A stretch of 64,000 bases of DNA from Ignavibacteria bacterium (GTDB taxonomy: Bacteria > Bacteroidota > Ignavibacteria > Tepidaquicellales > OLB5), in the NCBI GenBank assembly GCA_017303675.1, contig JAFLBX010000001.1, forward strand, positions 1,251,970-1,315,969, read 5' to 3'. Within the stretch, counting starts at the first letter, position 1; each line of letters opens with the position of its first letter. Below are positions 1 to 64,000 of the stretch, in pieces. The translations under genes were made by a program, and so were the position numbers. The notes beneath the pieces are model-generated. The model ran no database searches, was not told the DNA's origin, and was given only the letters and a program-made list of their open reading frames with translations.

Positions 1-147
1 GGCGAGAATCCTGTTAAACTGCCAAACGGCGAAGAAAGAAAATTCATAAATGACGGTGACACTTTAATTATCAGCGGTTATTGCCAGGGGCAGGGTTACA
101 AAGTAGGATTCGGAGAAGTTTCAGGAAAAATTCTTCCTGCAAAGTAA
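1..147 (+). CDS. Fumarylacetoacetase, C-terminal fragment
   Basis: Reading frame 1 is open from the first base to a TAA at 145-147 and gives 48 residues. The segment GDTLIISGYCQGQGYKVGFG resembles the extreme C-terminus of fumarylacetoacetase (FahA), the last enzyme of tyrosine/homogentisate breakdown, which splits fumarylacetoacetate into fumarate and acetoacetate. The catalytic part lies upstream of the window, so identification rests on this tail only. The nearby tryptophanase suggests, without proving it, an aromatic amino-acid catabolic neighbourhood. Confidence 0.72.
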   Translation, partial: GENPVKLPNGEERKFINDGDTLIISGYCQGQGYKVGFGEVSGKILPAK

Positions 148-165
148 CTCCGTTAAACAATAAAT

Positions 166-264
166 ATGTTTGAATATATAATTTACGGTCTCGCAGCGTT
201 ATTTTTATTGTTTATTTTATATGCAGTTCTAATGTTCACCATAGCATTTTTCAGAAAAGACTGA
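166..264 (+). CDS. Small single-span membrane protein (32 aa)
   Basis: ATG at 166 and TGA at 262-264 give a 32-residue peptide, MFEYIIYGLAALFLLFILYA followed by VLMFTIAFFRKD. Nearly all of it is one hydrophobic helix ending in a positively charged RKD, which predicts an outside-to-inside single-span membrane peptide. It starts 18 bases after the upstream stop and could be co-transcribed. No family is recognised. Such short hydrophobic frames can arise by chance, so this is tentative. Confidence 0.4.
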   Translation: MFEYIIYGLAALFLLFILYAVLMFTIAFFRKD

Positions 265-325
265 AAATAAAAGTAAATTAAATAAAACTTTAGGTATGGT
301 CACTTAAGACTATGCTCATCTTTGT

Positions 326-982
326 ATGCTTACAGAACATCACATACCCGTAACAAGAACAGCTAGATATTTTACGCTTGGCGAATTTTCAGATAAAACT
401 AAAGATATCTGGATAGTTTTGCATGGTCATAGACAGCTTGCGGGAAAATTCATAATGCAGTTTGAAGAACTTGCCGGAATAACCAGTTTTATATACGCCC
501 CTGAAGGGTTGATGAGGTTGTATATCAAAGGCGATTTCGGAGATGTTGGCGCATCATGGATGACCAAAGAAGACCGCGAAAGTGATATCAAAGATTACGT
601 GAACTATCTCGACAGGCTATTCTTCGATGAAATTGAACCCAAGGCAAAATTAAGTAAATTAAAAATTAATGCACTTGGATTCTCACAAGGTGCAGCTACG
701 CTTGCGCGCTGGTTAACTTTTGGCAAAGCAAAAGTTAACAGGGCAGTTTTCTGGTGCGGAAGCCTGGCGCATGATATAAATTACAATGATTACCCCGCAT
801 TAAGAGAAACAGAAATTTACCAGGTTTTTGCTTCAAAGGATCCCTACTATAATAGTGATTTTCCCGAATCGCAAATTCAATTATTAAAAAAAGCCGGAAT
901 TGAGCCTAAAACATTTATTTTTGATGGCGGCCATGAAATAAGTGTTGAACTGATGAAAAAAGCAGGAGTAGTGTCATCCTGA
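326..982 (+). CDS. Alpha/beta-hydrolase, phospholipase/carboxylesterase type
   Basis: A 218-residue serine hydrolase of the carboxylesterase/lysophospholipase family. The nucleophile elbow GFSQG places the serine at residue 120; D172 (in ASKDPYY) and H203 (in GGHE) complete a likely triad, and VLHGHRQ at 31-37 is the oxyanion-hole region. No signal peptide is seen, so it is probably cytoplasmic; the substrate is unknown. A TAnnTTTG-like box (CATCTTTG, 317-324) ends one base before the ATG, hinting at a leaderless transcript. The last four codons and stop fall inside a fragment (967-980) of a TGTCATCCTGAG-type dispersed repeat, so the natural C-terminus may have been altered. Confidence 0.85.
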   Translation: MLTEHHIPVTRTARYFTLGEFSDKTKDIWIVLHGHRQLAGKFIMQFEELAGITSFIYAPEGLMRLYIKGDFGDVGASWMTKEDRESDIKDYVNYLDRLFFDEIEPKAKLSKLKINALGFSQGAATLARWLTFGKAKVNRAVFWCGSLAHDINYNDYPALRETEIYQVFASKDPYYNSDFPESQIQLLKKAGIEPKTFIFDGGHEISVELMKKAGVVSS

Positions 983-1056
983 GTCCTTCTTTAGCTGGTA
1001 CATAATTATTTTAAATAGTTCAAGTTTGCGAGGAGCGAAGCGACGAAGCAATCTCA
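967..1056. repeat. Fragments of two dispersed repeat motifs
   Basis: The sequence GTGTCATCCTGAGTCC at 969-984 and GCGAGGAGCGAAGCGACGAA starting at 1029 look like pieces of short intergenic motifs found in many Bacteroidota-group genomes. The first overlaps the stop codon of the upstream esterase gene. They lie in the gap before tryptophanase and code for nothing recognisable. Family membership is from memory, not from a search. Confidence 0.5.
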
Positions 1057-1237
1057 ACAATAATTGTTTTATTATATTTATCTGAAGAAATAAATATCAA
1101 ATTTCCTCAAAATTAAACAATTCCTTTATGACATAAATCATAATTTAAATTGAAAATTTTGAATAATTTTGTAATAGTGAATATCACTTTTATTTGCAGT
1201 GTCACCACTGCAAGAATTAACAAATTTTGGAGAAAAA

Positions 1238-2614
1238 ATGAGCTTTAGAACAATAATTGAACCCTTTAAGATAAAAGAAGTAGAACCGCTGAGCGTTACC
1301 ACTGAAGAAGATCGCGTTAAATATCTTAAAGAAGCGCATTACAATCCTTTTATGCTGAAATCAGAGCATGTGCTTATCGATTTTTTGACCGATAGCGGAA
1401 CATCAGCAATGAGCTCTAAACAATGGGCTGCTATGATGGATGGCGATGAAGCCTATGCAGGCTCGCGCAGCTGGCTGCGCATGGAAGCTGCGATAAAAGA
1501 TCTCACCGGGTATGATCACATTCTGCCTACACACCAGGGCAGGGCAGCAGAAAGGATTCTGTACAGCCACCTTGGCGGTAAAGGGAAAGTTTTTATTAGT
1601 AACACTCATTTTGATACAACCAGGGCTAACATTGAATTCAGCGGTGCAGAAGCAATCGATATTCCCGTAGAAGAGGCAAAACACCCTATGCTTGATAAAC
1701 CGTTTAAAGGGAATATGGATACCAAAGCCCTTGAAGAGCTTATCAAAAAATACGGCGCAGCCAATATTGGCGGGGTAATACTTACTGTAACCAATAACAG
1801 CGGCGGCGGACAGCCTGTCAGCATGGCAAATGCCGTAGAAGTTCAGAAGATATGCAGAAAATATAATGTGAACTATTTTATAGATTGCTGCCGCATAGCT
1901 GAAAACTCATATTACATAAAACACCGCGAAGCGGGTTTTGAGAACAAAACCTATAAACAGATCGCACAGGAAATGTTCGCGCTGGCAGATGGCGGTGTTA
2001 TGAGCCTGAAAAAAGACGGGCTTGTAAATATGGGCGGATTCCTTGCGCTCAAAGATAAAAAACTTGCTGATGAATGTACAAACCTGCTTATTATCACTGA
2101 AGGATTCGCAACTTACGGTGGACTCTCCGGCAGAAGCATGGAAGCTATCGCAGTTGGACTTGAGGAGGTTTTTGAACCAGCTTATTTAGAATACAGGATA
2201 CGCAGTACTGCATACCTGGGTGAAAAATTATATAAAATGGGTGTACCTCTTATTTATCCAATCGGCGGACATGCAGTATATATAGATGCCGCAGCGTTTT
2301 ATCCGCACATTCCTGTGAATGAATATCCCGGGCAGGCAATGGTTTGTGAGCTATACGTTAAAGGCGGTATCCGTTCTGTTGAAATTGGCTCGGTTATGTT
2401 TGGTAAGTATGATTCTGATGGTAAATTGATTCCAGCCCCAAATGAGCTGGTAAGACTTGCCATACCGCGCCGTGTTTATACACAAAGCCACATTGAATAC
2501 GTGATTGAAGTATTCGAAAAAATGTTCGAAGGTAAAGATAAGGTTCGCGGCGTTAAAATAGTAGAAGAGCCTGAATTTTTAAGGCACTTTACCGCTAAGT
2601 TTGAGAGATTATAA
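1238..2614 (+). CDS. tnaA: Tryptophanase (tryptophan indole-lyase)
   Basis: A PLP-dependent beta-eliminating lyase of 458 residues that splits L-tryptophan into indole, pyruvate and ammonia. The Schiff-base lysine is K259 in MSLKKDGLVNMGG. Two positions separate it from tyrosine phenol-lyase: VEIGS has Ile where TPL has Arg, and RHFTAKF keeps the tryptophanase His where TPL has Phe. A GTG at 1199 is in frame, but it lies inside an 8-bp hairpin (1194-1201 with 1206-1213), and ATG 1238 is preceded by GGAG, so 1238 is preferred. No tnaC leader peptide or tnaB permease is visible, so it appears to be a single-gene unit ending at the hairpin at 2629. Confidence 0.9.
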   Translation: MSFRTIIEPFKIKEVEPLSVTTEEDRVKYLKEAHYNPFMLKSEHVLIDFLTDSGTSAMSSKQWAAMMDGDEAYAGSRSWLRMEAAIKDLTGYDHILPTHQGRAAERILYSHLGGKGKVFISNTHFDTTRANIEFSGAEAIDIPVEEAKHPMLDKPFKGNMDTKALEELIKKYGAANIGGVILTVTNNSGGGQPVSMANAVEVQKICRKYNVNYFIDCCRIAENSYYIKHREAGFENKTYKQIAQEMFALADGGVMSLKKDGLVNMGGFLALKDKKLADECTNLLIITEGFATYGGLSGRSMEAIAVGLEEVFEPAYLEYRIRSTAYLGEKLYKMGVPLIYPIGGHAVYIDAAAFYPHIPVNEYPGQAMVCELYVKGGIRSVEIGSVMFGKYDSDGKLIPAPNELVRLAIPRRVYTQSHIEYVIEVFEKMFEGKDKVRGVKIVEEPEFLRHFTAKFERL

Positions 2615-2628
2615 CAGAAAAACTGTAG

Positions 2629-2660
2629 AGACGTCCCGCTGGGACGTCTTTCTTTTTTGT
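2629..2660 (+). terminator. Intrinsic terminator after tryptophanase
   Basis: AGACGTCCC (2629-2637), loop GCT and GGGACGTCT (2641-2649) form a perfect 9-bp stem followed by TTCTTTTTTG. It begins 15 bases after the tnaA stop. The palindrome resembles a dispersed intergenic motif of related genomes, so a repeat may be serving as the terminator. Confidence 0.75.
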
Positions 2661-2708
2661 TCAGGCAGGCTTGAAAAACCCTTTTTGGGTTACTCCGCAA
2701 TAATTATA

Positions 2709-2728
2709 GTGTCAGGCAAGCCTGACAC
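2709..2728. repeat. Short dispersed palindrome
   Basis: GTGTCAGGC (2709-2717), two bases, then GCCTGACAC (2720-2728) form a perfect 9-bp inverted repeat, without a T-run. It sits just past the 3' end of the minus-strand gene at 2745 and resembles short palindromes scattered between genes in related genomes. Function unknown. Confidence 0.5.
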
Positions 2729-2744
2729 CTACAAAGCAAAAATA

Positions 2745-3176
2745 TTATCTTCCGCTCAGCTTATCGACACTCAGGTCACTTGAATACCCTTCAGTATATA
2801 CAGCCCATGAAGCTGCAGGATATATTTTCTGCGGGTCATCTCTGTCGATCTTAACATCAATTTCCTTTCCCTCCTGAACCCTGTTCAGGTGTAAAGTATC
2901 CACAAACCAGCCTGCTGAAGCTGTATAGGCAGATGTGAAGCCATCGTTAATTTCAAATGTAAGAAATATCATTTTCTTTATTTCACCGCCCTGGATTCCC
3001 TGCGATGCTGAAATGATCTTAGCCTTCGCAGGCTTTGCCTGCGCCTGCCGGCGTTTGGATTCCTGCGCCCATTTACTAAGGCTCGTAAAATCACGTTTTA
3101 TCCACCAAATAATGCCTATAATAATTAATACCGGTATCCCGAAACTGAGGATCATTATTATTGCGCCTGTATCCAT
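2745..3176 (-). CDS. Membrane-anchored hypothetical protein
   Basis: A 143-residue protein with an N-terminal transmembrane helix (about residues 5-26) followed by a basic, Ala/Lys-rich linker (38-52) and a small domain (about 52-125). The C-terminal pattern, with K-I-I-S-A-S near its start, EGKEIDVKIDRDDPQKIYPA near its end and a hydrophobic F-L-T-F-E-I strand between, resembles small beta-rich domains attached to membrane helices in DUF3592-type proteins. Function unknown. It follows the large oxidoreductase gene on the same strand but is separated from it by a strong terminator, so it is probably transcribed on its own. Confidence 0.7.
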   Translation of the reverse strand: MDTGAIIMILSFGIPVLIIIGIIWWIKRDFTSLSKWAQESKRRQAQAKPAKAKIISASQGIQGGEIKKMIFLTFEINDGFTSAYTASAGWFVDTLHLNRVQEGKEIDVKIDRDDPQKIYPAASWAVYTEGYSSDLSVDKLSGR

Positions 3177-3225
3177 ATTGCTGTATCCTTTCAGGTTACA
3201 AAAATAGGCAATTGAAAGAAACTAA

Positions 3226-3251
3226 AAAAGCCCGGCTTGTACCGGGCTTTT
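3226..3251 (-). terminator. Terminator of the large oxidoreductase gene
   Basis: AAAAGCCCGG (3226-3235), a 6-nt loop and CCGGGCTTTT (3242-3251) form a 10-bp perfect stem with A and T tracts on both sides. On the minus strand it lies 22 bases past the stop of the gene ending at 3274; it could work in both directions. Confidence 0.85.
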
Positions 3252-3273
3252 AATATGAAATTAAATTTGTATT

Positions 3274-6200
3274 CTAAGTTGTAAACTGGCCGTTTGCCTT
3301 TGCGAATAAATGATCCATCCAGAACTTTGTCAATTTCTCGAGCACACTGTTATTCTTTAAGCGTGTGTTCAGATTATTGAAATCAACCTTATCCATGTGC
3401 TGATCCTGGTTAAAGCAGGTGAATACAAATGATTCCTTGCCGGTTTCAGGGTCAACGTGCCTCTGCAGGCACTGCGCGCAAACTTCCTTCATCATGCACT
3501 GCATTGGCGAGTTGATACTTGCTATTGCAGTGTGTACCGGATTTATATAAGGCTTCAGCGCGCCAAACCTGGCTTCCTGTACAGCCTTCATCATCCTGTC
3601 ACTTCCAATTGCAATTATCCTGTTAATTTTCTTAAGGTCATATAACGGCTTATCTCCCGGATTCGGTTCAAGCTTGCCTTCTGCATAAGCTATCATTGCC
3701 TGAACAATATTCGCTGTAATAGCCCTGTCCTGCGGCCTGCGCGGCTGTATTGTATCGCCGAAATCATTTGACCACACTACAAGATCGGTGCCTTCTTCAA
3801 CTTCATCACGTTTGAACACATCGCTCGTATTGCGGTAGCCTGCAAAGTAAACCACTTTGTTTCCGGCATCCTTTAATGCTTTTGCAACTGAAAAGAGCAC
3901 TGCATTACCAAGTCCGCCGCCTGCAAGCAGGACGGTTTCACCCTTCGGTATTTCTGTGGGTTCACCTGTCGGACCCATTACAACAACCCTCTGGCCTTTT
4001 TTGAGATGGCGGCACATTCTGGAGCTTCCCCACATTTCAAGTATAATCAGGCTAAGCAGCCCTTTTTCCTTATCAACCCAGGCACCTGTCAACGCCAATC
4101 CTTCCATCATCATCTTTGTGCCTTCTATAGTTGCGGCAGTTGTTTCATAATTCTGCAGCCTGTAAAACTGCCCCGGGTGGAATTTCTTTGCCTGCAGCGG
4201 AGCTTTTAGAACTACTTCAACTATTGTAGGAGTTAAAATGTTAACCTGCTCTACTACTGCTAGGAATTCATTATCAAGCCTGTTGACAAGCTCCTTATAC
4301 TTATCTTCTGTTCCTGCCGGCTGTTCTTCTTTGATATCATCTGTATATAATTTCACAAGTTCCTTGTAGCCATCCTTGGCAGATGCCATAGCTTTTACAA
4401 CGTTACCTGCATACCGCGGATGGTTATCGCCGTATACGGTGATGTATTTGCCATCCTTATTGTATGAAGTGAAGAATCCCGTTTCGTTCTTATCTGTTTT
4501 GATAAGCTCGCCGCCCTCACCAAGCTTATAGGTCTGGAAGAACTGTTTCCATTCATCAAGCTCAAATGTACCCGGGTGTTCACGCTCATAAATTACGTTG
4601 GGTGATGTTCCGGCTGCAACAATAACAGTCTTCGCGGGAATTGTAACTGTTTCATCAAGCTCTATATATTTTCCTTCATCTGTTTTGCCCTGTTTGCGGA
4701 ATATCATTTCCTTCACCGCGCCGTATTCATTTGCAATCGCTTCCACCGGACTCATTTTTTCCCAGTAATAAATTCCTTCTTCAAGAGATTTTATCACTTC
4801 TTCATGGTTTAGCCTGTATGCGGGTGAATCGTTTACAGTTTTCCTGTAGCATAATGTAACGCCGCCCCAGCTTCTTACCAGCGGAACGAAGTTCGGCTCT
4901 TCACCGGCTTCTGCAGCGCGTTTTCTTTCATTGCGTATTGCCAAACCATGCTCAAGGAATGTTTTTACAATTCCTTTTTCTTCTTCATCATACATGCTCA
5001 TTACTTTTTCTTCGCCAAACTCTGCCACCGAGCCTTCATAACGGTCCAGGAATTTTTCAACCTGTATCGGGTAATATGCGAATGCTTCTGTTGTTGTATC
5101 TATTGCGGTCAAACCGCCGCCGATAACAACTGCGGGAAGCTGTATCATCAGGTTTGCAAGTGAATCTTTTTTTGCTGCGCCTGTAAGCTGCAGCCCCATA
5201 AGAAAGTCACTTGCCTTGCGGATACCGCGGATGAGATTATTTTTCATTTTAACAATTGTAGGCTTGCCTGCGCCTGTTGCAATTGCTATGTGATCTATGC
5301 CAAGCTTCCATGCATCATCAATTTCAATGGTTCCGCCGAACCTTACTCCGTCGTAAACCTTAAAATGTTTCCTGCGGGCAAGTGTCAGATATTCAACCTT
5401 CAGGAAGTTCTTATCCCATCTTACGGTAATACCATATTCTGATACACCGCCAAAACCGAGGAATATTCGCCTGTCAAGCTCATCCTGGATCTCTTTATAC
5501 TCATACACCGGTTTTGGTGTTATATAATTTCCTTCACTATCTCTTCCGCCCGTAACTTCGGGGTGAACGTGTTCTATTTTAAGGCCGTCAACACCAACAA
5601 CGCCAAATCCTTCGTTAAGCAGGTATTGTGAAAGTGTGTAGCCTGCCGGACCCATGCCAACAACCATAACGTTTTTACCGTTATAAGGCAGCTGGTATGG
5701 TCTTTTTACATTTATAGGGTTCCATCTTGTGAGCAGTGAATATATTTCAAAGCCCCACGGAAGGTTAAGCACATCCGTTAATGTCCTGGTTTCTATCTGC
5801 GGAATATTTACCGGGTCCTGTTTCTGGTATATGCATGCCTTCATACAGTCATTGCAGATACGATGTCCTGTGCCCGGGCACATCGGGTTATCAATCATTA
5901 TAATTCCTAATGCGCCAACTGACCTGCCTTCATATTTTAATGTATGCATTTCAGAGATCTTCTCATCAAGCGGGCAGCCTGCAAGCTTTATGCCAAGCGG
6001 ATTCTTCTTGGGAATACCTTCCTTATCAAGCATTCCTTTTGAGCAGGAGTCCTTTCCTCTTTCATGGCAGAATACGCAGTATTCAACCTCTCCCATAACC
6101 TTGCGGTTATCATATCTGGGGTCAGTTAGCTTAAAGCCGTCGCGTCTTCTTAATGTTTCATCTTCACCGTAAATTTTTTCAGGGATATCTTCAAACTGTA

Positions 6201-7017
6201 CTTTGTTGTGCACAAGGTTGTTGTAATCCAGGTTCATAGGCTGGTGGAATAATGCCCAATCGTATATTTTATGTTTTTCTGCAGAATCAACCATTCTGGC
6301 ATAACACCATTTCTGGATTAGCTCTATCACATTTTTGAGGAATTCGTATACTCTTAGCTGTTCTACGGTTCCCTGTGAATTCTTTACATCTGATAATGTA
6401 ATATTATCCGTAAATTCTTTGATACCGCTAATTGTTGATGTAGTGTGGTAATATTCTTTTGCTTTTGTGAAAAGCTTGGTATCGAAAGCAAAACCGTTCG
6501 GCATTATTTCAAGATGATTCCTTAAATGCTGTTCCATTTCATCCAGTGTTCTGATCATAAAGGCTGTTGCTTTTTCTTCATCAGCCTTCCAGGGAAGCTC
6601 AGGGAATAAATTGGTTTTAAATGAGCTTACCTTCTGGTTAAGATCAGAAAACCTCATCGAGGCAAGATCTGCCGGCTTGAATTTCTTGAAAACCTTCTTG
6701 ATCATAAAATCGCTTCTGACCTTGAGTATTTCACGTTCGGTTTCGTTTGCATGCTTTAATTCTTCAGCCTCTGCTTTTATCCCGAAAAGATCAACCACAA
6801 ATGAATCAAGGTATCTTGCTGATTCTATGACGATATTGGAAATATCCAGGTCTGAAAAGCCTTCGCCTTTGGAATCCCGGTAATTTGAAAATCTTTCAAA
6901 TGATGACTGGTTGGATGTGTTGTAGTAAGTGTAAAATTTTTGGGTAAGCTCTTTTAGCTTCGCAGATTCAAACAGGTCTTCAAATTTAAAGCCATGTTTC
7001 AGATTCAAATCATTCAT
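3274..7017 (-). CDS. Single-chain NfnB/NfnA-like flavin Fe-S oxidoreductase
   Basis: A 1247-residue protein. Residues 1-300 are helical and unrecognised. Two cysteine clusters follow (C314, C317, C325, C348; C380, C388, C391, C395), arranged like the Fe-S N-terminus of GltD/NfnB enzymes. Next is a two-nucleotide-binding flavoprotein core with VVGMGPAG (452-459) and VIGGGLTAID (631-640). The C-terminus (about 910-1247) is ferredoxin-NAD(P)H-reductase/PyrK-like, with HPGQFYRL, LLAGGGLGNA and a terminal cluster C1174-x5-C1180-x2-C1183-x17-C1201. This order matches NfnB followed by NfnA, suggesting NADH/NADPH/ferredoxin transhydrogenation, possibly electron-bifurcating; the activity is inferred. 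It stands alone, divergent from pcrA. PyrK-type motifs usually have C-x4-C, so the spacing here is slightly unusual. Confidence 0.8.
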   Translation of the reverse strand: MNDLNLKHGFKFEDLFESAKLKELTQKFYTYYNTSNQSSFERFSNYRDSKGEGFSDLDISNIVIESARYLDSFVVDLFGIKAEAEELKHANETEREILKVRSDFMIKKVFKKFKPADLASMRFSDLNQKVSSFKTNLFPELPWKADEEKATAFMIRTLDEMEQHLRNHLEIMPNGFAFDTKLFTKAKEYYHTTSTISGIKEFTDNITLSDVKNSQGTVEQLRVYEFLKNVIELIQKWCYARMVDSAEKHKIYDWALFHQPMNLDYNNLVHNKVQFEDIPEKIYGEDETLRRRDGFKLTDPRYDNRKVMGEVEYCVFCHERGKDSCSKGMLDKEGIPKKNPLGIKLAGCPLDEKISEMHTLKYEGRSVGALGIIMIDNPMCPGTGHRICNDCMKACIYQKQDPVNIPQIETRTLTDVLNLPWGFEIYSLLTRWNPINVKRPYQLPYNGKNVMVVGMGPAGYTLSQYLLNEGFGVVGVDGLKIEHVHPEVTGGRDSEGNYITPKPVYEYKEIQDELDRRIFLGFGGVSEYGITVRWDKNFLKVEYLTLARRKHFKVYDGVRFGGTIEIDDAWKLGIDHIAIATGAGKPTIVKMKNNLIRGIRKASDFLMGLQLTGAAKKDSLANLMIQLPAVVIGGGLTAIDTTTEAFAYYPIQVEKFLDRYEGSVAEFGEEKVMSMYDEEEKGIVKTFLEHGLAIRNERKRAAEAGEEPNFVPLVRSWGGVTLCYRKTVNDSPAYRLNHEEVIKSLEEGIYYWEKMSPVEAIANEYGAVKEMIFRKQGKTDEGKYIELDETVTIPAKTVIVAAGTSPNVIYEREHPGTFELDEWKQFFQTYKLGEGGELIKTDKNETGFFTSYNKDGKYITVYGDNHPRYAGNVVKAMASAKDGYKELVKLYTDDIKEEQPAGTEDKYKELVNRLDNEFLAVVEQVNILTPTIVEVVLKAPLQAKKFHPGQFYRLQNYETTAATIEGTKMMMEGLALTGAWVDKEKGLLSLIILEMWGSSRMCRHLKKGQRVVVMGPTGEPTEIPKGETVLLAGGGLGNAVLFSVAKALKDAGNKVVYFAGYRNTSDVFKRDEVEEGTDLVVWSNDFGDTIQPRRPQDRAITANIVQAMIAYAEGKLEPNPGDKPLYDLKKINRIIAIGSDRMMKAVQEARFGALKPYINPVHTAIASINSPMQCMMKEVCAQCLQRHVDPETGKESFVFTCFNQDQHMDKVDFNNLNTRLKNNSVLEKLTKFWMDHLFAKANGQFTT

Positions 7018-7245
7018 TTCTCTGAAAACTCCTTTAATGAGATTGGAAAATTATAAATTTTTTTAATAATAACAGCAGGGTTAATATTTTGTTCAAGGTA
7101 CCTGATAATTGCCATTTGATATTTGAGTTAATAAATCCATAATTCAAAATTATCAATAATATTCATATTATTCTATGATATATGTCATTTTTCGGCATCT
7201 AAATATATGCTAAAAAAGCCACTTAATGCTGTTTTTTGTATTCAA

Positions 7246-7276
7246 TTGATTTAAGCCCGTATAAAAGTTATCTTTG
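7246..7276 (+). promoter_or_regulatory. Bacteroidota-type promoter for pcrA
   Basis: TTG at 7246-7248, 20 nt, then TATCTTTG at 7269-7276 match the TTG / TAnnTTTG arrangement. Transcription would start near 7283, about 35 nt before the TTG start codon at 7317. The remainder of the divergent gap (7018-7245) is A+T-rich with no recognised motif. Confidence 0.6.
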
Positions 7277-7316
7277 TAAAATTCCTGTCTAAATCAAAAA
7301 AAATCAGAAAAAGTAA

Positions 7317-9533
7317 TTGAATCTAACCAGTGAGCTCAATGAAGAGCAAAGGAAAGCCGTTGAACAGATAGAAGGTCCCTGTATGATAGTTGCAGGTGCC
7401 GGAAGCGGGAAAACAAGGGTTTTAACATATAAAATAGCGTATTTAATTGAATCCGGCATTAATCCGTTTGAAATGCTTGCATTAACCTTTACAAATAAAG
7501 CTGCAAATGAAATGAAACAGCGTATCCATAAGCTGGCAGGAGCTACCGCCGAAAATCTTTGGATGGGAACATTTCATTCAGTATTTGCGAAAATTTTAAG
7601 AATAGAAGCTCAATATATAGGGTTTGACCGTAATTTTACTATATATGATGACGATGATTCCGAAAAAGTAGTTGAAGCCTGCATGAAGGAACTGGGTTTT
7701 TCTACTGATAACCCCAAGCCTAAAACAGTAAACGGCTATATTAAGGGTTTAAAGAACAAGCTCGTGCTTCCTGAAGATATCGGGAATGTTACCAATCCGT
7801 TCGAACGAATCGCAGTGCCCGTTTACAGGGAGTATCAGAACAGGCTTATAAAAAATAACGCAATGGATTTTGATGACTTGCTGATAAACCCGATAATTCT
7901 TTTCAGGTCAAACCCGGATGTGCTTGCCAAATATCAGAACCGGTTTAAGTTCATTCTGGTTGATGAGTACCAGGATACGAACCGCGCGCAGTATGAAATA
8001 GTTAAAATGCTTGCGCAGGGTCACGGAAATATTTCTGTTGTAGGTGATGACGCGCAAAGCATTTACCGCTGGCGCGGGGCTGAAATAGAAAATATCCTGA
8101 AATTCGAATCAGATTTTGAAAGCTGCAGTGTTTTTAAGCTTGAACAGAATTACCGCTCAACCAAAAATATACTTTCACTGGCTGATGAAGTAATAAAGAA
8201 TAATAAACGCCAGATCAAAAAAACCCTGTTTACCGATAACTATGACGGCGAAAAGGTCACGCTTGCTGAAGTTTTCAGCGACCGCGATGAAGGTATGATG
8301 GTTGTAAAATGGATCCTGCACGAAATTCAGAACCGGAAGCTGAACTTTAAGGATTTTGTGATCTTGTACAGGACCAATGCCCAGTCCAGGGTAATTGAAG
8401 ATGCGCTCAGAACAAACTCTATTCCCTATATAATTGTAGGCGGTGTAAAATTTTACCAGCGCAAGGAAATTAAAGATGTGCTCGCATACCTAAAGGTGCT
8501 TGTGAATCCCAAAGATGATGAGGCAATGACGCGTATATTAAAGCTTCGCGATGGTATCGGCGAACAGACGGTTGAAAAGCTGAAAGCTATGGCAAAGGAA
8601 ATTGCCAAATCAATTGCTGAAGTGCTGCTGGTTATGCTTGAAGAAAAAAATGCAGAAGGCGATAAAGCTAAACGCAGAACCAAAATAGAAAATGAGCTTA
8701 TCCGTGTTGCCGAGATAATAAAGAAATATAATGAAGTTAAAGAGGGACTCTCGCCAAGTGAGCTTGCAAGAAGCATTGTTGATGAGATCGGGATACTGCG
8801 TGAGCTCAGAAATGACGGCACCGATGAATCAATGGACAGAATGTATAATGTTCAGGAGCTGCTCTCGGGTATTTCTGAATATACCGATAATACCGAAGGC
8901 GCAACGCTGGAAGGTTTCCTGCAGGAAGTGAGCCTTGTTACAGATATAGATAAATATGATACAGATAAAAACGCTGTAACGCTTATGACAACTCACTCAA
9001 GCAAAGGGCTTGAGTTTCCCGTTGTTTTTATTACGGGACTCGAAGACGGGATATTTCCGCTTTCAAGCTCTATGATGGAGCAGGAAGAAATGGAAGAGGA
9101 GCGCAGGCTTTTTTACGTAGCCATAACACGCGCAATGCAGAAGCTGTATATGACCTATGCTCTGCAGCGTTACCGCTTTGGAAATGTAAGCTACCAGATG
9201 AAATCACGCTTTATCAATGAAATTGATACATCAAAGCTTGATTACCAGAAAAGCTCAGTTATGACAAGGCATAAGAGCCGCTCAAACAGGGAAGAAGGAA
9301 GCTCAATTAAGTATGAGTTCTATAATAATAAAACCAGTGATGACGTTTTAAATGATATATTCCGTGAGGATCTTGGTGTAAAAAAAGGAAGTGTTGTTTT
9401 CCATAATAATTTCGGCAAAGGCCGGGTTTTAGATGTATCCGGCAGGGGCGATGCGAAGAAGGCATCTATCCATTTTGATAAAGTGGGAGTGAAGAATATT
9501 ATTTTGAAATACGCGAATTTGACGATTAAATAA
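7317..9533 (+). CDS. pcrA: ATP-dependent 3'-5' DNA helicase, UvrD/PcrA type
   Basis: A 738-residue superfamily 1A helicase for repair and for clearing replication blocks. Visible motifs: Q-motif region LNEEQRKAV (7-15), Walker A AGAGSGKT (26-33), Walker B/motif II DEYQDTN (216-222), motif III VVGDDAQSIYRWRGA, motif IV QNYRST, motif V TTHSSKGLEFPVVF and motif VI EERRLFYVAITRA. The C-terminal ~60 residues form a Tudor-like tail (GSVVFHNNFGKGRVL) typical of PcrA. The start is TTG at 7317, behind a good promoter; the next residues NLTSELNEEQ match the family's beginning. Length is normal. Confidence 0.95.
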   Translation: MNLTSELNEEQRKAVEQIEGPCMIVAGAGSGKTRVLTYKIAYLIESGINPFEMLALTFTNKAANEMKQRIHKLAGATAENLWMGTFHSVFAKILRIEAQYIGFDRNFTIYDDDDSEKVVEACMKELGFSTDNPKPKTVNGYIKGLKNKLVLPEDIGNVTNPFERIAVPVYREYQNRLIKNNAMDFDDLLINPIILFRSNPDVLAKYQNRFKFILVDEYQDTNRAQYEIVKMLAQGHGNISVVGDDAQSIYRWRGAEIENILKFESDFESCSVFKLEQNYRSTKNILSLADEVIKNNKRQIKKTLFTDNYDGEKVTLAEVFSDRDEGMMVVKWILHEIQNRKLNFKDFVILYRTNAQSRVIEDALRTNSIPYIIVGGVKFYQRKEIKDVLAYLKVLVNPKDDEAMTRILKLRDGIGEQTVEKLKAMAKEIAKSIAEVLLVMLEEKNAEGDKAKRRTKIENELIRVAEIIKKYNEVKEGLSPSELARSIVDEIGILRELRNDGTDESMDRMYNVQELLSGISEYTDNTEGATLEGFLQEVSLVTDIDKYDTDKNAVTLMTTHSSKGLEFPVVFITGLEDGIFPLSSSMMEQEEMEEERRLFYVAITRAMQKLYMTYALQRYRFGNVSYQMKSRFINEIDTSKLDYQKSSVMTRHKSRSNREEGSSIKYEFYNNKTSDDVLNDIFREDLGVKKGSVVFHNNFGKGRVLDVSGRGDAKKASIHFDKVGVKNIILKYANLTIK

Positions 9534-9583
9534 CAAATAGCAAATACCAAATACCAAATAACAAATAACAAAAAGCAAATACC
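9534..9583. repeat. AT-rich tandem CAAATAnC repeat, left flank of four-helix-bundle gene
   Basis: Right after the pcrA stop are seven or eight imperfect 7-nt units of the form AACAAAT/ACCAAAT. The reverse-complement version (TTTGTTATTTGATATTTATT and on) lies at 10025-10060, just after the next gene. The unit also occurs alone at 58134-58165. Confidence 0.7.
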
Positions 9584-9634
9584 CGGGAAACACTGTTAAA
9601 TAATTCGAATTTATAAATTCTTAATAATATAGAA

Positions 9635-10024
9635 ATGAATAAAAGTGGAGATAATGCAATACTGGATAAATCTTTTTTGTTTGCGATCAGAATTATCAAA
9701 TTGTATCAATACTTATGTAAGGAACATAAGGAGTTTGTTTTGTCAAAGCAAATATTAAGAAGCGGAACATCTATAGGGGCAAATGCAGAAGAAGCTCATG
9801 GTGGTATTAGCGATGCAGATTTTTCGAACAAAGTTTCAACTTCATATAAAGAAGCAAGGGAAACTAAATATTGGCTCAGATTATTACATGCAGCCGGCTA
9901 TATTGAGCAAAAATTGTTTGATTCACTATTTTTAGACTGCGATGAATTGTGTAAATTATCCTATGCGATCATAGATACTACAAGAATCAAAAAGAGGAAT
10001 AAAAATTCGCGAAACGAAAATTAA
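9635..10024 (+). CDS. Four-helix-bundle protein (23S rRNA IVS-encoded family)
   Basis: A 129-residue helical protein with the family's typical features: an R-x-x-KLYQYL-type first helix, LSKQILRSGTSIGANAEEAH (about 37-56), and KEARETKYWLRLLHAAGYI (about 71-89). Members are often found inside 23S rRNA intervening sequences or dropped between unrelated genes; the molecular role is unknown. Here it sits between pcrA and an EVE-domain gene, bracketed by AT-rich heptamer arrays in opposite orientation, as if the gene and arrays arrived as one cassette. The basic tail KKRNKNSRNEN is not part of the bundle. Confidence 0.88.
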   Translation: MNKSGDNAILDKSFLFAIRIIKLYQYLCKEHKEFVLSKQILRSGTSIGANAEEAHGGISDADFSNKVSTSYKEARETKYWLRLLHAAGYIEQKLFDSLFLDCDELCKLSYAIIDTTRIKKRNKNSRNEN

Positions 10025-10061
10025 CATTTGTTATTTGATATTTATTATTTAATATTTGTTT
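10025..10061. repeat. AT-rich heptamer array, right flank of four-helix-bundle gene
   Basis: Units such as ATTTGTT, ATTTGAT, ATTTATT and ATTTAAT follow the stop codon. They are the inverse complement of the CAAATAAC units at 9534-9583, so the gene lies between inverted low-complexity arms. The array ends at the ATG of the next gene (10062). Confidence 0.6.
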
Positions 10062-10502
10062 ATGAAATTTTTTCTACTCAAAACAGAGCCAACAGTTTAT
10101 TCATACTCAGACCTTGAGCTTGATAAAAAAGCTGTATGGGATGGGGTCACTAGTCCGGGCGGATTGTTTCAGATCAAAACTGCCCGCAAGGGCGATATAG
10201 CGTTCATTTATCACACAGGAGGCGAAAAACAGGTTGTGGGAATTTGCGAAATTACCACAGATCCGTATGTTGATCCCAAGGCAGGCAATCCGAAAATTTA
10301 TATTTTTGATATTAAACCTAAGAGAAGGCTTCCGAATCCCGTTACGCTTGAGCAGATCAAAATAGATAAACGCACCAGTGATTCAAGAATTGTAAAAGAA
10401 GGCAGGCTTTCGGTTCAGCCTGTTGATGAAAAAGTGTGGAATGCAATACTGCAAATGTCGGGACTTGAGCCGAATACAGTATTTTCTAAAAACGGGAAAT
10501 AG
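10062..10502 (+). CDS. EVE-domain protein
   Basis: A 146-residue EVE (PUA-like) domain protein. It starts with FFLLKTEPTVYSYSDLE, the usual beginning of the family, and continues through WDGVTSPGG, KGDIAFIYHTGGEKQVVGI and SDSRIVKEGRLSVQPVDEKV. EVE domains are small folds thought to recognise modified bases in DNA or RNA; the cellular role of this stand-alone type is not settled. A TTG two codons upstream is in frame, but ATG 10062 fits the family start. The start lies at the edge of the flanking repeat array, so its leader probably comes from that repeat. Confidence 0.9.
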   Translation: MKFFLLKTEPTVYSYSDLELDKKAVWDGVTSPGGLFQIKTARKGDIAFIYHTGGEKQVVGICEITTDPYVDPKAGNPKIYIFDIKPKRRLPNPVTLEQIKIDKRTSDSRIVKEGRLSVQPVDEKVWNAILQMSGLEPNTVFSKNGK

Positions 10503-10540
10503 AATTATATTTGTAATTAATAATCAATAAAAAATTTAAA

Positions 10541-11038
10541 ATGGCAGATAATTATTCATTCGATATAGTTTCTGAAATTGACTGGCAGGAAGTAGATAAT
10601 GCCATCAATCAGACAAGGAAAGAAATACTTTCGAGGTATGATTTTAAAGGCTCAAAAAGCACGATTGAGTATTCCCAGAAAGATAAAACTATTACCATAC
10701 TGGCAGATGATGACTATAAATCAAAAGCTATAGTGGATATGATGCAGAATAAGTTCGTAAAGCGCAGTATTCCGCTGAAATCACTTAAATATAAGCCGCA
10801 GGAAGAAGCCGGCGGCAATATGGTAAGGCAGGTTGTAGAAGTGCTCCAGGGTATCAGCAAAGATAATGCGAAGCTTATCGTTAAGATTATCAAAGATTCC
10901 AAGATCAAGGTTCAGGCTGCTATACAGGATGAGCAGGTGAGGGTATCAAGCCGCGATAAGGACCTGTTGCAGCAGACAATTCAGCTTGTTAAGAACGCTG
11001 ATCTTGATTTTGCGGTTCAGTTCACAAATTACAGGTAG
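10541..11038 (+). CDS. yajQ: YajQ-family nucleotide-binding protein
   Basis: A 165-residue member of the YajQ family, small two-domain proteins that bind nucleotides; some members bind cyclic di-GMP and act as effectors. The whole length matches: SFDIVSEIDWQEVDNAINQT at the N-terminus, then RYDFKGS, LKYKPQEEAGG, VRQVVEVLQGISKDNAKLIV and the C-terminal DLDFAVQFTNYR. A TATATTTG box at 10506-10513 lies about 28 nt before the ATG and probably provides a promoter. Cytoplasmic. c-di-GMP binding here is inference from relatives only. Confidence 0.92.
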   Translation: MADNYSFDIVSEIDWQEVDNAINQTRKEILSRYDFKGSKSTIEYSQKDKTITILADDDYKSKAIVDMMQNKFVKRSIPLKSLKYKPQEEAGGNMVRQVVEVLQGISKDNAKLIVKIIKDSKIKVQAAIQDEQVRVSSRDKDLLQQTIQLVKNADLDFAVQFTNYR

Positions 11039-11044
11039 AAGCAA

Positions 11045-11149
11045 AATGCCAAATTTCAAAGCTCAAATTTCAAAGTATTTTATGAAGCATTTATTGCTTC
11101 TTTTGGCATTTGGATTTTGTCATTTGACATTGTATTCACAAAATAAGCT
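11045..11149. repeat. Dispersed inverted repeat covering the amidase start
   Basis: AATGCCAAATTTCAAAGCTC near 11045 is answered by TTTTGGCATTTGGATTTTGT near 11101, continuing as CATTTGACATT. These resemble the 'caaattccaaat' intergenic repeats of related genomes. The right arm encodes the hydrophobic core of the downstream protein's signal peptide. Confidence 0.5.
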
Positions 11150-11831
11150 TGATGTCATTTATCTTGATGCAGGGCATGGCGGAAAAGATCCCGGAACAAT
11201 AGGCGATAAAACCGGGGTGCAGGAAAAAAATATCGTGCTCCCTATCACAATAAAGCTCGGTAAGCTGATAGAGGAAAAATACCCGGATATAAAAATAATA
11301 TATTCCCGCACAACCGATGAGTTCTCGCAGGTCAGAGACCGAACCATTGCAGCCAATAATAACCGTGCGAAGCTGTTTGTAAGCATTCACGCCAACCACA
11401 AAAAAATGGAAGAGAGTGATAAAAAAGGCTTCGAAGTGTACCTGCTTAATAAGGAAAGATTCCCTGAAGCAGTTGAGTTCACAATGAAACAAAATTACCA
11501 GATAGCTTTTCAGCAATTCGGTACAGATACACTTGATAATTTTATTTTTTCAAGCCTTGCACATGCCGGTTATACCCGCTTCAGTGAATACCTCGCATCT
11601 ATTATAGAAGTGAATATGCTCAGCCATACAGAGCTTGAATCACGCGGAGTATTTCAGGCAGGTAACTGGGTTACACTCGGCGCTTCAATGCCATCTGTTC
11701 TGGTTGAAACCGGTTATCTTTCTGATCCTCAGGATGAAATTTACCTTTCAAGTGATAAAGGGCAGAATGAAGTTGCCATTGCATTATTTACTGCATTTCA
11801 AAACTATAAAGTCCTTTACGAATCACAATAA
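11082..11831 (+). CDS. N-acetylmuramoyl-L-alanine amidase (Amidase_3)
   Basis: A 249-residue secreted zinc amidase that cuts the bond between MurNAc and the stem peptide, helping cell separation or wall turnover. The signal peptide is residues 1-20 (ending LTLYSQ). Zinc ligands follow the family: H32 in LDAGHGGKDPG, E48 in VQEKNI, a His in FVSIHANH; the catalytic Glu is in VLVETGYLSDPQDE. The frame is open further upstream (to 10986, inside yajQ), but ATG 11082 gives a clean signal peptide; ATG 11046 is the alternative. The signal peptide core is encoded by a dispersed repeat. Confidence 0.9.
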   Translation: MKHLLLLLAFGFCHLTLYSQNKLDVIYLDAGHGGKDPGTIGDKTGVQEKNIVLPITIKLGKLIEEKYPDIKIIYSRTTDEFSQVRDRTIAANNNRAKLFVSIHANHKKMEESDKKGFEVYLLNKERFPEAVEFTMKQNYQIAFQQFGTDTLDNFIFSSLAHAGYTRFSEYLASIIEVNMLSHTELESRGVFQAGNWVTLGASMPSVLVETGYLSDPQDEIYLSSDKGQNEVAIALFTAFQNYKVLYESQ

Positions 11832-11945
11832 ATTCTTAAATTTTAGCTATTTAAGTACTATTTTTACATTATAAGGTTGCAATTACCTTATTTTGCTATT
11901 ATATTTACAGTTAAGGTTAATATATAAACCAATATTTTAATAATT

Positions 11946-12656
11946 ATGAGTAACTACATTAAATATATAGCAATACTAACTATAGTGATATTTGCTGCGG
12001 GTTGTTCAAAAGATGGTGATGAAACCAGTAAAACCAGTTTCCAGATCTTAGCTGATAAGGAAAAAGAGCTGAATGACCGTGAAGCCAGAGTTAAGCTTAA
12101 AGAAATTGAGCTTGATGAACGCGAAAGAAAGCTTGGCATGGTTGAAAATACTTCAACCGGTCAAAACAATACCACAGATACAGCTTCAGTTCAAAATCAC
12201 AGCTTAACACAGGTGCAAAAAGATTCAGTAAAAAAAGTAGAGGCAGAAAAAAAGAAGGAAAAGAAAAAAGAGATCCAGAAAGAAATAACAAAGAAGTTTG
12301 AAAATCCTACTTCGACGGTTAAGGATTATTATGAATACATACAGCGCGGTATCAATGAAACAGGAAACTTTGAAACAAACATGAAAAAAGCGCAGAAGTA
12401 TTTTCCTTCAAGACCTGTGGATAAGCTGAAATCAGGTTACCGCAACACCAAACAGTTCACAATTGTTGAAGAGCCTAAAGTACTCAGCCAGAAAGATAAC
12501 AAGGCAAGCGTGGTTTCAAAAGTAAAACAAACACAGGTTGTGAAAAAAGACGGTAAGGATACCGAAGTTACAAAAACACTGACTGTAACATACAATCTTA
12601 CTGCTAACAAAAACGGTGAGTGGGTTATTACAGGTAATACAGTAAAAGAAGACTGA
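11946..12656 (+). CDS. Putative lipoprotein with coiled coil
   Basis: A 236-residue lipoprotein. The lipobox FAAGC puts the acylated cysteine at residue 20. Residues about 36-65 are a charged heptad-like coiled coil (EKELNDREARVKLKEIELDE), 95-115 are very Lys/Glu-rich, and 120-236 form a small domain beginning TVKDYYEYIQRG and ending in beta-strands (TVTYNLTANKNGEWVITG) like DUF4878-type NTF2-like domains. Function unknown; it probably lies in the periplasm attached to a membrane. It has its own 5' gap after the amidase and a strong terminator, so it is likely a monocistronic unit. Confidence 0.75.
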   Translation: MSNYIKYIAILTIVIFAAGCSKDGDETSKTSFQILADKEKELNDREARVKLKEIELDERERKLGMVENTSTGQNNTTDTASVQNHSLTQVQKDSVKKVEAEKKKEKKKEIQKEITKKFENPTSTVKDYYEYIQRGINETGNFETNMKKAQKYFPSRPVDKLKSGYRNTKQFTIVEEPKVLSQKDNKASVVSKVKQTQVVKKDGKDTEVTKTLTVTYNLTANKNGEWVITGNTVKED

Positions 12657-12680
12657 TTTTCAAAGCGAACAGTAAATTTT

Positions 12681-12707
12681 AAACCCCGCATTCAGCGGGG
12701 TTTTTTT
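12681..12707 (+). terminator. Intrinsic terminator
   Basis: AAACCCCGC (12681-12689), loop ATTCA and GCGGGGTTT (12695-12703) form a perfect 9-bp stem followed by a T-run. It ends the lipoprotein gene and, because the stem has an A-run on the left, may also stop the convergent minus-strand gene ending at 12712. Confidence 0.9.
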
Positions 12708-12711
12708 ATTG

Positions 12712-14193
12712 TCATTTTTTAAGAAGTTCTTTAAATTTGCATATTAACCATTTCGATTCAGGGATCGGGGAAATTTCTTCCAAACATTTAACAGCTTTCT
12801 TTATATCGGCTTCAGGTGGCCTTTTTTCATAATACTTCCATAAAATATTATAATTGTTCACAAATTCATTGGTTTTAGATCTCAGAATGTCTGTTAGGTT
12901 TTCATCATTGATAATATATTTTCTGAATGAATTCAGCGATTCTTTTGCTATATCGTAGTTTTTAAGCTCATAGTGATTCTTTAAATTCAGGTATTTTATC
13001 CGGTATTTGTATAAATAGTAATTAGTCTTGATCATAGAAGACTCTCTTAAAGATTGCCCGAAATTCCCTTTTTCAAACTCTATCAAAGACCTGCAAAGTG
13101 CTTTAATGTTCTTTCTATGGGAAGGCTGAATAACATCAATGTTGTTTTCCAGAAACTCCGATGACTCCTTAACTTTTCCAAGTTCAAAATAATTCGAAAT
13201 TATATTGAGGAATATGTCACTTCTGAAATAATTTTCACCGCTTAAACGGTAAAGTCTTTGACTGATATATAGTCCGTAATTATCGTTTAACTCCTGCCTG
13301 ATCTTCCTCTCTTTAGATAACCCTTTTTTTCTTGCACAATAATTGATCAGATTTATTACAACTGTCCTTTTCGTTCCTTCATTAAACTGACCGATGTTTT
13401 TTACAACATACTCCTTAAAATCATAGTAATATTTTTCATTTTCAAAGTTTCTGAATGCCAAAAAAGCCAGGTAATATGCATTGAGCACGTTTTTAGAGGC
13501 GAAGTCATTTTTCAATATATATTCAAACATGGCGTTGATATTGAAGTTCTTCAGAAACTCGCTGCCAAGATCAACATTGGCTCTTGTATTAAATCTGCTC
13601 TTGTTTGAAAGGTTATCCTGGAATGAAAGAAAAAGATCAGATAAAAAATAAAATATTAAGTATTCTGTTCTTTTGTAAATATTCAAAGCTATTTTTTGCT
13701 GCATACCCCTTTCAAGATGGAACATTACTTTTTTCCATTCAGCCAGATGCTTTTCCAGGAAATAATCGTAATGAAGGTTATCGGTATTATAATATGTATC
13801 ATCCAGATATAGGTTGTATTGTTCTATTTTTGAAATGAACAGGTTATCAATTTTTCTGCTGTCAAATTCATCAAGCAGAAGTTTGTTGAATACAATTTCA
13901 TTCTTATCGGCGGCTGAAATCACTATGAATCTTTCTGTTTCTTTATATAGGTCAGAGAATAATTTTCTTAGTTTTCTGTCATCAAATTGTTTGCCTGGGT
14001 ATACGGTTCTATATAAAGTTTCTTTTGTCAGTTTACTACTGTCAAAAAACGGGTAGAATTTTTTTAAACCTGAAAAGAGCTTTACAAGGTTTTTATTCGA
14101 ATTAAGAAACGGGGAATCTAGATATTTAGAAAATTCGGAAATTTCCTTCTTACTGAAGCTTTTTACTACATCAATTGCTTTACTTTGTATCAT
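12712..14193 (-). CDS. Large helical protein of a Bacteroidota-type family
   Basis: A 493-residue, Lys/Asn/Phe-rich, mostly alpha-helical protein without signal peptide or membrane span. The N-terminus (SFSKKEISEFSKYLDSPFLN, then NSNKNLVKLFSGLKKFYPFF) recalls a family in Bacteroidota-like genomes that begins with a short 'KKE...EF..YL.SPFFNKN' helical domain and continues as TPR-like repeats. Function unknown. It lies alone between a convergent lipoprotein gene and a divergent T9SS cargo gene. Its A+T-rich codons match low-complexity helical proteins and do not by themselves show transfer. Confidence 0.75.
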   Translation of the reverse strand: MIQSKAIDVVKSFSKKEISEFSKYLDSPFLNSNKNLVKLFSGLKKFYPFFDSSKLTKETLYRTVYPGKQFDDRKLRKLFSDLYKETERFIVISAADKNEIVFNKLLLDEFDSRKIDNLFISKIEQYNLYLDDTYYNTDNLHYDYFLEKHLAEWKKVMFHLERGMQQKIALNIYKRTEYLIFYFLSDLFLSFQDNLSNKSRFNTRANVDLGSEFLKNFNINAMFEYILKNDFASKNVLNAYYLAFLAFRNFENEKYYYDFKEYVVKNIGQFNEGTKRTVVINLINYCARKKGLSKERKIRQELNDNYGLYISQRLYRLSGENYFRSDIFLNIISNYFELGKVKESSEFLENNIDVIQPSHRKNIKALCRSLIEFEKGNFGQSLRESSMIKTNYYLYKYRIKYLNLKNHYELKNYDIAKESLNSFRKYIINDENLTDILRSKTNEFVNNYNILWKYYEKRPPEADIKKAVKCLEEISPIPESKWLICKFKELLKK

Positions 14194-14496
14194 TTAGAGG
14201 TAAAATTTTTTCACAATTTAATATATCAGGAATTAAAAAAACAGCAAAAAATTAAAAATTTTCAAGAAAAATGAATAATTATCTGCATTTTATGGTTTTC
14301 ACAAACTCATAAAACATCCTTTTGAATAATTTTAAATCAAGTGTAGATTTGCGGTATTACATTTAATAAAATTTCATTTATTTGCTCATTAGCTGCAGCA
14401 GTTAATGTGTTCATGAAATTTTTTTAAAAGTTTGAAAAATAATGGGGATGTTGTAATTGTATTCTATTAACCACAGAACATTTAAAAGGAGTAAAA
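14194..14496. other. Divergent intergenic region
   Basis: 303 bases between the start of the minus-strand helical protein and the LamG protein. It holds the plus-strand promoter at 14322-14351. The rest is A+T-rich with no recognised coding or RNA signal; no clear minus-strand TAnnTTTG box was found. Confidence 0.5.
14322..14351 (+). promoter_or_regulatory. Bacteroidota-type promoter for the LamG cargo gene
   Basis: TTG (14322-14324), 19 nt, TAGATTTG (14344-14351). The start codon at 14497 lies about 140 nt further on, leaving a long leader that ends in AAAAGGAG seven bases before the ATG, a strong ribosome-binding site. Confidence 0.6.
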
Positions 14497-16746
14497 ATGA
14501 AAACGTTGAAAGTTGCTGTTGCGGTCATATTTATGATCATTACAATAAAGATTTCTTTTTCGCAGGATACCAATCCCGTGATGCCGCTTACCGGGGATAG
14601 TTACGGCTCAGGTTCAAATAACGGGATACTTGGCAATCTTGGCGGAGTAGGAAGGTACTGTGCAATTCCGCATAATACTTTGCTGAATCCGGCAATTACC
14701 GGATCAGTTGAAGCCTGGATTTATTTAACAGCGTATAATGAATCTACTTCATGTATTGTACAAAAAGGCAATACATTTTATTTTGGGGTTGGAAGTAACG
14801 GTATTAATCATAAGCTGTTTCTTAACACGAACGGAACACTCTTCTCATCTAATGATGCAGTACCGCTTAACAGGTGGGTTCATGTTTCAGCTTCTTGGCT
14901 GCAAAGCAGCCCAAACTCATTGGTCACATTTACAATTGATGGCCTTTCAAACGGGGGGCAGTCGCTTGCATCAACTTGGAGCAATAACACCGATTCATTA
15001 ACCATAGGCTGCAGCAGGCTGTTACCAAGTACATTTCTTAACGGCTATATTGATGAAGTCAGGCTATGGAACGCTGCGCGCTCTGTTTCAGAAATAGCAA
15101 GAACAAGGTTTATCGGTGTAGGAGACGGCCCTGCAGCAAACCAAAGCGCTGCGCTTACAACAAACGAAGATTACAAGTACCTGCTGGCTTCATGGACATT
15201 CAATCTGGGGGGGCTGGTTTACGAAGATATAAATAATTTGGTGGGGTTTTTCCGGGGAGGTACTGCTGTACAGTTTACAAACATTCCCGGGCAGCCTATT
15301 CCGTATAACCTTTCCATGTATTTTCCGGGAAATATCAATAGTCATGTCAGAGTGCCTAACAACAGTGCATTTAATCTTACAGGCGGCGGTACGATCGAAG
15401 CCTGGGTATACTGTAATCCTCCGGGAGGATATACAATTATTTCTAAAGGATCCAGTGTCGCAAATACCACTTTCAGGCTCTACATTCAGGGTAACGGACT
15501 CTTAAGCCTTCAATTAGGGAATATATCTAATTTTTCAGGTATTGTCCCGTTTCAGAAGTGGTCTCATGTCGCTGTTACATGGTCCGGAGCAGGCGGTGGA
15601 AATTATTCTTTAAAATTCTATATCAACGGAAAATTTAATAGTGAGCAGCTGCTTGCAACTTCAATTCCAATTAACAATGATCCTGTAAGAATTGGTAATC
15701 TGCAGTGGGATGCTAATAATAACTTTAACGGATATATGGATGACTTGAGAATTTGGTCAAGAGAAATGACACAAATTGAAATAAAAGCAAATATGTTCAA
15801 TTCAACCAGGTCACAAACTCTAATCGGGCCGCTTGTTGCTTCATGGGATTTTGAAGGTAACTTAAATAATATTTCATCTAATGCCGGAATTAACGGAACT
15901 TTCAATACTGGCGCAGCAAATACTTGCCGATTCAGCGGATACCTAAATGAAACAACCACCGGACCCATTTCAGATGTTTTCGATGCACATCCAACCACAA
16001 TAAACAGGAAAGAAAATCCTTCAAATCCCTTCCCGGGCGGATTTTCTTTAAAAGTGCCCGATAAGACTATTCCGGCAGGAACAACAGTTTATGACACAAT
16101 ATTTATTCCCGGAAATGCGAATTTAAATGATATTGAGGTTTTTCTTTCAGTTCAGCAGCCCAGTGTCTCTGGAATTATTGCTAAGCTCAAAGCTCCCAAC
16201 GGACAGGAACGATCATTGGTGAGTATAAACGGCGGACAGGGAAACGGGATCTTAACATTTTTTAAGGACGGAAATACTGCTTTAAGCTCTTTTAATGCTC
16301 CATGGTCATATCTGGCAGCGCCATTCCAGGCTTTTAATCTGTTCGGACTCACATCGCCGCAGGGAAACTGGGTACTGAGTGTACAAAACACAACCGGACA
16401 GCCTGAAGGCAAACTTTTGGGGTGGGGATTGAGAATAAATAATACAGTTACAGGTGTGCAACCCGTTACGGGTAACTTACCGGAAAAATTTAACCTTAAA
16501 CAAAACTATCCAAACCCTTTTAACCCCGTTACTACAGTTGAATTTTCAGTACCTAAAGAATCAAAAGTAAAACTGAAAGTTTTTGATATACTTGGAAAAG
16601 AAGTGATGTTTCTTGTAAATCAAAATCTGCAAGCCGGTAATTACAAAATTGATATTGATGCCTCGTTACTTTCGAGCGGTACATATTTCTATAAAATGGA
16701 ATCAGATGGATACAGTGATGTTAAAAAAATGATTCTGATAAAATAA
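14497..16746 (+). CDS. Secreted LamG/P-domain protein with T9SS sorting signal
   Basis: A 749-residue exported protein. Signal peptide 1-23 (ISFSQ). Two LamG/concanavalin-A-like domains follow: about 40-205 (SVEAWIYLTA, WVHVSASW, GYIDEVRLWNAARS) and about 270-430 (GTIEAWVYC, WSHVAVTW, GYMDDLRIWSREM). Residues about 520-650 are a proprotein-convertase P domain (DLN-D-I-E-V, LTSPQGNWVLSVQN). The end is a type IX sorting domain (FNLKQNYPNPFNPVTTVEFS; GTYFYKM; KKMILIK). It is probably cut and attached at the cell surface or released. No catalytic domain is present, so adhesion or glycan binding is likely. RBS AAAAGGAG. Confidence 0.9.
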   Translation: MKTLKVAVAVIFMIITIKISFSQDTNPVMPLTGDSYGSGSNNGILGNLGGVGRYCAIPHNTLLNPAITGSVEAWIYLTAYNESTSCIVQKGNTFYFGVGSNGINHKLFLNTNGTLFSSNDAVPLNRWVHVSASWLQSSPNSLVTFTIDGLSNGGQSLASTWSNNTDSLTIGCSRLLPSTFLNGYIDEVRLWNAARSVSEIARTRFIGVGDGPAANQSAALTTNEDYKYLLASWTFNLGGLVYEDINNLVGFFRGGTAVQFTNIPGQPIPYNLSMYFPGNINSHVRVPNNSAFNLTGGGTIEAWVYCNPPGGYTIISKGSSVANTTFRLYIQGNGLLSLQLGNISNFSGIVPFQKWSHVAVTWSGAGGGNYSLKFYINGKFNSEQLLATSIPINNDPVRIGNLQWDANNNFNGYMDDLRIWSREMTQIEIKANMFNSTRSQTLIGPLVASWDFEGNLNNISSNAGINGTFNTGAANTCRFSGYLNETTTGPISDVFDAHPTTINRKENPSNPFPGGFSLKVPDKTIPAGTTVYDTIFIPGNANLNDIEVFLSVQQPSVSGIIAKLKAPNGQERSLVSINGGQGNGILTFFKDGNTALSSFNAPWSYLAAPFQAFNLFGLTSPQGNWVLSVQNTTGQPEGKLLGWGLRINNTVTGVQPVTGNLPEKFNLKQNYPNPFNPVTTVEFSVPKESKVKLKVFDILGKEVMFLVNQNLQAGNYKIDIDASLLSSGTYFYKMESDGYSDVKKMILIK

Positions 16747-17527
16747 TCCGGCCACATGTTAAGAACCGAAGAAAAAAATTCAGAAATAATGTTCAACAGA
16801 GCATGCCTTTCAGGGATGAATTTCGCAGGCAGGGGAATCCACACTGATAAAAATTAAACAAAGCTGTGTTATGGTATGGCTATTTTATACTGGCAAATAA
16901 AGGGTATCGTAGTTATTGGAATACTATTGGCGAATGTTCTCCATTGTTGATCGTATTCGGCGTTGAAGTACCTTCTGCAGATTTTCTATGGTCTGCAGAA
17001 GGGAAACAATGTGAAAATTATGGATTAAGTAATTAAACAATTAAGTGAAGGAAATTAAAATATTATATGTTCAGGCAATTGTCTTAATCTGTGTTGTTGT
17101 TATAAGGGTATCATTATATTTATTTTTTGATTAATCATACTATCAAGCAAAAGAAATATTCGGTAAAGAAATTATAAAAGAAACAATCAGTCGTTCAGGA
17201 AATCTTAGTTCAGGTTACACAATGTAACCTCTCAAATAAAACTGCTTTTGTAAACCTCCAACCAAAAAAAGAAAATGAACCAGCGATGTTGAGTGGTTTC
17301 TGCTGAACCATTAATTATCCTGAGCTTCAAAAAATTTTTGTATTAACCTGATTATGGGGTCCGGATAATTATTCCATTTATTCTTTTAATAAGCCTGGAA
17401 AGCAGGGAATGCACCCTGTTTTTCATTTTTTTATGCAATTCTCTGGTATTTTTTCATAAAAATTTAATCCTTATTTTTGGACTTCCCGCAATAAATAACA
17501 AATATTTAATATAGAAAGCATATTATA
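16747..17527. other. Long gene-free interval
   Basis: About 780 bases with no convincing gene; the longest ATG frames are around 30 codons. It contains two inverted repeats: an 11-bp perfect stem (CCTTCTGCAGA 16971-16981 with TCTGCAGAAGG 16992-17002, 10-nt loop, no T-run) and an 8-bp stem (AGGTTACA 17212-17219 with TGTAACCT 17223-17230). A TATTTTTG box at 17472-17479 probably belongs to the sucD promoter. The sequence could be a decayed gene; I cannot identify one. Confidence 0.5.
17472..17479 (+). promoter_or_regulatory. Possible -7 box for sucD
   Basis: TATTTTTG fits TAnnTTTG and lies 48 bases before the sucD ATG. No clear TTG is found 19-21 nt upstream (the region reads TTTTTT), so the assignment is weak. 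Confidence 0.4.
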
Positions 17528-18616
17528 ATGAGCGTTTTAGTAGGTAAAAACACAAAATTAATGGTGCAGGGTATTACCGGCTCCGAAGGTTCATTCCATA
17601 CAAGACAAATTATAGAATACGGTACAAATGTTGTTGCAGGTGTTACACCAGGTAAAGGCGGTACAATGTTTGATGATAAAGTGCCGATATTTAATACCTG
17701 CAGAGAAGCTGTTGAAAAAGCAGGTGCAAATACTTCAGTAATATTTGTACCGCCACCGTTTGCGCTTGATGCAATACTTGAAGCTGCCGATTCAGGTGTG
17801 GATGTTATTGTTACCATTACCGAAGGTATCCCTACCAAAGATATGATAACTGCAAAAAATTATCTCGAAGATCTGAATAAGGCAGGCAGAAATATCAGAA
17901 TGATAGGTCCGAACTGCCCCGGCATAATTACTCCGGGATTCTGCAAGATCGGTATAATGCCCGGCTTCATTCATTTACCCGGCAGAGTGGGTCTCATCTC
18001 CAGAAGCGGAACACTGACATATGAAGCAGTTGCTCAGCTTACTGCTTTAGGTCTTGGACAATCAACATGTATCGGTATCGGCGGTGACCCGATAATCGGT
18101 ACAAACTTTATAGACGCAATGAAACTTTTCAACGAAGATAAAGATACTGATGCTGTTATTATGATTGGTGAAATAGGCGGAAATGCTGAAGAAACCTGCG
18201 CTGAATATGTTAAGAAATATATGACTAAGCCTGTTGTTGGATTTATTGCCGGCAGAACAGCGCCCCCCGGAAGAAGAATGGGTCATGCAGGCGCTATAAT
18301 CGCGGGAGGTAAAGGTACCGCTGAAGATAAGATCAAAGCTATGCGCGACGCGGGAATTTATGTCGCAGAATCACCCGCAGAAATGGGTGCAATGGTAAAG
18401 TTAGCGCTAGATGAAGCCAAAGCAAAAAAGGCTAAAACCAAACCATCTGCTAAAAAGACCGGGAAAAAATCCAAACCTAAATCATCAAAACCAAAAGCTG
18501 CAGCAAAGAAAAGATCAACTGCAGTAACAACTAAGAAAAAGCCGGTTAAGAAAAATAAAGTTTCCAAAAGCTCAAAGCCAAAAGCTAAAAAACAGCTTAA
18601 GAAGAAAAAGAAATAG
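17528..18616 (+). CDS. sucD: Succinyl-CoA synthetase alpha subunit with H1-like tail
   Basis: Residues 1-295 are a full-length SucD: CoA-binding Rossmann start ([20 protein letters not shown]), [20 protein letters not shown], and the phosphohistidine H253 in [11 protein letters not shown]. With SucC it interconverts succinyl-CoA and succinate with ATP/GTP formation in the TCA cycle. Residues about 297-362 are an extra tail made almost only of Lys, Ala, Pro, Ser and Thr ([20 protein letters not shown] and on, ending QLKKKKKK). Usual SucD proteins stop near 290 residues. The tail is in the same frame, with no stop or frameshift, and looks like a histone-H1/AlgP-type nucleic-acid-binding tail. 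sucC is not in the window. folB starts 34 bases downstream. Confidence 0.95.
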
Positions 18617-18650
18617 ATTATAAGTTTTCGATAATTTTCCGGAGGTAAAA

Positions 18651-19040
18651 ATGAATTACACTATCATTCGTATTAAAAATGCCAGGTTTTATGCTCATCA
18701 TGGTGTGCTTGATACAGAAAGAATGAGCGGAGGATTATTTGAAATAGACGCTGAAATGACATGCGATGTAACAGAAGCGGAAGCAGAAGATAATCTTAAA
18801 AAAACACTGGATTATGAAAAAGCTTACACTTTTATAAAAGAAGTCGTTTCCGGTGAAAAGTTCTTTTTAATTGAAGCGCTGGCATACAGAATAGCGCTTA
18901 AGATAATAAGTAACTTTCAAGTTGTACAGAAAGTTACTATTAAAGTACGGAAGCCTTCACCTCCTCTTGGCGGTCTTACAGAGTATGTGGAAGTTGAACA
19001 TACTGAATACAGGCTCTCAGAAAAACTCGGACCGGCATAG
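18651..19040 (+). CDS. folB: Dihydroneopterin aldolase
   Basis: A 129-residue FolB, which converts dihydroneopterin to 6-hydroxymethyl-dihydropterin and glycolaldehyde in folate synthesis. Family landmarks: RFYAHHGVLDTERMSGG with the pterin-contact Glu, TLDYEKAYTFIKEVV, FFLIEALAYRIA, and the catalytic lysine region VTIKVRKPSPPLGG. RBS CCGGAGG lies 6 nt before the ATG. Two bases separate it from folK, the next pathway step, so the two are certainly co-transcribed. Cytoplasmic, probably octameric like relatives. Confidence 0.95.
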   Translation: MNYTIIRIKNARFYAHHGVLDTERMSGGLFEIDAEMTCDVTEAEAEDNLKKTLDYEKAYTFIKEVVSGEKFFLIEALAYRIALKIISNFQVVQKVTIKVRKPSPPLGGLTEYVEVEHTEYRLSEKLGPA

Positions 19041-19042
19041 CA

Positions 19043-19552
19043 ATGGGTGAGTTTGTTGTACTTGGCTTCGGTTCAAATAAAGGTAACAGGCTTAAGAATA
19101 TAAGGTTAGCGATAAAAGCCCTTTCGTTGAATAAAAATATGAACCTGCTGAAGGTTTCAGATCTGTATGAAACTGAACCCTGGGGTTTTAAAAAACAAAA
19201 AAGCTTTTATAACAGCGCTGCTGTTTTTTTATGCAGGCTTTCACCGGCTGAATTACTGAAGCTTGTTAAAGTTACCGAAAAAAAAGCAGGCAGGAAAAAA
19301 AATCAAAAATGGCATGCCAGGGAGCTTGATATTGATATCCTGTTCTTTGGCAGCAGGGTTATAAGAACCCAAAAGCTGCTGATTCCGCATCCATTTATCC
19401 CGTTAAGGAATTTTGTTCTGAAACCGCTTGTTGATATTATACCCTGCTATGTTCACCCGGTTTCAAAACGGAAAATTTTGAACCTGTATAAAAACAGCAA
19501 AGATTTTTGTAAAGTAAGAAAGATCAATTCATTTGACAGGCAACTACAATAA
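19043..19552 (+). CDS. folK: HPPK, 6-hydroxymethyl-dihydropterin pyrophosphokinase
   Basis: A 169-residue FolK, which transfers pyrophosphate from ATP to 6-hydroxymethyl-dihydropterin, the step after FolB. Signature parts: LGFGSNKGNRLKNI at the N-terminus, YETEPWG, FYNSAA, and the magnesium site RELDIDILFF followed by IPHPFIPLRNFVLKPL. The last 20 bases overlap the start of the deoxynucleoside kinase gene, giving translational coupling. The Lys/Arg-rich C-terminal ~25 residues extend slightly past the usual domain. Confidence 0.95.
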   Translation: MGEFVVLGFGSNKGNRLKNIRLAIKALSLNKNMNLLKVSDLYETEPWGFKKQKSFYNSAAVFLCRLSPAELLKLVKVTEKKAGRKKNQKWHARELDIDILFFGSRVIRTQKLLIPHPFIPLRNFVLKPLVDIIPCYVHPVSKRKILNLYKNSKDFCKVRKINSFDRQLQ

Positions 19553-20204
19553 TTCCGGTTTAAGCTATATTGCAGTTGAAGGCGTTATTGGAGCCGGTAA
19601 AACATCTATTGCTCAGATGCTTGCTACCAGGCTTAATGCTAAGCTGATACTCGAAAATTTCGAAGATAACCCTTTCCTTGAAAAATTTTATATTAAACCC
19701 GAAGATTATGCTTTCAGAACACAGATGTTCTTTTTGCTTGAAAGATATACGCAGCTTCAGGATGTGCATCAAAAAGAGCTTTTCCAGAATTTTGTAATAA
19801 GCGACTATATCTTTGAAAAAGATAAGATCTTCGCTTACCTGAACCTGAGTGATGACGAACTGAAGATTTATGAACATGTTGTAACCGGACTTGATAAAGG
19901 AATTGTTGTGCCTGATCTTGTTATTTATCTTCAGTCATCGGTAGAAAGACTGATGGCAAACATCAGGAAAAGAAGCAGGGAAATTGAAAAAGAAATAAGT
20001 GAAGATTATATAAGCAGCCTTAATGAGGCGTATAATTATTTCTTTTCCAGGTATAAAGCTACAAAAATTATGATAGTGAACTGCGAAGAAACTGATTTTG
20101 TCAACAACCCGGCAGATTTTGATGAGCTGGTTAATGAAATTTTCAAATCAGATCTTTCTGCTGTAAAATACTATAACCCTTCATTAAGGAAAGCTGCCCA
20201 GTAA
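19533..20204 (+). CDS. Deoxynucleoside kinase
   Basis: A 223-residue kinase of the deoxyadenosine/deoxyguanosine kinase family, phosphorylating salvaged deoxynucleosides with ATP. P-loop GVIGAGKTS (about 17-25); substrate-site EN (41-42, in LILENF) and FRTQMFFLLERY; the DRY-like SDYIFEKDKIFA segment; and a LID RKRSREIEKEIS. The start is TTG at 19533 inside the 3' end of folK; the first ten residues before SYIAVEG are not conserved. It belongs to the sucD-folB-folK-kinase run. Exact base preference cannot be told from sequence. Confidence 0.88.
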   Translation: MTGNYNNSGLSYIAVEGVIGAGKTSIAQMLATRLNAKLILENFEDNPFLEKFYIKPEDYAFRTQMFFLLERYTQLQDVHQKELFQNFVISDYIFEKDKIFAYLNLSDDELKIYEHVVTGLDKGIVVPDLVIYLQSSVERLMANIRKRSREIEKEISEDYISSLNEAYNYFFSRYKATKIMIVNCEETDFVNNPADFDELVNEIFKSDLSAVKYYNPSLRKAAQ

Positions 20205-20387
20205 ATGAAATATGTAATTCTTGCAATATTGCTTTATCTGGCTTTCATTTTTATAAGGAGAGTTCTTAAAAATGTTTCTGCCGCAAATGAAATTAAAAAG
20301 AAAGCTGAAAATAACAGCAGGCAGAAGAAGACTTACGATGTGAATATGATACAGGATGCTGAATTTCGTGAAGTGAAAAAAGATTAA
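20205..20387 (+). CDS. Small membrane protein, DUF4834-like
   Basis: A 60-residue protein with one N-terminal membrane helix (YVILAILLYLAFIFIRRVLK) and a Lys/Asn/Gln-rich cytoplasmic tail ending in DAEFREVKKD. The ATG follows directly after the TAA of the kinase gene with no gap. The layout resembles the DUF4834 small proteins of Bacteroidota; function unknown. Confidence 0.7.
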   Translation: MKYVILAILLYLAFIFIRRVLKNVSAANEIKKKAENNSRQKKTYDVNMIQDAEFREVKKD

Positions 20388-20399
20388 TTCCGTATTGAC

Positions 20400-21506
20400 T
20401 TGAGCAAGATAGAAAAAATTCTGGGCGACTCCGCGCTAAAGGTTTTTAAAGGTTTTGTTCTTGAAAAAGATATAACTCTTACAAAGGATGATCTGGGTAA
20501 AATAAATAAGATAATAATTATAGTCCGTCACCAGCTTGGTGATATGCTATGTTCACTCCCCATGATGTTTTCAGTCCGTAAGTTTTTTCCTGAAGCTCAA
20601 ATTACCCTTGTTTCAAAACGTTCCGCAGGTTTTTCTGAGATCTTTGAAAACTGCAGCAGCCCGCCGGTTAATAACGTGATACATTATGAACATGGTTTTG
20701 AAAAATTTGTTGATACTGTGAAGCTGCTGACTAATTTCTCACCTGATCTGGCTATTGTTCCGTCATCCGTGATTTTTTCAGCGACAAATCACCTGCTTGC
20801 ATATTATTCCAAAGCACAATACCGAGTTGGCGTAAGGTCAAAAGATTACATTCCTAACAAGATAGGCTATATATTAAATATTAAAAAAGATTTTTTGTGG
20901 GATTCTAAAAAAGTACACCAGGTGAACAGAAACCTGGATGTTATTAAGCAAATTGGTATTGAACCGGCTGAAAAATTCATAAATCTTTCGCTTAATCAGG
21001 ATCAAATTGATTTTTCTGCTCAATTTTATGCTGAAAATTTTTCAGATCCCCAAAAATCAGTAATAGGTATTCATCCGGGAGCCGCGAAAGAGGGGAATGT
21101 TTGGCCGCAGGAAAAATTTGCTGAATTGATGAATTTATTTAATAAAAAGCTTAATGTATATTTTTATATATCAGAGGGTCCGGCAGATAAAAAATATGTG
21201 GAAAACCTAGAAAATATCCTGAAAACTAAATACCCCGGGATAAAATACAGTAAATATTGCGGTAAATTAATGTATAATGCAGCAAATATCAGCAAAACTG
21301 CGCTTTTTATTTCAAATGATACAGGCATTATGCATCTTGCTTCCGGATTTAAAATTCCGGTAATTGGCTTATTTGGCCCTACAAAAGCTTATGAATGGGG
21401 ACCTTTGGGGGTGAATAAAGCGTCAATTCAGGCACAGGGGGGTAAAATAGAAAATATTGAAATTTCAGATGTTTTTGAAACCGGTATTGGCTGTTTAAGT
21501 GTTTAG
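20400..21506 (+). CDS. Glycosyltransferase family 9 (heptosyltransferase-like)
   Basis: A 368-residue GT9 enzyme, likely moving heptose or another sugar from a nucleotide donor onto an LPS-core-type acceptor at the inner face of the cytoplasmic membrane. The N-terminal Rossmann half begins IIIIVRHQLGDMLCSLPMMF; the C-terminal donor-binding half has IGIHPGAAKEGNVWPQEKFA and SNDTGIMHLASGFKIPVIGL followed by FGPT. The start is TTG at 20400, 12 bases after the previous stop; the first ~30 residues are less conserved, so a later start is possible. Last gene of the run that starts with sucD. Confidence 0.88.
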   Translation: MSKIEKILGDSALKVFKGFVLEKDITLTKDDLGKINKIIIIVRHQLGDMLCSLPMMFSVRKFFPEAQITLVSKRSAGFSEIFENCSSPPVNNVIHYEHGFEKFVDTVKLLTNFSPDLAIVPSSVIFSATNHLLAYYSKAQYRVGVRSKDYIPNKIGYILNIKKDFLWDSKKVHQVNRNLDVIKQIGIEPAEKFINLSLNQDQIDFSAQFYAENFSDPQKSVIGIHPGAAKEGNVWPQEKFAELMNLFNKKLNVYFYISEGPADKKYVENLENILKTKYPGIKYSKYCGKLMYNAANISKTALFISNDTGIMHLASGFKIPVIGLFGPTKAYEWGPLGVNKASIQAQGGKIENIEISDVFETGIGCLSV

Positions 21507-21556
21507 ATATATATGATTTTTAATCATTTTCGGCTGTTTTTAGGAGACATTTTGTC

Positions 21557-21588
21557 TTGACATTTCTTTGTTGGCAATATATATTGCC
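21557..21588 (+). promoter_or_regulatory. Sigma70-like promoter with palindrome at -10, upstream of porU
   Basis: TTGACA (21557-21562), 17 nt, TATATT (21580-21585) is a near-perfect classical promoter. The -10 is covered by a perfect 16-bp palindrome GGCAATATATATTGCC (21573-21588), which could be an operator. A start near 21592 would give a ~160-nt porU leader. This promoter type differs from the TTG/TAnnTTTG boxes seen elsewhere in the window. Confidence 0.5.
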
Positions 21589-21630
21589 TTAAAAGAGGGT
21601 AAAAAATATAGAATAATTGTTAGAGGTTTT

Positions 21631-21730
21631 AATTTCGGTTTTATAATACGGATACCGCTAGCAATTTTTTATATAGAGGATTTTATAAAGCCGAATTGAA
21701 CTATTTATTCAATTTCGGTTTTTTTATTTT
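21631..21730 (+). promoter_or_regulatory. Candidate terminator/antiterminator in the porU leader
   Basis: A terminator-like hairpin (21691-21700 with 21708-21718, one bulge, 7-nt loop) is followed by TTTTTTTATTTT and stands 20 bases before the porU ATG. Its left arm can instead pair with 21631-21646: TTATAAAGCCGAATT (21683-21697) matches AATTTCGGTTTTATAA with one bulge and one G-U. The two structures exclude each other, as in attenuators. The hairpin could alternatively just be the terminator of the upstream unit. Confidence 0.45.
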
Positions 21731-21750
21731 AAAAATTTAATAATACCAGA

Positions 21751-24700
21751 ATGAGATCATTCAAAAATTCCCTGATTGCTTTATTGGTTTTAACAGGCGC
21801 AAACCTTTTTGCGCAGGGTAACGATATCTTTCAGAACGTACCCTCATCTGTTAACGATAAGAAAAATCCTGATATGAACAGCTACCTTTTTGGTGAAGTA
21901 TCTCAGGATTATAAAATAATTGCTTCAAATTCAAATTACATTGAGTTTGAATATTACCCTGCTGCCGTAAACACTCAAAAACTGAGCGTTAACGGAGAGA
22001 ATTTTTCAGTTTATGAATTTCAGTACGGACTCGATAAGCCAATTACAATGGGCGGCAGTCCTGATCTCAAATACAGAAGCTTTTCGGTTTTTATGCCTTC
22101 AGAAAACGGAAATACGGTTCAGGTTATAGATTATGATGTTAAGGAAGAACAAAATGTAAATATTGCGCCTGTTCCCCAGGTAGCATTATTCAATCCCAAT
22201 ATTCGCAGCTTCGAAAATATTTATTACCAGTATAACAAATCTGCTGAATATTCACAGAACAAATTTTTACCCGAAAGTTTTGTCAGCTTAACTTCCGTTG
22301 GTCCTTTAAGGGATGCTGTAACAGGGAATGTTGTGATTTACCCGTTCCAGTTTAACCCTGTAACAAGATCATTAAAATTTTATTCCAGGATAAGGATCAG
22401 GGTTACTTTTGGCGAGTCACCGGTTCCACTAAACCGCCCTAGAAGCAAAGAAGAAGTATCATTGCTCTCAGGAAGCGGTATTAATTACAGCAGCGCAGCT
22501 TCATGGGTGAATCCTAAATACAGATCAGCATTCAAAGACAGGTTAGTTACCAATAGTGTTCTTTCCGCGGGTGACTGGTATAAAATTGAAATAAAAGATA
22601 ACAACGAAGGAAACAGCGAAGGAATTTATAAAATAACCAAAAGTTTCCTTGAAGGTGCGGGTATAAATCTTTCAGGTATAGACCCAAGAACCATCAAGAT
22701 CTACGGTAACGGCGGAGACCTTCTTGATGAAAGGCTTACCGAAGGAAGACCGCAGGACCTTGTAGAAAATGCTGTATATATAGAAGGCGAAAACGACGGT
22801 GTTTTTAATAATGAAGATTATATCCTGCTGTACGGAAGATCAATAAATAACTGGAAGTATGATTCAGTGAATAATACCTATAATCATATGGTAAATTATT
22901 ATTCACGCTCCAATTATTACTGGATAGCATTCAACACACCCAACAACGGAAAAAGAATGGTGCTCACACCATCTGAAAACAGCGGTTCTGCAATTGTACC
23001 TTCATCATTTACTGAAAAGATCTACACCGAGCCAGATGAAGAAAACCTCATCAGTGAAGGTAACCTTTGGCTCAGTTTCAGTAAAAGACCCGGACAGTCA
23101 TTTGAATGGAATACCACACTTACCGGTCTTGAAGGGGGTTCTGATATTTTCTACAGAATTAAACCGGCTATGAGGGTGCTTTGCCCCAATACAGGTTACT
23201 TCCAGGTAAGAGATGAATTTTCAAATATGTCCGAATATTTACTACCTTTAAGCTGTGTTGTAGCAGGTTTTAATGAATGGATATCCACTGATACCAGAAC
23301 TTTTGTGGTAAACCAGTCCCAAAAAACAAACGGTGAACAGGTTAAATTAAGATCAACTTTCTATGCCACCAACGGCGAAGCAGAAGGATATCTTGACTGG
23401 TACGAAATATTGTATAACCGCAGATTTAATTCTGTAACCGGAGATTTTCTCAGGTTTAATTCACCTGATACTTTTGCTGTAGTTGAATATAACGTATCAA
23501 CATTTTCAAACGGAAATATTAGGGTTTTTGATGCTACTGCGCACAGTGATGTAAAAATGATACAGCCTATTTCGATCAATAATAACAGCGTTCGTTTCCA
23601 GAAAACTGAGAACGGCGGCAACGTTAGCAGGTATTTTGTAGTAGGTCAAAACGGGTATAAAACACCCACATCAATTTCTTCCAGGGTATCAAATCAGAAT
23701 TTGCACGGAATATCTGACGGTGCAAGTTATATTATCATTACACATAAAGATTTTATTTCTGCCGCCGATAGAATCAAAACCAAAAGAGAGCAGGGCGGTC
23801 CGGGTAACCCTGATTATCTGAAAACAATGGTTGTAACCACCGAACAGATATATAATGAATTTTCTGGCGGTGTTCTGGATGCTGTGGCTATCAGAGATTT
23901 TATCAAGTTTGCATATGATAGCTGGTCAACCAAGCCCGCTTTTGTCTGCCTTTTAGGCGATGGCGGCTTTGATTATAAAAACATTAAAACCCAGGGCGGT
24001 AATTATGTTCCTGCCTGGGAGCTGACAAGTCCGGTGATACACCAGGTGCTTGGATTAACCACGGATGACTTTTTTGTTAATGTAGTTGGAGGAAGCAATC
24101 TTATCGATAAGCCCGATCTTGCAATTGGCAGAATACCGGCAAATTCACTTGTTGATGCGAATGGTTATATAGATAAAATAGATGCTTATGAAAACGGTGA
24201 AAATAACGGATACTGGAAAAACAGGATGATGTTTGTGGCTGATGATGAAAAAACAACTGCACCTGGATGTGAAGGAATTTTTCATCTTTCACAATGTGAA
24301 GCTCTAGCTGAGCAGTATTCACCTCCATTTATAGATAAGATCAAGACTTATTTGGCTACATATCCTACAGTTATTACGCCGCAGGGAAGAAGAAAACCCT
24401 CAGTAAACAGTGATATAGCTAAGTACTGGACTGATGGAGTGCTAAACATACATTATACAGGTCATGGAAGTCCTGATGTGTGGGCTCATGAATATGTTCT
24501 TGAAAAAGATAATATTCTGAGTCTTATCAATAATACAAACAGGTATCCGTTTGTTTCAATAGCAAGCTGTGATATGAGCAAGTTTGATAATCCTTCGAAT
24601 GTAAGCGCTGGAGAGCTCTTTATGATGGCAAGCCGAAAAGGTGCAATAGGTACAATGGCTGCTTCAAGACCTGTTTATGCATCCAGCAATGCTGCATTAT

Positions 24701-25917
24701 TTTATGTAGTATTCAGCAATTTGTACTTGCCAAGAGATACTTTGCTTTTACAGAAAAGATTCGGCACTGCAATATTTAACACCAAGAACCAGATCCAGTA
24801 TTCTGAAAATGATGCAAAATATATATTGATGTGTGATCCTACTATCAGAGTACAAATGCCGAGGTTCAGGTCACATATTGATAGTATCAGCGGCCTTGCA
24901 GGTGATACAATGAAAGCGCTAAGCAGGATAAAAATTTACGGTTCTGTACTTCAGCCGGATTCATCTGTTTGGACAGATTACAACGGTAAGCTTGTATTAA
25001 AAATTTATGATGTTGACCGCAATGTCGCAACTCAGGAAGACTGCAACCCGCCGTTGATTCAGAATTTCAGATTAAACGGCGGAATAATATACTCAGGTAC
25101 CAAAAATGTACAAAACGGTAAGTGGACTGCTGAGTTTATTGTTCCCAAAGATATTTCTTACCAAAACCAGGCTGGCAGACTGATCAATTATTTCTATAAT
25201 AACCAGTTTGATGGCGCCGGAATTAACAGAAACTTTATAGTCGGCGGTATTAATCCAAATGCTGAAGTAGATTCTGTTGGTCCGAGAATAAGTATGTTCA
25301 TGAACAACAGGAATTTCAGAACCGGGGATGTTATTAATGAAAACTCTAAATTCATCGCTGATCTTTTTGATGAATCTGGAATTAATACAACCGGTACACT
25401 TGGTCATAAGCTCGAAGCCGTTCTTGATGGAAACGAGAATAACAAATATGACCTCACTAATTTTTATAACAGCGATACTACTTATAAATCAGGTTCTATT
25501 GAATACGATTTTGCTAATTTGACTATCGGAAGACATTCTCTGAAGCTTAAGGCCTGGGATACCCATAATAATTCATCAGAAGCTACTATAGAATTTGATG
25601 TATCGTCATCAGGAACATTACAGGTCACAAATTTATATAATTATCCTAATCCGTTCAGCAGCAATACAGCATTTACATTCCAGCACAACTATCCTGCTGA
25701 TATAAATGTTAAAATTAAAGTATACACAGTTGCAGGAAGGTTGATAAAAGAGATAGAAAAACCCAATATTTCCGATAAATTTGTAGTGATCGATTGGGAT
25801 GGGAAAGATCAGGACGGTGAAACATTGGGAAATGGTGTTTATATTTACAGGATTGTTGTAGAATCTTTTGATGGTTTATCCGTTACAAATACCGGAAAAT
25901 TAGCGGTTTTAAAGTAG
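21751..25917 (+). CDS. porU: Type IX secretion signal peptidase/sortase PorU
   Basis: A 1388-residue C25 (gingipain-family) cysteine peptidase at the cell surface, which removes the C-terminal sorting domain of T9SS cargo and attaches cargo to surface lipopolysaccharide. Signal peptide 1-21 (ANLFAQ). An N-terminal beta-rich region (about 25-650) precedes the peptidase core (about 660-1030) with catalytic H905 in HYTGHGSPDVW and C940 in SIASCDMSKF. After an Ig-like stretch, the C-terminus (about 1290-1388) is FlgD-like (NYPNPFSSNTAF, GNGVYIYRIV). porV follows 39 bases later, a conserved T9SS pairing. Somewhat longer than the Porphyromonas protein. Confidence 0.92.
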   Translation: MRSFKNSLIALLVLTGANLFAQGNDIFQNVPSSVNDKKNPDMNSYLFGEVSQDYKIIASNSNYIEFEYYPAAVNTQKLSVNGENFSVYEFQYGLDKPITMGGSPDLKYRSFSVFMPSENGNTVQVIDYDVKEEQNVNIAPVPQVALFNPNIRSFENIYYQYNKSAEYSQNKFLPESFVSLTSVGPLRDAVTGNVVIYPFQFNPVTRSLKFYSRIRIRVTFGESPVPLNRPRSKEEVSLLSGSGINYSSAASWVNPKYRSAFKDRLVTNSVLSAGDWYKIEIKDNNEGNSEGIYKITKSFLEGAGINLSGIDPRTIKIYGNGGDLLDERLTEGRPQDLVENAVYIEGENDGVFNNEDYILLYGRSINNWKYDSVNNTYNHMVNYYSRSNYYWIAFNTPNNGKRMVLTPSENSGSAIVPSSFTEKIYTEPDEENLISEGNLWLSFSKRPGQSFEWNTTLTGLEGGSDIFYRIKPAMRVLCPNTGYFQVRDEFSNMSEYLLPLSCVVAGFNEWISTDTRTFVVNQSQKTNGEQVKLRSTFYATNGEAEGYLDWYEILYNRRFNSVTGDFLRFNSPDTFAVVEYNVSTFSNGNIRVFDATAHSDVKMIQPISINNNSVRFQKTENGGNVSRYFVVGQNGYKTPTSISSRVSNQNLHGISDGASYIIITHKDFISAADRIKTKREQGGPGNPDYLKTMVVTTEQIYNEFSGGVLDAVAIRDFIKFAYDSWSTKPAFVCLLGDGGFDYKNIKTQGGNYVPAWELTSPVIHQVLGLTTDDFFVNVVGGSNLIDKPDLAIGRIPANSLVDANGYIDKIDAYENGENNGYWKNRMMFVADDEKTTAPGCEGIFHLSQCEALAEQYSPPFIDKIKTYLATYPTVITPQGRRKPSVNSDIAKYWTDGVLNIHYTGHGSPDVWAHEYVLEKDNILSLINNTNRYPFVSIASCDMSKFDNPSNVSAGELFMMASRKGAIGTMAASRPVYASSNAALFYVVFSNLYLPRDTLLLQKRFGTAIFNTKNQIQYSENDAKYILMCDPTIRVQMPRFRSHIDSISGLAGDTMKALSRIKIYGSVLQPDSSVWTDYNGKLVLKIYDVDRNVATQEDCNPPLIQNFRLNGGIIYSGTKNVQNGKWTAEFIVPKDISYQNQAGRLINYFYNNQFDGAGINRNFIVGGINPNAEVDSVGPRISMFMNNRNFRTGDVINENSKFIADLFDESGINTTGTLGHKLEAVLDGNENNKYDLTNFYNSDTTYKSGSIEYDFANLTIGRHSLKLKAWDTHNNSSEATIEFDVSSSGTLQVTNLYNYPNPFSSNTAFTFQHNYPADINVKIKVYTVAGRLIKEIEKPNISDKFVVIDWDGKDQDGETLGNGVYIYRIVVESFDGLSVTNTGKLAVLK

Positions 25918-25956
25918 AAATAGTTAATAATAATATATATCAGGAGGAATCTTTAA

Positions 25957-27099
25957 ATGTTTAAAATCAAAATGTGCGTGCTGGCAGTGCTTGTTGTGCT
26001 ATCAGGCAGAGTTTTTGCGCAGGGTGAATCAGCAGTCCCTTTCTTGCTTATCGGACCCAACTCGCTTAACGCAGGTATGGGTGAAACCGGCACAGGTATG
26101 ATAAATGATGCTTCAGCTATGTTCTGGAACCCGGCAGGTCTTGGTTTTCAGAAAGGCGCCCAGGTTTCTATTACACATTCTCCATGGCTCCCGGGTCTTG
26201 GCCTTTCAGATCTTTTTTATGATTACCTGGCAGGTAAATATTACATGAAAAAATTAAAAGGTACTCTTGGAGTAAGTATAACATATCTGAATATCGGTAA
26301 AATTATTCAGACAGATGAATTCGGAAATGAAATTGGGAATTACCAGGCTTTTGACGGCGCACTTGCAGTAGGTTACGGTACAAAAGTTACCAAAGATCTT
26401 GGTGTAGGTGTAGTTACAAGGTTCATTTACAGTAAGCTTGCTGTTGATCCAGTTGCAGGTGAACAGGGTACAGGAACTGCATATGACCTCAGCTTTGATC
26501 TTTCAATGTTATGGAGACCTTCCAAAACCAAAATGAAGTTCCTGAATAACAAATTTGGCCTTGGAATTAACTTATCAAACATTGGTCCTAAAGTAACTTA
26601 TGTTGATAATGACCAGGCTGATCCGCTTCCAACAAATTTAAGATTAGGTTTAGCTTATGATATATATCAGAGCGAATATAATAACTTAACTTTAACCGCT
26701 GATTTTGCAAAGCTTCTTGTAAAAAGAAGAGAGAACGGCGAATCTGATCCTGTTTATAAAGGAATATTCACATCATTTGGCGGCGGTATTGATAATGTAA
26801 TGAAATCAATCCAGTCATCAGTTGGTGCTGAATACTGGTACGGTAACCCGAAGCTTATTGGTTTAAGAGGCGGCTTCTTTTATGAAGATCCTGACAGAGG
26901 TAAAAGAAAGTTCATCACACTTGGCGCAAGCATAAGGTACAGTATGTACGGATTTGATTTCAGTTATATAAACACGATCGAAGAAAATCACCCGCTTGCA
27001 AACACTTTAAGGTTCACACTTTCTGTGAATTTCGGCCAGCCTGAAACCACAGTAAAAAAGCCTGAAGAAAAGAAAACTGAAGAACAACCCCAGAAATAA
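25957..27099 (+). CDS. porV: Type IX secretion outer-membrane protein PorV
   Basis: A 380-residue outer-membrane beta-barrel of the PorV/PorQ (FadL-like) family. PorV carries T9SS substrates from the translocon to PorU. Signal peptide 1-22 (SGRVFAQ). The mature N-terminus (PFLLIGPNSLNAGMGETGTG followed by DASAMFWNPAGLG) is the family hallmark. The barrel has alternating aromatic strands; the C-terminal tail (VKKPEEKKTEEQPQK) is a charged periplasmic-type extension. RBS CAGGAGG before the ATG. It lies between porU and a probable T9SS client gene, all on one strand. Confidence 0.92.
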   Translation: MFKIKMCVLAVLVVLSGRVFAQGESAVPFLLIGPNSLNAGMGETGTGMINDASAMFWNPAGLGFQKGAQVSITHSPWLPGLGLSDLFYDYLAGKYYMKKLKGTLGVSITYLNIGKIIQTDEFGNEIGNYQAFDGALAVGYGTKVTKDLGVGVVTRFIYSKLAVDPVAGEQGTGTAYDLSFDLSMLWRPSKTKMKFLNNKFGLGINLSNIGPKVTYVDNDQADPLPTNLRLGLAYDIYQSEYNNLTLTADFAKLLVKRRENGESDPVYKGIFTSFGGGIDNVMKSIQSSVGAEYWYGNPKLIGLRGGFFYEDPDRGKRKFITLGASIRYSMYGFDFSYINTIEENHPLANTLRFTLSVNFGQPETTVKKPEEKKTEEQPQK

Positions 27100-27124
27100 T
27101 TAAATGATCATATTAAGTTCGCTA

Positions 27125-30100
27125 ATGAAACTGCGGATACTGACAGCAATTTTGCTGTTGGTATCCGTTAAATTTTTAACAGCAGATCCTGTTTATTCAC
27201 AGGCCAATAACCTGTTAAACAGCAAGGTTGCTGATAAGCAGCTGAGGTTAAGCCATCCGCTTAACTATCACCCGCAGACAAAAAACGAAAATTACTATAC
27301 TAATGTTCTGTTTCGTTCTGCAGCGCCTGAAACTCTGAATGTTTATGCTATCAGGGTTCAGTTTAAGCCTGATAATAACTCTCAGACAACCGGCGACGGC
27401 AGGTTTGATGTATCAAGCAATTACCCTGATTCAGTTGATGCTCCGCCACATGACAGTTTGTATTTTATTCATAAGCTGGAATTCCTGAAGAATTATTATT
27501 ATAAATCTTCTAAAGGTAAGCTCGTCATAAATTACGTTCTGCTTCCAAGCGTAAGGAACCTTCCAAATGAGATGGAAGTATATTCACCCCGCAGAACAGA
27601 GAACCTTGGCAGAATGGGTACATTCTTTTACGATGTATGGCGCTCGGCTGATAGTACAATAGATTTTTCAGGCATCAACGCTAACAATTCCGCATTTATT
27701 ATTTTTCATGCTGGAGTTGGTAGAGATGTTGATCTTGCTTCCCAGGGATTGTTCGTTGGTGAGCTTGATCTCCCTTCAATATATATGGGGCTTGGTACAT
27801 TAAGGTCTATCTATGGAGATACGACACAGGGTTACTACACTAATGAAGGTACGATAATTTCCAATTCATGTATGCTCCCTGAGCAGGAGTTCCGTATAAT
27901 TAATACATCCTTCGGCGATGTATTCTTAGAACTTGGCATGAACGGTATTGTTGTCGCAACCATCGGCAGCCATTTGGGTCTCCCTGACCTGTTTGATACA
28001 GAAACAGGCAGAACTGCAATTGGCAGATTTGGACTAATGGATGGACAGGCAATTTTCAGTTATCTCGGCGTTTTTCCACCGGAACCATCGGCATGGGAAA
28101 AACAATACCTGGGCTGGGTTGATCCAATCGTCTTGGGAACCGGCGGCACATATACAACCAAAGCAGCTACACTTGATGTTAACGGGAATGAATCGGTATA
28201 TAAGATACTTATTTCCGGTAAAGAATATTTCCTGGTTGAAAACCGTAACCGTGATGCGTATGGAAATGGACAAACTATTTACTACGTAAATCAAAATGGT
28301 GTCCGGGATTCTATGAATTTTACAAAAGATATTGATGGCTTTAACAGTTCAGATATTTGGAGGCTTAAAGGAAGCATTACTGATGTTGATGAACTTGACT
28401 GGAGCGTTCCCGGTCTAAAAAATGACACTGCAAATTACCAGGGCGGTATACTTGTATGGCACATTGATGAAAATGTAATAGATGCCAATATTACAAGTAA
28501 TACAATAAATACAAATATTGATCACCGCGGTGTTGATGTTGAAGAAGCAAAAGGCTCCCAGGATATCGGGGTTGTTGTACCAACTCCAATAGGTGATATA
28601 ATCAGTGACGGCTTCTTTGTTGATTTCTGGTATAACGGCGAGCATTACAGGCCATCAAATATTTACAGGAATGAGTTTAACCAGACAACTTTCCCAAATT
28701 CTAAAAGTTATTCCAATATTAATTCCAGGGTTTGTTTATCAGGCTTCAGCCAGATAGGCTCAACAATGACCTTTACATATCAGGTTTGCGGCAATGTTGC
28801 TAATATCACGGGCTTCCCGCGATATGTAGGTGTTGATACTTCAGGTAACTCTCAACCAATTGGATTTGATTATAACGGTAACAGTTATGATGAGTTATTT
28901 GTGAATATAAACGATACCCTTTTTGGATTCCGTGATAACGGAAATCCGATCAGAGTTGATATGCCTAACGGCTTTTTGAAAGATAGTGCTTCAGGGTTTG
29001 CAGTTGGCTTCCTTAATTACAATATTGGCGGAAATAATAAATTCGTGACAGGTGTATCAGGCAGCAGGCTGAATCTTATAAGCTTTGTGATTGATTCTGC
29101 AACATCTGCACCGTTGGTGCAGAGTTTTGATGCCGGTGCGGTTTTAACAACACCGAATTTGACATTAAGCTCGCCTAGCCAGCCTAACCCGTTAAACAAA
29201 ATTTACATTGGTTCTCAAAACGGGAAAGTAGCTAAGTTCTCTATTGACAGCTTAACTTATAGTTTCGATTCTGTTTCAAATTTAAAAATTAATTCACTTG
29301 CATACAGTCTTAACGGTGCATTGCCGGGAAGTTACACTTTTATAGATAACAGCAGGAAGTTTCTTTCAACAGGTTATATATATTTCGGGCAGATCATTGA
29401 TGCTTATACAACTAAAGTTACTGTAACAAGTGATAATAAGATCACCAGGGAAGCTGTTGAAGGCGGTGATACAGTACTATCGAACAATCTTGGAATAACG
29501 ACAGTAAACTCAACCCCTACCATTTGCGATATCAATGGTGACGGGCAGCAGGAAATTATTCTTACTGCAGATAATAAAATATATGTCATCAATAAATTCG
29601 GCGTTGTACTTGATAACTTTCCGTATAGTATTCCCAACGTAAGCTCTATCACCAGCGGTGTTGCAGTTGCTGATCTTAACGGCGATAATATCGCCGAAGT
29701 GATCTTCGGAACAGGCGATGGAAGGGTTTACGCTTACAGCATAAACGGTAAAGTACTTGACGGATTTCCCATAACAACAGGCGGAAGGATCCGCTCAACC
29801 CCGGCTATTATTAATTCTGACGGGAACTTTGGGATTCTGGTATATTCAGAAGACGGATATCTTTATGGCTACAAAACTCCCTGGGCTTATAATGATACAA
29901 AAGTATTGTGGAAGAACTTCCTGAGAAACTCATCACATACCAATGATGGTTCAGGCAGTATCTCATCAGTTACTTCTAACTTACCGTGTCTGCCTTCTGA
30001 TAAAGTATATAACTGGCCAAACCCGGCATACGGAAAAACGACAAATATTCGTTATTATTTAGGCGGCGATGTTTCAGCCGTTAATATCAAGATAATGGAT

Positions 30101-30268
30101 CTTGCCGGAGAGCTAGTTACAACACTTGCCGGCACTACCAATAAAGGTCTTGATAATGAAGTGCCCTGGGATATATCCACGGTCCAGAGCGGAATATATA
30201 TTGCAGTGCTGGAACTCAGCGGCGGCTGCAGTGAAACTGCTTCGATTAAAATTGCTGTAGTAAAATAA
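27125..30268 (+). CDS. M6-like protein with lost zinc motif, FG-GAP repeats and T9SS domain
   Basis: A 1047-residue secreted protein from ATG 27125 (signal peptide MKLRILTAILLLVSVKFLTA; a frame-compatible ATG at 27104 adds seven residues). Residues about 60-540 resemble the M6/immune-inhibitor-A metallopeptidases (KLEFLKNYYYKSSKGKL, HLGLPDLFDT, FGLMDGQ, YLGWVDP, FLVENRN, GGILVWHIDE). The expected HExxH just before LGLPDL reads TIGSH, so the first His and the catalytic Glu are gone. Residues about 800-940 hold FG-GAP/VCBS-like propeller units (CDINGDGQQEIIL, ADLNGDNIAEVIF). The C-terminus has the sorting-domain fold (YNWPNPAYG, SGIYIAVLE). It begins four bases after porV. Probably a non-enzymatic surface protein. 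Confidence 0.85.
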   Translation: MKLRILTAILLLVSVKFLTADPVYSQANNLLNSKVADKQLRLSHPLNYHPQTKNENYYTNVLFRSAAPETLNVYAIRVQFKPDNNSQTTGDGRFDVSSNYPDSVDAPPHDSLYFIHKLEFLKNYYYKSSKGKLVINYVLLPSVRNLPNEMEVYSPRRTENLGRMGTFFYDVWRSADSTIDFSGINANNSAFIIFHAGVGRDVDLASQGLFVGELDLPSIYMGLGTLRSIYGDTTQGYYTNEGTIISNSCMLPEQEFRIINTSFGDVFLELGMNGIVVATIGSHLGLPDLFDTETGRTAIGRFGLMDGQAIFSYLGVFPPEPSAWEKQYLGWVDPIVLGTGGTYTTKAATLDVNGNESVYKILISGKEYFLVENRNRDAYGNGQTIYYVNQNGVRDSMNFTKDIDGFNSSDIWRLKGSITDVDELDWSVPGLKNDTANYQGGILVWHIDENVIDANITSNTINTNIDHRGVDVEEAKGSQDIGVVVPTPIGDIISDGFFVDFWYNGEHYRPSNIYRNEFNQTTFPNSKSYSNINSRVCLSGFSQIGSTMTFTYQVCGNVANITGFPRYVGVDTSGNSQPIGFDYNGNSYDELFVNINDTLFGFRDNGNPIRVDMPNGFLKDSASGFAVGFLNYNIGGNNKFVTGVSGSRLNLISFVIDSATSAPLVQSFDAGAVLTTPNLTLSSPSQPNPLNKIYIGSQNGKVAKFSIDSLTYSFDSVSNLKINSLAYSLNGALPGSYTFIDNSRKFLSTGYIYFGQIIDAYTTKVTVTSDNKITREAVEGGDTVLSNNLGITTVNSTPTICDINGDGQQEIILTADNKIYVINKFGVVLDNFPYSIPNVSSITSGVAVADLNGDNIAEVIFGTGDGRVYAYSINGKVLDGFPITTGGRIRSTPAIINSDGNFGILVYSEDGYLYGYKTPWAYNDTKVLWKNFLRNSSHTNDGSGSISSVTSNLPCLPSDKVYNWPNPAYGKTTNIRYYLGGDVSAVNIKIMDLAGELVTTLAGTTNKGLDNEVPWDISTVQSGIYIAVLELSGGCSETASIKIAVVK

Positions 30269-30333
30269 TTTGAATAAATTTTAAATTAAATGTTAGTCCC
30301 GTAACAAATTTATTTTTTTGCGGGACTTTTTTT

Positions 30334-31437
30334 ATGGATTTAATCGTAAATATAATTCTTGGCGTTTACCTGCTGGTGCATTTTATTTTGCTGATCGGGC
30401 TGCTTGTAAATTCACGCAAGGCTTCACGATCTTCATTTGAGCCAAAGGTTTCAATTATTATCTGCGCTAAAGACGAAGAAGCAAGCATAGAAGAATGTAT
30501 AAAATCACTGCTGCGGCTGAATTACCCTGCCGGAAAGACCGAAGCTATACTTGTTAATGACCGTTCAACAGACAGAACGAAAGAAATTATGCTTTCCTAT
30601 ACTGCAAATAACCCTTCACTTAAGTATCTTGAAATCACTGAAGAACATACCCATACCAAGCTTAAAGGCAAAACCAATGCTCTGGCACAGGCTTTAAAAT
30701 CCGCCACCGGTGAAGTAATTTTTACAACGGATGCCGATATTGAAATAAATCCAAACTGGTTAAGAAGAATGCTGGATTATTATGACGATAAAACCGGTGT
30801 TGCTGCCGGTTATTCTGTAATAGAGCCCAAAGGCATTTTTTCTTCGCTGCAGTCAGCTGACTGGCTTTACCTGCTCTCGGTAGCTTCCGGGGGTGATGGA
30901 GCCGGGATTCCTATCAGCTGTGTAGGTAACAATATGTCTTACCGCAGGGAAGCATACGATGAAATAGGCGGATATGAAAAAATCAGATTTTCTATTACTG
31001 AAGATTTCCTGCTGCTGCAGAAAATTCACAAGGATTCATCTTATAAAAGAACTGTTTTCCCGGTTGATGATGAAACTAAAAATGTGACACTGCCATGCGG
31101 TGATTTAACGACATTATTCAGGCAGAAAAAACGCTGGGCACTCGGCGGCATGGGTGAATTCAACTTGGGAATAGTTATCGGGGTGCTTTCATGGCTGTGC
31201 GGTGCTGTGATTTTAGGCGGCTGGGCATTTCTGCCGCTTAGCAGCTGGCTGTTTTTCATAGGGGTGAAGTTAATTTTTGATAGTATTTTTCTTTTCCCGG
31301 CAATTAAGGAATTCAGGATGTTTAAGGTTTATATCTTTATGCCGCTGTTTGAATTTTATTTTGCTGTTTATGTAATTATCACTTCTTTGCTGGTTGTTAT
31401 GGGCAGAAAAGTGGTATGGAAAAACCAAAAGATCTGA
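30334..31437 (+). CDS. Family 2 glycosyltransferase, membrane-bound
   Basis: A 367-residue processive-type GT2. An N-terminal helix (4-26) anchors it; the GT-A domain (about 41-265) has VSIIICAKDEEASIEECIKS, NDRSTDRT, the DxD motif in FTTDADIEINPNW, the acceptor ED in FSITEDFLL, and a QxxRW-like RQKKRW. Two or three C-terminal membrane helices follow (about 280-355). It adds a sugar from a nucleotide donor to a lipid or growing glycan at the cytoplasmic membrane; the product is unknown. It converges with the minus-strand operon, leaving a 2-base gap, so transcription from both sides meets here. Confidence 0.88.
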   Translation: MDLIVNIILGVYLLVHFILLIGLLVNSRKASRSSFEPKVSIIICAKDEEASIEECIKSLLRLNYPAGKTEAILVNDRSTDRTKEIMLSYTANNPSLKYLEITEEHTHTKLKGKTNALAQALKSATGEVIFTTDADIEINPNWLRRMLDYYDDKTGVAAGYSVIEPKGIFSSLQSADWLYLLSVASGGDGAGIPISCVGNNMSYRREAYDEIGGYEKIRFSITEDFLLLQKIHKDSSYKRTVFPVDDETKNVTLPCGDLTTLFRQKKRWALGGMGEFNLGIVIGVLSWLCGAVILGGWAFLPLSSWLFFIGVKLIFDSIFLFPAIKEFRMFKVYIFMPLFEFYFAVYVIITSLLVVMGRKVVWKNQKI

Positions 31438-31439
31438 AC

Positions 31440-31805
31440 TTATTCGTAATACGAATTTATCTCATCACCAAGAAATTTGATAGTCCACCCTATAACCCCG
31501 ATATCATCAAGGTAACCAAGCAGCGGAGCAAAATCAGGCATCGCGTCAACCGGCGTTATAAAATACAGCAGCGCAGCAACCACCACAGATTTTCTGTACC
31601 ACTTTACATCATGGTCAAGCATATATCTTTTTAAAGCCTTAAGATGGCTTAAGATCTTAAAGATACTTTTTTTGCTGGAAGCGATCTTTTTCTCAACACT
31701 CTGGTTTAATTCGCCGGCTTCCTTTTCTGAAAGCGGCCTCTCAGGGTAATAATCTTTCAGAAGAGCAATTTCTTCCGTTTCTGATATTTCATATTTATTT
31801 TTCAT
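31440..31805 (-). CDS. YkvA family protein (DUF1232)
   Basis: A 121-residue protein. The DUF1232/YkvA motif LLYFITPVDAMPDFAPLLGY followed by LDDIGVIGW is present (about 83-111) and forms a short membrane hairpin in this family. The N-terminal half is charged and helical. Function unknown; relatives are small membrane proteins. The start overlaps the stop of the M50 protease gene by 4 bases, making it the last gene of the seven-gene minus-strand operon. Confidence 0.85.
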   Translation of the reverse strand: MKNKYEISETEEIALLKDYYPERPLSEKEAGELNQSVEKKIASSKKSIFKILSHLKALKRYMLDHDVKWYRKSVVVAALLYFITPVDAMPDFAPLLGYLDDIGVIGWTIKFLGDEINSYYE

Positions 31806-32491
31806 CTTATAAAAAGATCAACTAAGTTAAGATATGGCCTTGCCACAAATGTTATTATTGATATAAATACCTGGGAGAATCCCGGTACAAAATTAAACAA
31901 AGCCAGTATTATGAAAATTCCCATAAAGCCGATACTGCGGTAGCGCATTGCCAGCTCATCGGGAAGGATGTTAGCCAGTACGTGAGAACCGTCAAGCGGC
32001 GGAATAGGTATCATGTTAAATACAGCAAGCGAAACATTCAGTATTATACCCGCATAAAACATCTTCAGCATGTAATTCAAAAATTCAAAGAAGAAGGAAC
32101 CCTCAGCAGGATTAGCTGCCGAAATTATATAATAAAGAGCCACTGTAAAAACCACACATAAAAAAGCTATCAGCAGGTTGCTTATCGGTCCCGCAATTGT
32201 TACCAGTGTATCATCCCGTTTGAAATTCCTGAAATTCCTGGGATCGATGGGTACGGGCTTTGCCCATGCTATAAAAACCCTTCCGGTTGCTAATATTGAA
32301 AATAAGGGAATAATTATCGAACCGAAAAGATCTATATGCGGTATCGGATTCAGCGTTATTCTGCCAAGATCTTTTGCGGTGGTATCACCGCATTTAAGCG
32401 CTACCCATGCGTGAGCCATTTCATGTATTACTACAGAAAAGATCAGTATGGGGATTATATATATATTTTCGGCATATGACTTCAGGTCCAT
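31802..32491 (-). CDS. Site-2 protease family membrane metalloprotease (M50)
   Basis: A 229-residue intramembrane zinc protease. The active site HEMAH (H23, E24, H27) lies in the first membrane helix; the third ligand motif NMIPIPPLDGSHVL is present near residue 160-173. Four to six hydrophobic helices. It is the short, PDZ-less S2P form, common in bacteria; substrates are unknown, possibly membrane-bound regulators. It follows the small beta-barrel-like gene with a 15-base gap and overlaps ykvA. No anti-sigma factor is nearby to suggest a target. Confidence 0.9.
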   Translation of the reverse strand: MDLKSYAENIYIIPILIFSVVIHEMAHAWVALKCGDTTAKDLGRITLNPIPHIDLFGSIIIPLFSILATGRVFIAWAKPVPIDPRNFRNFKRDDTLVTIAGPISNLLIAFLCVVFTVALYYIISAANPAEGSFFFEFLNYMLKMFYAGIILNVSLAVFNMIPIPPLDGSHVLANILPDELAMRYRSIGFMGIFIILALFNFVPGFSQVFISIITFVARPYLNLVDLFIR

Positions 32492-32506
32492 TTAAATTAT
32501 CTCTGT

Positions 32507-33199
32507 CTAAAATCTGATTATAGGTATCTTTGTTTTTGTAGTAACCGAAACAAACGAGTTATCTTTCATGTAATTATACTTCACTGAAAAATCCAGTATG
32601 AACAGGGTAAAGCCAACGCCTGCGCCAACACTTACCTTTGATTCATTAAGCGCCAGCCCTTCGAATGAACGGTTTTCATCAAAATCCCTTTTTATATTAT
32701 TGCTCTTTACATCAACTGTTAAGAACGGCATTGTAAATGAAGACCTGAATAATTTTGATAAAGAGTAATCAATATTAAGGCCGAATGAAAGAATTTTTGT
32801 TCTGTAACTGCTTAAAATATTAACTGCGCGGAATTCATCCGGGGAATTGTATGAATAGTAGTTTACTTCACCGCCTATTACAAACGGGAAGATACCCGTT
32901 GATGAAAATTCCATTCTGCCTAAAATACCGAATGTTGGATTAGCAGTTTCAGAGAATTTTGAAACCGGTATCGCAATTCCGCCGCCAAAACCTATGAACA
33001 ATGCGCTGATGGATCTTTTTGTAATTAAGTTCTTGTTCAGCGAATCAGCAAATGAAACTGAATTACTCTTTTTATAAGATGCTGTACCAAGCATGCTGTT
33101 AATAGCAGATCTTTCCTTTAAAAGGCTTTGAGAGTTAATTCCGGCTGTTATTACTATCAGTAAAACAGGTAAGATGAGTTTAAGATATTGGGTTTTCAA
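32507..33199 (-). CDS. Putative outer-membrane beta-barrel protein
   Basis: A 230-residue exported protein with signal peptide 1-22 (VITAGINSQ). From about residue 65 the sequence alternates hydrophobic and polar residues in strands (ALFIGFGGGIAIPV, GILGRMEFSS, FVIGGEVNYYSY, ILSFGLNIDYSL, VSVGAGVGFTLFILDFSVKY) and ends in a hydrophobic IPIIRF, as in small OmpA/OmpW-like barrels. No specific family is recognised. Six bases separate it from the upstream DUF2520 gene, so it belongs to the operon. Confidence 0.75.
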   Translation of the reverse strand: MKTQYLKLILPVLLIVITAGINSQSLLKERSAINSMLGTASYKKSNSVSFADSLNKNLITKRSISALFIGFGGGIAIPVSKFSETANPTFGILGRMEFSSTGIFPFVIGGEVNYYSYNSPDEFRAVNILSSYRTKILSFGLNIDYSLSKLFRSSFTMPFLTVDVKSNNIKRDFDENRSFEGLALNESKVSVGAGVGFTLFILDFSVKYNYMKDNSFVSVTTKTKIPIIRF

Positions 33200-33205
33200 T
33201 ATAAA

Positions 33206-34087
33206 CTATTGTTTAATAATATATTTGGAAAATAATTTATATATATTGTCTGCATCAGATTTCCTTATGCTTTTCTTTTTTAACGCCAGTTTGACCGTTT
33301 CAATTCCCATTAAAATATAATATGTTAACAGGTCTTTATCGCTTTTTTTCAGCGCATCAAGATGAGCTTTTATTGTGGATAGATCATTGCGCTCTATAGG
33401 TCCGGTCAACGCTGCAGCAGGTCCTGATGCAGCAACATTTTTTAATGTTTGTAATGCCAGAGGCATATATATGTTGAAAAAAGTGCGATTATTAAACCCA
33501 TTTATTTGTATCTTTTTAAGCCCGGTCTGCTCTATTTTGCTGTTTAGAACCGTTAAAAAGTTAGAGGACATAACGCAGCATATATGATGATACACTTTGT
33601 TCTTTTTTTCTATTTTAAATGGAATTGCACCGAGTGATTTTGCCAAACCATTCATTTTCTGAACTGCTTTGCTGCTGCCTTCGGCGGCAATGTATATACC
33701 ATTAAAGCTGCCTGCTTTTGCAGATACCTTTGAAGCGAAGCTTTGAACAGGGTGGAATGAACCCGTCACAGCGCCTTTTGCCGCAAGAGCTGAAAGTGCA
33801 TCACTAGTTAAAGCTCCTGAAGTATGATATATAAACTTATTCTTCAGGTCAGCTTTTGCGCGCAGCAGCTTTTGTACTACCTGCTCTATTTTTGAATCCT
33901 GTACACAAATTAAAATAAGGGTACTTTTTTCAGCAAGCTTTTTAAACATTTCATCCTTTATGCTGCGGCTTTTAATTGCTGCAATATTCCCGAATTTACC
34001 CGTGTGTTTTAATTCATGGTAAAGGTGCGAGCCCAGCTTCCCGAACCCGATGATCAGTATATTATCAGCTCTTTTCTTAGTAGTCAT
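33206..34087 (-). CDS. Rossmann-fold DUF2520 protein
   Basis: A 293-residue protein similar to the 'Rossmann-like and DUF2520' family, distantly like pyrroline-5-carboxylate reductase or prephenate dehydrogenase. N-terminal nucleotide-binding strand ILIIGFGKLGSHLYHEL; HTSGALTSDAL and GSFHPVQSFA are the family's hallmark segments; the C-terminal half is an all-helical dimer domain (GPAAALTGPIERND). Likely NAD(P)-dependent; reaction unknown. Its start overlaps the dtd stop by 11 bases. Confidence 0.88.
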   Translation of the reverse strand: MTTKKRADNILIIGFGKLGSHLYHELKHTGKFGNIAAIKSRSIKDEMFKKLAEKSTLILICVQDSKIEQVVQKLLRAKADLKNKFIYHTSGALTSDALSALAAKGAVTGSFHPVQSFASKVSAKAGSFNGIYIAAEGSSKAVQKMNGLAKSLGAIPFKIEKKNKVYHHICCVMSSNFLTVLNSKIEQTGLKKIQINGFNNRTFFNIYMPLALQTLKNVAASGPAAALTGPIERNDLSTIKAHLDALKKSDKDLLTYYILMGIETVKLALKKKSIRKSDADNIYKLFSKYIIKQ

Positions 34088-34532
34088 TTTTACTTCTTAA
34101 GGATATTGTTACGGGACCCTCATTTACAAGCTTTACCTTCATCATCGCGCCGAACTCACCGGTATGTACTTTATCGAACCCAATCAGGTTCTTCACTTCA
34201 CGGATGAAATACTCATACAGCTCATTTGCCTTCTTGGGCTCTGCAGCATCAGTAAAGCTTGGGCGGTTACCGTGCCGTGTATCGGCATGCAGAGTAAACT
34301 GCGAAACTATGGTCATATCAAGTCCGGTTTCAAGCAGTGATAAGTTCATCTTTTCATTTTCATCCTGAAAGATCCGCAGGTTTACGGTTTTTGCCGCCAG
34401 GTACTCGGCGTCCTGTTCGGTGTCATCCTGTTTTACGCCAAGCAAAACAAGCAGCCCCCCGCGCATACTTGAAATTATTTCTGATTTTACCGTAACGTTA
34501 CATTCTGCAACTCTTTGTATTAATGCAATCAT
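34077..34532 (-). CDS. dtd: D-aminoacyl-tRNA deacylase
   Basis: A 151-residue DTD, which removes D-amino acids (and glycine mischarged on tRNA-Ala) from tRNA, acting as a homodimer. N-terminal IALIQRVAECNVTV, the active-site SQFTLHAD, RHGNRPSFTDAAEP and the cross-subunit Gly-Pro motif in LVNEGPVTISL are all present. Length is normal. Start overlaps the prmC stop by 4 bases (ATGA), and its own end overlaps the DUF2520 gene, so translation is coupled. Confidence 0.95.
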   Translation of the reverse strand: MIALIQRVAECNVTVKSEIISSMRGGLLVLLGVKQDDTEQDAEYLAAKTVNLRIFQDENEKMNLSLLETGLDMTIVSQFTLHADTRHGNRPSFTDAAEPKKANELYEYFIREVKNLIGFDKVHTGEFGAMMKVKLVNEGPVTISLRSKNDY

Positions 34533-35407
34533 TGTTTTGCTTTGTTGTTAATTTCCAGTACCCGCGGTAATTTAATCAAGTCCCGGTGAATATTGTATTC
34601 ACTTATATTACTTTCACTCAAAAGCTTCACTATGCTCTCTTTTTTACCGTCGCCAATTTCAAGAAAAACTGCCGGTTTATTTATTGAGCCGTTATAGAGC
34701 TCAAATATTCTTTTATAAAATGAAAGCCCGTCGCCGCTATCTGTGAGGGCAATATAAGGCTCATAAGCGTTCACTTCTTCATTCAGTCCCGGCACATCTG
34801 CCGCTGAAATATACGGCGGGTTAGAAACAATAATATCATAGCCTTCAAATGTTAAGCCGGGATCAAAAAAATCACGGGTTATGAACTGAACTTTACCGTT
34901 TAAATTGTTCAGGGCTGCGTTTTCTTTTGCTAATTCAACTGCTTCAGCGCTGATATCAATTGCAGTAACTGAACACTCACAATTTGCGGCAACTGCTGCG
35001 GAAATACAGCCTGAGCCTGTGCCGATCTCCAGTATCTTTGGCCGGGCAGTGTTACTGCCCTTAATATACTCAAGTACTTTTTCCACCAGTATTTCAGTTT
35101 CCTGTCTTGGTATCAAGACAGAGGGGTTGACCATGAGATCCATACCGTAAAATCCGGCTTTGCCAAGTATATACTGAAGAGGCTCATGTTTGAGCCTCCT
35201 TTTAACTTTTTCCCTGTAATCGGATACTTCACTTTCAGTTAAGGGTTTTTCGAAGTTCAGGTAAAGGCTGAAGCGGCTTTCGCCGGTGGTTTCTGCAAGA
35301 AGCAGCTCTGCGTTAAGCCTCGGGTTTTTTATGCCTTTTTCGGCAAATGCTGCTTCAGTTACTTTCAGGATATCAAGGATCCTCCAGGTCTTAACGGCAG
35401 TACTCAT
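34529..35407 (-). CDS. prmC: Peptide chain release factor N5-glutamine methyltransferase
   Basis: A 292-residue PrmC (HemK), which methylates the GGQ glutamine of release factors RF1/RF2 using SAM. The N-terminal helical domain is about 1-85; LQYILGKAGFYGMDLMVNPS and VLIPRQETEILVE precede the SAM site ILEIGTGSGCISAA, and the catalytic NPPY is in IVSNPPYISA. Overlaps the amidohydrolase-like gene by 4 bases and dtd by 4 bases. prfA, its usual partner, is not in the window. Confidence 0.95.
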   Translation of the reverse strand: MSTAVKTWRILDILKVTEAAFAEKGIKNPRLNAELLLAETTGESRFSLYLNFEKPLTESEVSDYREKVKRRLKHEPLQYILGKAGFYGMDLMVNPSVLIPRQETEILVEKVLEYIKGSNTARPKILEIGTGSGCISAAVAANCECSVTAIDISAEAVELAKENAALNNLNGKVQFITRDFFDPGLTFEGYDIIVSNPPYISAADVPGLNEEVNAYEPYIALTDSGDGLSFYKRIFELYNGSINKPAVFLEIGDGKKESIVKLLSESNISEYNIHRDLIKLPRVLEINNKAKQ

Positions 35408-37104
35408 TGAAATAAATAAGCTCCCGGGCTTTTGTTTTCATATACTACTTCACCGCGTACAATTGTCATTAATATTTTTGTTTTTAACAGAACTGCCGGG
35501 TCAGATGAAACTATATCTTCGGAAAGTACTACCATATCAGCGAACTTATCTTTTTCAAGCGTACCCTTAACATCTTCTGCAAACGAGGCGAAAGCAGAAT
35601 ACACTGTGAATGATTTCAGCGCGTCAAGCACGCTTAGTTTCTGGGCTGTATTATTGGTTAGCCTGTTTGCGGCAGTATCTGCCGAGAGCCCTGTGGATAA
35701 GTAATACATTACTATCAGCGGGTTAATTGTGTGATAAGGGAAGTCGGTTCCCGAGATAATAACATTATTCTGCTTGAATAAGCTGTTCCATAAGCCCAGG
35801 TTCTGGACATTATCAGGTTTTATCAGCTCATTTATAAGCAGCTTATCAGCAAGTGTTACTTCAGGTCTTACGCTTGGAATAATTTCCATTTGTTTTATCC
35901 TCTGGAGGTCCTGCTGGTTAACAAACTCAAGATACTCAAGCCTTGTTCTGCCTGCTTTTGGCTTAACTTCTTTGTTAACAGATTCAATTGCGTTCAATGT
36001 CTGTGTTAAGGCTCTATCACCAACTGTTTTAACTGAAACCTGGAAATCCTTTTCATTGGCTTTTTTGGTCATTTCCTTTATATCGAACTCATCATTAAAG
36101 GGGGTCATTCGTTTAGGTTCTTCATTGTAATCATCATTCATTGCGGCATCCTGTGTTTCAAAATAGCCGTCATATTCAAGGCTAACGCACTTAACGTTTA
36201 TCCTGTCTTTATAGTTTTCGGGACCGCTTGAAATGTATTTTTCAAACAGGGGACCTTTGCCGGGTATCATTGCGTAAAGCCTAATCGGGAACTTATTATC
36301 ATCCACCATTTTTTTATAAACGCTTAAGCCCTGCTCGGTTATATTTGCGTCGTTTATTTCTGTGATACCGTATTTAAAGAGTTCATTGATACCGCGTGTT
36401 ATGTTAGACATCACTTCCTGCTCTGAAGGCTGGGGGAGTATGTTTATAACTATTTCCTGAGCCGCTTCATAAAAAAGGCCGTTGGTATTATTGCTTTCAT
36501 CAAAGCCAATGGCTCCGTTCTCGGGGTCAGGGGTATCTTTGGTTACTTTTGCGGCATCAAGAACTTTTTTGTTAACCCAGGTTGTGTTGCCAAGCGCATT
36601 CACCAGGTAAATATTATGCTGCATGGATACACCATCAAGCAGTGAGTGGTTAAGCCTTTCAAGATCTTTTTCAGGAAGCTTCAGCTCATCCCACCCGAAG
36701 CCGCCTATCCATTCATCGGGCTTTGAGGTTTTAACGCGTTCGCGTACAATATTCAGTATCTCTTCAACTGATCTGGCGTTGCGCAGATCAAGCAGGCTTA
36801 GCTGCTTTGAAAACTCCATTAAGTTCGCCTCTGCATCAATAAAGCCCGGCACAACTGTTTTGCCTTTCAGATCTATAACCTTTGCGTCCTTATACTTTTC
36901 GGTAAGCTCACCTGATTTCCCCGAGGCAAGTATCCTGCCATCGTGAACAGCTATTGCCTCAACAATTGTGTTGTTCTTATCGAGTGTATAAATCTTACCA
37001 TTGATGTAAATAACCTCAGGATTTTTGCTGCATGCAGCCAGAAATATGCTGAAAAACGCCAAAAACAGTACTTTTACGGCTATTTTAAAAGTTTTTGCTC
37101 TCAT
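35404..37104 (-). CDS. YtcJ-like amidohydrolase-fold lipoprotein lacking metal histidines
   Basis: A 566-residue protein from ATG 37104; 13 further upstream codons are open but the signal peptide and lipobox (FLAAC, C25) fit this start. The fold is the YtcJ/amidohydrolase-3 type: IYINGKIYTLD, VVPGFIDAEANL, GITEINDA, VGDRAL, SGTDFP, KGTLEKDKFADMVVL. Where relatives have H-x-H after PGFID, this has E92 and N94; the His before xVGDRA is Lys (VKTVGD); and the E-H of the RIEHAQ motif reads EYLEF. Only the final Asp (GTD) remains. It is therefore probably not a metal-dependent hydrolase, and its role is unknown. First gene of the seven-gene operon. Confidence 0.85.
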   Translation of the reverse strand: MRAKTFKIAVKVLFLAFFSIFLAACSKNPEVIYINGKIYTLDKNNTIVEAIAVHDGRILASGKSGELTEKYKDAKVIDLKGKTVVPGFIDAEANLMEFSKQLSLLDLRNARSVEEILNIVRERVKTSKPDEWIGGFGWDELKLPEKDLERLNHSLLDGVSMQHNIYLVNALGNTTWVNKKVLDAAKVTKDTPDPENGAIGFDESNNTNGLFYEAAQEIVINILPQPSEQEVMSNITRGINELFKYGITEINDANITEQGLSVYKKMVDDNKFPIRLYAMIPGKGPLFEKYISSGPENYKDRINVKCVSLEYDGYFETQDAAMNDDYNEEPKRMTPFNDEFDIKEMTKKANEKDFQVSVKTVGDRALTQTLNAIESVNKEVKPKAGRTRLEYLEFVNQQDLQRIKQMEIIPSVRPEVTLADKLLINELIKPDNVQNLGLWNSLFKQNNVIISGTDFPYHTINPLIVMYYLSTGLSADTAANRLTNNTAQKLSVLDALKSFTVYSAFASFAEDVKGTLEKDKFADMVVLSEDIVSSDPAVLLKTKILMTIVRGEVVYENKSPGAYLFQ

Positions 37105-37290
37105 CAGTTGAAATTTATATTTAATTATCACAAATATAGGCAATTTAATATGAACGAAAAATGAATATAAATAAGCTTTTTTGCAGTTTCATTTTTATTA
37201 ATTATTTGAATATTTTTTTTTGCGGAGTTTGGAAGCATTTATTGCGAAAACAGCTTATTATTCGAAAGTGAAACTTTTTCAAGATGAATA

Positions 37291-37372
37291 AATTCATTTT
37301 GACACAGTTTCAAAATGAATTATTCATAATGAGAAAAGTTCGAAATTACATAATGTTAACTTTCTCATTATG
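37291..37372. repeat. Two tandem long hairpins
   Basis: Hairpin A: AATTCATTTTGA (37291-37302) with TCAAAATGAATT (37310-37321), 12 bp perfect, 7-nt loop. Hairpin B: CATAATGAGAAAAGTT (37325-37340) with AACTTTCTCATTATG (37358-37372), 15 bp with one bulge, 17-nt loop. They abut and would lie in the leader of a transcript running left toward the amidohydrolase-like gene. Confidence 0.65.
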
Positions 37373-37432
37373 AAAATGCTAAGTGAGAAAATATACCGGT
37401 AATATTTATTCATTATAAAGGAGTTTAAAGTT

Positions 37433-37491
37433 TGATATATATGTATTATACATATATTAGCTATTATAATATATGATAATAGCATATACAA
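37433..37491 (-). promoter_or_regulatory. Copy 2 of a shared promoter/palindrome element
   Basis: On the minus strand: TTG (complement of 37489-37491), 20 nt, TATAATAG (complement of 37461-37468), then a palindrome centred at 37447 (ATATATGTAT/ATACATATAT). The element aligns without gaps to 51071-51129, including a run TAATATATGAT and a CAAGGG end. It could drive the operon that begins at 37104. Confidence 0.55.
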
Positions 37492-37559
37492 GGGAATATT
37501 TAATCTCTTTTTTGATTGTTGAAAGTATAATGGAATAGAGGTTTTAATGACCTGAATCA

Positions 37560-37590
37560 TTGTATTGCCTTATATGATGTAATATCTTTG
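37560..37590 (+). promoter_or_regulatory. Bacteroidota-type promoter for the propeller cargo gene
   Basis: TTG (37560-37562), 20 nt, TATCTTTG (37583-37590). The coding start at 37823 leaves a leader of roughly 225 nt that ends with two adjacent hairpins. Confidence 0.55.
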
Positions 37591-37822
37591 TAATGAAACC
37601 CATAACTAAGCGTAGTAACTTATAAAAACCCGAGCCTTGATGCTTATTTTCCGCAAATAAACTTATTTTAATAATTTTGTATAATAATAACATTTTGCTT
37701 TAATGTTGCAAAAGGCTAAAAAGTGCATTATTTTAAGCTAACAATATTAGAATCCTGTTGATAAAATGATGTTATCATTTTAGAAACCTTGTTTCTAAGG
37801 CGGAAAAACTTATTTTAATTTT

Positions 37823-39274
37823 ATGAATAAAAATCCTCAATATCAACAAATACTTACACTTAAACTAAAATTTATAGCTTTTTTAGTATTTAGTTTAATC
37901 TTTTGCCATAGTTTGATCAGCCAAAGTATTACATGGCAAAGAACATATCATGTTTACCAAAACGATTTTGGATATAAAATATTACCAGCACCGGGTAATT
38001 GTTTTTACTTTTGTGGTTATGTAGATAATATTATTACTTCTTACTCATATGTTATAAAAATAGATCAACAAGGTGACACACTTTGGAGCCGTAAAATTAC
38101 GGGAGGACTATATACTGCAGCACTTTCAAGTGATAGCAGTTGTGTGTTAGCAAATTTAGGAGATTCTTTAAGTGTTGTAAAGATTAATAGTGCGGGTAAT
38201 ATTCTATGGAATAAAATGTTACCGGTTGGTTTTTTATGTTGGGACATGAAAAGAATTTATGATAATGGTTTTATTTTATGTGGAAATTCAGGCTTGAAGG
38301 CATTTGCTGTAAGAATAGACTCGGTCGGGAATTTTATTTGGCAGAAAATTTTCGCTGGATCTTCTACCAAAGGTTTTTACTCTGTAATAGAATCTAATCA
38401 AACTGGATTTGTTTTTACGGGCTATAACCAAGATCCCGATACTACAAAAATCTATGTAGTAAAGTTAGACTACGATGGTAATTTGGTGTGGGAAAAAAAT
38501 TATATTGCAAGTAACAATAGAAATTCTGGACAGAAAATATGTCATTTTAAAAATACATATTTAATCGGTGGTAATACTGATATAAATATAGATGAAAAAA
38601 CTTTTATACTTAAGATTGATACTTCTGGAAATTTATTGCAAACAAAAATTTGGATACCATACGGAACCAGTAAAGAATTTTTTGATGATATGTCAGCATT
38701 AAACACGAATAAAATTGTGTTAACTAAAAGGGTTGACTCTTCATCTACTTTGTATACTTATGCTAAAGCTCAATTGATAGATTCAAATTTCAATTTACTT
38801 AGAGAGCAGGTTTACTTTCCAAGTTATAGCTATGCAATTTTCTCATCAATATTACCTTTGCCAAACAGAGATATATTATTTGCCGGAACATTCGATTACT
38901 TTTCAAATTGGAGCAGCCACAGATATGATCTTTATGCCGTGAGAACCGATAGTAATCTGAATACATCAGCATTTCCCCCTATTGGAATTGCCGGCAACAA
39001 TCAAAATTTACCGGAAAAATTTGCTTTAAATCAAAATTTCCCAAATCCATTTAATCCGACTACAACTATTAAGTACGAAATACCGAAAGACGCAGAAATA
39101 ACTATTAAGGTATATGACTTGTTGGGCAGGGAAGTATTCAGTATAAATGAATACAAAAAAGCCGGAGGTTATGAAGTTAAATTTGACGGTTCGAATCTTG
39201 CAAGCGGAATGTATTTTTATCAAATTGAAACTGATGGATTTACAGATACGAAGAAAATGGTGTTATTAAAATAG
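37823..39274 (+). CDS. Secreted beta-propeller-like protein with T9SS sorting signal
   Basis: A 483-residue exported protein with signal peptide about 1-33 (FCHSLISQ). The body (about 35-385) has at least five repeats of the pattern V-x-K-I/L-D-x-x-G-x-x-x-W-x-K: VIKIDQQGDTLWSRK, VVKINSAGNILWNKM, AVRIDSVGNFIWQKI, VVKLDYDGNLVWEKN and ILKIDTSGNLLQTKI, consistent with a beta-propeller. The C-terminus is a type IX sorting domain (FALNQNFPNPFNPTTTIKYE, GMYFYQIETDGF, KKMVLLK). Function unknown; likely cell-surface or released. Codon use is more A+T-rich than the flanking housekeeping genes. Single-gene unit with its own promoter and terminator. Confidence 0.88.
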   Translation: MNKNPQYQQILTLKLKFIAFLVFSLIFCHSLISQSITWQRTYHVYQNDFGYKILPAPGNCFYFCGYVDNIITSYSYVIKIDQQGDTLWSRKITGGLYTAALSSDSSCVLANLGDSLSVVKINSAGNILWNKMLPVGFLCWDMKRIYDNGFILCGNSGLKAFAVRIDSVGNFIWQKIFAGSSTKGFYSVIESNQTGFVFTGYNQDPDTTKIYVVKLDYDGNLVWEKNYIASNNRNSGQKICHFKNTYLIGGNTDINIDEKTFILKIDTSGNLLQTKIWIPYGTSKEFFDDMSALNTNKIVLTKRVDSSSTLYTYAKAQLIDSNFNLLREQVYFPSYSYAIFSSILPLPNRDILFAGTFDYFSNWSSHRYDLYAVRTDSNLNTSAFPPIGIAGNNQNLPEKFALNQNFPNPFNPTTTIKYEIPKDAEITIKVYDLLGREVFSINEYKKAGGYEVKFDGSNLASGMYFYQIETDGFTDTKKMVLLK

Positions 39275-39317
39275 CGAAGTGGAGAAATAGCGACTTAATT
39301 TTAGGCAGCTAATTAAG

Positions 39318-39348
39318 TGTCCGGTAAGGTCTTTACCGGGCATTTTTT
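39318..39348 (+). terminator. Intrinsic terminator
   Basis: TGTCCGGTAA (39318-39327), 5-nt loop and TTACCGGGCA (39333-39342), 10 bp with one G-U, followed by TTTTTTAT. It lies 43 bases after the propeller-protein stop. Confidence 0.8.
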
Positions 39349-39393
39349 ATTGCGACTTTCAGGGCTTATGATATATAAGTTCATTCGTTCGAT

Positions 39394-39670
39394 GGGCTTC
39401 GCCCTTCGCTTGAATTTTTCGCCACTTCGTGGCTTATCAGTATGTAATGTTATTGGGAACACTTAGGCTTTCTTAAGATAAGCCGTGATTCAAGCACGAA
39501 CCCTAAAAGGGTTCGGCTACAAAAGCTTGCGGAGACACAAACACTCCCAAACCGGAGTTTGGGAATGAGGGGAAACCTTGTAACACAGAGCCCACCTTCG
39601 GAGAGACTTTGCAGATTCTTAAGTTCGAACCCTAAAAGTCGCAGAACTGGCTTTGACAGTGGTTCGGCTG
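39394..39670. repeat. Cluster of short palindromic repeat fragments
   Basis: Within the 480-base gap (39275-39757) are GGGC-TTC-GCCC (39394-39404), GCCAC-TTC-GTGGC (39421-39433), CGAACCCT-AAA-AGGGTTCG (39497-39515), CCCAAAC/GTTTGGG (39546-39563) and a second CGAACCCTAAAAG (39626-39638) whose other half GGTTCGGCT resumes at 39661 after 22 extra bases. These look like intergenic repeat units; no gene is present. Confidence 0.6.
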
Positions 39671-39743
39671 CGATTGATATGGTTTGCTGTGTTTTTACTA
39701 CAGCTGTATAACTTTATCTGTTTAAACTCCGGATTTTTAATCA

Positions 39744-39751
39744 TAATTTTG
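39744..39751 (+). promoter_or_regulatory. -7 box directly before the M48 start
   Basis: TAATTTTG fits TAnnTTTG and ends 6 nt before the ATG at 39758, so the transcript would be almost leaderless. No good TTG at 19-21 nt upstream. Confidence 0.4.
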
Positions 39752-39757
39752 TATTAT

Positions 39758-40882
39758 ATGGATGAAAACCGTAAAATTCAGGCGAAGAAATATGAGAAAA
39801 TTAAGCTCATTGTTAATATAACGGAATCAGTAATATCCTTTATTCTGCTTATACTTTTTCTTTGGTTAGGGTACAGCAAAAAGCTTGAGCTTTTTGCTTA
39901 TGGTTATACTTCAAATCCGTATATTGCGCTCGTAATTTACGGTTTAATTATAGGACTGGTAAGCTCAATAATATCTTTCCCGGTAGATTATGCTTTCGGC
40001 TACAGGCTTGAACATAAATTCGGGCTTTCAAATCTGACTTTCGGCAAGTGGATCGCCGAAAAGCTGAAAGCTGCGCTTGTGGGAAGTATTATTGCGGCAC
40101 CAATTGCGTTTTTGTTCTACTGGCTTATTTCAAGTTATGAGCTTTGGTGGCTGTATCTCGCATGCATTGTTTGGGTTTATTCTATACTCCTTGCGCAAAT
40201 TGCACCGGTGCTTATATTTCCTTTGTTCTATAAGTTCACACCGATAGATAATGAAGAATTGAAAACCAGGCTTATGGATATGTGTAATAAAGCGGGATTT
40301 AAAGTCAGCGGAATATATAAGTTCAACATGAGCAAAACCACAAAAAAAGCCAATGCTGCTTTTACGGGACTGGGCAGAACTAAAAGGATAATACTGGGCG
40401 ATACACTGCTTGAAACATTCACAGAAAAAGAAATTGAAACTGTTTTTGCACACGAGCTGGGTCATTACAAACGCGGACATATTGTAAAAAATATTCTGAT
40501 ATCAGTATTCGGCACTTTTGCAGGTCTATTCCTTATGTCACAGGTATATATACGGCTGCTGCCGGTATTCGGGTTCACGCACCCGTGGGAAATAGGCGCG
40601 CTTCCGCTGCTTGCTTTGATAGCGGCAATTTACAGCTTCTTTACTTCGCCGCTAAGCGCTGGAATTTCACGTAAGTTTGAGTTTGAAGCTGACAGGTACG
40701 CAATTGATACTACCCGGGATCCCGATGCGCTTGAGAGCACCATGAAAAAGCTTGCAGAGCAGAATCTCGCAAATGATGAGCCCAATAAGCTGGTAGAATT
40801 CTGGACCTATTCGCATCCATCAATAAAACGCAGGATTGAAGCAGCAAGGAATTATTTCAATTTAAAATATTCCAATACTTAA
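39758..40882 (+). CDS. M48-family membrane metalloprotease (Ste24-like)
   Basis: A 374-residue integral-membrane zinc protease. The catalytic motif HELGHYKRGH is present (FAHELGHYK), the third ligand Glu lies in FEFEADRYA, and about six hydrophobic helices surround it, with an N-terminal CAAX-protease-1-like region (FPVDYAFGYRLEHKFGLSN). Relatives are Ste24/HtpX-type proteases for quality control or prenyl-peptide-like processing. The frame is open upstream to 39653, but that stretch is intergenic repeat sequence; ATG 39758 (MDENRKIQ) follows a -7 box and gives a normal N-terminus. Confidence 0.9.
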   Translation: MDENRKIQAKKYEKIKLIVNITESVISFILLILFLWLGYSKKLELFAYGYTSNPYIALVIYGLIIGLVSSIISFPVDYAFGYRLEHKFGLSNLTFGKWIAEKLKAALVGSIIAAPIAFLFYWLISSYELWWLYLACIVWVYSILLAQIAPVLIFPLFYKFTPIDNEELKTRLMDMCNKAGFKVSGIYKFNMSKTTKKANAAFTGLGRTKRIILGDTLLETFTEKEIETVFAHELGHYKRGHIVKNILISVFGTFAGLFLMSQVYIRLLPVFGFTHPWEIGALPLLALIAAIYSFFTSPLSAGISRKFEFEADRYAIDTTRDPDALESTMKKLAEQNLANDEPNKLVEFWTYSHPSIKRRIEAARNYFNLKYSNT

Positions 40883-40900
40883 TAAAACGTTTTAGGTTTT

Positions 40901-42250
40901 TTAGAAAATATAATAAGTTAAGCTATTCCTTAAATGAACCATGAACCCGTTACCCGTTTCTTTAAAAATATGAACTCCCGAGCTGATCCTGAACTTATTC
41001 AGCACATTCAGCAGCAATTCACCCCCGGTATAAATATTATACCCTAAGGGCAGAGAGCTTACTTTATTTTTTTCTATGTAACCTTCAAACCACCCGCTGA
41101 TCCCCGTAAAAGGATTAAAGTAATGAAAGATCTTTATTCCTGCATTTGCTTTATAATCAAACAATCCGTTTTTAATATATATAAAATCAGGATTGATCTC
41201 GTTGTAATTTCTAATTAGCTGATACTCTGCTCTTAACAAAACGGGCGAGTGCATATTAGGCTCATAATAATCAGTATTTGAATTTTTGTTTACCGGAAAA
41301 ACAAAATGTCCGTAGAAAAGAAGGCTTGTATGTATCCCCAAAGGCTTACCGTAAACTGAATTAAGTGATAATGTTACAGGATCACGTACAGTATCAGCTT
41401 CATAATTATTGGTGATATAACCAAGCTCTGCCTGGAACTGAAAGCCTTTGAAAAGCGGGAAAAGTATAAACGAGCTGTTAGTCAATGTTTGGTACAGTTT
41501 CATGGTAGTGCGTGCGTTAAGGGGTTTGCTTATTATTCCTTTTTCAAGCAGTATCTTTTCCAGCTTTGTAAAGAACTCAATATCGGCATCATCTTTATAC
41601 AGGCTTCCGAAAACACTGCTGTTTCTTTGGTCAAGCAACAGATTCAATAAATCACGGGTCTTAATATCAAACGGTTTACTAATGTATTTCTCTTTCAGTA
41701 GTACACTTTCAAAGTTCGATGTTTCATTTATTATAAAAGCATCAGTAAGCTTTCCGTAACCTATAAAAGGATAAAACCTGTTTTGAAACATGCTGCTTTG
41801 ATAATTGTGAAATCCCGCTGAAAACCGGTTATAACCGCCGATAAATAATTTATCTTTTATAAGATAATAACTTAAAGCACCTTTTAAACCAAAACTGCTT
41901 GAAGAATAAAAGTTATCACGATCTGAATCAGGGTATTTTGACATATCCAAGTGAACACTTGAGCTTAAAGAGTAATCAATTCTGTTAGTGAATTTCCATT
42001 TTGTATAATAAGCCCGGGCACCTATAAAATATCCAAACTGATTTGTTGATCTTGAATCATACCTGTTGCCATACATGATATCCGGATCTGCATATATGGT
42101 CAGATTACTTCCTTCAATGACTTGAGGCTCTTTATATTCTGAAACGATATCCTGAGACCGGGAAGATGATGATAAAAAAACGGATGAGGTTAAACAGAGA
42201 GCAGTTAATAAATAAAATTTTTGTAAAAGTGAATTCCTGAAGGTTTCCAT
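40901..42250 (-). CDS. Exported hypothetical protein, probable outer-membrane barrel
   Basis: A 449-residue protein with a signal peptide (about 1-33, SSSSRSQ). Many alternating aromatic strands follow (FGYFIGARAYYTKWKFTNRI, FGLKGALSYYLIKDKLFIGG, FQFQAELGYITNNY, HTSLLFYGHFVFPV, GGELLLNVLNKFRISSGVHI) and the last residues are LTYYIF, ending in an aromatic residue as outer-membrane barrels do. No family is recognised. It stands alone, convergent with the M48 gene and divergent from pdxA. Confidence 0.72.
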   Translation of the reverse strand: METFRNSLLQKFYLLTALCLTSSVFLSSSSRSQDIVSEYKEPQVIEGSNLTIYADPDIMYGNRYDSRSTNQFGYFIGARAYYTKWKFTNRIDYSLSSSVHLDMSKYPDSDRDNFYSSSSFGLKGALSYYLIKDKLFIGGYNRFSAGFHNYQSSMFQNRFYPFIGYGKLTDAFIINETSNFESVLLKEKYISKPFDIKTRDLLNLLLDQRNSSVFGSLYKDDADIEFFTKLEKILLEKGIISKPLNARTTMKLYQTLTNSSFILFPLFKGFQFQAELGYITNNYEADTVRDPVTLSLNSVYGKPLGIHTSLLFYGHFVFPVNKNSNTDYYEPNMHSPVLLRAEYQLIRNYNEINPDFIYIKNGLFDYKANAGIKIFHYFNPFTGISGWFEGYIEKNKVSSLPLGYNIYTGGELLLNVLNKFRISSGVHIFKETGNGFMVHLRNSLTYYIF

Positions 42251-42319
42251 TGTATAATTAATTAACTTGTTACAAGAATAATAAATTATTTAAAAATATA
42301 AAATTAAGTAATATATATA

Positions 42320-42350
42320 TTGTAAATGCACCGTATAAAAATTATATTTG
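42320..42350 (+). promoter_or_regulatory. Promoter of pdxA, start codon at the transcript start
   Basis: TTG (42320-42322), 20 nt, TATATTTG (42343-42350). The pdxA ATG at 42355 lies only 4 nt after the box, so the mRNA is predicted to be leaderless. Confidence 0.6.
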
Positions 42351-42354
42351 GCAG

Positions 42355-43323
42355 ATGAAACCCAGATTATTAATAACAATAGGCGATCCCAACGGAATTG
42401 GCCCTGAAATAATTCTGAAAACCCTTAAGAACAGGGAAATTACAAAAAAATATGATCTGACGGTGATTTCACCCGTTGAAGTTTTAACATATTACAGCAG
42501 GCTTTTTAAATATAAGCTGAATGCAGATAATTTTAATATTATTCCCTTAGAAACCGGTAAATTCGCAATAACACCCGGAGTTATTTCGGCTGAAGCGGGT
42601 TTTATTTCAGGACTGGTAATTAAAACTGCAATTGAGCTTTGCCTCGAGGGCGAATATGACGCGATAGTTACCGCGCCAATAAACAAGAGGTCGCTTAATT
42701 CAGGCGGCTTCAGGTTTGATGGCCACACAGAAATGCTTACTGCGCTAAGCGGCAGCAAGGATTCATGCATGGTAATGCTTTCTGATATTCTGAACATGGC
42801 TTTTGTAACAACGCACCCGCCTGTAAAAGATATACCGAAGCTTATAACAAAAAAACGGATCACCGCTAAGTTAAAAATATGTTATGACGTACTGGTAAAT
42901 GATCTTGGTTATAAAAGACCAGAGATAGCTGTTCTTGGATTGAATCCGCATGCAGGCGATAACGGGCAGATCGGTAATGAAGAACAGAAGATAATAATTC
43001 CTGCTATAAAAGAATTTAACTTTAAGAATAAAAGATCACAGGTAAAATCAAGCGGGCCGTATTCACCAGATGCATTTTTTGCTTCGAAAAAATACCGTAA
43101 CTTTGAAATGACCTTAGCAATGTATCATGACCAGGGATTTATCCCTTTTAAAATGCTGGCGGGACACAAGGGCACTAATTTTACGGCAGGATTGCCATTT
43201 GTAAGAACATCGCCTGACCACGGCACTGCTTTTGATATCGCAGGCAGGGGAATTGCAGGTGAAGAAAGCCTTGTAGAAGCCATAAAATGGGCTGATAAGA
43301 TCAGCAGGAACAGAGCAAAATAA
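42355..43323 (+). CDS. pdxA: 4-hydroxythreonine-4-phosphate dehydrogenase
   Basis: A 322-residue PdxA, which oxidises 4-phosphohydroxy-L-threonine with NAD to 3-amino-2-oxopropyl phosphate in pyridoxal-5'-phosphate synthesis. Signature parts: TIGDPNGIGPEIILK, the metal-binding His in FDGHTEM, LNPHAGDNGQIGNEE, MYHDQGFIPFKML and RTSPDHGTAFDIAGRG. Length and ends are normal. No pdxJ nearby. ftsE follows after 24 bases on the same strand and may be read through. Confidence 0.95.
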   Translation: MKPRLLITIGDPNGIGPEIILKTLKNREITKKYDLTVISPVEVLTYYSRLFKYKLNADNFNIIPLETGKFAITPGVISAEAGFISGLVIKTAIELCLEGEYDAIVTAPINKRSLNSGGFRFDGHTEMLTALSGSKDSCMVMLSDILNMAFVTTHPPVKDIPKLITKKRITAKLKICYDVLVNDLGYKRPEIAVLGLNPHAGDNGQIGNEEQKIIIPAIKEFNFKNKRSQVKSSGPYSPDAFFASKKYRNFEMTLAMYHDQGFIPFKMLAGHKGTNFTAGLPFVRTSPDHGTAFDIAGRGIAGEESLVEAIKWADKISRNRAK

Positions 43324-43347
43324 CTAAAACCGGAAAATAACTTAAGC

Positions 43348-44016
43348 TTGATAAATTTTAATAACATTTCATTTTCATATCCATCCAAAGAGCTGTTCAG
43401 TGATGTAAGCTTTACGATCGAAAAAGGGGAGTTCGTTTTCCTGATAGGGGAAAGCGGTACGGGCAAAACTTCGCTTTTAAGAATGATAAATATGGAGCTT
43501 TTCCCTTCTGCAGGCGAAGTTGTGGTTTACGGGTTCAATTCAAAACATATTAAAAAGCCTGAAATTCCAGTGCTTCGCAGAAAGATAGGATTTGTGTTTC
43601 AGGATTACAAACTGCTAAATGACAGGGATGTATTTGAAAATGTTGCATTGCCGCTTTACTTAAGCGGGGTTAAGCCTGATGTAATAAAAAAGAAGGTGTT
43701 TAATGTGCTCAGCGAAGTAGGCGTATTTGAGTCATACAAAAAAATGCCGTATGAGCTCTCAGGCGGCGAGCAGCAAAGAGTATCAATTGCACGCGCAATT
43801 GTAAATGAGCCGTATATACTGATAGCTGATGAACCTACCGGCAATTTAGACCCCTTCGTTTCATTTGAAATAATAAAATTGCTGCTGAACATTAATTATA
43901 AAGGCACTGCTGTTTTTATAGCGACCCATAATTATGATATTGTGCGCAGACTTAAGAGCAAACGGCTGCTTCAGATAAAAGATAAAAAAGTTCTTGATGT
44001 TGTTATAAAGGAGTAG
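43348..44016 (+). CDS. ftsE: Cell-division ABC ATPase FtsE
   Basis: A 222-residue ABC ATPase. Walker A GESGTGKT (34-41), Q-loop FVFQDYKLL, signature LSGGEQQR, Walker B ILIADEPTGNLD and the switch His in IATHNYD. Length and 'D-E-P-T-G-N-L-D' pattern match FtsE (and LolD/MacB ATPases). FtsE with FtsX controls septal peptidoglycan hydrolases. ftsX is not directly downstream, so LolD-like assignment cannot be excluded. Start is TTG at 43348; the residues INFNNISFSYP fit the family start. Confidence 0.8.
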   Translation: MINFNNISFSYPSKELFSDVSFTIEKGEFVFLIGESGTGKTSLLRMINMELFPSAGEVVVYGFNSKHIKKPEIPVLRRKIGFVFQDYKLLNDRDVFENVALPLYLSGVKPDVIKKKVFNVLSEVGVFESYKKMPYELSGGEQQRVSIARAIVNEPYILIADEPTGNLDPFVSFEIIKLLLNINYKGTAVFIATHNYDIVRRLKSKRLLQIKDKKVLDVVIKE

Positions 44017-44131
44017 TTTGCTGCAACAAGGGTTACCGGATTTTTTATTCAGGAATTATCTGTATTTTTTATGAGATTGCTTTCATGCCAAAGGCAGACA
44101 AGCGCCTTCGCCCGCAAAAAAAGTGTATATT

Positions 44132-45541
44132 TTAATTATCCCTTGATATCAAAAACTGAAGAACACGTTCCCAGTCCCTTTCAAAATTGAATTCAAATCT
44201 TTCATCAGGATTTATAGTGAACGCCATTTCTATATACTTTATTCCCAGCTCAACTTCAGCCTGGAGGAAAAACAGCTTCGCCTTGGCATAATACGGCTCT
44301 GCCCAAGCGGGTTTGCCTTCAATTAAATTACACAGCAGTTTATCGGCTGCTTCATATTCTTCAACATCAATATATGTATTGGCAAGATCAAGCGAAGCCT
44401 GGTGGTTATCAGGGCTTAAGGCTAAAACAGTATTATAGCTGATTATTGATTCATCAAGCCTGCCAAGATTATATTCAGCATCCGCTTTGGCATACCAAAG
44501 CTCAGGATTTTCCCTGAAAAGCTCAACAGCTTTATCATAATCCCTTAACGCCTTGTTAAAATCCTCTATCTGGTAGTAGCAGTTACCCCTGCCGAAGTAT
44601 GATTCATAATGACCTGGCTCTATTGCAACAGCCTTGGAGAAATATTCAATTGCGCTTTTGTTATCGCCGGTCTGCTCATACGCGCTTGCCAGGTTATATA
44701 GAGCATATACATCTTTCCTGTTGATGGAAAGCGCTGTTTTATAATCTTCGATAGCGCGGGTCAATATACCAAGGCTGGCGTAAGCATTGCCCTTGTTATA
44801 CCATGCTGAAGCGAACTTCGGGTTTACTGAAAGCGCCATTTCATAGCTTTCGATGGCGTAATAGTAGCTTCCCATTCTGCTTTGCACAACGCCCTTGTTA
44901 TACCATGCGTTATAGTTGAATGGCACGATGCCTATGTGTTTTTCGTAAGCTTCCAGGGAATCAACAAGCCTGTCGAGATAATCATAGCAGTAACCCATTT
45001 CATAATATGAATCCTTATGCTCAGGATCAAGTTCAATTATCTTTTTAAAGCATGCAATAGCTTCTTCGAAGCGGTCGCATTTTTCAAGTATAAGTCCTTT
45101 ATTGAACAGGGCATCTATATTATTGGGCGCAAAATTCAGAACAGTATCGAAACACTCTATGGATTCAGTGAACATACCCGAATTATCGAGGGTTATTCCC
45201 TTATTGATAAGCGCTTCTTCATCGTTTGGATTGAGATTTATGGCTTTATCGAAGCACTCAAGCGCGGTTTTATAGTCGCCTTTGTGGTCGTAAATAATAG
45301 CTTTCCGCTGCCATATTTCATTTGAATACGGAAAGTAATCTAATAGTGTATTGAGGCATGAAATTGCTTTTGTGTGAAGGTTTTTTTCAAGCAGATAATT
45401 AACGATATCATCGATTGAATCAATATCCAGATCAGGCATAATACGCTCACGCCTGCTGAGTAAAGCTTCAATTAATTCTTCTTTATCGAGATTTTTCTTT
45501 TTAGAACCTTCTTCGAATTCTATATCGTCAAAATAGCCCAA
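44132..45541 (-). CDS. Tetratricopeptide-repeat protein
   Basis: A 469-residue protein made of about eleven 34-residue TPR units from about residue 55 on (for example IWQRKAIIYDHKGDYKTALE, ALINKGITLDNSGMFTESIE, AWYNKGNAYASLGILTRAIE). The N-terminal ~35 residues are acidic/basic and unique (GYFDDIEFEEGSKKKNLDKE). No signal peptide, so a cytoplasmic scaffold is likely; partners unknown. Start is TTG at 45541, with CTGGAGAG shortly upstream as RBS. An 18-bp palindrome stands about 80 bases before the start. Confidence 0.85.
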   Translation of the reverse strand: MGYFDDIEFEEGSKKKNLDKEELIEALLSRRERIMPDLDIDSIDDIVNYLLEKNLHTKAISCLNTLLDYFPYSNEIWQRKAIIYDHKGDYKTALECFDKAINLNPNDEEALINKGITLDNSGMFTESIECFDTVLNFAPNNIDALFNKGLILEKCDRFEEAIACFKKIIELDPEHKDSYYEMGYCYDYLDRLVDSLEAYEKHIGIVPFNYNAWYNKGVVQSRMGSYYYAIESYEMALSVNPKFASAWYNKGNAYASLGILTRAIEDYKTALSINRKDVYALYNLASAYEQTGDNKSAIEYFSKAVAIEPGHYESYFGRGNCYYQIEDFNKALRDYDKAVELFRENPELWYAKADAEYNLGRLDESIISYNTVLALSPDNHQASLDLANTYIDVEEYEAADKLLCNLIEGKPAWAEPYYAKAKLFFLQAEVELGIKYIEMAFTINPDERFEFNFERDWERVLQFLISRDN

Positions 45542-45620
45542 TCGCTGCTCTCCAGTTATTTTGTTAATTCAATCTAAAATTTTTTTATAGATATATCAAG
45601 TTAATATTGCCAATTACAGG

Positions 45621-45638
45621 GTGTAAAAATTTTTACAC
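45621..45638. promoter_or_regulatory. 18-bp perfect palindrome
   Basis: GTGTAAAAATTTTTACAC reads the same on both strands. It lies in the 217-base gap between the TPR gene and ccmB, about 80 bases upstream of the TPR start. It could be an operator for a dimeric regulator; no T-run suggests a terminator. Confidence 0.45.
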
Positions 45639-45758
45639 TGTTTGATATTCAGTGTGTTTGTTATTCTTGTAGCTCTTCTTTAAAAATCAGGCAGTTAAAT
45701 TTTGCAGGGATTTAAAGGAAACATAACTCTTACTTTATAATTCAGAAAATTAAGCTTA

Positions 45759-46421
45759 TCAGTCGTTCCAAACAAGCTCAAACAGAAGAAATGAAGCTGT
45801 TATTACTACAATTGTGTAAGATACAGTCATCTGTATCTCACCAGCAATCGCTCCAAACGGCGCGCCTTCTATTGAAAGAGTTGTTGCGCTAATGGATGCC
45901 AGCAAAAGCGGCAGCAGCAGCGGGAAAGAAAGCACCGGGTACAGAGTACCCTTGGAGCTGGCCTTGGAGATCAGCGCTGCGATTATTGTCATTACTGCAG
46001 AAAGTCCCAGGGTGCCGAGCCCTATTGTAAGTGAAAATAAACCTAGATCACGAATATCAAGCCCGGTGATAATTATATATAAAAATATTATGAAGAAATT
46101 TATCAGGATTGTAAGTATAGTATTGAAAATAAGCTTTCCCAGGAAAACGGCTTTGGCATCAGAGCTGAGCTTAAGGACAAGCGAGGTTCCGCGTTCTTCT
46201 TCTGATACGAAGACCCTTGAGAGTCCGTTGGATGTTGCAAAGAAAATAATTATCCACAAGAGCCCTGAGTTCATTTCGGCTGAAAGCTTATCTTCGCCGA
46301 GCGAAAATTTTATCACCGAAATAACAACTATTATGAACATAAGAAGCGCATTAACGGCATAGCGGGTGCGTATTTCGCTGTTAAAATCTTTTTTACATAT
46401 TGCCAGTGCCTGCTTAAACAT
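45759..46421 (-). CDS. ccmB: Heme exporter membrane subunit CcmB
   Basis: A 220-residue six-helix membrane protein of the CcmB family. It begins with a cytoplasmic KQALAICKKDFNSEIRTRYA, followed by helices, and keeps VSEEERGTSLVLKLSSDAKA and the ISKASSKGTLYPVLSFPLLL segment typical of CcmB. With CcmA (47185) it forms the ABC transporter of system I cytochrome c maturation, which releases heme-loaded CcmE. ccmA and ccmB are normally adjacent; here a GxxExxY gene with flanking repeats separates them. ccmC and later genes are not present downstream in this window. Confidence 0.9.
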   Translation of the reverse strand: MFKQALAICKKDFNSEIRTRYAVNALLMFIIVVISVIKFSLGEDKLSAEMNSGLLWIIIFFATSNGLSRVFVSEEERGTSLVLKLSSDAKAVFLGKLIFNTILTILINFFIIFLYIIITGLDIRDLGLFSLTIGLGTLGLSAVMTIIAALISKASSKGTLYPVLSFPLLLPLLLASISATTLSIEGAPFGAIAGEIQMTVSYTIVVITASFLLFELVWND

Positions 46422-46447
46422 TTTTTATCTTTTGCTCTTTTTTAATT

Positions 46448-46565
46448 GAACACGGATTTGACGGATTGTACTGATGTACACTGATTGAATTATGGTAATT
46501 TATTAATTTCATTTTATTATATTTTTATCCGTTGTAATCTGTGTTATCAGTGCCATCGGTGTTCT
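46448..46565. repeat. Direct repeat R1, ccmB side of GxxExxY cassette
   Basis: 118 bases starting GAACACGGATTTGACGGATT and ending TCGGTGTTCT. They match 47065-47181 in the same orientation with only a handful of differences (about nine in ten bases equal by eye). Each repeat also has short inverted ends (GAACAC ... GTGTTC). Confidence 0.9.
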
Positions 46566-46590
46566 ATTTCCTCAATAAGGAATTAACCAA

Positions 46591-47001
46591 TTATACAGGT
46601 TTCACTGATAACTTCTTTTTATCATTTGTAAAAATCTTTCTTTTGAATTCAGGTTTTTTGCCAAAGTTTAAAAGCAAACCTACTTCTGCATCAGTTGCTT
46701 TCAGATAATTGAGCAGCTGCAGTTCGTTTGCTGAAGAAATAGTTTCATTAGCTTTTAATTCAATTATTATTTTTTTATCAGCCATAATATCGGCAAAATA
46801 TTCGCCTACGCAATGACCTTTATAAAATACGCTGATTGGTTTCTGTTTTTCATTAATAATTCCTTGTTCAATGAGCTCAATATTCATCGCATTTTCATAT
46901 ACTTTTTCAAGGAAACCATAACCTAATTCATTATATACTGTATAAAAGCAATTAAGAATCTTATCGGTTATCTCTTTATGCAGTAAGTTTGTATAGATCA
47001 T
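46591..47001 (-). CDS. GxxExxY family protein
   Basis: A 136-residue member of the GxxExxY family: the naming motif is GYGFLEKVYENAM (G-x-x-E-x-x-Y), followed by FADIMADKKIIIELKA, which looks like the D-(x)n-E-x-K core of PD-(D/E)xK nucleases, and LQLLNYLKATDAEVGLLLNF. Function is unknown; nuclease activity is inferred from the fold only. It is wedged between ccmA and ccmB and bracketed by ~118-bp direct repeats, a setting that points to a mobile or formerly mobile cassette. Same strand as the ccm genes, so it may not block their expression. Confidence 0.9.
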   Translation of the reverse strand: MIYTNLLHKEITDKILNCFYTVYNELGYGFLEKVYENAMNIELIEQGIINEKQKPISVFYKGHCVGEYFADIMADKKIIIELKANETISSANELQLLNYLKATDAEVGLLLNFGKKPEFKRKIFTNDKKKLSVKPV

Positions 47002-47064
47002 TCTTGTTAAACAATAAATTTAGTATTCTTCTCATTCTTAGAATTCTTAAATATTTATTTTTTG

Positions 47065-47181
47065 GAACACGGATTTGACGGATTGTACTGATCTACACTG
47101 ATACAATTATGGTAATTTGTTAATTTCATTTGATTATATTTTATCCGTTAAAATCTGCGTTATCAGTGTCATCAGTGTTCT
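47065..47181. repeat. Direct repeat R2, ccmA side of GxxExxY cassette
   Basis: 117 bases, the partner of 46448-46565. It ends 4 bases before the ccmA stop codon (47185-47187 on the minus strand), so the cassette fills the ccmA-ccmB junction almost exactly. Confidence 0.9.
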
Positions 47182-47184
47182 ATT

Positions 47185-47832
47185 CTAGCTTTGTTTCATC
47201 TCATTCAGGTTTATTTCGTTATTGCATAATGAGCGTTCGTGGGCATCATTGGTTGCAATTATTAGTATACGCTCTTTTTTATATTCATTTGAAATATCAT
47301 CTACCACTGAAATTCCTTCGAGATCGAGATTACTTGTCGGTTCATCAAGCAGCAGAACCTGCGGCTTGTGCAGAATTGCGAATGCAATTTTGAGGCGCTG
47401 TTTCATTCCCGATGAATAAATTTTCAGCAGGTCATTTTTCCTGTGGAATAACCCTACTCTTTTGAGTGCCTCTTCAATATTTTCATGGCCCCAGCCGCGG
47501 ATATCTGAAATTATCTTCAGGTTTTCGTACCCGGTGAACTCATCATACAGGTTAAGATAAGGCGATACAAATCCGATGTATTTATAAATATTTTCTTTTT
47601 TAATCTTGTCGGTTCCGCTGAAAAGATTCAGCTCGCCGGAGGACTGCATTAATATATTCGCTATTATTTTAATGAGGGTTGATTTACCTGAGCCGTTGCG
47701 TCCGGTAATGGCAGTTGCACTGCCTGATGTAAGCTCGAAATTTACATTTTCAAATATAGGTTTTCTATCGAATTTTCTTGTAAGGTTAACTGCCTGCAGC
47801 TTCATTTTCTGATCGGGTATAATTTCGGGCAT
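47185..47832 (-). CDS. ccmA: Heme exporter ATP-binding subunit CcmA
   Basis: A 215-residue ABC ATPase. Walker A GRNGSGKST, signature region YSSGMKQRLKIA, Walker B VLLLDEPTSNLD. The short length, the 'S-S-G-M-K-Q-R' signature and the linkage to ccmB identify CcmA of cytochrome c maturation. An internal ATG nine codons in (MKLQAVN) is an alternative start. Eleven bases separate it from the thioesterase gene upstream. Confidence 0.85.
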   Translation of the reverse strand: MPEIIPDQKMKLQAVNLTRKFDRKPIFENVNFELTSGSATAITGRNGSGKSTLIKIIANILMQSSGELNLFSGTDKIKKENIYKYIGFVSPYLNLYDEFTGYENLKIISDIRGWGHENIEEALKRVGLFHRKNDLLKIYSSGMKQRLKIAFAILHKPQVLLLDEPTSNLDLEGISVVDDISNEYKKERILIIATNDAHERSLCNNEINLNEMKQS

Positions 47833-47843
47833 TAATATATTTA

Positions 47844-48335
47844 TTATTTGTGTATAATGCCGTGTTTTTGGTTCAGCCTTTGTTCCCTGCGAAGCAGCGC
47901 GTCATTGAACCACTTTTTTTCTTCAGGTGATTCAGGTATTATCTGGGGGACAGGCATCTTCTGGTAGGTATCAGTATCCACACTTACAAATGTAAAGTAA
48001 GCGCTGTTGGAGTGTTTCTTCTCACCGGTCTTAAAATCTTCAACTTCAACCTTAACTCCAACTTCCATCGAGGTATTGAATGCGCGGTTAACATTTGCTT
48101 TCAGCGAAACAATATTGCCCAGTCGTATGGGCTCATGGAATGAGAGGTCATCAACCACGGCGGTTACCGCCACGTTATGGCAATGCCGTGATGCAGCCAT
48201 TGCTGCAGCAATATCCATCCAGTGCATCAGCCTTCCGCCAAGCAGGTTCTTTAATATATTGGTATCATTGGGAAGCACAAGCTCTATCATTGTTACCTGT
48301 GATTCCTTCATAGTTTTTGGTTTCAGTTCGCTCAT
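47844..48335 (-). CDS. Acyl-CoA thioesterase, YciA/BFIT hot-dog type
   Basis: A 163-residue hot-dog-fold acyl-CoA thioesterase. The conserved LPNDTNILKNLLGGRLMHWM with the active-site Asn/Asp region, DIAAAMAASRHCHNVAVTAV and SLKANVNRAFNTSMEVGVKV are typical. It hydrolyses fatty acyl-CoAs in the cytoplasm; chain length cannot be told. Ten bases separate it from bamD; it lies in the operon between bamD and ccmA. Confidence 0.92.
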   Translation of the reverse strand: MSELKPKTMKESQVTMIELVLPNDTNILKNLLGGRLMHWMDIAAAMAASRHCHNVAVTAVVDDLSFHEPIRLGNIVSLKANVNRAFNTSMEVGVKVEVEDFKTGEKKHSNSAYFTFVSVDTDTYQKMPVPQIIPESPEEKKWFNDALLRREQRLNQKHGIIHK

Positions 48336-48345
48336 ATATGATCAG

Positions 48346-49125
48346 TTATTTGCCTGCCTGCAGGTCCTTTATCCTGTTCTGTAATGAATTGGCTTTGTTC
48401 TTTAAGTTGCTGTTGGGGAAAAGCTTGTTGAACTTATCCAGCACGCGCTTTGCATCTTCATATTTCCTGCCGTTGATGTAAGCATCAGCCTGGCCTATCA
48501 TTGCATCATCGGCCCAGTCTGAATCTATATACTCATCATAAACCGTCTGAAAGTAAATGGATGCTGCCTTATAATTGCTGGTTTTCATATAAAGCTCTGC
48601 TGTCCAGTAATCTTTGTAGGCAAGCTTATTGCGAAGCTCTTTAATTCTTTTTTCAGCTTCGGATACATTTTTATCTTCAGGGTAGCTTTCAATAAAAGAA
48701 AGGTACTGTGTTAATGCCTCTTTGGTGAACTGCTGGTCAAGCGAGTATTTGGGTGAAAGCTCGTAATAAGTATTGGCAAGCATAAACCTTGCTTCGGGGT
48801 ACAGCGGGCTTAACTGGTAATTTTTGTTAAAGCTTTCAAACTCATAGGCTGCAAGTATATATTCCTTCTGGTAGAAGTAGCTTGAAGCAAGGTAGAACTG
48901 CACTTTATCAGAAACATCTGTGCCGGGGAAACGGATCTTAATGAATGAGAAGTCGTCGATAGCATCGGTATAGTCGCGTTTATCGAATTTACGCTTTGCT
49001 ATATCAAATGCCTTCTGCGGGTCATCTGTGTTGATATCATTTTTTGAAGAGCCGCAGCCGGAGGCGAGCATCTGTATAATTATCAGGGCAGGTAAAACGA
49101 GTGCTAAGAATTTAATTTTTTTCAA
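48346..49125 (-). CDS. bamD: Outer-membrane assembly lipoprotein BamD
   Basis: A 259-residue lipoprotein with lipobox LASGC (C24) and five TPR-like units, typical of BamD/YfiO: KRDYTDAIDDFSFIKIRFPG, YILAAYEFESFNKNYQLSPL, PEARFMLANTYYELSP, EALTQYLSFIESYP, GRKYEDAKRVLDKFNKLFPN. BamD works with BamA to insert beta-barrels into the outer membrane. It is followed closely by the thioesterase gene. Length is normal. Confidence 0.9.
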   Translation of the reverse strand: MKKIKFLALVLPALIIIQMLASGCGSSKNDINTDDPQKAFDIAKRKFDKRDYTDAIDDFSFIKIRFPGTDVSDKVQFYLASSYFYQKEYILAAYEFESFNKNYQLSPLYPEARFMLANTYYELSPKYSLDQQFTKEALTQYLSFIESYPEDKNVSEAEKRIKELRNKLAYKDYWTAELYMKTSNYKAASIYFQTVYDEYIDSDWADDAMIGQADAYINGRKYEDAKRVLDKFNKLFPNSNLKNKANSLQNRIKDLQAGK

Positions 49126-49197
49126 TTGTTATATATTAACTTATTTTTATACTCTTGGTTTTTATACTCATTTTATAATACTCTTTGTTACTTTGTG

Positions 49198-49908
49198 TTA
49201 CTTAGAGCGTATCGTAAAAAAAAGAACTGCTGCTACCGCAGAAAGCGTGATAACTGCTGCCGGGAAAATTATTGATTCCAGGAAGCTGATATCAGGAGGC
49301 GTTGACTGTGTGAACTTATACTCCGCGCTTTCATACTGAGTGTAATTATCATACGGTATTTCGCCTGAGAAGCTTGTGTTCACTTCATCGCTCAATATCA
49401 TCACATCGGCGGAGCTTTTTATTTTTACCGAAAGCTTAGAAGTGATAAGGCGCTCCATTGATTTTGAGCCTAAAAATTTATTTTTAATGAACTTTGTGTA
49501 ATCCGTTTGAAGCTTAATTACATCAACTGTAAACCTGTAATAGCTGCTATCGGGTGAGAGCATATTCTCATCTTTTGCAATTGAGTACTTTATTTTATTT
49601 TTCTCCGAAAGCTTCTTTAATGTGCTCTCAAGGAATTTTTTTTCTTCCTTATTTTTTGAAGCGGAGCTTACCCAATATACAAACTTAACATCCCTGTTGA
49701 TTTCAGGGTAATAAAAGAACTTTTCAAGCTCACCGGAAATTTCCTGTTCAAATATTTCCAGGTTACTGCCGGCGCTGTTTTGCGCCGTTACCGGCTGATA
49801 TATTAATGCAATTAAGAACAAAAATACCGTAATTTTTCTCAGGAAAAATCCAAAAAGTAAAACTGTGCCGCGGTAAAATGCAGAATAATGTTCAAAATTA
49901 CTGTTCAA
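49198..49908 (-). CDS. Exported hypothetical protein with C-terminal anchor
   Basis: A 236-residue protein with an N-terminal hydrophobic segment (about 27-42, ending PVTAQN) that fits a signal peptide, perhaps from a later start (an internal start is not obvious), and a C-terminal membrane helix (about 209-232, IIFPAAVITLSAVAAVLFFT). The middle is a mixed alpha/beta domain of about 150 residues (VKFVYWVSSASK, FTVDVIKLQTDY, LSVKIKSSADVMILSDEVNT). No family recognised. Located just upstream of bamD on the same strand, so probably envelope-related. Confidence 0.7.
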   Translation of the reverse strand: MNSNFEHYSAFYRGTVLLFGFFLRKITVFLFLIALIYQPVTAQNSAGSNLEIFEQEISGELEKFFYYPEINRDVKFVYWVSSASKNKEEKKFLESTLKKLSEKNKIKYSIAKDENMLSPDSSYYRFTVDVIKLQTDYTKFIKNKFLGSKSMERLITSKLSVKIKSSADVMILSDEVNTSFSGEIPYDNYTQYESAEYKFTQSTPPDISFLESIIFPAAVITLSAVAAVLFFTIRSK

Positions 49909-50016
49909 ATTCAGATTTTTCTTTGATTGAGCGGTTTATACAATATAATCAATAAACCCGGGTTAAAATTTCAGCATTTTTGTAAAATATTAAGGTAAAT
50001 TACTAATAAATAAAGG

Positions 50017-50032
50017 GTGTTTCAAGGAAAAT
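50017..50032. repeat. 16-bp direct repeat, left copy
   Basis: GTGTTTCAAGGAAAAT, identical to 56065-56080. The two copies bracket the DNA-binding-protein gene, the STAND gene and the small membrane-protein genes. The following bases (ACTCC against TACTTCC) are also similar. Could be attachment-site remnants or coincidence. Confidence 0.5.
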
Positions 50033-50125
50033 ACTCCCGTGCTCACTAAGCGCTTCCGTACAGTCCGTTCGATAAGTGAAAATGTACCGTACAAACGCCG
50101 GACTGCATCAGACAATTTGACTTTT

Positions 50126-51028
50126 TTACGTTTTTTCTTTGGCAAAGTAGTTCTTAACCTCATCTTTTTTAGTATCAGGGGCAAAATGGCGCACTGCATT
50201 CACTACATCATCAAGATCATAACCGCCTTTTATTTGCGGTTTCCTGGAACTTTCTGAACTGCTAAGCAGGCTTATCCTGATACTTTCCAATTGCTTTAAT
50301 GCCGAAGGCGTTAACTTAATGCCGCGCTTAGCAGCATCGAGCTCTTTTATGAGGATAGTCTCCATTTCAAAACGGCATACTTCCGGTATGTTTTGACCTC
50401 CGCCGCCTGCAGAACAGATTATATGGCTGAGGCAATCTTTAACTACCCTGCCGGAAGTTTCGATGGTGTTACCGGCAATTTTTATCTTAAGCTTCCGTTC
50501 GGGATCAATAAAATTCAACATAGATAGCCTGTAGAAAAGAAGACTGATGTTACCCTTAAACTCTACGGGTTCTTTTGGCTTTGGGGGAACTGGCGAAACC
50601 CTTTCTTCGAGAAGTTTAGCTGATTCAATACCCGCGGCTGCCTGCACAACGGGATAGATCTCAGTTTCGCTTTTACCGCTATAGATCAGTTCCTTAACCT
50701 TATAAATGCGGTAAGGCGTGTAACGGAAGCCAAGCTCAAGCGACATGGTTCTGGATATATACCTTATGCTTCTGCCTTCGGATAAGAGATCTTTAACAAG
50801 CTCAACTTCTTTTCTATCTATCAAAATATGGCGGCTTTTGGAATCGTGGGTTTTGTATACGCCGGGAATAGCCTTTTCAAGCTCTGCATATACCGTAGTG
50901 CGTGAAATGCTGTGCCGCTTCATGATATTCCGGAAAGCGAGTTTGAATTCTTCAGGGTAAGCCCCGCGGTCAATATCTTTCAGCATTTTGATATCATCAT
51001 GCAGCAACTGGTTGAATGGTTTTGCCAT
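50126..51028 (-). CDS. Putative DNA-binding protein with helix-turn-helix regions
   Basis: A 300-residue protein. Residues about 30-60 (KRHSISRTTVYAELEKAIPG) and 75-95 (KDLLSEGRSIRYISRTMSLE) look like two helix-turn-helix segments, similar in style to regulators or N-terminal domains of transposition proteins. Residues 150-240 are a second domain, with a Gly-rich SAGGGGQNIPE. The C-terminus is basic (GGYDLDDVVNAVRHFAPDTK, KDEVKNYFAKEKT). No family recognised. Codons are like the core genome, unlike the A+T-rich STAND gene. Its promoter carries a 29-bp palindrome, consistent with self-regulation. Confidence 0.7.
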   Translation of the reverse strand: MAKPFNQLLHDDIKMLKDIDRGAYPEEFKLAFRNIMKRHSISRTTVYAELEKAIPGVYKTHDSKSRHILIDRKEVELVKDLLSEGRSIRYISRTMSLELGFRYTPYRIYKVKELIYSGKSETEIYPVVQAAAGIESAKLLEERVSPVPPKPKEPVEFKGNISLLFYRLSMLNFIDPERKLKIKIAGNTIETSGRVVKDCLSHIICSAGGGGQNIPEVCRFEMETILIKELDAAKRGIKLTPSALKQLESIRISLLSSSESSRKPQIKGGYDLDDVVNAVRHFAPDTKKDEVKNYFAKEKT

Positions 51029-51070
51029 TGTAATAAGAGGTTAATTTTGGGATTAATTTTAAAGGATATA

Positions 51071-51129
51071 GCGTATATATGCAAATTGCATATATACGCA
51101 AATATAATATATGATGAGTGCATTTGCAA
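51071..51129 (-). promoter_or_regulatory. Promoter with 29-bp palindrome (copy 1 of shared element)
   Basis: On the minus strand: TTG (complement of 51127-51129), 20 nt, TATATTTG (complement of 51099-51106). The palindrome GCGTATATATGCAA (51071-51084), A, TTGCATATATACGC (51086-51099) has two perfect 14-nt arms and overlaps the -7 box and predicted start, as an autoregulatory operator would. The gene starts at 51028. Confidence 0.7.
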
Positions 51130-51208
51130 GGGTATTGGTTCACTCTTAATAGAGCTAATAGAAGATATAAATCGCTAAATATTATTTAAATTAATTAAAA
51201 ACACGAAG

Positions 51209-51216
51209 TATTTTTG
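51209..51216 (+). promoter_or_regulatory. Possible -7 box for the STAND gene
   Basis: TATTTTTG fits TAnnTTTG and lies 89 bases before the preferred start at 51305 (17 before the alternative ATG 51233). No TTG at the proper distance, so weak. Confidence 0.35.
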
Positions 51217-51304
51217 CACAAAAAAGAAATGAATGGGATACTATTTTCATTTACAATCATATCCAAACCAATTATGTTACAATAACATACTAATTATAAA
51301 CAAA

Positions 51305-54300
51305 ATGAAAACTTTTATCGGTTTTGAGTATAATGATTATTTTGAGAAATTGTTAGTTGATGATTTAACAGTTTGGTTGTTAAATAAATCCGTTGAAGCA
51401 ATTTATCCTATAAATAAAATACCTGGTGGTATTTTAGTTGATAGAATCTTAAAAATGATAGATGATAGTGATATTTCACTATGGGAATGTACTACAGTAA
51501 ATCCAAATGTTCTGTTTGAACTTGGTTACTCTATAGGTATAGGAAAGCCTTTTTTCATCTTATTCAATAAGAATTATAATCCGTCTTTTGAATTACCTTT
51601 ACTTTTGAAAACTCAGTGGGGGTTATGGTATCATGATCGATTAGAATTGAAGAATAAACTAGAAGATATCACTTCAGCTGAATACAAATGGAAGAACTCA
51701 TTTTACAAAAGAAATGAACCAATTAGCAAAGATGTTTTAAGTAGCATAGACCCGAATTCGATTACCGTGATAATAGATTCGACTTATAATTATGATATAG
51801 AATTTAAAATAATTAATAAATGTTACAAAGGCTCACAAATCAATATTATCGATATAGAGCAATATGCTAATTTATATCAATTGCAAAATGATATCTTGAA
51901 AGCATCGACTGTTCTATGTATTCTGTCAAAAATAGAAGATACGGATAGCCCCCATTATAGTAACAATAAAACAGTAAATGCATTAAAATTATTAGCATTT
52001 GGAATTTCACAAGGACTTGGAAAACAAAGTTTAATATTTCAAAAAGGTAATAAAAGCTTTTCGGATATCGAAAGTCTTGCTAGATATTATAACAACGAGA
52101 ACGAATTTAAACATAAGCTAAGTATATGGAATAAAGGAGTCATAGATGCAAGTTTTAATGGAAAATACCGAAGTACCAGAATAAAAATCCCTAATTTAGG
52201 CAAATTAATCGATAGAGATAACATTACTAATTTTTTAAAGAAATATTTGTTCTCAAAACATATCTCTTTAAGAGCTCCTTCTGGATATGGCAAAACAGCT
52301 ATTATATTAAGGCTAATACACTCGCTTAACTATAGAACTATATGGTTTACATGTGATGAAAGATTAAAAGAAACTATTGAAATAGTTAAAGATTTGCTAA
52401 CGGAATTAAGCAATGAAAACGTTGAAATAGGTAAGACTCTATCATCATTTATTTACTCGCTGAATCACGATAAAATTTCAAGGACAGATATTGTTAATTA
52501 TTTTATAATGGAACTACATAATGTTAAGCAAAAAACGCTAATAATATTGGATGATATTCATTATATAAATAACGGTGATTTTATAGATTTTTTCGAAAAA
52601 CTTTCAGAAACAAATCTCAAAAATGTTAGTTTTATCTTTATTAGTCGAGAAGAATTGAAAAATCAATCTTCACAATTTAAATTTACAAACTGCATTATTT
52701 TAGAAAAAGAAGAAATTGAATTCAAGGAGCAAGAGGTACAAAAATATTTTAATGAAATATTGTCTGTTAACTTATCAGATGAACAGTTGCGGTTATTATC
52801 AATTAAGACTGAGGGATGGATTGCCAGTATTTCCTTACTGCAAACTATTATCTTACAAAAAGGGATAGATGTAATAGATAGCATTATTGATAATTTAAAA
52901 GGTAATAAGAAAAGAATATATGATTACTTTGCAGATATTGTTTATGATAATTTTGATGACTTAACACAAAATTATTTAAAATTCATTGCAATTCCTTTCA
53001 AGTTAACAGCAAAGGATGTTTCATTTACATTGAAAATATCAGTTGAAAATTCATCAAAACTTTTAAATAGCTTAGAAAAACAAAATAGTTTTCTGTTCAA
53101 TTATGAAAATGATCCGTTAATATTTAAATTTCATACTCTTTTTAGAGAATTCCTGCTTAAAAAGCTTGAGGAAGAAGATGGCATTGATAAACTTACCAAA
53201 TGCAAAAATGAATTATCGGTTTATTACTATGAAAGTAAAGACTATTTTGAATCATTGATATTTGGTGTTGAAGGCGAAAATTATGATATTGCAGTTAAAA
53301 CAGTCGATTCTATCGGCAATGTCATTATAAACGAAGGGATGGGTACGTTTATCTATGAATTTATTCAAAAAATTCCAGAAACATTTTACAACGATGATTA
53401 CGCATTCTTAATTATAAAGGGCAGAGTAGAAGAGTTTTTTAAAAAAAGGCTTATAGCTCTTCAGACATATTATAAGGCGAAAGCAATTTTATCTTCAAGA
53501 CCCGATAACAAAAGAGAATACAACCTGGTAAACTTTTTTATACTTCAACTGGAAATTCATCAAACTAATGATAAATCTTTTATTCCTGATAGTTTAGTAG
53601 AAATTGTTATAGAATCTGAAAAAGAAAAGGATATAGAACTCTATTCATATGCATTTGGTCTATATTCTCAAATAAAAAGAATTTCTTTGTTGATAAGACC
53701 TAATCCAGATAAAAAAATCCATCAGATAGAACATGAAAAGTTTATAGAAGAAATTGACAAAGCTATTTATAAGTTACGAGACGCGAATTTAAATAGTAAG
53801 GATTTATATATTGCCCAATTGTTAGTAGATAAAGCTATGATATCTCATTCTTTGTCTTGGTATAGTGGTATGGAATTGCTTACTATGGAAAGATTAAGCT
53901 CTGGCTTCGGCGTTCAAATTTCAGTTACTGAAAAAAACAGAATACAACAATTGTATTCAACTTATTTTAAGCAAGAACAAGCGTGCTTTGAAATGGCGAT
54001 GAAAATAGCAGTAGAAATGAATAATTTGCAGTTAAAAGCAAATATATTAGTTGCCAGATCTCTAGCGTATGACAGTAAAAATAATTTTTTAGCATTTTCA
54101 TATGGTTATGTGGATGAAGATTTAGTTAATGTCTCATTAAATGACTTAAATGAAGCCCTAAGTATATATTTGGACCATAAAAATATGCCTAGTATTGCAT
54201 CTGTATATAATAATCTAGCTCAGACATATCTTTTGAAAAATGATAAGGAAAGTAGTGTTAAATATGCAAAGTTAGCAAATCAGGTTGCAAATGAATTTGG

Positions 54301-54832
54301 TTATCCTGAAATTATAAAATCATCAACAGATATATTAAATACACCAACAATAACAGAGACAATTGAAAATAGTAAAAGACAAATCAATGAAGAAATGGAG
54401 AAAGGAATTAGCAAAGAAAATGAAGATAAAATAATTGAAAATTGGATTGGGATGCTAGGGGATATATCAGACAATGAAAAAACAAAAAGAATCCAAATAT
54501 TCAAACAGCAAAATGAAAATATAAGATTGCAGAAATTACTTATAAAAAGTTGGTGTAAATTTATTGATGTTTTTCATACAAATTTACCAATTACTAAACA
54601 TGATGATACAGGTATTAGCATGATAAAAAGTTACTTGAATAGGGATGAGATTGCAGTAAAAGCTCACAGACTTTCAAGGACACTTGGAGTAGACTTTTCT
54701 GAACCTTTAGCAATATTTATTTATTGTCACAAATTAGGTACACATTCCAATAAATTATATTTGGATACAGAACAGGCTTCTAATCAATTTATCGCAGAAT
54801 TGTGCAGTAATTGCCAATTTAGAGAATTATAA
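51305..54832 (+). CDS. STAND NTPase with TIR/deoxyribosyltransferase-like N-terminus
   Basis: About 1175 residues from ATG 51305 (an ATG at 51233 adds 24). Residues 1-130 begin KTFIGFEYNDYFEKLLVDDL and contain WECTTVNPNVLFELGYSIGI with E72, the pattern of TIR-like/nucleoside-2-deoxyribosyltransferase-like effector domains. A second, similar alpha/beta unit spans about 150-280. Next is a MalT-like STAND ATPase: Walker A APSGYGKT (324-331), Walker B LIILDD (D416-D417), a sensor-type FIFISREEL, a GWIASISLL segment and KFHTLFREFLLKK. The C-terminal ~500 residues are helical, TPR-like. No LuxR DNA-binding domain is present. This architecture is that of NLR-like defence proteins: a sensor of helical repeats, an oligomerising ATPase and an NAD/nucleotide-directed effector. 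The function is inferred. Confidence 0.85.
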   Translation: MKTFIGFEYNDYFEKLLVDDLTVWLLNKSVEAIYPINKIPGGILVDRILKMIDDSDISLWECTTVNPNVLFELGYSIGIGKPFFILFNKNYNPSFELPLLLKTQWGLWYHDRLELKNKLEDITSAEYKWKNSFYKRNEPISKDVLSSIDPNSITVIIDSTYNYDIEFKIINKCYKGSQINIIDIEQYANLYQLQNDILKASTVLCILSKIEDTDSPHYSNNKTVNALKLLAFGISQGLGKQSLIFQKGNKSFSDIESLARYYNNENEFKHKLSIWNKGVIDASFNGKYRSTRIKIPNLGKLIDRDNITNFLKKYLFSKHISLRAPSGYGKTAIILRLIHSLNYRTIWFTCDERLKETIEIVKDLLTELSNENVEIGKTLSSFIYSLNHDKISRTDIVNYFIMELHNVKQKTLIILDDIHYINNGDFIDFFEKLSETNLKNVSFIFISREELKNQSSQFKFTNCIILEKEEIEFKEQEVQKYFNEILSVNLSDEQLRLLSIKTEGWIASISLLQTIILQKGIDVIDSIIDNLKGNKKRIYDYFADIVYDNFDDLTQNYLKFIAIPFKLTAKDVSFTLKISVENSSKLLNSLEKQNSFLFNYENDPLIFKFHTLFREFLLKKLEEEDGIDKLTKCKNELSVYYYESKDYFESLIFGVEGENYDIAVKTVDSIGNVIINEGMGTFIYEFIQKIPETFYNDDYAFLIIKGRVEEFFKKRLIALQTYYKAKAILSSRPDNKREYNLVNFFILQLEIHQTNDKSFIPDSLVEIVIESEKEKDIELYSYAFGLYSQIKRISLLIRPNPDKKIHQIEHEKFIEEIDKAIYKLRDANLNSKDLYIAQLLVDKAMISHSLSWYSGMELLTMERLSSGFGVQISVTEKNRIQQLYSTYFKQEQACFEMAMKIAVEMNNLQLKANILVARSLAYDSKNNFLAFSYGYVDEDLVNVSLNDLNEALSIYLDHKNMPSIASVYNNLAQTYLLKNDKESSVKYAKLANQVANEFGYPEIIKSSTDILNTPTITETIENSKRQINEEMEKGISKENEDKIIENWIGMLGDISDNEKTKRIQIFKQQNENIRLQKLLIKSWCKFIDVFHTNLPITKHDDTGISMIKSYLNRDEIAVKAHRLSRTLGVDFSEPLAIFIYCHKLGTHSNKLYLDTEQASNQFIAELCSNCQFREL

Positions 54833-54955
54833 CAACTTTTAAAGATTAAATATCAATACCAGTATTCAAAAAAACAATAATTATGTAATTTATATAATCT
54901 TTTAACTTGAATTGTTAACTTTTAAGTTGTTTATTTGGTAATTCAAAATATCTAT

Positions 54956-54985
54956 TTGAAATGTAAAAATCCTTGTTTATATTTG
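54956..54985 (+). promoter_or_regulatory. Promoter for the small membrane-protein pair
   Basis: TTG (54956-54958), 19 nt, TATATTTG (54978-54985), 11 nt before the ATG at 54997. It lies in the 164-base gap after the STAND gene, so the pair can be expressed independently. Confidence 0.6.
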
Positions 54986-54996
54986 CAGTGTAATTT

Positions 54997-55608
54997 ATGC
55001 TAAATATACTAAAATTTATATATCGTTTATTTCAAGTATGCAGAACAGCCAAACCTGCAAAGGATTATATTGATAAAAAATTAGATGATTTTGAAATTGT
55101 ATGTGTCCAGTCATTTAAAGTTGATGTAGACTTCAAACAGGTTATTTACCCTAATATGTCCAATGAAGTGTGTATGGGTGAATGGGGTGAGGTAATAGTA
55201 TCCAAACCAAATATTCGCAAAGGTAAATATAACAATTTATTTCTCGCTTGTGCCCCACATCATGGTTCAAAAGCTTCTGTATATGATATATTAAATTCTT
55301 TAGACTATCGAACTGAAGTTAGATTAGTCGAATATGTTAAGAATGATAAAAAGGTCTTTGTATTTTTCATTATTCCAACATACGCCCTTTTATACAGTCT
55401 TTTTGCCGCCTCATTCAGGTTATATGTAAGATCTCATCTATTATCAAATTATTTAGAACAACTCCAAGAAACGATTAATTACATACTCCATAAAGCTGAA
55501 GTAGAAATTAATAATGTATTATTTTCTTTAGACAAATCAATACATTTATTAATTTTAAACTTTAAACTAAATGGAATATATACCACAGAAGCAACAGCTT
55601 CATCCTAA
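54997..55608 (+). CDS. Hypothetical protein with one membrane segment
   Basis: A 203-residue protein, unrecognised. The N-terminus is a short amphipathic/hydrophobic stretch (NILKFIYRLFQVCR); a soluble part follows (about 25-110, with CMGEWGEVIVSKPNI and LACAPHHGSK); then a membrane segment (about 118-142, VFVFFIIPTYALLYSLFAAS); the C-terminus is helical (SNYLEQLQETINYILHKAEV). The last 38 bases overlap the next gene in another frame. A+T-rich like the STAND gene. Could be a membrane partner or effector of the STAND protein, or an unrelated passenger. Confidence 0.65.
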   Translation: MLNILKFIYRLFQVCRTAKPAKDYIDKKLDDFEIVCVQSFKVDVDFKQVIYPNMSNEVCMGEWGEVIVSKPNIRKGKYNNLFLACAPHHGSKASVYDILNSLDYRTEVRLVEYVKNDKKVFVFFIIPTYALLYSLFAASFRLYVRSHLLSNYLEQLQETINYILHKAEVEINNVLFSLDKSIHLLILNFKLNGIYTTEATASS

Positions 55609-55858
55609 GTCAAGTAGACCCAAAATCAAATTTACATTCCTCGAATTTCTTAATAATCTTAAGCAATCATATAGGTTAATTTTTTTAATTATTCTCATTA
55701 TTCCAATTTCGTACTTTGGAATTAGAATTCTTAATATTGTTGATACTTTAATAGAAAAAGGTGAATACGATTATATGTTAACGATTTTGTCATATATAAT
55801 TCCCACTATTTTAGGCTATTTTGCTGGTGCGAAAAAAAGAGGTGCAAATTCAAGTTAG
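55571..55858 (+). CDS. Small two-helix membrane protein
   Basis: A 95-residue protein with two membrane helices (about 36-57, YRLIFLIILIIPISYFGIRI; about 69-87, YMLTILSYIIPTILGYFAGA) and short basic ends (PKSSRPKIKF; KKRG). It starts inside the previous gene by 38 bases, so the two are translationally coupled. No family recognised. The two-helix layout resembles many small toxic or pore-forming effectors, but that is only an analogy. Confidence 0.65.
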   Translation: MEYIPQKQQLHPKSSRPKIKFTFLEFLNNLKQSYRLIFLIILIIPISYFGIRILNIVDTLIEKGEYDYMLTILSYIIPTILGYFAGAKKRGANSS

Positions 55859-56160
55859 TTTTATTCAATCTTTTTTCGAAAGGAAAATAGTCACTTTTGT
55901 GTTTTTATGTCGAAGTTTCATGCTTCTTGAAGAGTGTTCTATCGGTCTGAGTTGTCGTTTCGGCAAGCAAAGTCGATCGTATAGTATATTATTACAATCA
56001 GTCTGGGTTTGAATATTTCTCTCTGCTAAGCAACTTTTTTTGAAATTAACGAAATAAAACTTTCGTGTTTCAAGGAAAATTACTTCCTTGAAAGAGTCTA
56101 AAAATATGGGTAAAATTGGGGATTAACTAAAAATTTAACGTATTTTCCAGGCTCAATTTG
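55859..56160. other. Gap at the right edge of the island
   Basis: About 300 bases without a gene. It contains the right copy of the 16-bp direct repeat within a 10-bp hairpin (TTTCAAGGAA 56068-56077 with TTCCTTGAAA 56084-56093), not followed by a T-run. The base composition changes to the core type at about 56160. Confidence 0.5.
56065..56080. repeat. 16-bp direct repeat, right copy
   Basis: GTGTTTCAAGGAAAAT, identical to 50017-50032. Here it is part of a hairpin (56068-56093), which the left copy lacks, so the right copy could be the older, complete sequence. Confidence 0.5.
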
Positions 56161-57159
56161 ATGAAAAACCTCCTTCTAACCGCAGTTTTAATTTTATTTA
56201 CAGCAGCAAATATTTCTTCCCAAAAACGGCTCATAGCCTTTTCAAGCGATGCGACCAAAAACGATAAACAGCAGATCTTCGTTATGGATGAAGACGGCGA
56301 TAATGTAAAACAGGTCAGCTTTCTTAACCTGGATTGCTACTCGCCTAAATTTGTACCAAAGACCAATAAAATACTTTTCCTTGCCACCAACAGGATAAGC
56401 GATTACCTGTATATGGTCGATCTTGACGATACGGCTTCTTTCCGTTTCCCCACATTTATAGATGGCGGACTTGACCCTCAGTTTTCCGCTGACGGCACAA
56501 TGCTTATGTACCGCTCGGAGAAAGATGAGAACAATGCTATCTATATTATGGATCTGGTAACCGGCGAAACTTTCCCCATAAGTGACGGCAGCCTTGCAAC
56601 GCATGCGGAGTTTTCGCATGACGGGCAGAAAATTGTTTACTCCTCAAGCGCTGAGCAGAACTTTGACCTGGTAGTGTTAAACCTGACAGATACAACAGAT
56701 GACGCTCAAACAGTTATTGTATCAACAAAAGATGCTGAAATTTACGGAACGTATTCACCTGATGATAAGAAGATTGCGTTTTCATCGTTTGATATAAATT
56801 ACAAAGGCACATTAAAGATGTGTGACGCATCAGGCAAGAATGTTAAGGTAATTTCAAACAGCGGAAGCTCATATAATCCCAAGTGGTCGCCTGACGGCAA
56901 GTATCTTGCCTATGTATCAGATAAGGCAGGCAAGTTCCAGATATACGTGGTTAAATCAGACGGCAGCTCAGTAAGGCAGCTTACCAGCGAAGCCGGAAAT
57001 GTGATAGAGTATGACTGGTCGAGCGACGGAAATAAAATAATTTTTGACAGCCAGGGTGAAGGCACATCAAGTGTTTGGATAATTGATGTTGATAAAGGCA
57101 CCAAGCAGAATCTGACCGGCAGCAAAGCCAATAATATAACACCTTCATTCAAGCCGTAG
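56161..57159 (+). CDS. TolB-like WD40/PD40 beta-propeller protein
   Basis: A 332-residue exported protein with signal peptide (about 1-20, TAANISSQ). It has six PD40-type propeller units: IFVMDEDGDNVKQVS, PKFVPKTNKILF, PQFSADGTMLMYRS, AEFSHDGQKIVYSS, GTYSPDDKKIAFSS, PKWSPDGKYLAYVS with IYVVKSDGSSVRQLT, and YDWSSDGNKIIF. Resembles the C-terminal propeller of TolB without the N-terminal domain. Likely periplasmic, role unknown. A TTG one codon upstream is in frame; ATG 56161 is chosen. Four bases before metF, so co-transcribed. Confidence 0.88.
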   Translation: MKNLLLTAVLILFTAANISSQKRLIAFSSDATKNDKQQIFVMDEDGDNVKQVSFLNLDCYSPKFVPKTNKILFLATNRISDYLYMVDLDDTASFRFPTFIDGGLDPQFSADGTMLMYRSEKDENNAIYIMDLVTGETFPISDGSLATHAEFSHDGQKIVYSSSAEQNFDLVVLNLTDTTDDAQTVIVSTKDAEIYGTYSPDDKKIAFSSFDINYKGTLKMCDASGKNVKVISNSGSSYNPKWSPDGKYLAYVSDKAGKFQIYVVKSDGSSVRQLTSEAGNVIEYDWSSDGNKIIFDSQGEGTSSVWIIDVDKGTKQNLTGSKANNITPSFKP

Positions 57160-57163
57160 AAAA

Positions 57164-58123
57164 ATGAAAGTAATTGAACATTTAAATAAGGCAAAAGGCA
57201 GTCAAAAGCCGCTGATAAGCTTTGAGGTCATACCTCCAAAGCGCGGCGGTGATATTACACAGCTTTTTAATGTTATAGGCGATGTGATGAAGTATGAGCC
57301 TCCGTTCATAGATGTTACTTCTCGCGCAGCAGAAGTTGAATACAGGGAAACACCGCAGGGCATTCAGAAGAAAGTAATTCGTAAACGGCCCGGTACTATA
57401 GGTATAAGCGTTGCGATAAAAAATCATTTTAACATTGATACCGTTCCCCACATTTTATGCCTTGGCTTTACACGCGAAGAGACCGAAGACGCGTTAATTG
57501 AGCTTAACTACCTGGGTATTGAAAATATTCTCGCAATACGCGGTGATGACCTGGGATATCATAAACCGATACCGGAATATAAATCACAGAACCGCTTTGC
57601 TTATGAGCTGATACAGCAGGTCAACAATATGAATAACGGCAGGTATCTTGAAGAAGACCTGCTTGACGCCAAACCGACAAAATTCTGTATTGGCGTAAGC
57701 GGTTACCCCGAAAAACATTTTGAAGCGCCAAATATGAAGGTTGAAGTTGACCATGTTAAGCAGAAGATCGCAAGCGGGGGAGATTATGTAGTAACGCAGA
57801 TGTTCTACGATAATAAGGTGTACTTTGATTTTGTGAACCGCTGCCGCGAAGCGGGTATAACTGCGCCGATAATTCCCGGGCTTAAAGTGCTTACAGCTAA
57901 ATCTCACCTGTTCAACATACCAAAGAATTTTTACATCAACATTCCCGAAGAGCTCTCAGGCGAGATCCTTGAAGCGAAAGATGAACATGTAATGGAAATA
58001 GGCGCAAAATGGACAGCTAAACAGGCTGAAGAGCTGCTTAATAACGGCGCGCCAAGCCTGCATTTTTATATAATGCAATCTGCAAAGCCTATAAATAAGA
58101 TGTTCGGGCATTTGAAAATGTAA
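57164..58123 (+). CDS. metF: 5,10-methylenetetrahydrofolate reductase
   Basis: A 319-residue MetF, an FAD-dependent TIM-barrel that reduces methylene-THF to methyl-THF for methionine synthesis. Landmarks: ISFEVIPPKRGGDITQLF with the catalytic Glu, LNYLGIENILAIRGDDLGY, CIGVSGYPEKHFEAPNM, GGDYVVTQMFYDNKVYFDFV and IIPGLKVL. Length is slightly above the E. coli enzyme. It follows the propeller gene by four bases. No metH or SAM riboswitch is visible in the window. Confidence 0.95.
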   Translation: MKVIEHLNKAKGSQKPLISFEVIPPKRGGDITQLFNVIGDVMKYEPPFIDVTSRAAEVEYRETPQGIQKKVIRKRPGTIGISVAIKNHFNIDTVPHILCLGFTREETEDALIELNYLGIENILAIRGDDLGYHKPIPEYKSQNRFAYELIQQVNNMNNGRYLEEDLLDAKPTKFCIGVSGYPEKHFEAPNMKVEVDHVKQKIASGGDYVVTQMFYDNKVYFDFVNRCREAGITAPIIPGLKVLTAKSHLFNIPKNFYINIPEELSGEILEAKDEHVMEIGAKWTAKQAEELLNNGAPSLHFYIMQSAKPINKMFGHLKM

Positions 58124-58133
58124 TTAGTTTTCA

Positions 58134-58165
58134 AATAACAAATATCAAATAACAAATATCAAATC
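58134..58165. repeat. AT-rich CAAATAAC/CAAATATC array
   Basis: Four imperfect 7-8 nt units (TCAAATAACAAATATCAAAT and on) directly after metF. Same unit as the arrays around the four-helix-bundle gene at 9.5-10 kb, here without a gene. Confidence 0.65.
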
Positions 58166-58201
58166 TTATTATAAATCTATGTTTTTGTAATCCATTTAAT
58201 C

Positions 58202-58837
58202 TTGGGACTTAAGTACGAATTAATACAATATTCAAAACTTTGCGGCGAAGCCGGTTTTGTAAAAGCTTATGACGGAAACCTGAGCGTACGGACCAAAAAG
58301 AATTACATCCTTTCAACTGCATCAAAAACAAATAAATCAATTATCAAACCTGCAGATCTTGTTAAGTGTGATCTAAAGGGCAAGAAGCACTCAGGCAAAA
58401 GACAGCTTTCCACAGAGCTTAAGCTTCATCTCTATATATACAGCAAGCGTAAAGATGTGAACGCTGTGATACATACACACCCGATCTATATCACTTCATA
58501 CGCAGCGGCTGGCAAAAAATTGCCGGCAAATATACTGCCTGAAGTTTACATGCAGTTCGGAAGTATTCCTTTAGCGCCGTATGCAGCTCCATCAACGGAT
58601 GAAGTGCCTGCATCAATTGAGCCGTTTGTTATGGAGCGTAATGCGGTAATTCTCAGCAATCACGGTTTGGTTGCTTACGGCAAAACAATAGAAGAAGCGT
58701 ATTACATCACCCAAAAACTTGAGCAGTATGCGCAGATATGTTTTAACGCAAAATTGCTGGGTGGAGCGAAAGCTATCTCCGCAGCGCAGCTTAAAAAGCT
58801 TGACGCGCTTAAGGACACAGTTTATAAAAGTAAATAA
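58202..58837 (+). CDS. Class II aldolase/adducin family protein
   Basis: A 211-residue zinc-dependent class II aldolase of the fuculose-1-phosphate/ribulose-phosphate aldolase type. Substrate loop DGNLSVRTK, catalytic-type Glu in LSTELKLHLYIY, zinc ligands in VIHTHPIYIT (His-x-His) and the third in SNHGLVAYGKT. Length is normal for fuculose aldolase. It may act on L-fuculose-1-phosphate or a related 2-ketose phosphate; the substrate cannot be fixed. Start is TTG at 58202, following a repeat-derived leader. Confidence 0.85.
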   Translation: MGLKYELIQYSKLCGEAGFVKAYDGNLSVRTKKNYILSTASKTNKSIIKPADLVKCDLKGKKHSGKRQLSTELKLHLYIYSKRKDVNAVIHTHPIYITSYAAAGKKLPANILPEVYMQFGSIPLAPYAAPSTDEVPASIEPFVMERNAVILSNHGLVAYGKTIEEAYYITQKLEQYAQICFNAKLLGGAKAISAAQLKKLDALKDTVYKSK

Positions 58838-58853
58838 TTTAATATAATACAGA

Positions 58854-59885
58854 TTGAATATAATTGTACTTACCGGCGGTAATTCCGCTGAAAGGAATGT
58901 AGCATTAGCCTCAGGAAGATCAGTTGCCGGGGCTTTGAGAGAATCAGGCCATAACGTAAAAGTTATTGACCCGGTTTACGGAGCTTCTCAGCCTGATGAG
59001 GAGCGAATTTTTGACGACAGGCCAGTCATAGGAAAAGAATTCCCAACCGCGGAAGAGCTTCACAGGTACAGCAGCCGTAAGGTGATGGAGTGTATTGGCT
59101 CAGAGCATTTTGATAATACTGATGTTGTATTCCTTGCATTGCACGGCAAGTTTGGGGAAGATGGCAGGATACAATCACTGCTGGAAATGCGCGGAGTAAA
59201 ATATACAGGCTCGGGTGTAACATCAAGCGCAATGGCTATGGATAAGAACATTTCAAAGATAATGTTCACTCACAATAATATATCCACACCAAAATGGTTC
59301 ATGCTCAAAAAAGGTGACCGCACTGAACTGCAGGTAGATGAAAATATTAAGCTTCAGGTTGGTTACCCCGCAGTTATAAAGCCGAATGATGAAGGTTCAA
59401 CGGTCGGACTTTCAATAGTTCAGCCCGATGTTGAAGACGTTCAACTTGGAAAGGCTCTTAAAGATGCATTTGCATATTCAGATAATGTGATGGCGGAAGA
59501 ATATATAGAAGGCAGGGAGCTTACAGTTGCCGTAATAGGCGGGGAAGCGCTGCCCGTAGTTGAGATCAAGCCCAAAAGCGGGTTTTATGATTACGTCCAT
59601 AAATATACCAAAGGATTTACTGATTATTTCTGCCCCGCTGACCTTCCGGAGAAGCTTGCTGAACACATTCAGCAGCAGGCTATAATTGCGCATAATGCTC
59701 TGGGGTGCGAGGTTTATTCAAGGGTTGATTTCAGGCTGAACAGCGGGGGCGAAGCGTACTGCCTGGAAGTGAACACACTGCCGGGTATGACTGAGCTAAG
59801 CCTTGTGCCAAAAGCGGCAAGCGCTGTTGGCATGAATTTCGGTTCGCTTTTAAACAGAATTATTGAGTTAAGTTTGAATAAATAA
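58854..59885 (+). CDS. ddl: D-alanine--D-alanine ligase
   Basis: A 343-residue ATP-grasp ligase joining two D-Ala for peptidoglycan. N-terminal IIVLTGGNSAERNVALASGR, the middle ALHGKFGEDGRIQSLLE, YTGSGVTSSAMAMDK, NDEGSTVGLSIVQ, and the catalytic C-terminal SRVDFRLNSGGEAYCLEVNT followed by LPGMTELSLVP are all present. Start is TTG at 58854, 16 bases after the aldolase gene. Slightly long because of an insert (about 45-75, RIFDDRPVIGKEFPTAEELH) in the N-terminal domain. Confidence 0.95.
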   Translation: MNIIVLTGGNSAERNVALASGRSVAGALRESGHNVKVIDPVYGASQPDEERIFDDRPVIGKEFPTAEELHRYSSRKVMECIGSEHFDNTDVVFLALHGKFGEDGRIQSLLEMRGVKYTGSGVTSSAMAMDKNISKIMFTHNNISTPKWFMLKKGDRTELQVDENIKLQVGYPAVIKPNDEGSTVGLSIVQPDVEDVQLGKALKDAFAYSDNVMAEEYIEGRELTVAVIGGEALPVVEIKPKSGFYDYVHKYTKGFTDYFCPADLPEKLAEHIQQQAIIAHNALGCEVYSRVDFRLNSGGEAYCLEVNTLPGMTELSLVPKAASAVGMNFGSLLNRIIELSLNK

Positions 59886-59964
59886 ATTTGTATTTTGTTG
59901 TGAGTATGGGATTTTTATTCAAAGTATTGTAAAATCTTTAGATTCGGGAAGTAAATTGATTAGA

Positions 59965-59986
59965 TATCCCCGCCTGCGCGGGGATA
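59965..59986. other. Hairpin just before the FtsB-like gene
   Basis: TATCCCCGC (59965-59973), CTGC, GCGGGGATA (59978-59986): a 9-bp perfect stem, followed on the plus strand by AAAAATAAG. No T-run on the plus strand, so it is not a usual terminator for ddl; it ends 9 nt before the next ATG and might affect its translation. Confidence 0.5.
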
Positions 59987-59995
59987 AAAATAAGA

Positions 59996-60322
59996 ATGAA
60001 AGAAGACAGCTTCGGCAAAAATATTGTTAAGTATATTTACCACAGGCGTAAATTTTTTATTTACCTGCTTGTACTGCTTGCCATTCTTTCATACGCTGTT
60101 TTCGGTAAAAAAGGGATCCTGCAGAGAGTTGAGCTTGAAATGGAGAACCGCGAGCTTAAGGAAAAGCTAAAAGCAGAGCAGGATAAATCATTGATACTGC
60201 AAAAAGAAATTGAAGAGATAAAAACATCAGATAAGAAGATCGAAAAGGTTGCACGTGAAAAATACAATATGGTTAAAGATGGCGAAGAGATATACAAAGT
60301 AGTTACTGACAGTACAAAATAA
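59996..60322 (+). CDS. FtsB/DivIC-type septum formation protein
   Basis: A 108-residue single-span membrane protein: cytoplasmic 1-20, membrane helix about 21-37 (FFIYLLVLLAILSYAVFG), then a coiled coil (about 44-80, LEMENRELKEKLKAEQDKSL) and the conserved end VAREKYNMVKDGEEIYKV. This is the layout of FtsB/DivIC, which with FtsL and FtsQ activates septal wall synthesis. Location after ddl fits the cell-wall role. Confidence 0.85.
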   Translation: MKEDSFGKNIVKYIYHRRKFFIYLLVLLAILSYAVFGKKGILQRVELEMENRELKEKLKAEQDKSLILQKEIEEIKTSDKKIEKVAREKYNMVKDGEEIYKVVTDSTK

Positions 60323-60334
60323 ATTAATAAGAAC

Positions 60335-60568
60335 ATGAAACTACAAAAGACAATAAAGGCTGTAATTAAAAATGGTGAACAAAGCGGATATGTTGCGGAA
60401 GCTTTGGATATTCCGGTAGTTACTCAGGGAGCTACATTAGACGAAGTGGCTGAAAACCTGAAGGAAGCTGTCGAATTGTTCCTGGAAGGCGAAGACCCTT
60501 CTGAATTCGGATTTGATAAAAATCCGGGTTTGATAGTTACTTTTGAACTTGAGCCTGTTTATGCCTAA
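60335..60568 (+). CDS. hicB: HicB-family antitoxin
   Basis: A 77-residue HicB-like protein (partial RNase-H fold): KTIKAVIKNGEQSGYVAEAL, VVTQGATLDEVAENLKEAVE and a short C-terminus without an obvious DNA-binding domain. It neutralises the HicA toxin encoded by the next gene, which it overlaps by 8 bases. In this family small HicB forms often come before HicA, as here. Regulation by binding its own promoter is less sure because the DNA-binding part is missing. Confidence 0.9.
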   Translation: MKLQKTIKAVIKNGEQSGYVAEALDIPVVTQGATLDEVAENLKEAVELFLEGEDPSEFGFDKNPGLIVTFELEPVYA

Positions 60569-60803
60569 GCTTAAAGTACTTTCCGGACTTGAAGTGCTGA
60601 ATATTTTTATAAAATTTGGTTTTGAAAGTATTTCTCAAAAAGGCAGCCATATTAAAATCAGAAGACTTCATGATGAAGGAAAGCAAACCCTGATAGTACC
60701 TAATCATAAACAGCTTGATACAGGAACCTTAAGAGGAATATTAAAACAAGCATCAAAATTTATTCCTTTAGATGATTTAAAAAAATATTTTTATACAGAA
60801 TGA
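60561..60803 (+). CDS. hicA: HicA-family mRNA interferase toxin
   Basis: An 80-residue HicA from ATG 60561, with the dsRNA-binding-like fold: LSGLEVLNIFIKFGFESISQ, catalytic His in KGSHIKIRR (H30), TLIVPNHKQLDTGTLRGILK. HicA cuts mRNA and stops growth when HicB is lost. The frame is open six codons further upstream (TTG 60543), but ATG 60561 fits the family start. Neighbouring DNA is core-like; TA modules of this kind spread widely. Confidence 0.9.
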   Translation: MPKLKVLSGLEVLNIFIKFGFESISQKGSHIKIRRLHDEGKQTLIVPNHKQLDTGTLRGILKQASKFIPLDDLKKYFYTE

Positions 60804-60806
60804 AAT

Positions 60807-61817
60807 ATGAATAACATTGTAACAACATTAAAAGATATCCTTGCAATAAATTCACCAACAGGATATACCATTGAAGTTATTAACCACCTCGAAAAATTAT
60901 TTTCAGGGCTTGATGTAATAATTACCAAAACCAATAAAGGCTCATTGCTTGTAAGCTTTGTAAAAGATCCTGAGCTGATAGTTACAGGGCATATTGATAC
61001 TCTTGGCGCAATGGTTAAGGAAATAAAAGATGACGGTACACTTGAAATTACACGCATCGGGGGACTTGAGCTGAATTCCTTTGAGGGTGAGTATGTTACG
61101 GTTCGGAATTTTAAAGGTGAGCTTTACCGCGGGACGTTTCTGCTTAACAATCCAGCAAGCCATGTGAATAAAAAGCTGGGTGAAACCAAACGCAGCACAG
61201 ATAACATGTCGATAAGGCTTGATGAGCTTGTAAGATCAGCCGAGGATGTAATAAAGCTTGGTATAAGCGTTGGTGATTTTGTTTTCTACGATACAAGGTT
61301 TGAATACACCAAAAGCGGGTTTGTAAAAAGCCGCTTCCTTGATGATAAGGCATGCGCCGCCGTAATGATAGAGCTTATAAAAGAGTATGCAGCATCAGGC
61401 AGTAAGCCGAATGCCGGATTTTATTTTTCAAACTACGAAGAAGTCGGTCATGGCTCATGCGTGGGTATCCCGGATTCCGCGAAGGAATTGCTGGTTCTTG
61501 ATATGGCAGTAATTGGTGAAGGCTGCGCCGGGAAAGAAGATAAGCTTTCTATATGTGTAAAGGATTCAACCGGGCCATATGATTTCACAATGACAAACAA
61601 GCTTCGCGAGCTTGCAATTAAGCATAAAATTGATTTCGTGACGGATATTTACCCATATTACGGCTCAGATGGCTCCGCAGCCCTGGCTGCAGGGTATGAT
61701 GTGCGGGTAGGTTTGATAGGTCCTGGTGTATCAGCATCCCACGGTGTTGAGCGTACACATGAGAAGGCTTTGGATGAAACTTATAAATTGACGAAGTTAT
61801 ATATAGAGAATTATTAA
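60807..61817 (+). CDS. M42-family metallopeptidase
   Basis: A 336-residue M42 aminopeptidase (glutamyl-aminopeptidase/PepA-TET type) that forms large dodecamers and trims peptides. Metal and catalytic motifs: VTGHIDTLGAMV, FLDDKACAAVM, FSNYEEVGHGS with the catalytic Glu pair, VLDMAVIG, and SASHGVERTHEKA. The domain order, catalytic domain with an inserted PDZ-like beta-domain (about 72-165), is normal. It starts 3 bases after the HicA stop codon. Confidence 0.92.
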   Translation: MNNIVTTLKDILAINSPTGYTIEVINHLEKLFSGLDVIITKTNKGSLLVSFVKDPELIVTGHIDTLGAMVKEIKDDGTLEITRIGGLELNSFEGEYVTVRNFKGELYRGTFLLNNPASHVNKKLGETKRSTDNMSIRLDELVRSAEDVIKLGISVGDFVFYDTRFEYTKSGFVKSRFLDDKACAAVMIELIKEYAASGSKPNAGFYFSNYEEVGHGSCVGIPDSAKELLVLDMAVIGEGCAGKEDKLSICVKDSTGPYDFTMTNKLRELAIKHKIDFVTDIYPYYGSDGSAALAAGYDVRVGLIGPGVSASHGVERTHEKALDETYKLTKLYIENY

Positions 61818-61835
61818 ATTAAGAGAATTGATTCC

Positions 61836-62009
61836 GTGGCACAGAAATTACGTGTAACAGTAAAGGTAAATCAAGAAACAGTTCTTTTGGCTAAAGCTAT
61901 AGCAAAAAAGAAGGGTGTGAGTTTATCATATTTAGTTGAAAGCCACCTAAGAGAATTGCTGAAAATGCCTCCAATGAAAATATTAAAGAGTAAAAAGGTA
62001 ATCAGTTAG
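61836..62009 (+). CDS. Ribbon-helix-helix protein (DUF6364-like)
   Basis: A 57-residue protein with GTG start at 61836 and stop TAG at 62007-62009. The sequence AQKLRVTVKVNQETVLLAKA continues to KKGVSLSYLVESHLRELL, an antitoxin-like ribbon-helix-helix: strand, helix, turn (GVS), helix. It probably binds DNA as a dimer. No toxin gene adjoins it; RarA is downstream. The stop codon lies in the loop of a terminator hairpin, so the terminator stem also codes for the last residues. Confidence 0.7.
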   Translation: MAQKLRVTVKVNQETVLLAKAIAKKKGVSLSYLVESHLRELLKMPPMKILKSKKVIS

Positions 62010-62022
62010 ATTACCTTTTTTG
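61992..62022 (+). terminator. Terminator overlapping the RHH gene end
   Basis: AAAAAGGTAATC (61992-62003), loop AGTTA, GATTACCTTTTT (62009-62020): 12-bp perfect stem with an A-tract and a T-run. It ends the M42/RHH unit and overlaps the RHH gene's last codons. Confidence 0.85.
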
Positions 62023-62043
62023 TTTATACTATTATAGCTAAAA

Positions 62044-63399
62044 TTGCCTTATAAAACACATAATTTGGATCTCTTCGGAAACGAAAATACAAAAAACCAA
62101 AATGTTAAACCACAGGTGAAATTCCAGCCTTTGGCGGAGCGTATGCGGCCCAAAACTCTTGATGATTTTGCAGGGCAGAAGCATCTTATTGGCGACGGCA
62201 AGCCCATACGGAAAATGATAGAGAACAATAATGTGTTCTCTATGATCTTCTGGGGGCCGCCGGGTGTAGGGAAAACCACGCTTGCGCTTATTATTGCAAA
62301 CAGCGTGAATGCAGAGTTCATTCAGCTCTCAGCAGTATCATCGGGGGTTAAGGATGTACGAACAGCAATAGAAAAAGCTGAATTGAACCGGAAACATCTA
62401 TCACGTAAAACCATATTATTCATAGATGAAATTCACCGTTTCAATAAGGCGCAGCAGGATTCACTGCTGCATTCGGTTGAAAGCGGTGTTATAACACTGA
62501 TCGGTGCAACCACAGAAAATCCTTCATTCGAAGTGATTTCACCGCTGCTTTCAAGATGCAGGGTATATATACTTGAAGACCTTTCAGAAGATGAGCTTAT
62601 GCTTCTTGCTGAAAATGCGCTTACAAAAGATGAAGAGCTTAAACAGCTGAAAATAGATATACAGGATAAAAAACTGCTGCTGCAGTTTTCAGGCGGTGAT
62701 GCAAGGAGGCTTCTTAACGGGCTTGACCTTGCGGTAAGATCAACCGCACCGGACTCCAGCGGAATAATAAACATTACAAATGATGTTCTGAAGGAAGCAT
62801 ACCAGAAAAATTACATAAGGTATGATAAGGACGCTGAGGAGCATTACAATATTATATCGGCATTCATAAAAAGCATACGTGGCAGTGACCCCGATGCGGC
62901 GGTTTACTGGCTGGCAAGAATGTTAAAAGGCGGCGAAGATCCAAAATTCATAGCTCGCAGGATGGTTGTACTTGCATCGGAGGATATTGGCAATGCTGAT
63001 CCGTACGGGCTTATAATGGCAACATCAGCATTTACAGCAATCGATTACATCGGTATGCCTGAAGCGCAGCTTGTGCTGGCACAGGCTGCAACTTACTTAG
63101 CCAGCGCGCCAAAGAGCAATGCTTCTTACCTGGCAATTAGTAAGGCAAAGGAAGATGTTGATTTAACCGGGGAGCTTGGTGTGCCGTTACATCTTCGTAA
63201 TGCTCCCACAAAGCTGATGAAGAACCTGGACTACGGGAAGGAGTATAAATATTCCCATGATTACGAGGGACATTTTACAGAGCAGCAATACCTGCCTGAA
63301 GAATTAAAGGATAAAGTTTATTATAAACCTGCCGGCATTGGTGAAGAAGCAAGGATCCTTGAAAGACTTATAAACTGGTGGAAAAATAAAAAGAGGTGA
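62044..63399 (+). CDS. rarA: Replication-associated recombination ATPase RarA (MgsA)
   Basis: A 451-residue AAA+ ATPase of the RarA/MgsA/WRNIP1 family, which acts at stalled replication forks. Walker A GPPGVGKT (in FWGPPGVGKTTLA), Walker B LFIDEIHRFNKAQQD, sensor 1 GATTENPSF, arginine finger in SRCRVY, sensor 2 GGDARRLLNGLD, then the C-terminal tetramerisation domain (IRGSDPDAAVYWLARMLKGG, RMVVLASEDIGNADP). The N-terminus RPKTLDDFAGQKHLIG follows a short PIP-like/beta-clamp peptide region (NLDLFGNENTK). Start is TTG at 62044. Confidence 0.95.
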   Translation: MPYKTHNLDLFGNENTKNQNVKPQVKFQPLAERMRPKTLDDFAGQKHLIGDGKPIRKMIENNNVFSMIFWGPPGVGKTTLALIIANSVNAEFIQLSAVSSGVKDVRTAIEKAELNRKHLSRKTILFIDEIHRFNKAQQDSLLHSVESGVITLIGATTENPSFEVISPLLSRCRVYILEDLSEDELMLLAENALTKDEELKQLKIDIQDKKLLLQFSGGDARRLLNGLDLAVRSTAPDSSGIINITNDVLKEAYQKNYIRYDKDAEEHYNIISAFIKSIRGSDPDAAVYWLARMLKGGEDPKFIARRMVVLASEDIGNADPYGLIMATSAFTAIDYIGMPEAQLVLAQAATYLASAPKSNASYLAISKAKEDVDLTGELGVPLHLRNAPTKLMKNLDYGKEYKYSHDYEGHFTEQQYLPEELKDKVYYKPAGIGEEARILERLINWWKNKKR

Positions 63400-63409
63400 C
63401 ATTTATTAA

Positions 63410-64000
63410 ATGATAACACTTGAAACAAAAAGGAAAAAAACAGAATATGCCATTGGTATAGATCTTGGCGGTACTTATATAAAATCAGCTATAGTTGATT
63501 CAGCAGGAAAGATAATTAAGCATTATAAAACAGAAACATATTCTGAAATATCCCCGAAGAAGGTTTTAAGCCAGATAGAAAAATGTATCGACTTCCTTAA
63601 AAAGGATTTTAAGAAAGAAATTGTCGGAATCGGTATCGGAGCACCCGGAATTGTGACTAACGGAGTGATGAAGTATCCCCCAAACTTTAAAGGATGGAAG
63701 GAAGTCAATTTAGCGAAACATTTCGAGAAGAAATATAAGACTGAAGCGATAGCCGATAATGACGCTAATTGCGCGGGACTTGCCGAGCTGAAATTCGGGC
63801 ATGGGGCAAAATATAAAAATTTCATCTTCTTAACGCTTGGCACGGGAATCGGCGGAGCTATGATAATTGACGGCAGGATTTACCGTGGAGAGCAGAACGG
63901 CGCGGGTGAATTTGGTATGATGACGATAAATTATAACGGTCCTGAGTGTCTAGGCGGGAACCGCGGTTCAGTAGAAGCGCATTTGGGCAGAAATTATTTC
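63410..64000 (+). CDS. ROK-family sugar kinase, truncated at window end
   Basis: The first 197 residues of a ROK (repressor/ORF/kinase) protein, probably a glucokinase-like sugar kinase. Visible: the phosphate-binding IGIDLGGTYIKSAIV (about 16-30), the catalytic Asp region VGIGIGAPGIVTNGVM and IADNDANCAGLAEL, LTLGTGIGGAMIIDG, and the start of the zinc motif with E-x-G-H-M-like GEFGMM and Cys in GPECLG. No N-terminal winged-helix, so a kinase and not a repressor. The gene runs off the right edge. ATG at 63410 is 11 bases after the rarA stop. Confidence 0.9.
   Translation, partial: MITLETKRKKTEYAIGIDLGGTYIKSAIVDSAGKIIKHYKTETYSEISPKKVLSQIEKCIDFLKKDFKKEIVGIGIGAPGIVTNGVMKYPPNFKGWKEVNLAKHFEKKYKTEAIADNDANCAGLAELKFGHGAKYKNFIFLTLGTGIGGAMIIDGRIYRGEQNGAGEFGMMTINYNGPECLGGNRGSVEAHLGRNYF

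Follow-up and report, generated by a model that had tools for sequence, protein, structure and literature searches.

Why does a small gene of the GxxExxY family lie between ccmA and ccmB, with near-identical repeats on either side of it, and how did it get there? The locus is part of a 64,000-nt window, the whole stretch of DNA that was analysed, from contig JAFLBX010000001.1 of an Ignavibacteria bacterium, and its coordinates are given here as positions in that window. Reading along the operon on the minus strand, a ccmA-like ABC ATPase gene (47185..47832) is the upstream neighbor, followed by the hairpin unit R2 (47065..47181), the GxxExxY gene (46591..47001, 136 aa), a second hairpin unit, R1 (46448..46565), and the downstream neighbor ccmB (45759..46421). 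The original prediction had placed the gene and both repeats at these positions and had described the repeats as near-identical, equally oriented and bounded by GAACAC...GTGTTC, with R2 ending four bases from the ccmA stop codon, and all of this was reproduced: R1 and R2 are 91% identical across 117-118 nt in the same orientation, both have these ends, each is a hairpin (RNA z of about -2.3 each), and the distance from R2 to the ccmA stop codon measures 4 nt. In gene orientation R2 consists of a left arm, GAACACTGATGACACTGATAACGCAGAT, an AT-rich loop and a right arm, ATCAGTGTAGATCAGTACAATCCGTCAAATCCGTGTTC, both arms being built of tandem RCNGAT motifs. Chance similarity was ruled out, with R1 matching R2 as query at E 4.9e-42; a search of the whole genome with R2 returned no long match besides R2 itself and R1, and matches of 42-49 nt at two further places. 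A scan of the repeats and the interval for open reading frames and transposases found GxxExxY to be the sole gene between the repeats, with no notable ORF in R1 or R2; no known transposase, the mark of a composite transposon or IS, lies in or between the repeats. Comparison of the locus with Rfam returned a single sub-threshold plant miRNA match (E 0.73) and nothing of note. By sequence, the window gene is a clear GxxExxY family member: its protein matches TIGR04256 (E 3.6e-38, 130.5 bits, cut-off 35) and PF13366 PDDEXK_3 (E 9.8e-40, 136 bits, cut-off 22). We know of no function for this family (TIGR04256 / PF13366). The ccmB gene matches PF03379 (E 1.6e-21), and the neighboring ATPase scores 109.8 bits, under the strict CcmA equivalog cut-off of 131.6; because it adjoins ccmB, CcmA is its natural name.

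Comparing this junction across the family gives the direction of change. CcmB was detected in 14 of 15 family genomes, and in 10 of these 14 ccmA and ccmB overlap or lie at most 34 nt apart, so the ccmA-GxxExxY-ccmB order is not ancestral and, on this comparison, the insertion is derived. This supports the earlier idea that the unit moved in and goes against the ancestral order that had been named as its potential refutation. The junction is filled in the source genome, in G013, which has a hairpin, the GxxExxY gene, an extra arm and another hairpin, and in G010, which has the gene inside a single inverted arm pair; in G004 the contig stops inside an arm. The paired hairpins are 91% and 89% identical within genomes and 72-76% identical between genomes, so within each genome the copies have been made alike, by homogenisation or renewal. 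The notion of a repeat-bounded cassette survives as far as arrival is concerned, but the direct pair seen here is better described as two complete hairpin units, homogenised within the genome. The nearest empty sites are too diverged from the filled ccmA-ccmB junctions, and from those at mutS-tadA described below, for a target-site duplication or an exact insertion point to be read.

The source genome encodes eight GxxExxY genes, the other seven being 31-43% identical to the window protein, and all eight have repeats close to the ORF: six have inverted pairs and two have direct hairpin copies. The repeat sequences differ from locus to locus. A search of other GxxExxY genes for the repeat, which the original prediction had suggested, accordingly found repeats of the same kind, but long direct repeats did not hold up as a general boundary, most loci having one inverted arm pair around the gene. 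The 115 usable loci to which we extended the comparison come from three sets: 80 loci in named genomes, which span about ten phyla and include one from a Methanosarcinales archaeon, 29 further loci within the phylum and the eight of the source genome. The first sample used a four-sequence subset as query, all eight of the genome's own proteins being too diverse, and is biased to the NFN subfamily; a second sample, with the window protein as query and relatives from 247 genomes, was drawn to offset this bias. The inverted-arm score has a median of 21 at the 115 loci, compared to 11 for 317 control ORFs from the same loci and also 11 when left and right arms are paired by permutation, and it reaches 17, the controls' 95th percentile, at 84 of the 115. 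About a quarter of the loci lack clear inverted arms, and at some the arms are one-sided or chiefly direct copies. The arms are tandem RCNRA(G/T) motifs (CRCNRAG-like) whose spacing has its mode at 9 nt and is mostly 8-11 nt, and the autocorrelation likewise peaks at 9 nt. They sit close to the gene, with a median of 12 nt from arm end to start codon and 1 nt from stop codon to arm. Where GxxExxY genes lie between two co-directional genes, 83 point in the operon direction and 6 are opposed, by simple ORF-based gene models, and a scan for promoter-like sites at the loci counted no more than in shuffled sequence; this orientation bias, together with the lack of a promoter-like excess, suggests that transcription of GxxExxY is driven by the host.

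What, then, is being preserved in the arms? At 80 loci, and with the caveat that motifs were chosen in the left arm, the left and right arms have the same base in 96-98% of cases at fixed motif positions, in 61% at the free base of the motif and in 65-67% in the spacers (p 5e-47). Left-right changes that keep a G-U pair are not in excess at these 80 loci (124 vs 153, p 0.09). Because the motif is kept while the spacers drift, and G-U pairs are not favored, these patterns point to arms that are recognised as DNA sequence rather than through RNA pairing. That the arms are held by RNA base pairing was not supported, the mismatches gathering at the free motif base and the spacers. The motif also follows the protein: RCNRAT arms go with proteins that have NFG in their C-terminal part, and RCNRAG arms with NFN proteins (Fisher p 2e-10), and RAT arms, predicted for further relatives of the window protein, were found at 25 of 25 readable loci, a few of which are shared with the first sample. 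A tree of 143 GxxExxY proteins has a deep split (support 100/96) into a clade of 41 rows, with 35 RAT, 0 RAG and 6 unclear arms, and one of 102 rows, with 79 RAG, 1 RAT and 22 unclear arms. Three of the source-genome proteins fall in the RAT clade and five in the RAG clade, scattered over the tree, and both arm types are present in this one genome, each with the matching protein type. Taken together, the alignments and the tree show the arm motif to be co-inherited with the protein clade. This match reflects mainly one deep switch, which means that arms travel with their gene and not that there were many independent co-changes; the small number of independent switch events counts against the explanation we favor below.

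If gene and arms form a unit, one might expect to see it come and go between related species, and the mutS-tadA junction, compared within the genus, does this. Two genomes are empty there, and in a third the spacer is unrelated; the source genome and G008 have the same GxxExxY with RAG-type arms; in G006 and G007 the junction is occupied by another GxxExxY, of about 33% identity to the first, whose arms are RAT; and G005 (L174) and G014 (L172) have arms without a gene, G014 with two arm copies. Junctions therefore fill independently and may lose the gene yet keep the arms. The package of gene and motif recurs across many phyla, comes and goes among related species, and can leave behind copies of the motif alone. 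Such copies are also dispersed: a census of the source genome, covering the window and another 1.19 Mb in stretches (1.25 Mb in all), found 14 triple arrays, compared to none in shuffled sequence, and at least 8 of them lie away from any GxxExxY gene. Across the phylum, GxxExxY genes are present in 29 of 61 genomes sampled, and RAG arrays occur in 15 of the 29 genomes that have the gene but in none of the 32 that lack it (p 1e-6, a value weakened by the partial phylogenetic clustering of the gene-less genomes in a few families); within the same class alone, the counts are 7 of 9 and 0 of 6 (p 0.007). A reversed control pattern was absent from all 61 genomes. By comparison of places, about 111 of the 119 RAG arrays do not adjoin a GxxExxY gene. 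Solo repeats thus favor gene-bearing genomes, the opposite of the indifference to GxxExxY genes that had been named as a further refutation. The looser RAT pattern is enriched with the gene but not exclusive to it, occurring also where there is no close relative of the window protein. As some of its matches come from S23-type heptads and coding tandem repeats, it is not a clean test of presence or absence. The RCNGAT triple pattern is matched 186 times in G061, where close relatives of the window protein occur only as fragments on two contigs. Elsewhere we noted a solo RCNGAT hairpin, about 80 bp long (L004, 1501-1585), and a solo half-arm (L003, about 1506-1549), both with no gene.

The protein offers a candidate activity. 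A sequence search of solved structures with GxxExxY found no matching chain. For the AF2 model of the window protein (pLDDT 90), Foldseek returned Cas4 (4ic1, E 9e-4); the best fold match was Cas4 SSO0001 (VIA Z 10.4, 109 aligned, rmsd 5.1), with further matches to restriction-type folds and to the archaeal Hjc (Hjc Z 7.5). E32, D71, E81 and K83 are invariant in the alignment, and Q95 and Y99 (QxxxY) nearly so; we take the D, ExK and QxxxY of GxxExxY to be the signature of the RecB/Cas4 superfamily. On this model, GxxExxY has a RecB/Cas4-type PD-(D/E)XK fold and is a predicted nuclease. It shares this fold and the D...ExK plus QxxxY signature with Cas4, lambda-exonuclease and RecB-type nucleases and with Hjc, but is much shorter, at about 125-136 aa. 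The catalytic pattern is retained in 141 of 147 GxxExxY proteins, and, judging from the coding sequences, the protein is shown to be intact and under strong purifying selection in its host lines (dN/dS 0.02 at dS 1.5 between the source and G013 orthologues). It has no separate DNA-binding domain, which counts against its reading a 6-nt motif array. In a side observation, a GxxExxY domain lies within an 883-aa open frame, possibly a fusion (G040:C9:91047-91385, G052:C22:338274-338612, G068:C1:72351-72689).

We propose, with a probability of roughly two in three, that the insert is a mobile module consisting of a predicted GxxExxY nuclease and its cognate inverted arms, moving in a manner like that of REP-RAYT systems. 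GxxExxY, encoded once per element and probably expressed from a host promoter, would bind its motif. That it recognises its own arrays is strongly implied, and the DNA would most likely be single-stranded or in hairpin form. As its fold and residues suggest, it would then nick or cut DNA at the arm hairpins or at single-stranded ends, and repair or replication could put the gene with its arms, or arms alone, elsewhere. Gene and arms would insert together into the short gaps that separate co-transcribed genes, in the operon direction, and arms alone would be left behind or spread as solo arrays and hairpins. Cutting by the nuclease would thus be what drives the movement of the arms, and the self-spreading role originally suggested for the nuclease fits the evidence. 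REP-RAYT systems combine repetitive extragenic palindromes (REP) and a Y1 tyrosine transposase associated with them (RAYT; PMC2817692, PMC3116915). The GxxExxY element resembles them in having a small, single, predicted-nuclease gene between inverted repeats and dispersed solo repeats tied to the presence of the gene. It differs in its enzyme, PD-(D/E)XK instead of HUH, in arms made of 3-4 motifs of 6-7 nt in tandem, at a spacing of about 9 nt, and in its position inside operons in one orientation; its enzyme matches only PF13366/TIGR04256 and is no Y1 HUH transposase, which places the element outside that group. Inverted ends and solo copies are also found in MITEs and in IS with terminal inverted repeats, from which the element differs in having no known transposase domain and in arm sequences that change between elements while the motif grammar is kept.

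Could the same architecture arise at the RNA level? The arms might pair in the operon mRNA with the gene in the loop, and release by RNase III would make the insertion tolerated, as in the intervening sequences (IVS) of 23S rRNA, where terminal inverted repeats form a stem that has an S23 ORF in its loop and is cut by RNase III (PMC4990558). Such IVS share with our element an ORF between inverted arms, a patchy distribution and insertion within a transcribed unit; the architecture is the same, S23 genes of the source genome are nested likewise in mRNA operons, and the strong operon co-orientation (83 vs 6) is also what one would expect. That the element is itself a 23S rRNA IVS was ruled out, the junction being ccmA-ccmB and the protein GxxExxY and not S23; GxxExxY is unrelated to S23 and lies at mRNA operon junctions, not in rRNA helices. 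Its arms favor recognition of a DNA motif over RNA pairing: changes that keep G-U pairs are not favored (124 vs 153), arm differences concentrate in the spacers and the free motif base and not along the stem, and at some loci the arms are mainly direct copies or one-sided. We consider an RNA-level element unlikely.

Slightly less likely again is that the arms are operators for autoregulation of GxxExxY, the gene being ordinary cargo or a defence gene carried by other means. Iterated motifs near the start codon and co-variation of motif and protein clade would be expected under autoregulation too, but the arms are equally present, in inverted form, after the stop codon, solo arrays lie far from any GxxExxY gene, arms persist at junctions without the gene, and promoter-like sites are no more numerous than in shuffles. 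Homologous recombination between long direct repeats, with the gene as a passive passenger, would fit the window and L008, where the copies are direct, as well as the homogenisation of repeat copies within genomes and the gene loss at mutS-tadA in G005, which leaves one hairpin. As a general mechanism it is disfavored and strikes us as very improbable, since most loci have one inverted pair only, G010 fills the same junction with a single inverted pair, and the co-inheritance of motif and protein is left without explanation; it may be a secondary route of gene loss.

Beyond this locus, the package of gene and motif seems to be a mobile genetic unit of a kind not yet described. In the open-access PMC literature, preprints lying outside it, we found no account of cognate arms for GxxExxY and nothing pertinent on the mobility of GxxExxY or S23. 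We find it tempting to speculate that, in bacteria and archaea alike, GxxExxY and its RCNRA(G/T) arms make up a class of mobile element of their own, with a stand-alone nuclease recognising and mobilising the arrays and S23 elements with 7-nt arms as a parallel case, although we would put this at slightly under even odds. The cognate motif gives the family a concrete, testable candidate substrate, and the arms could explain the CACAGAG-type repeats that are dispersed in these genomes. If the nuclease does move the arms, the REP-RAYT lifestyle would have been invented a second time, independently and with a different enzyme, and the parallel S23 elements would tie the system to the long-standing puzzle posed by intervening sequences in rRNA.

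The parallel is present in the window itself, where an S23 element spans 9528-10070 on the plus strand: an S23 / 23S_rRNA_IVP four-helix-bundle gene (9635..10024; PF05635, E 2.4e-26) lies between a left arm of tandem units of about 7 nt, CAAATAN (9528..9572), and an inverted right arm (10027..10070). All five S23 (PF05635) genes of the source genome are nested between arms of 7-nt period, outside rRNA, and matches to the S23 arms are dispersed in the genome; at L016, the S23 junction is filled, arm-only or empty depending on the species. A blind scan of the 1.25 Mb for ORFs between inverted arms recovered 4 GxxExxY, 5 S23 and 3 RAYT/IS200-like genes, along with AT-rich chance pairs. The last three genes, RAYT/IS200-like transposases between palindromic repeats (G000:C1 96969-97607, L214; C2 919893-920458, L256; C2 1022014-1022371, L261), have the known REP-RAYT architecture and are an internal control for the scan.
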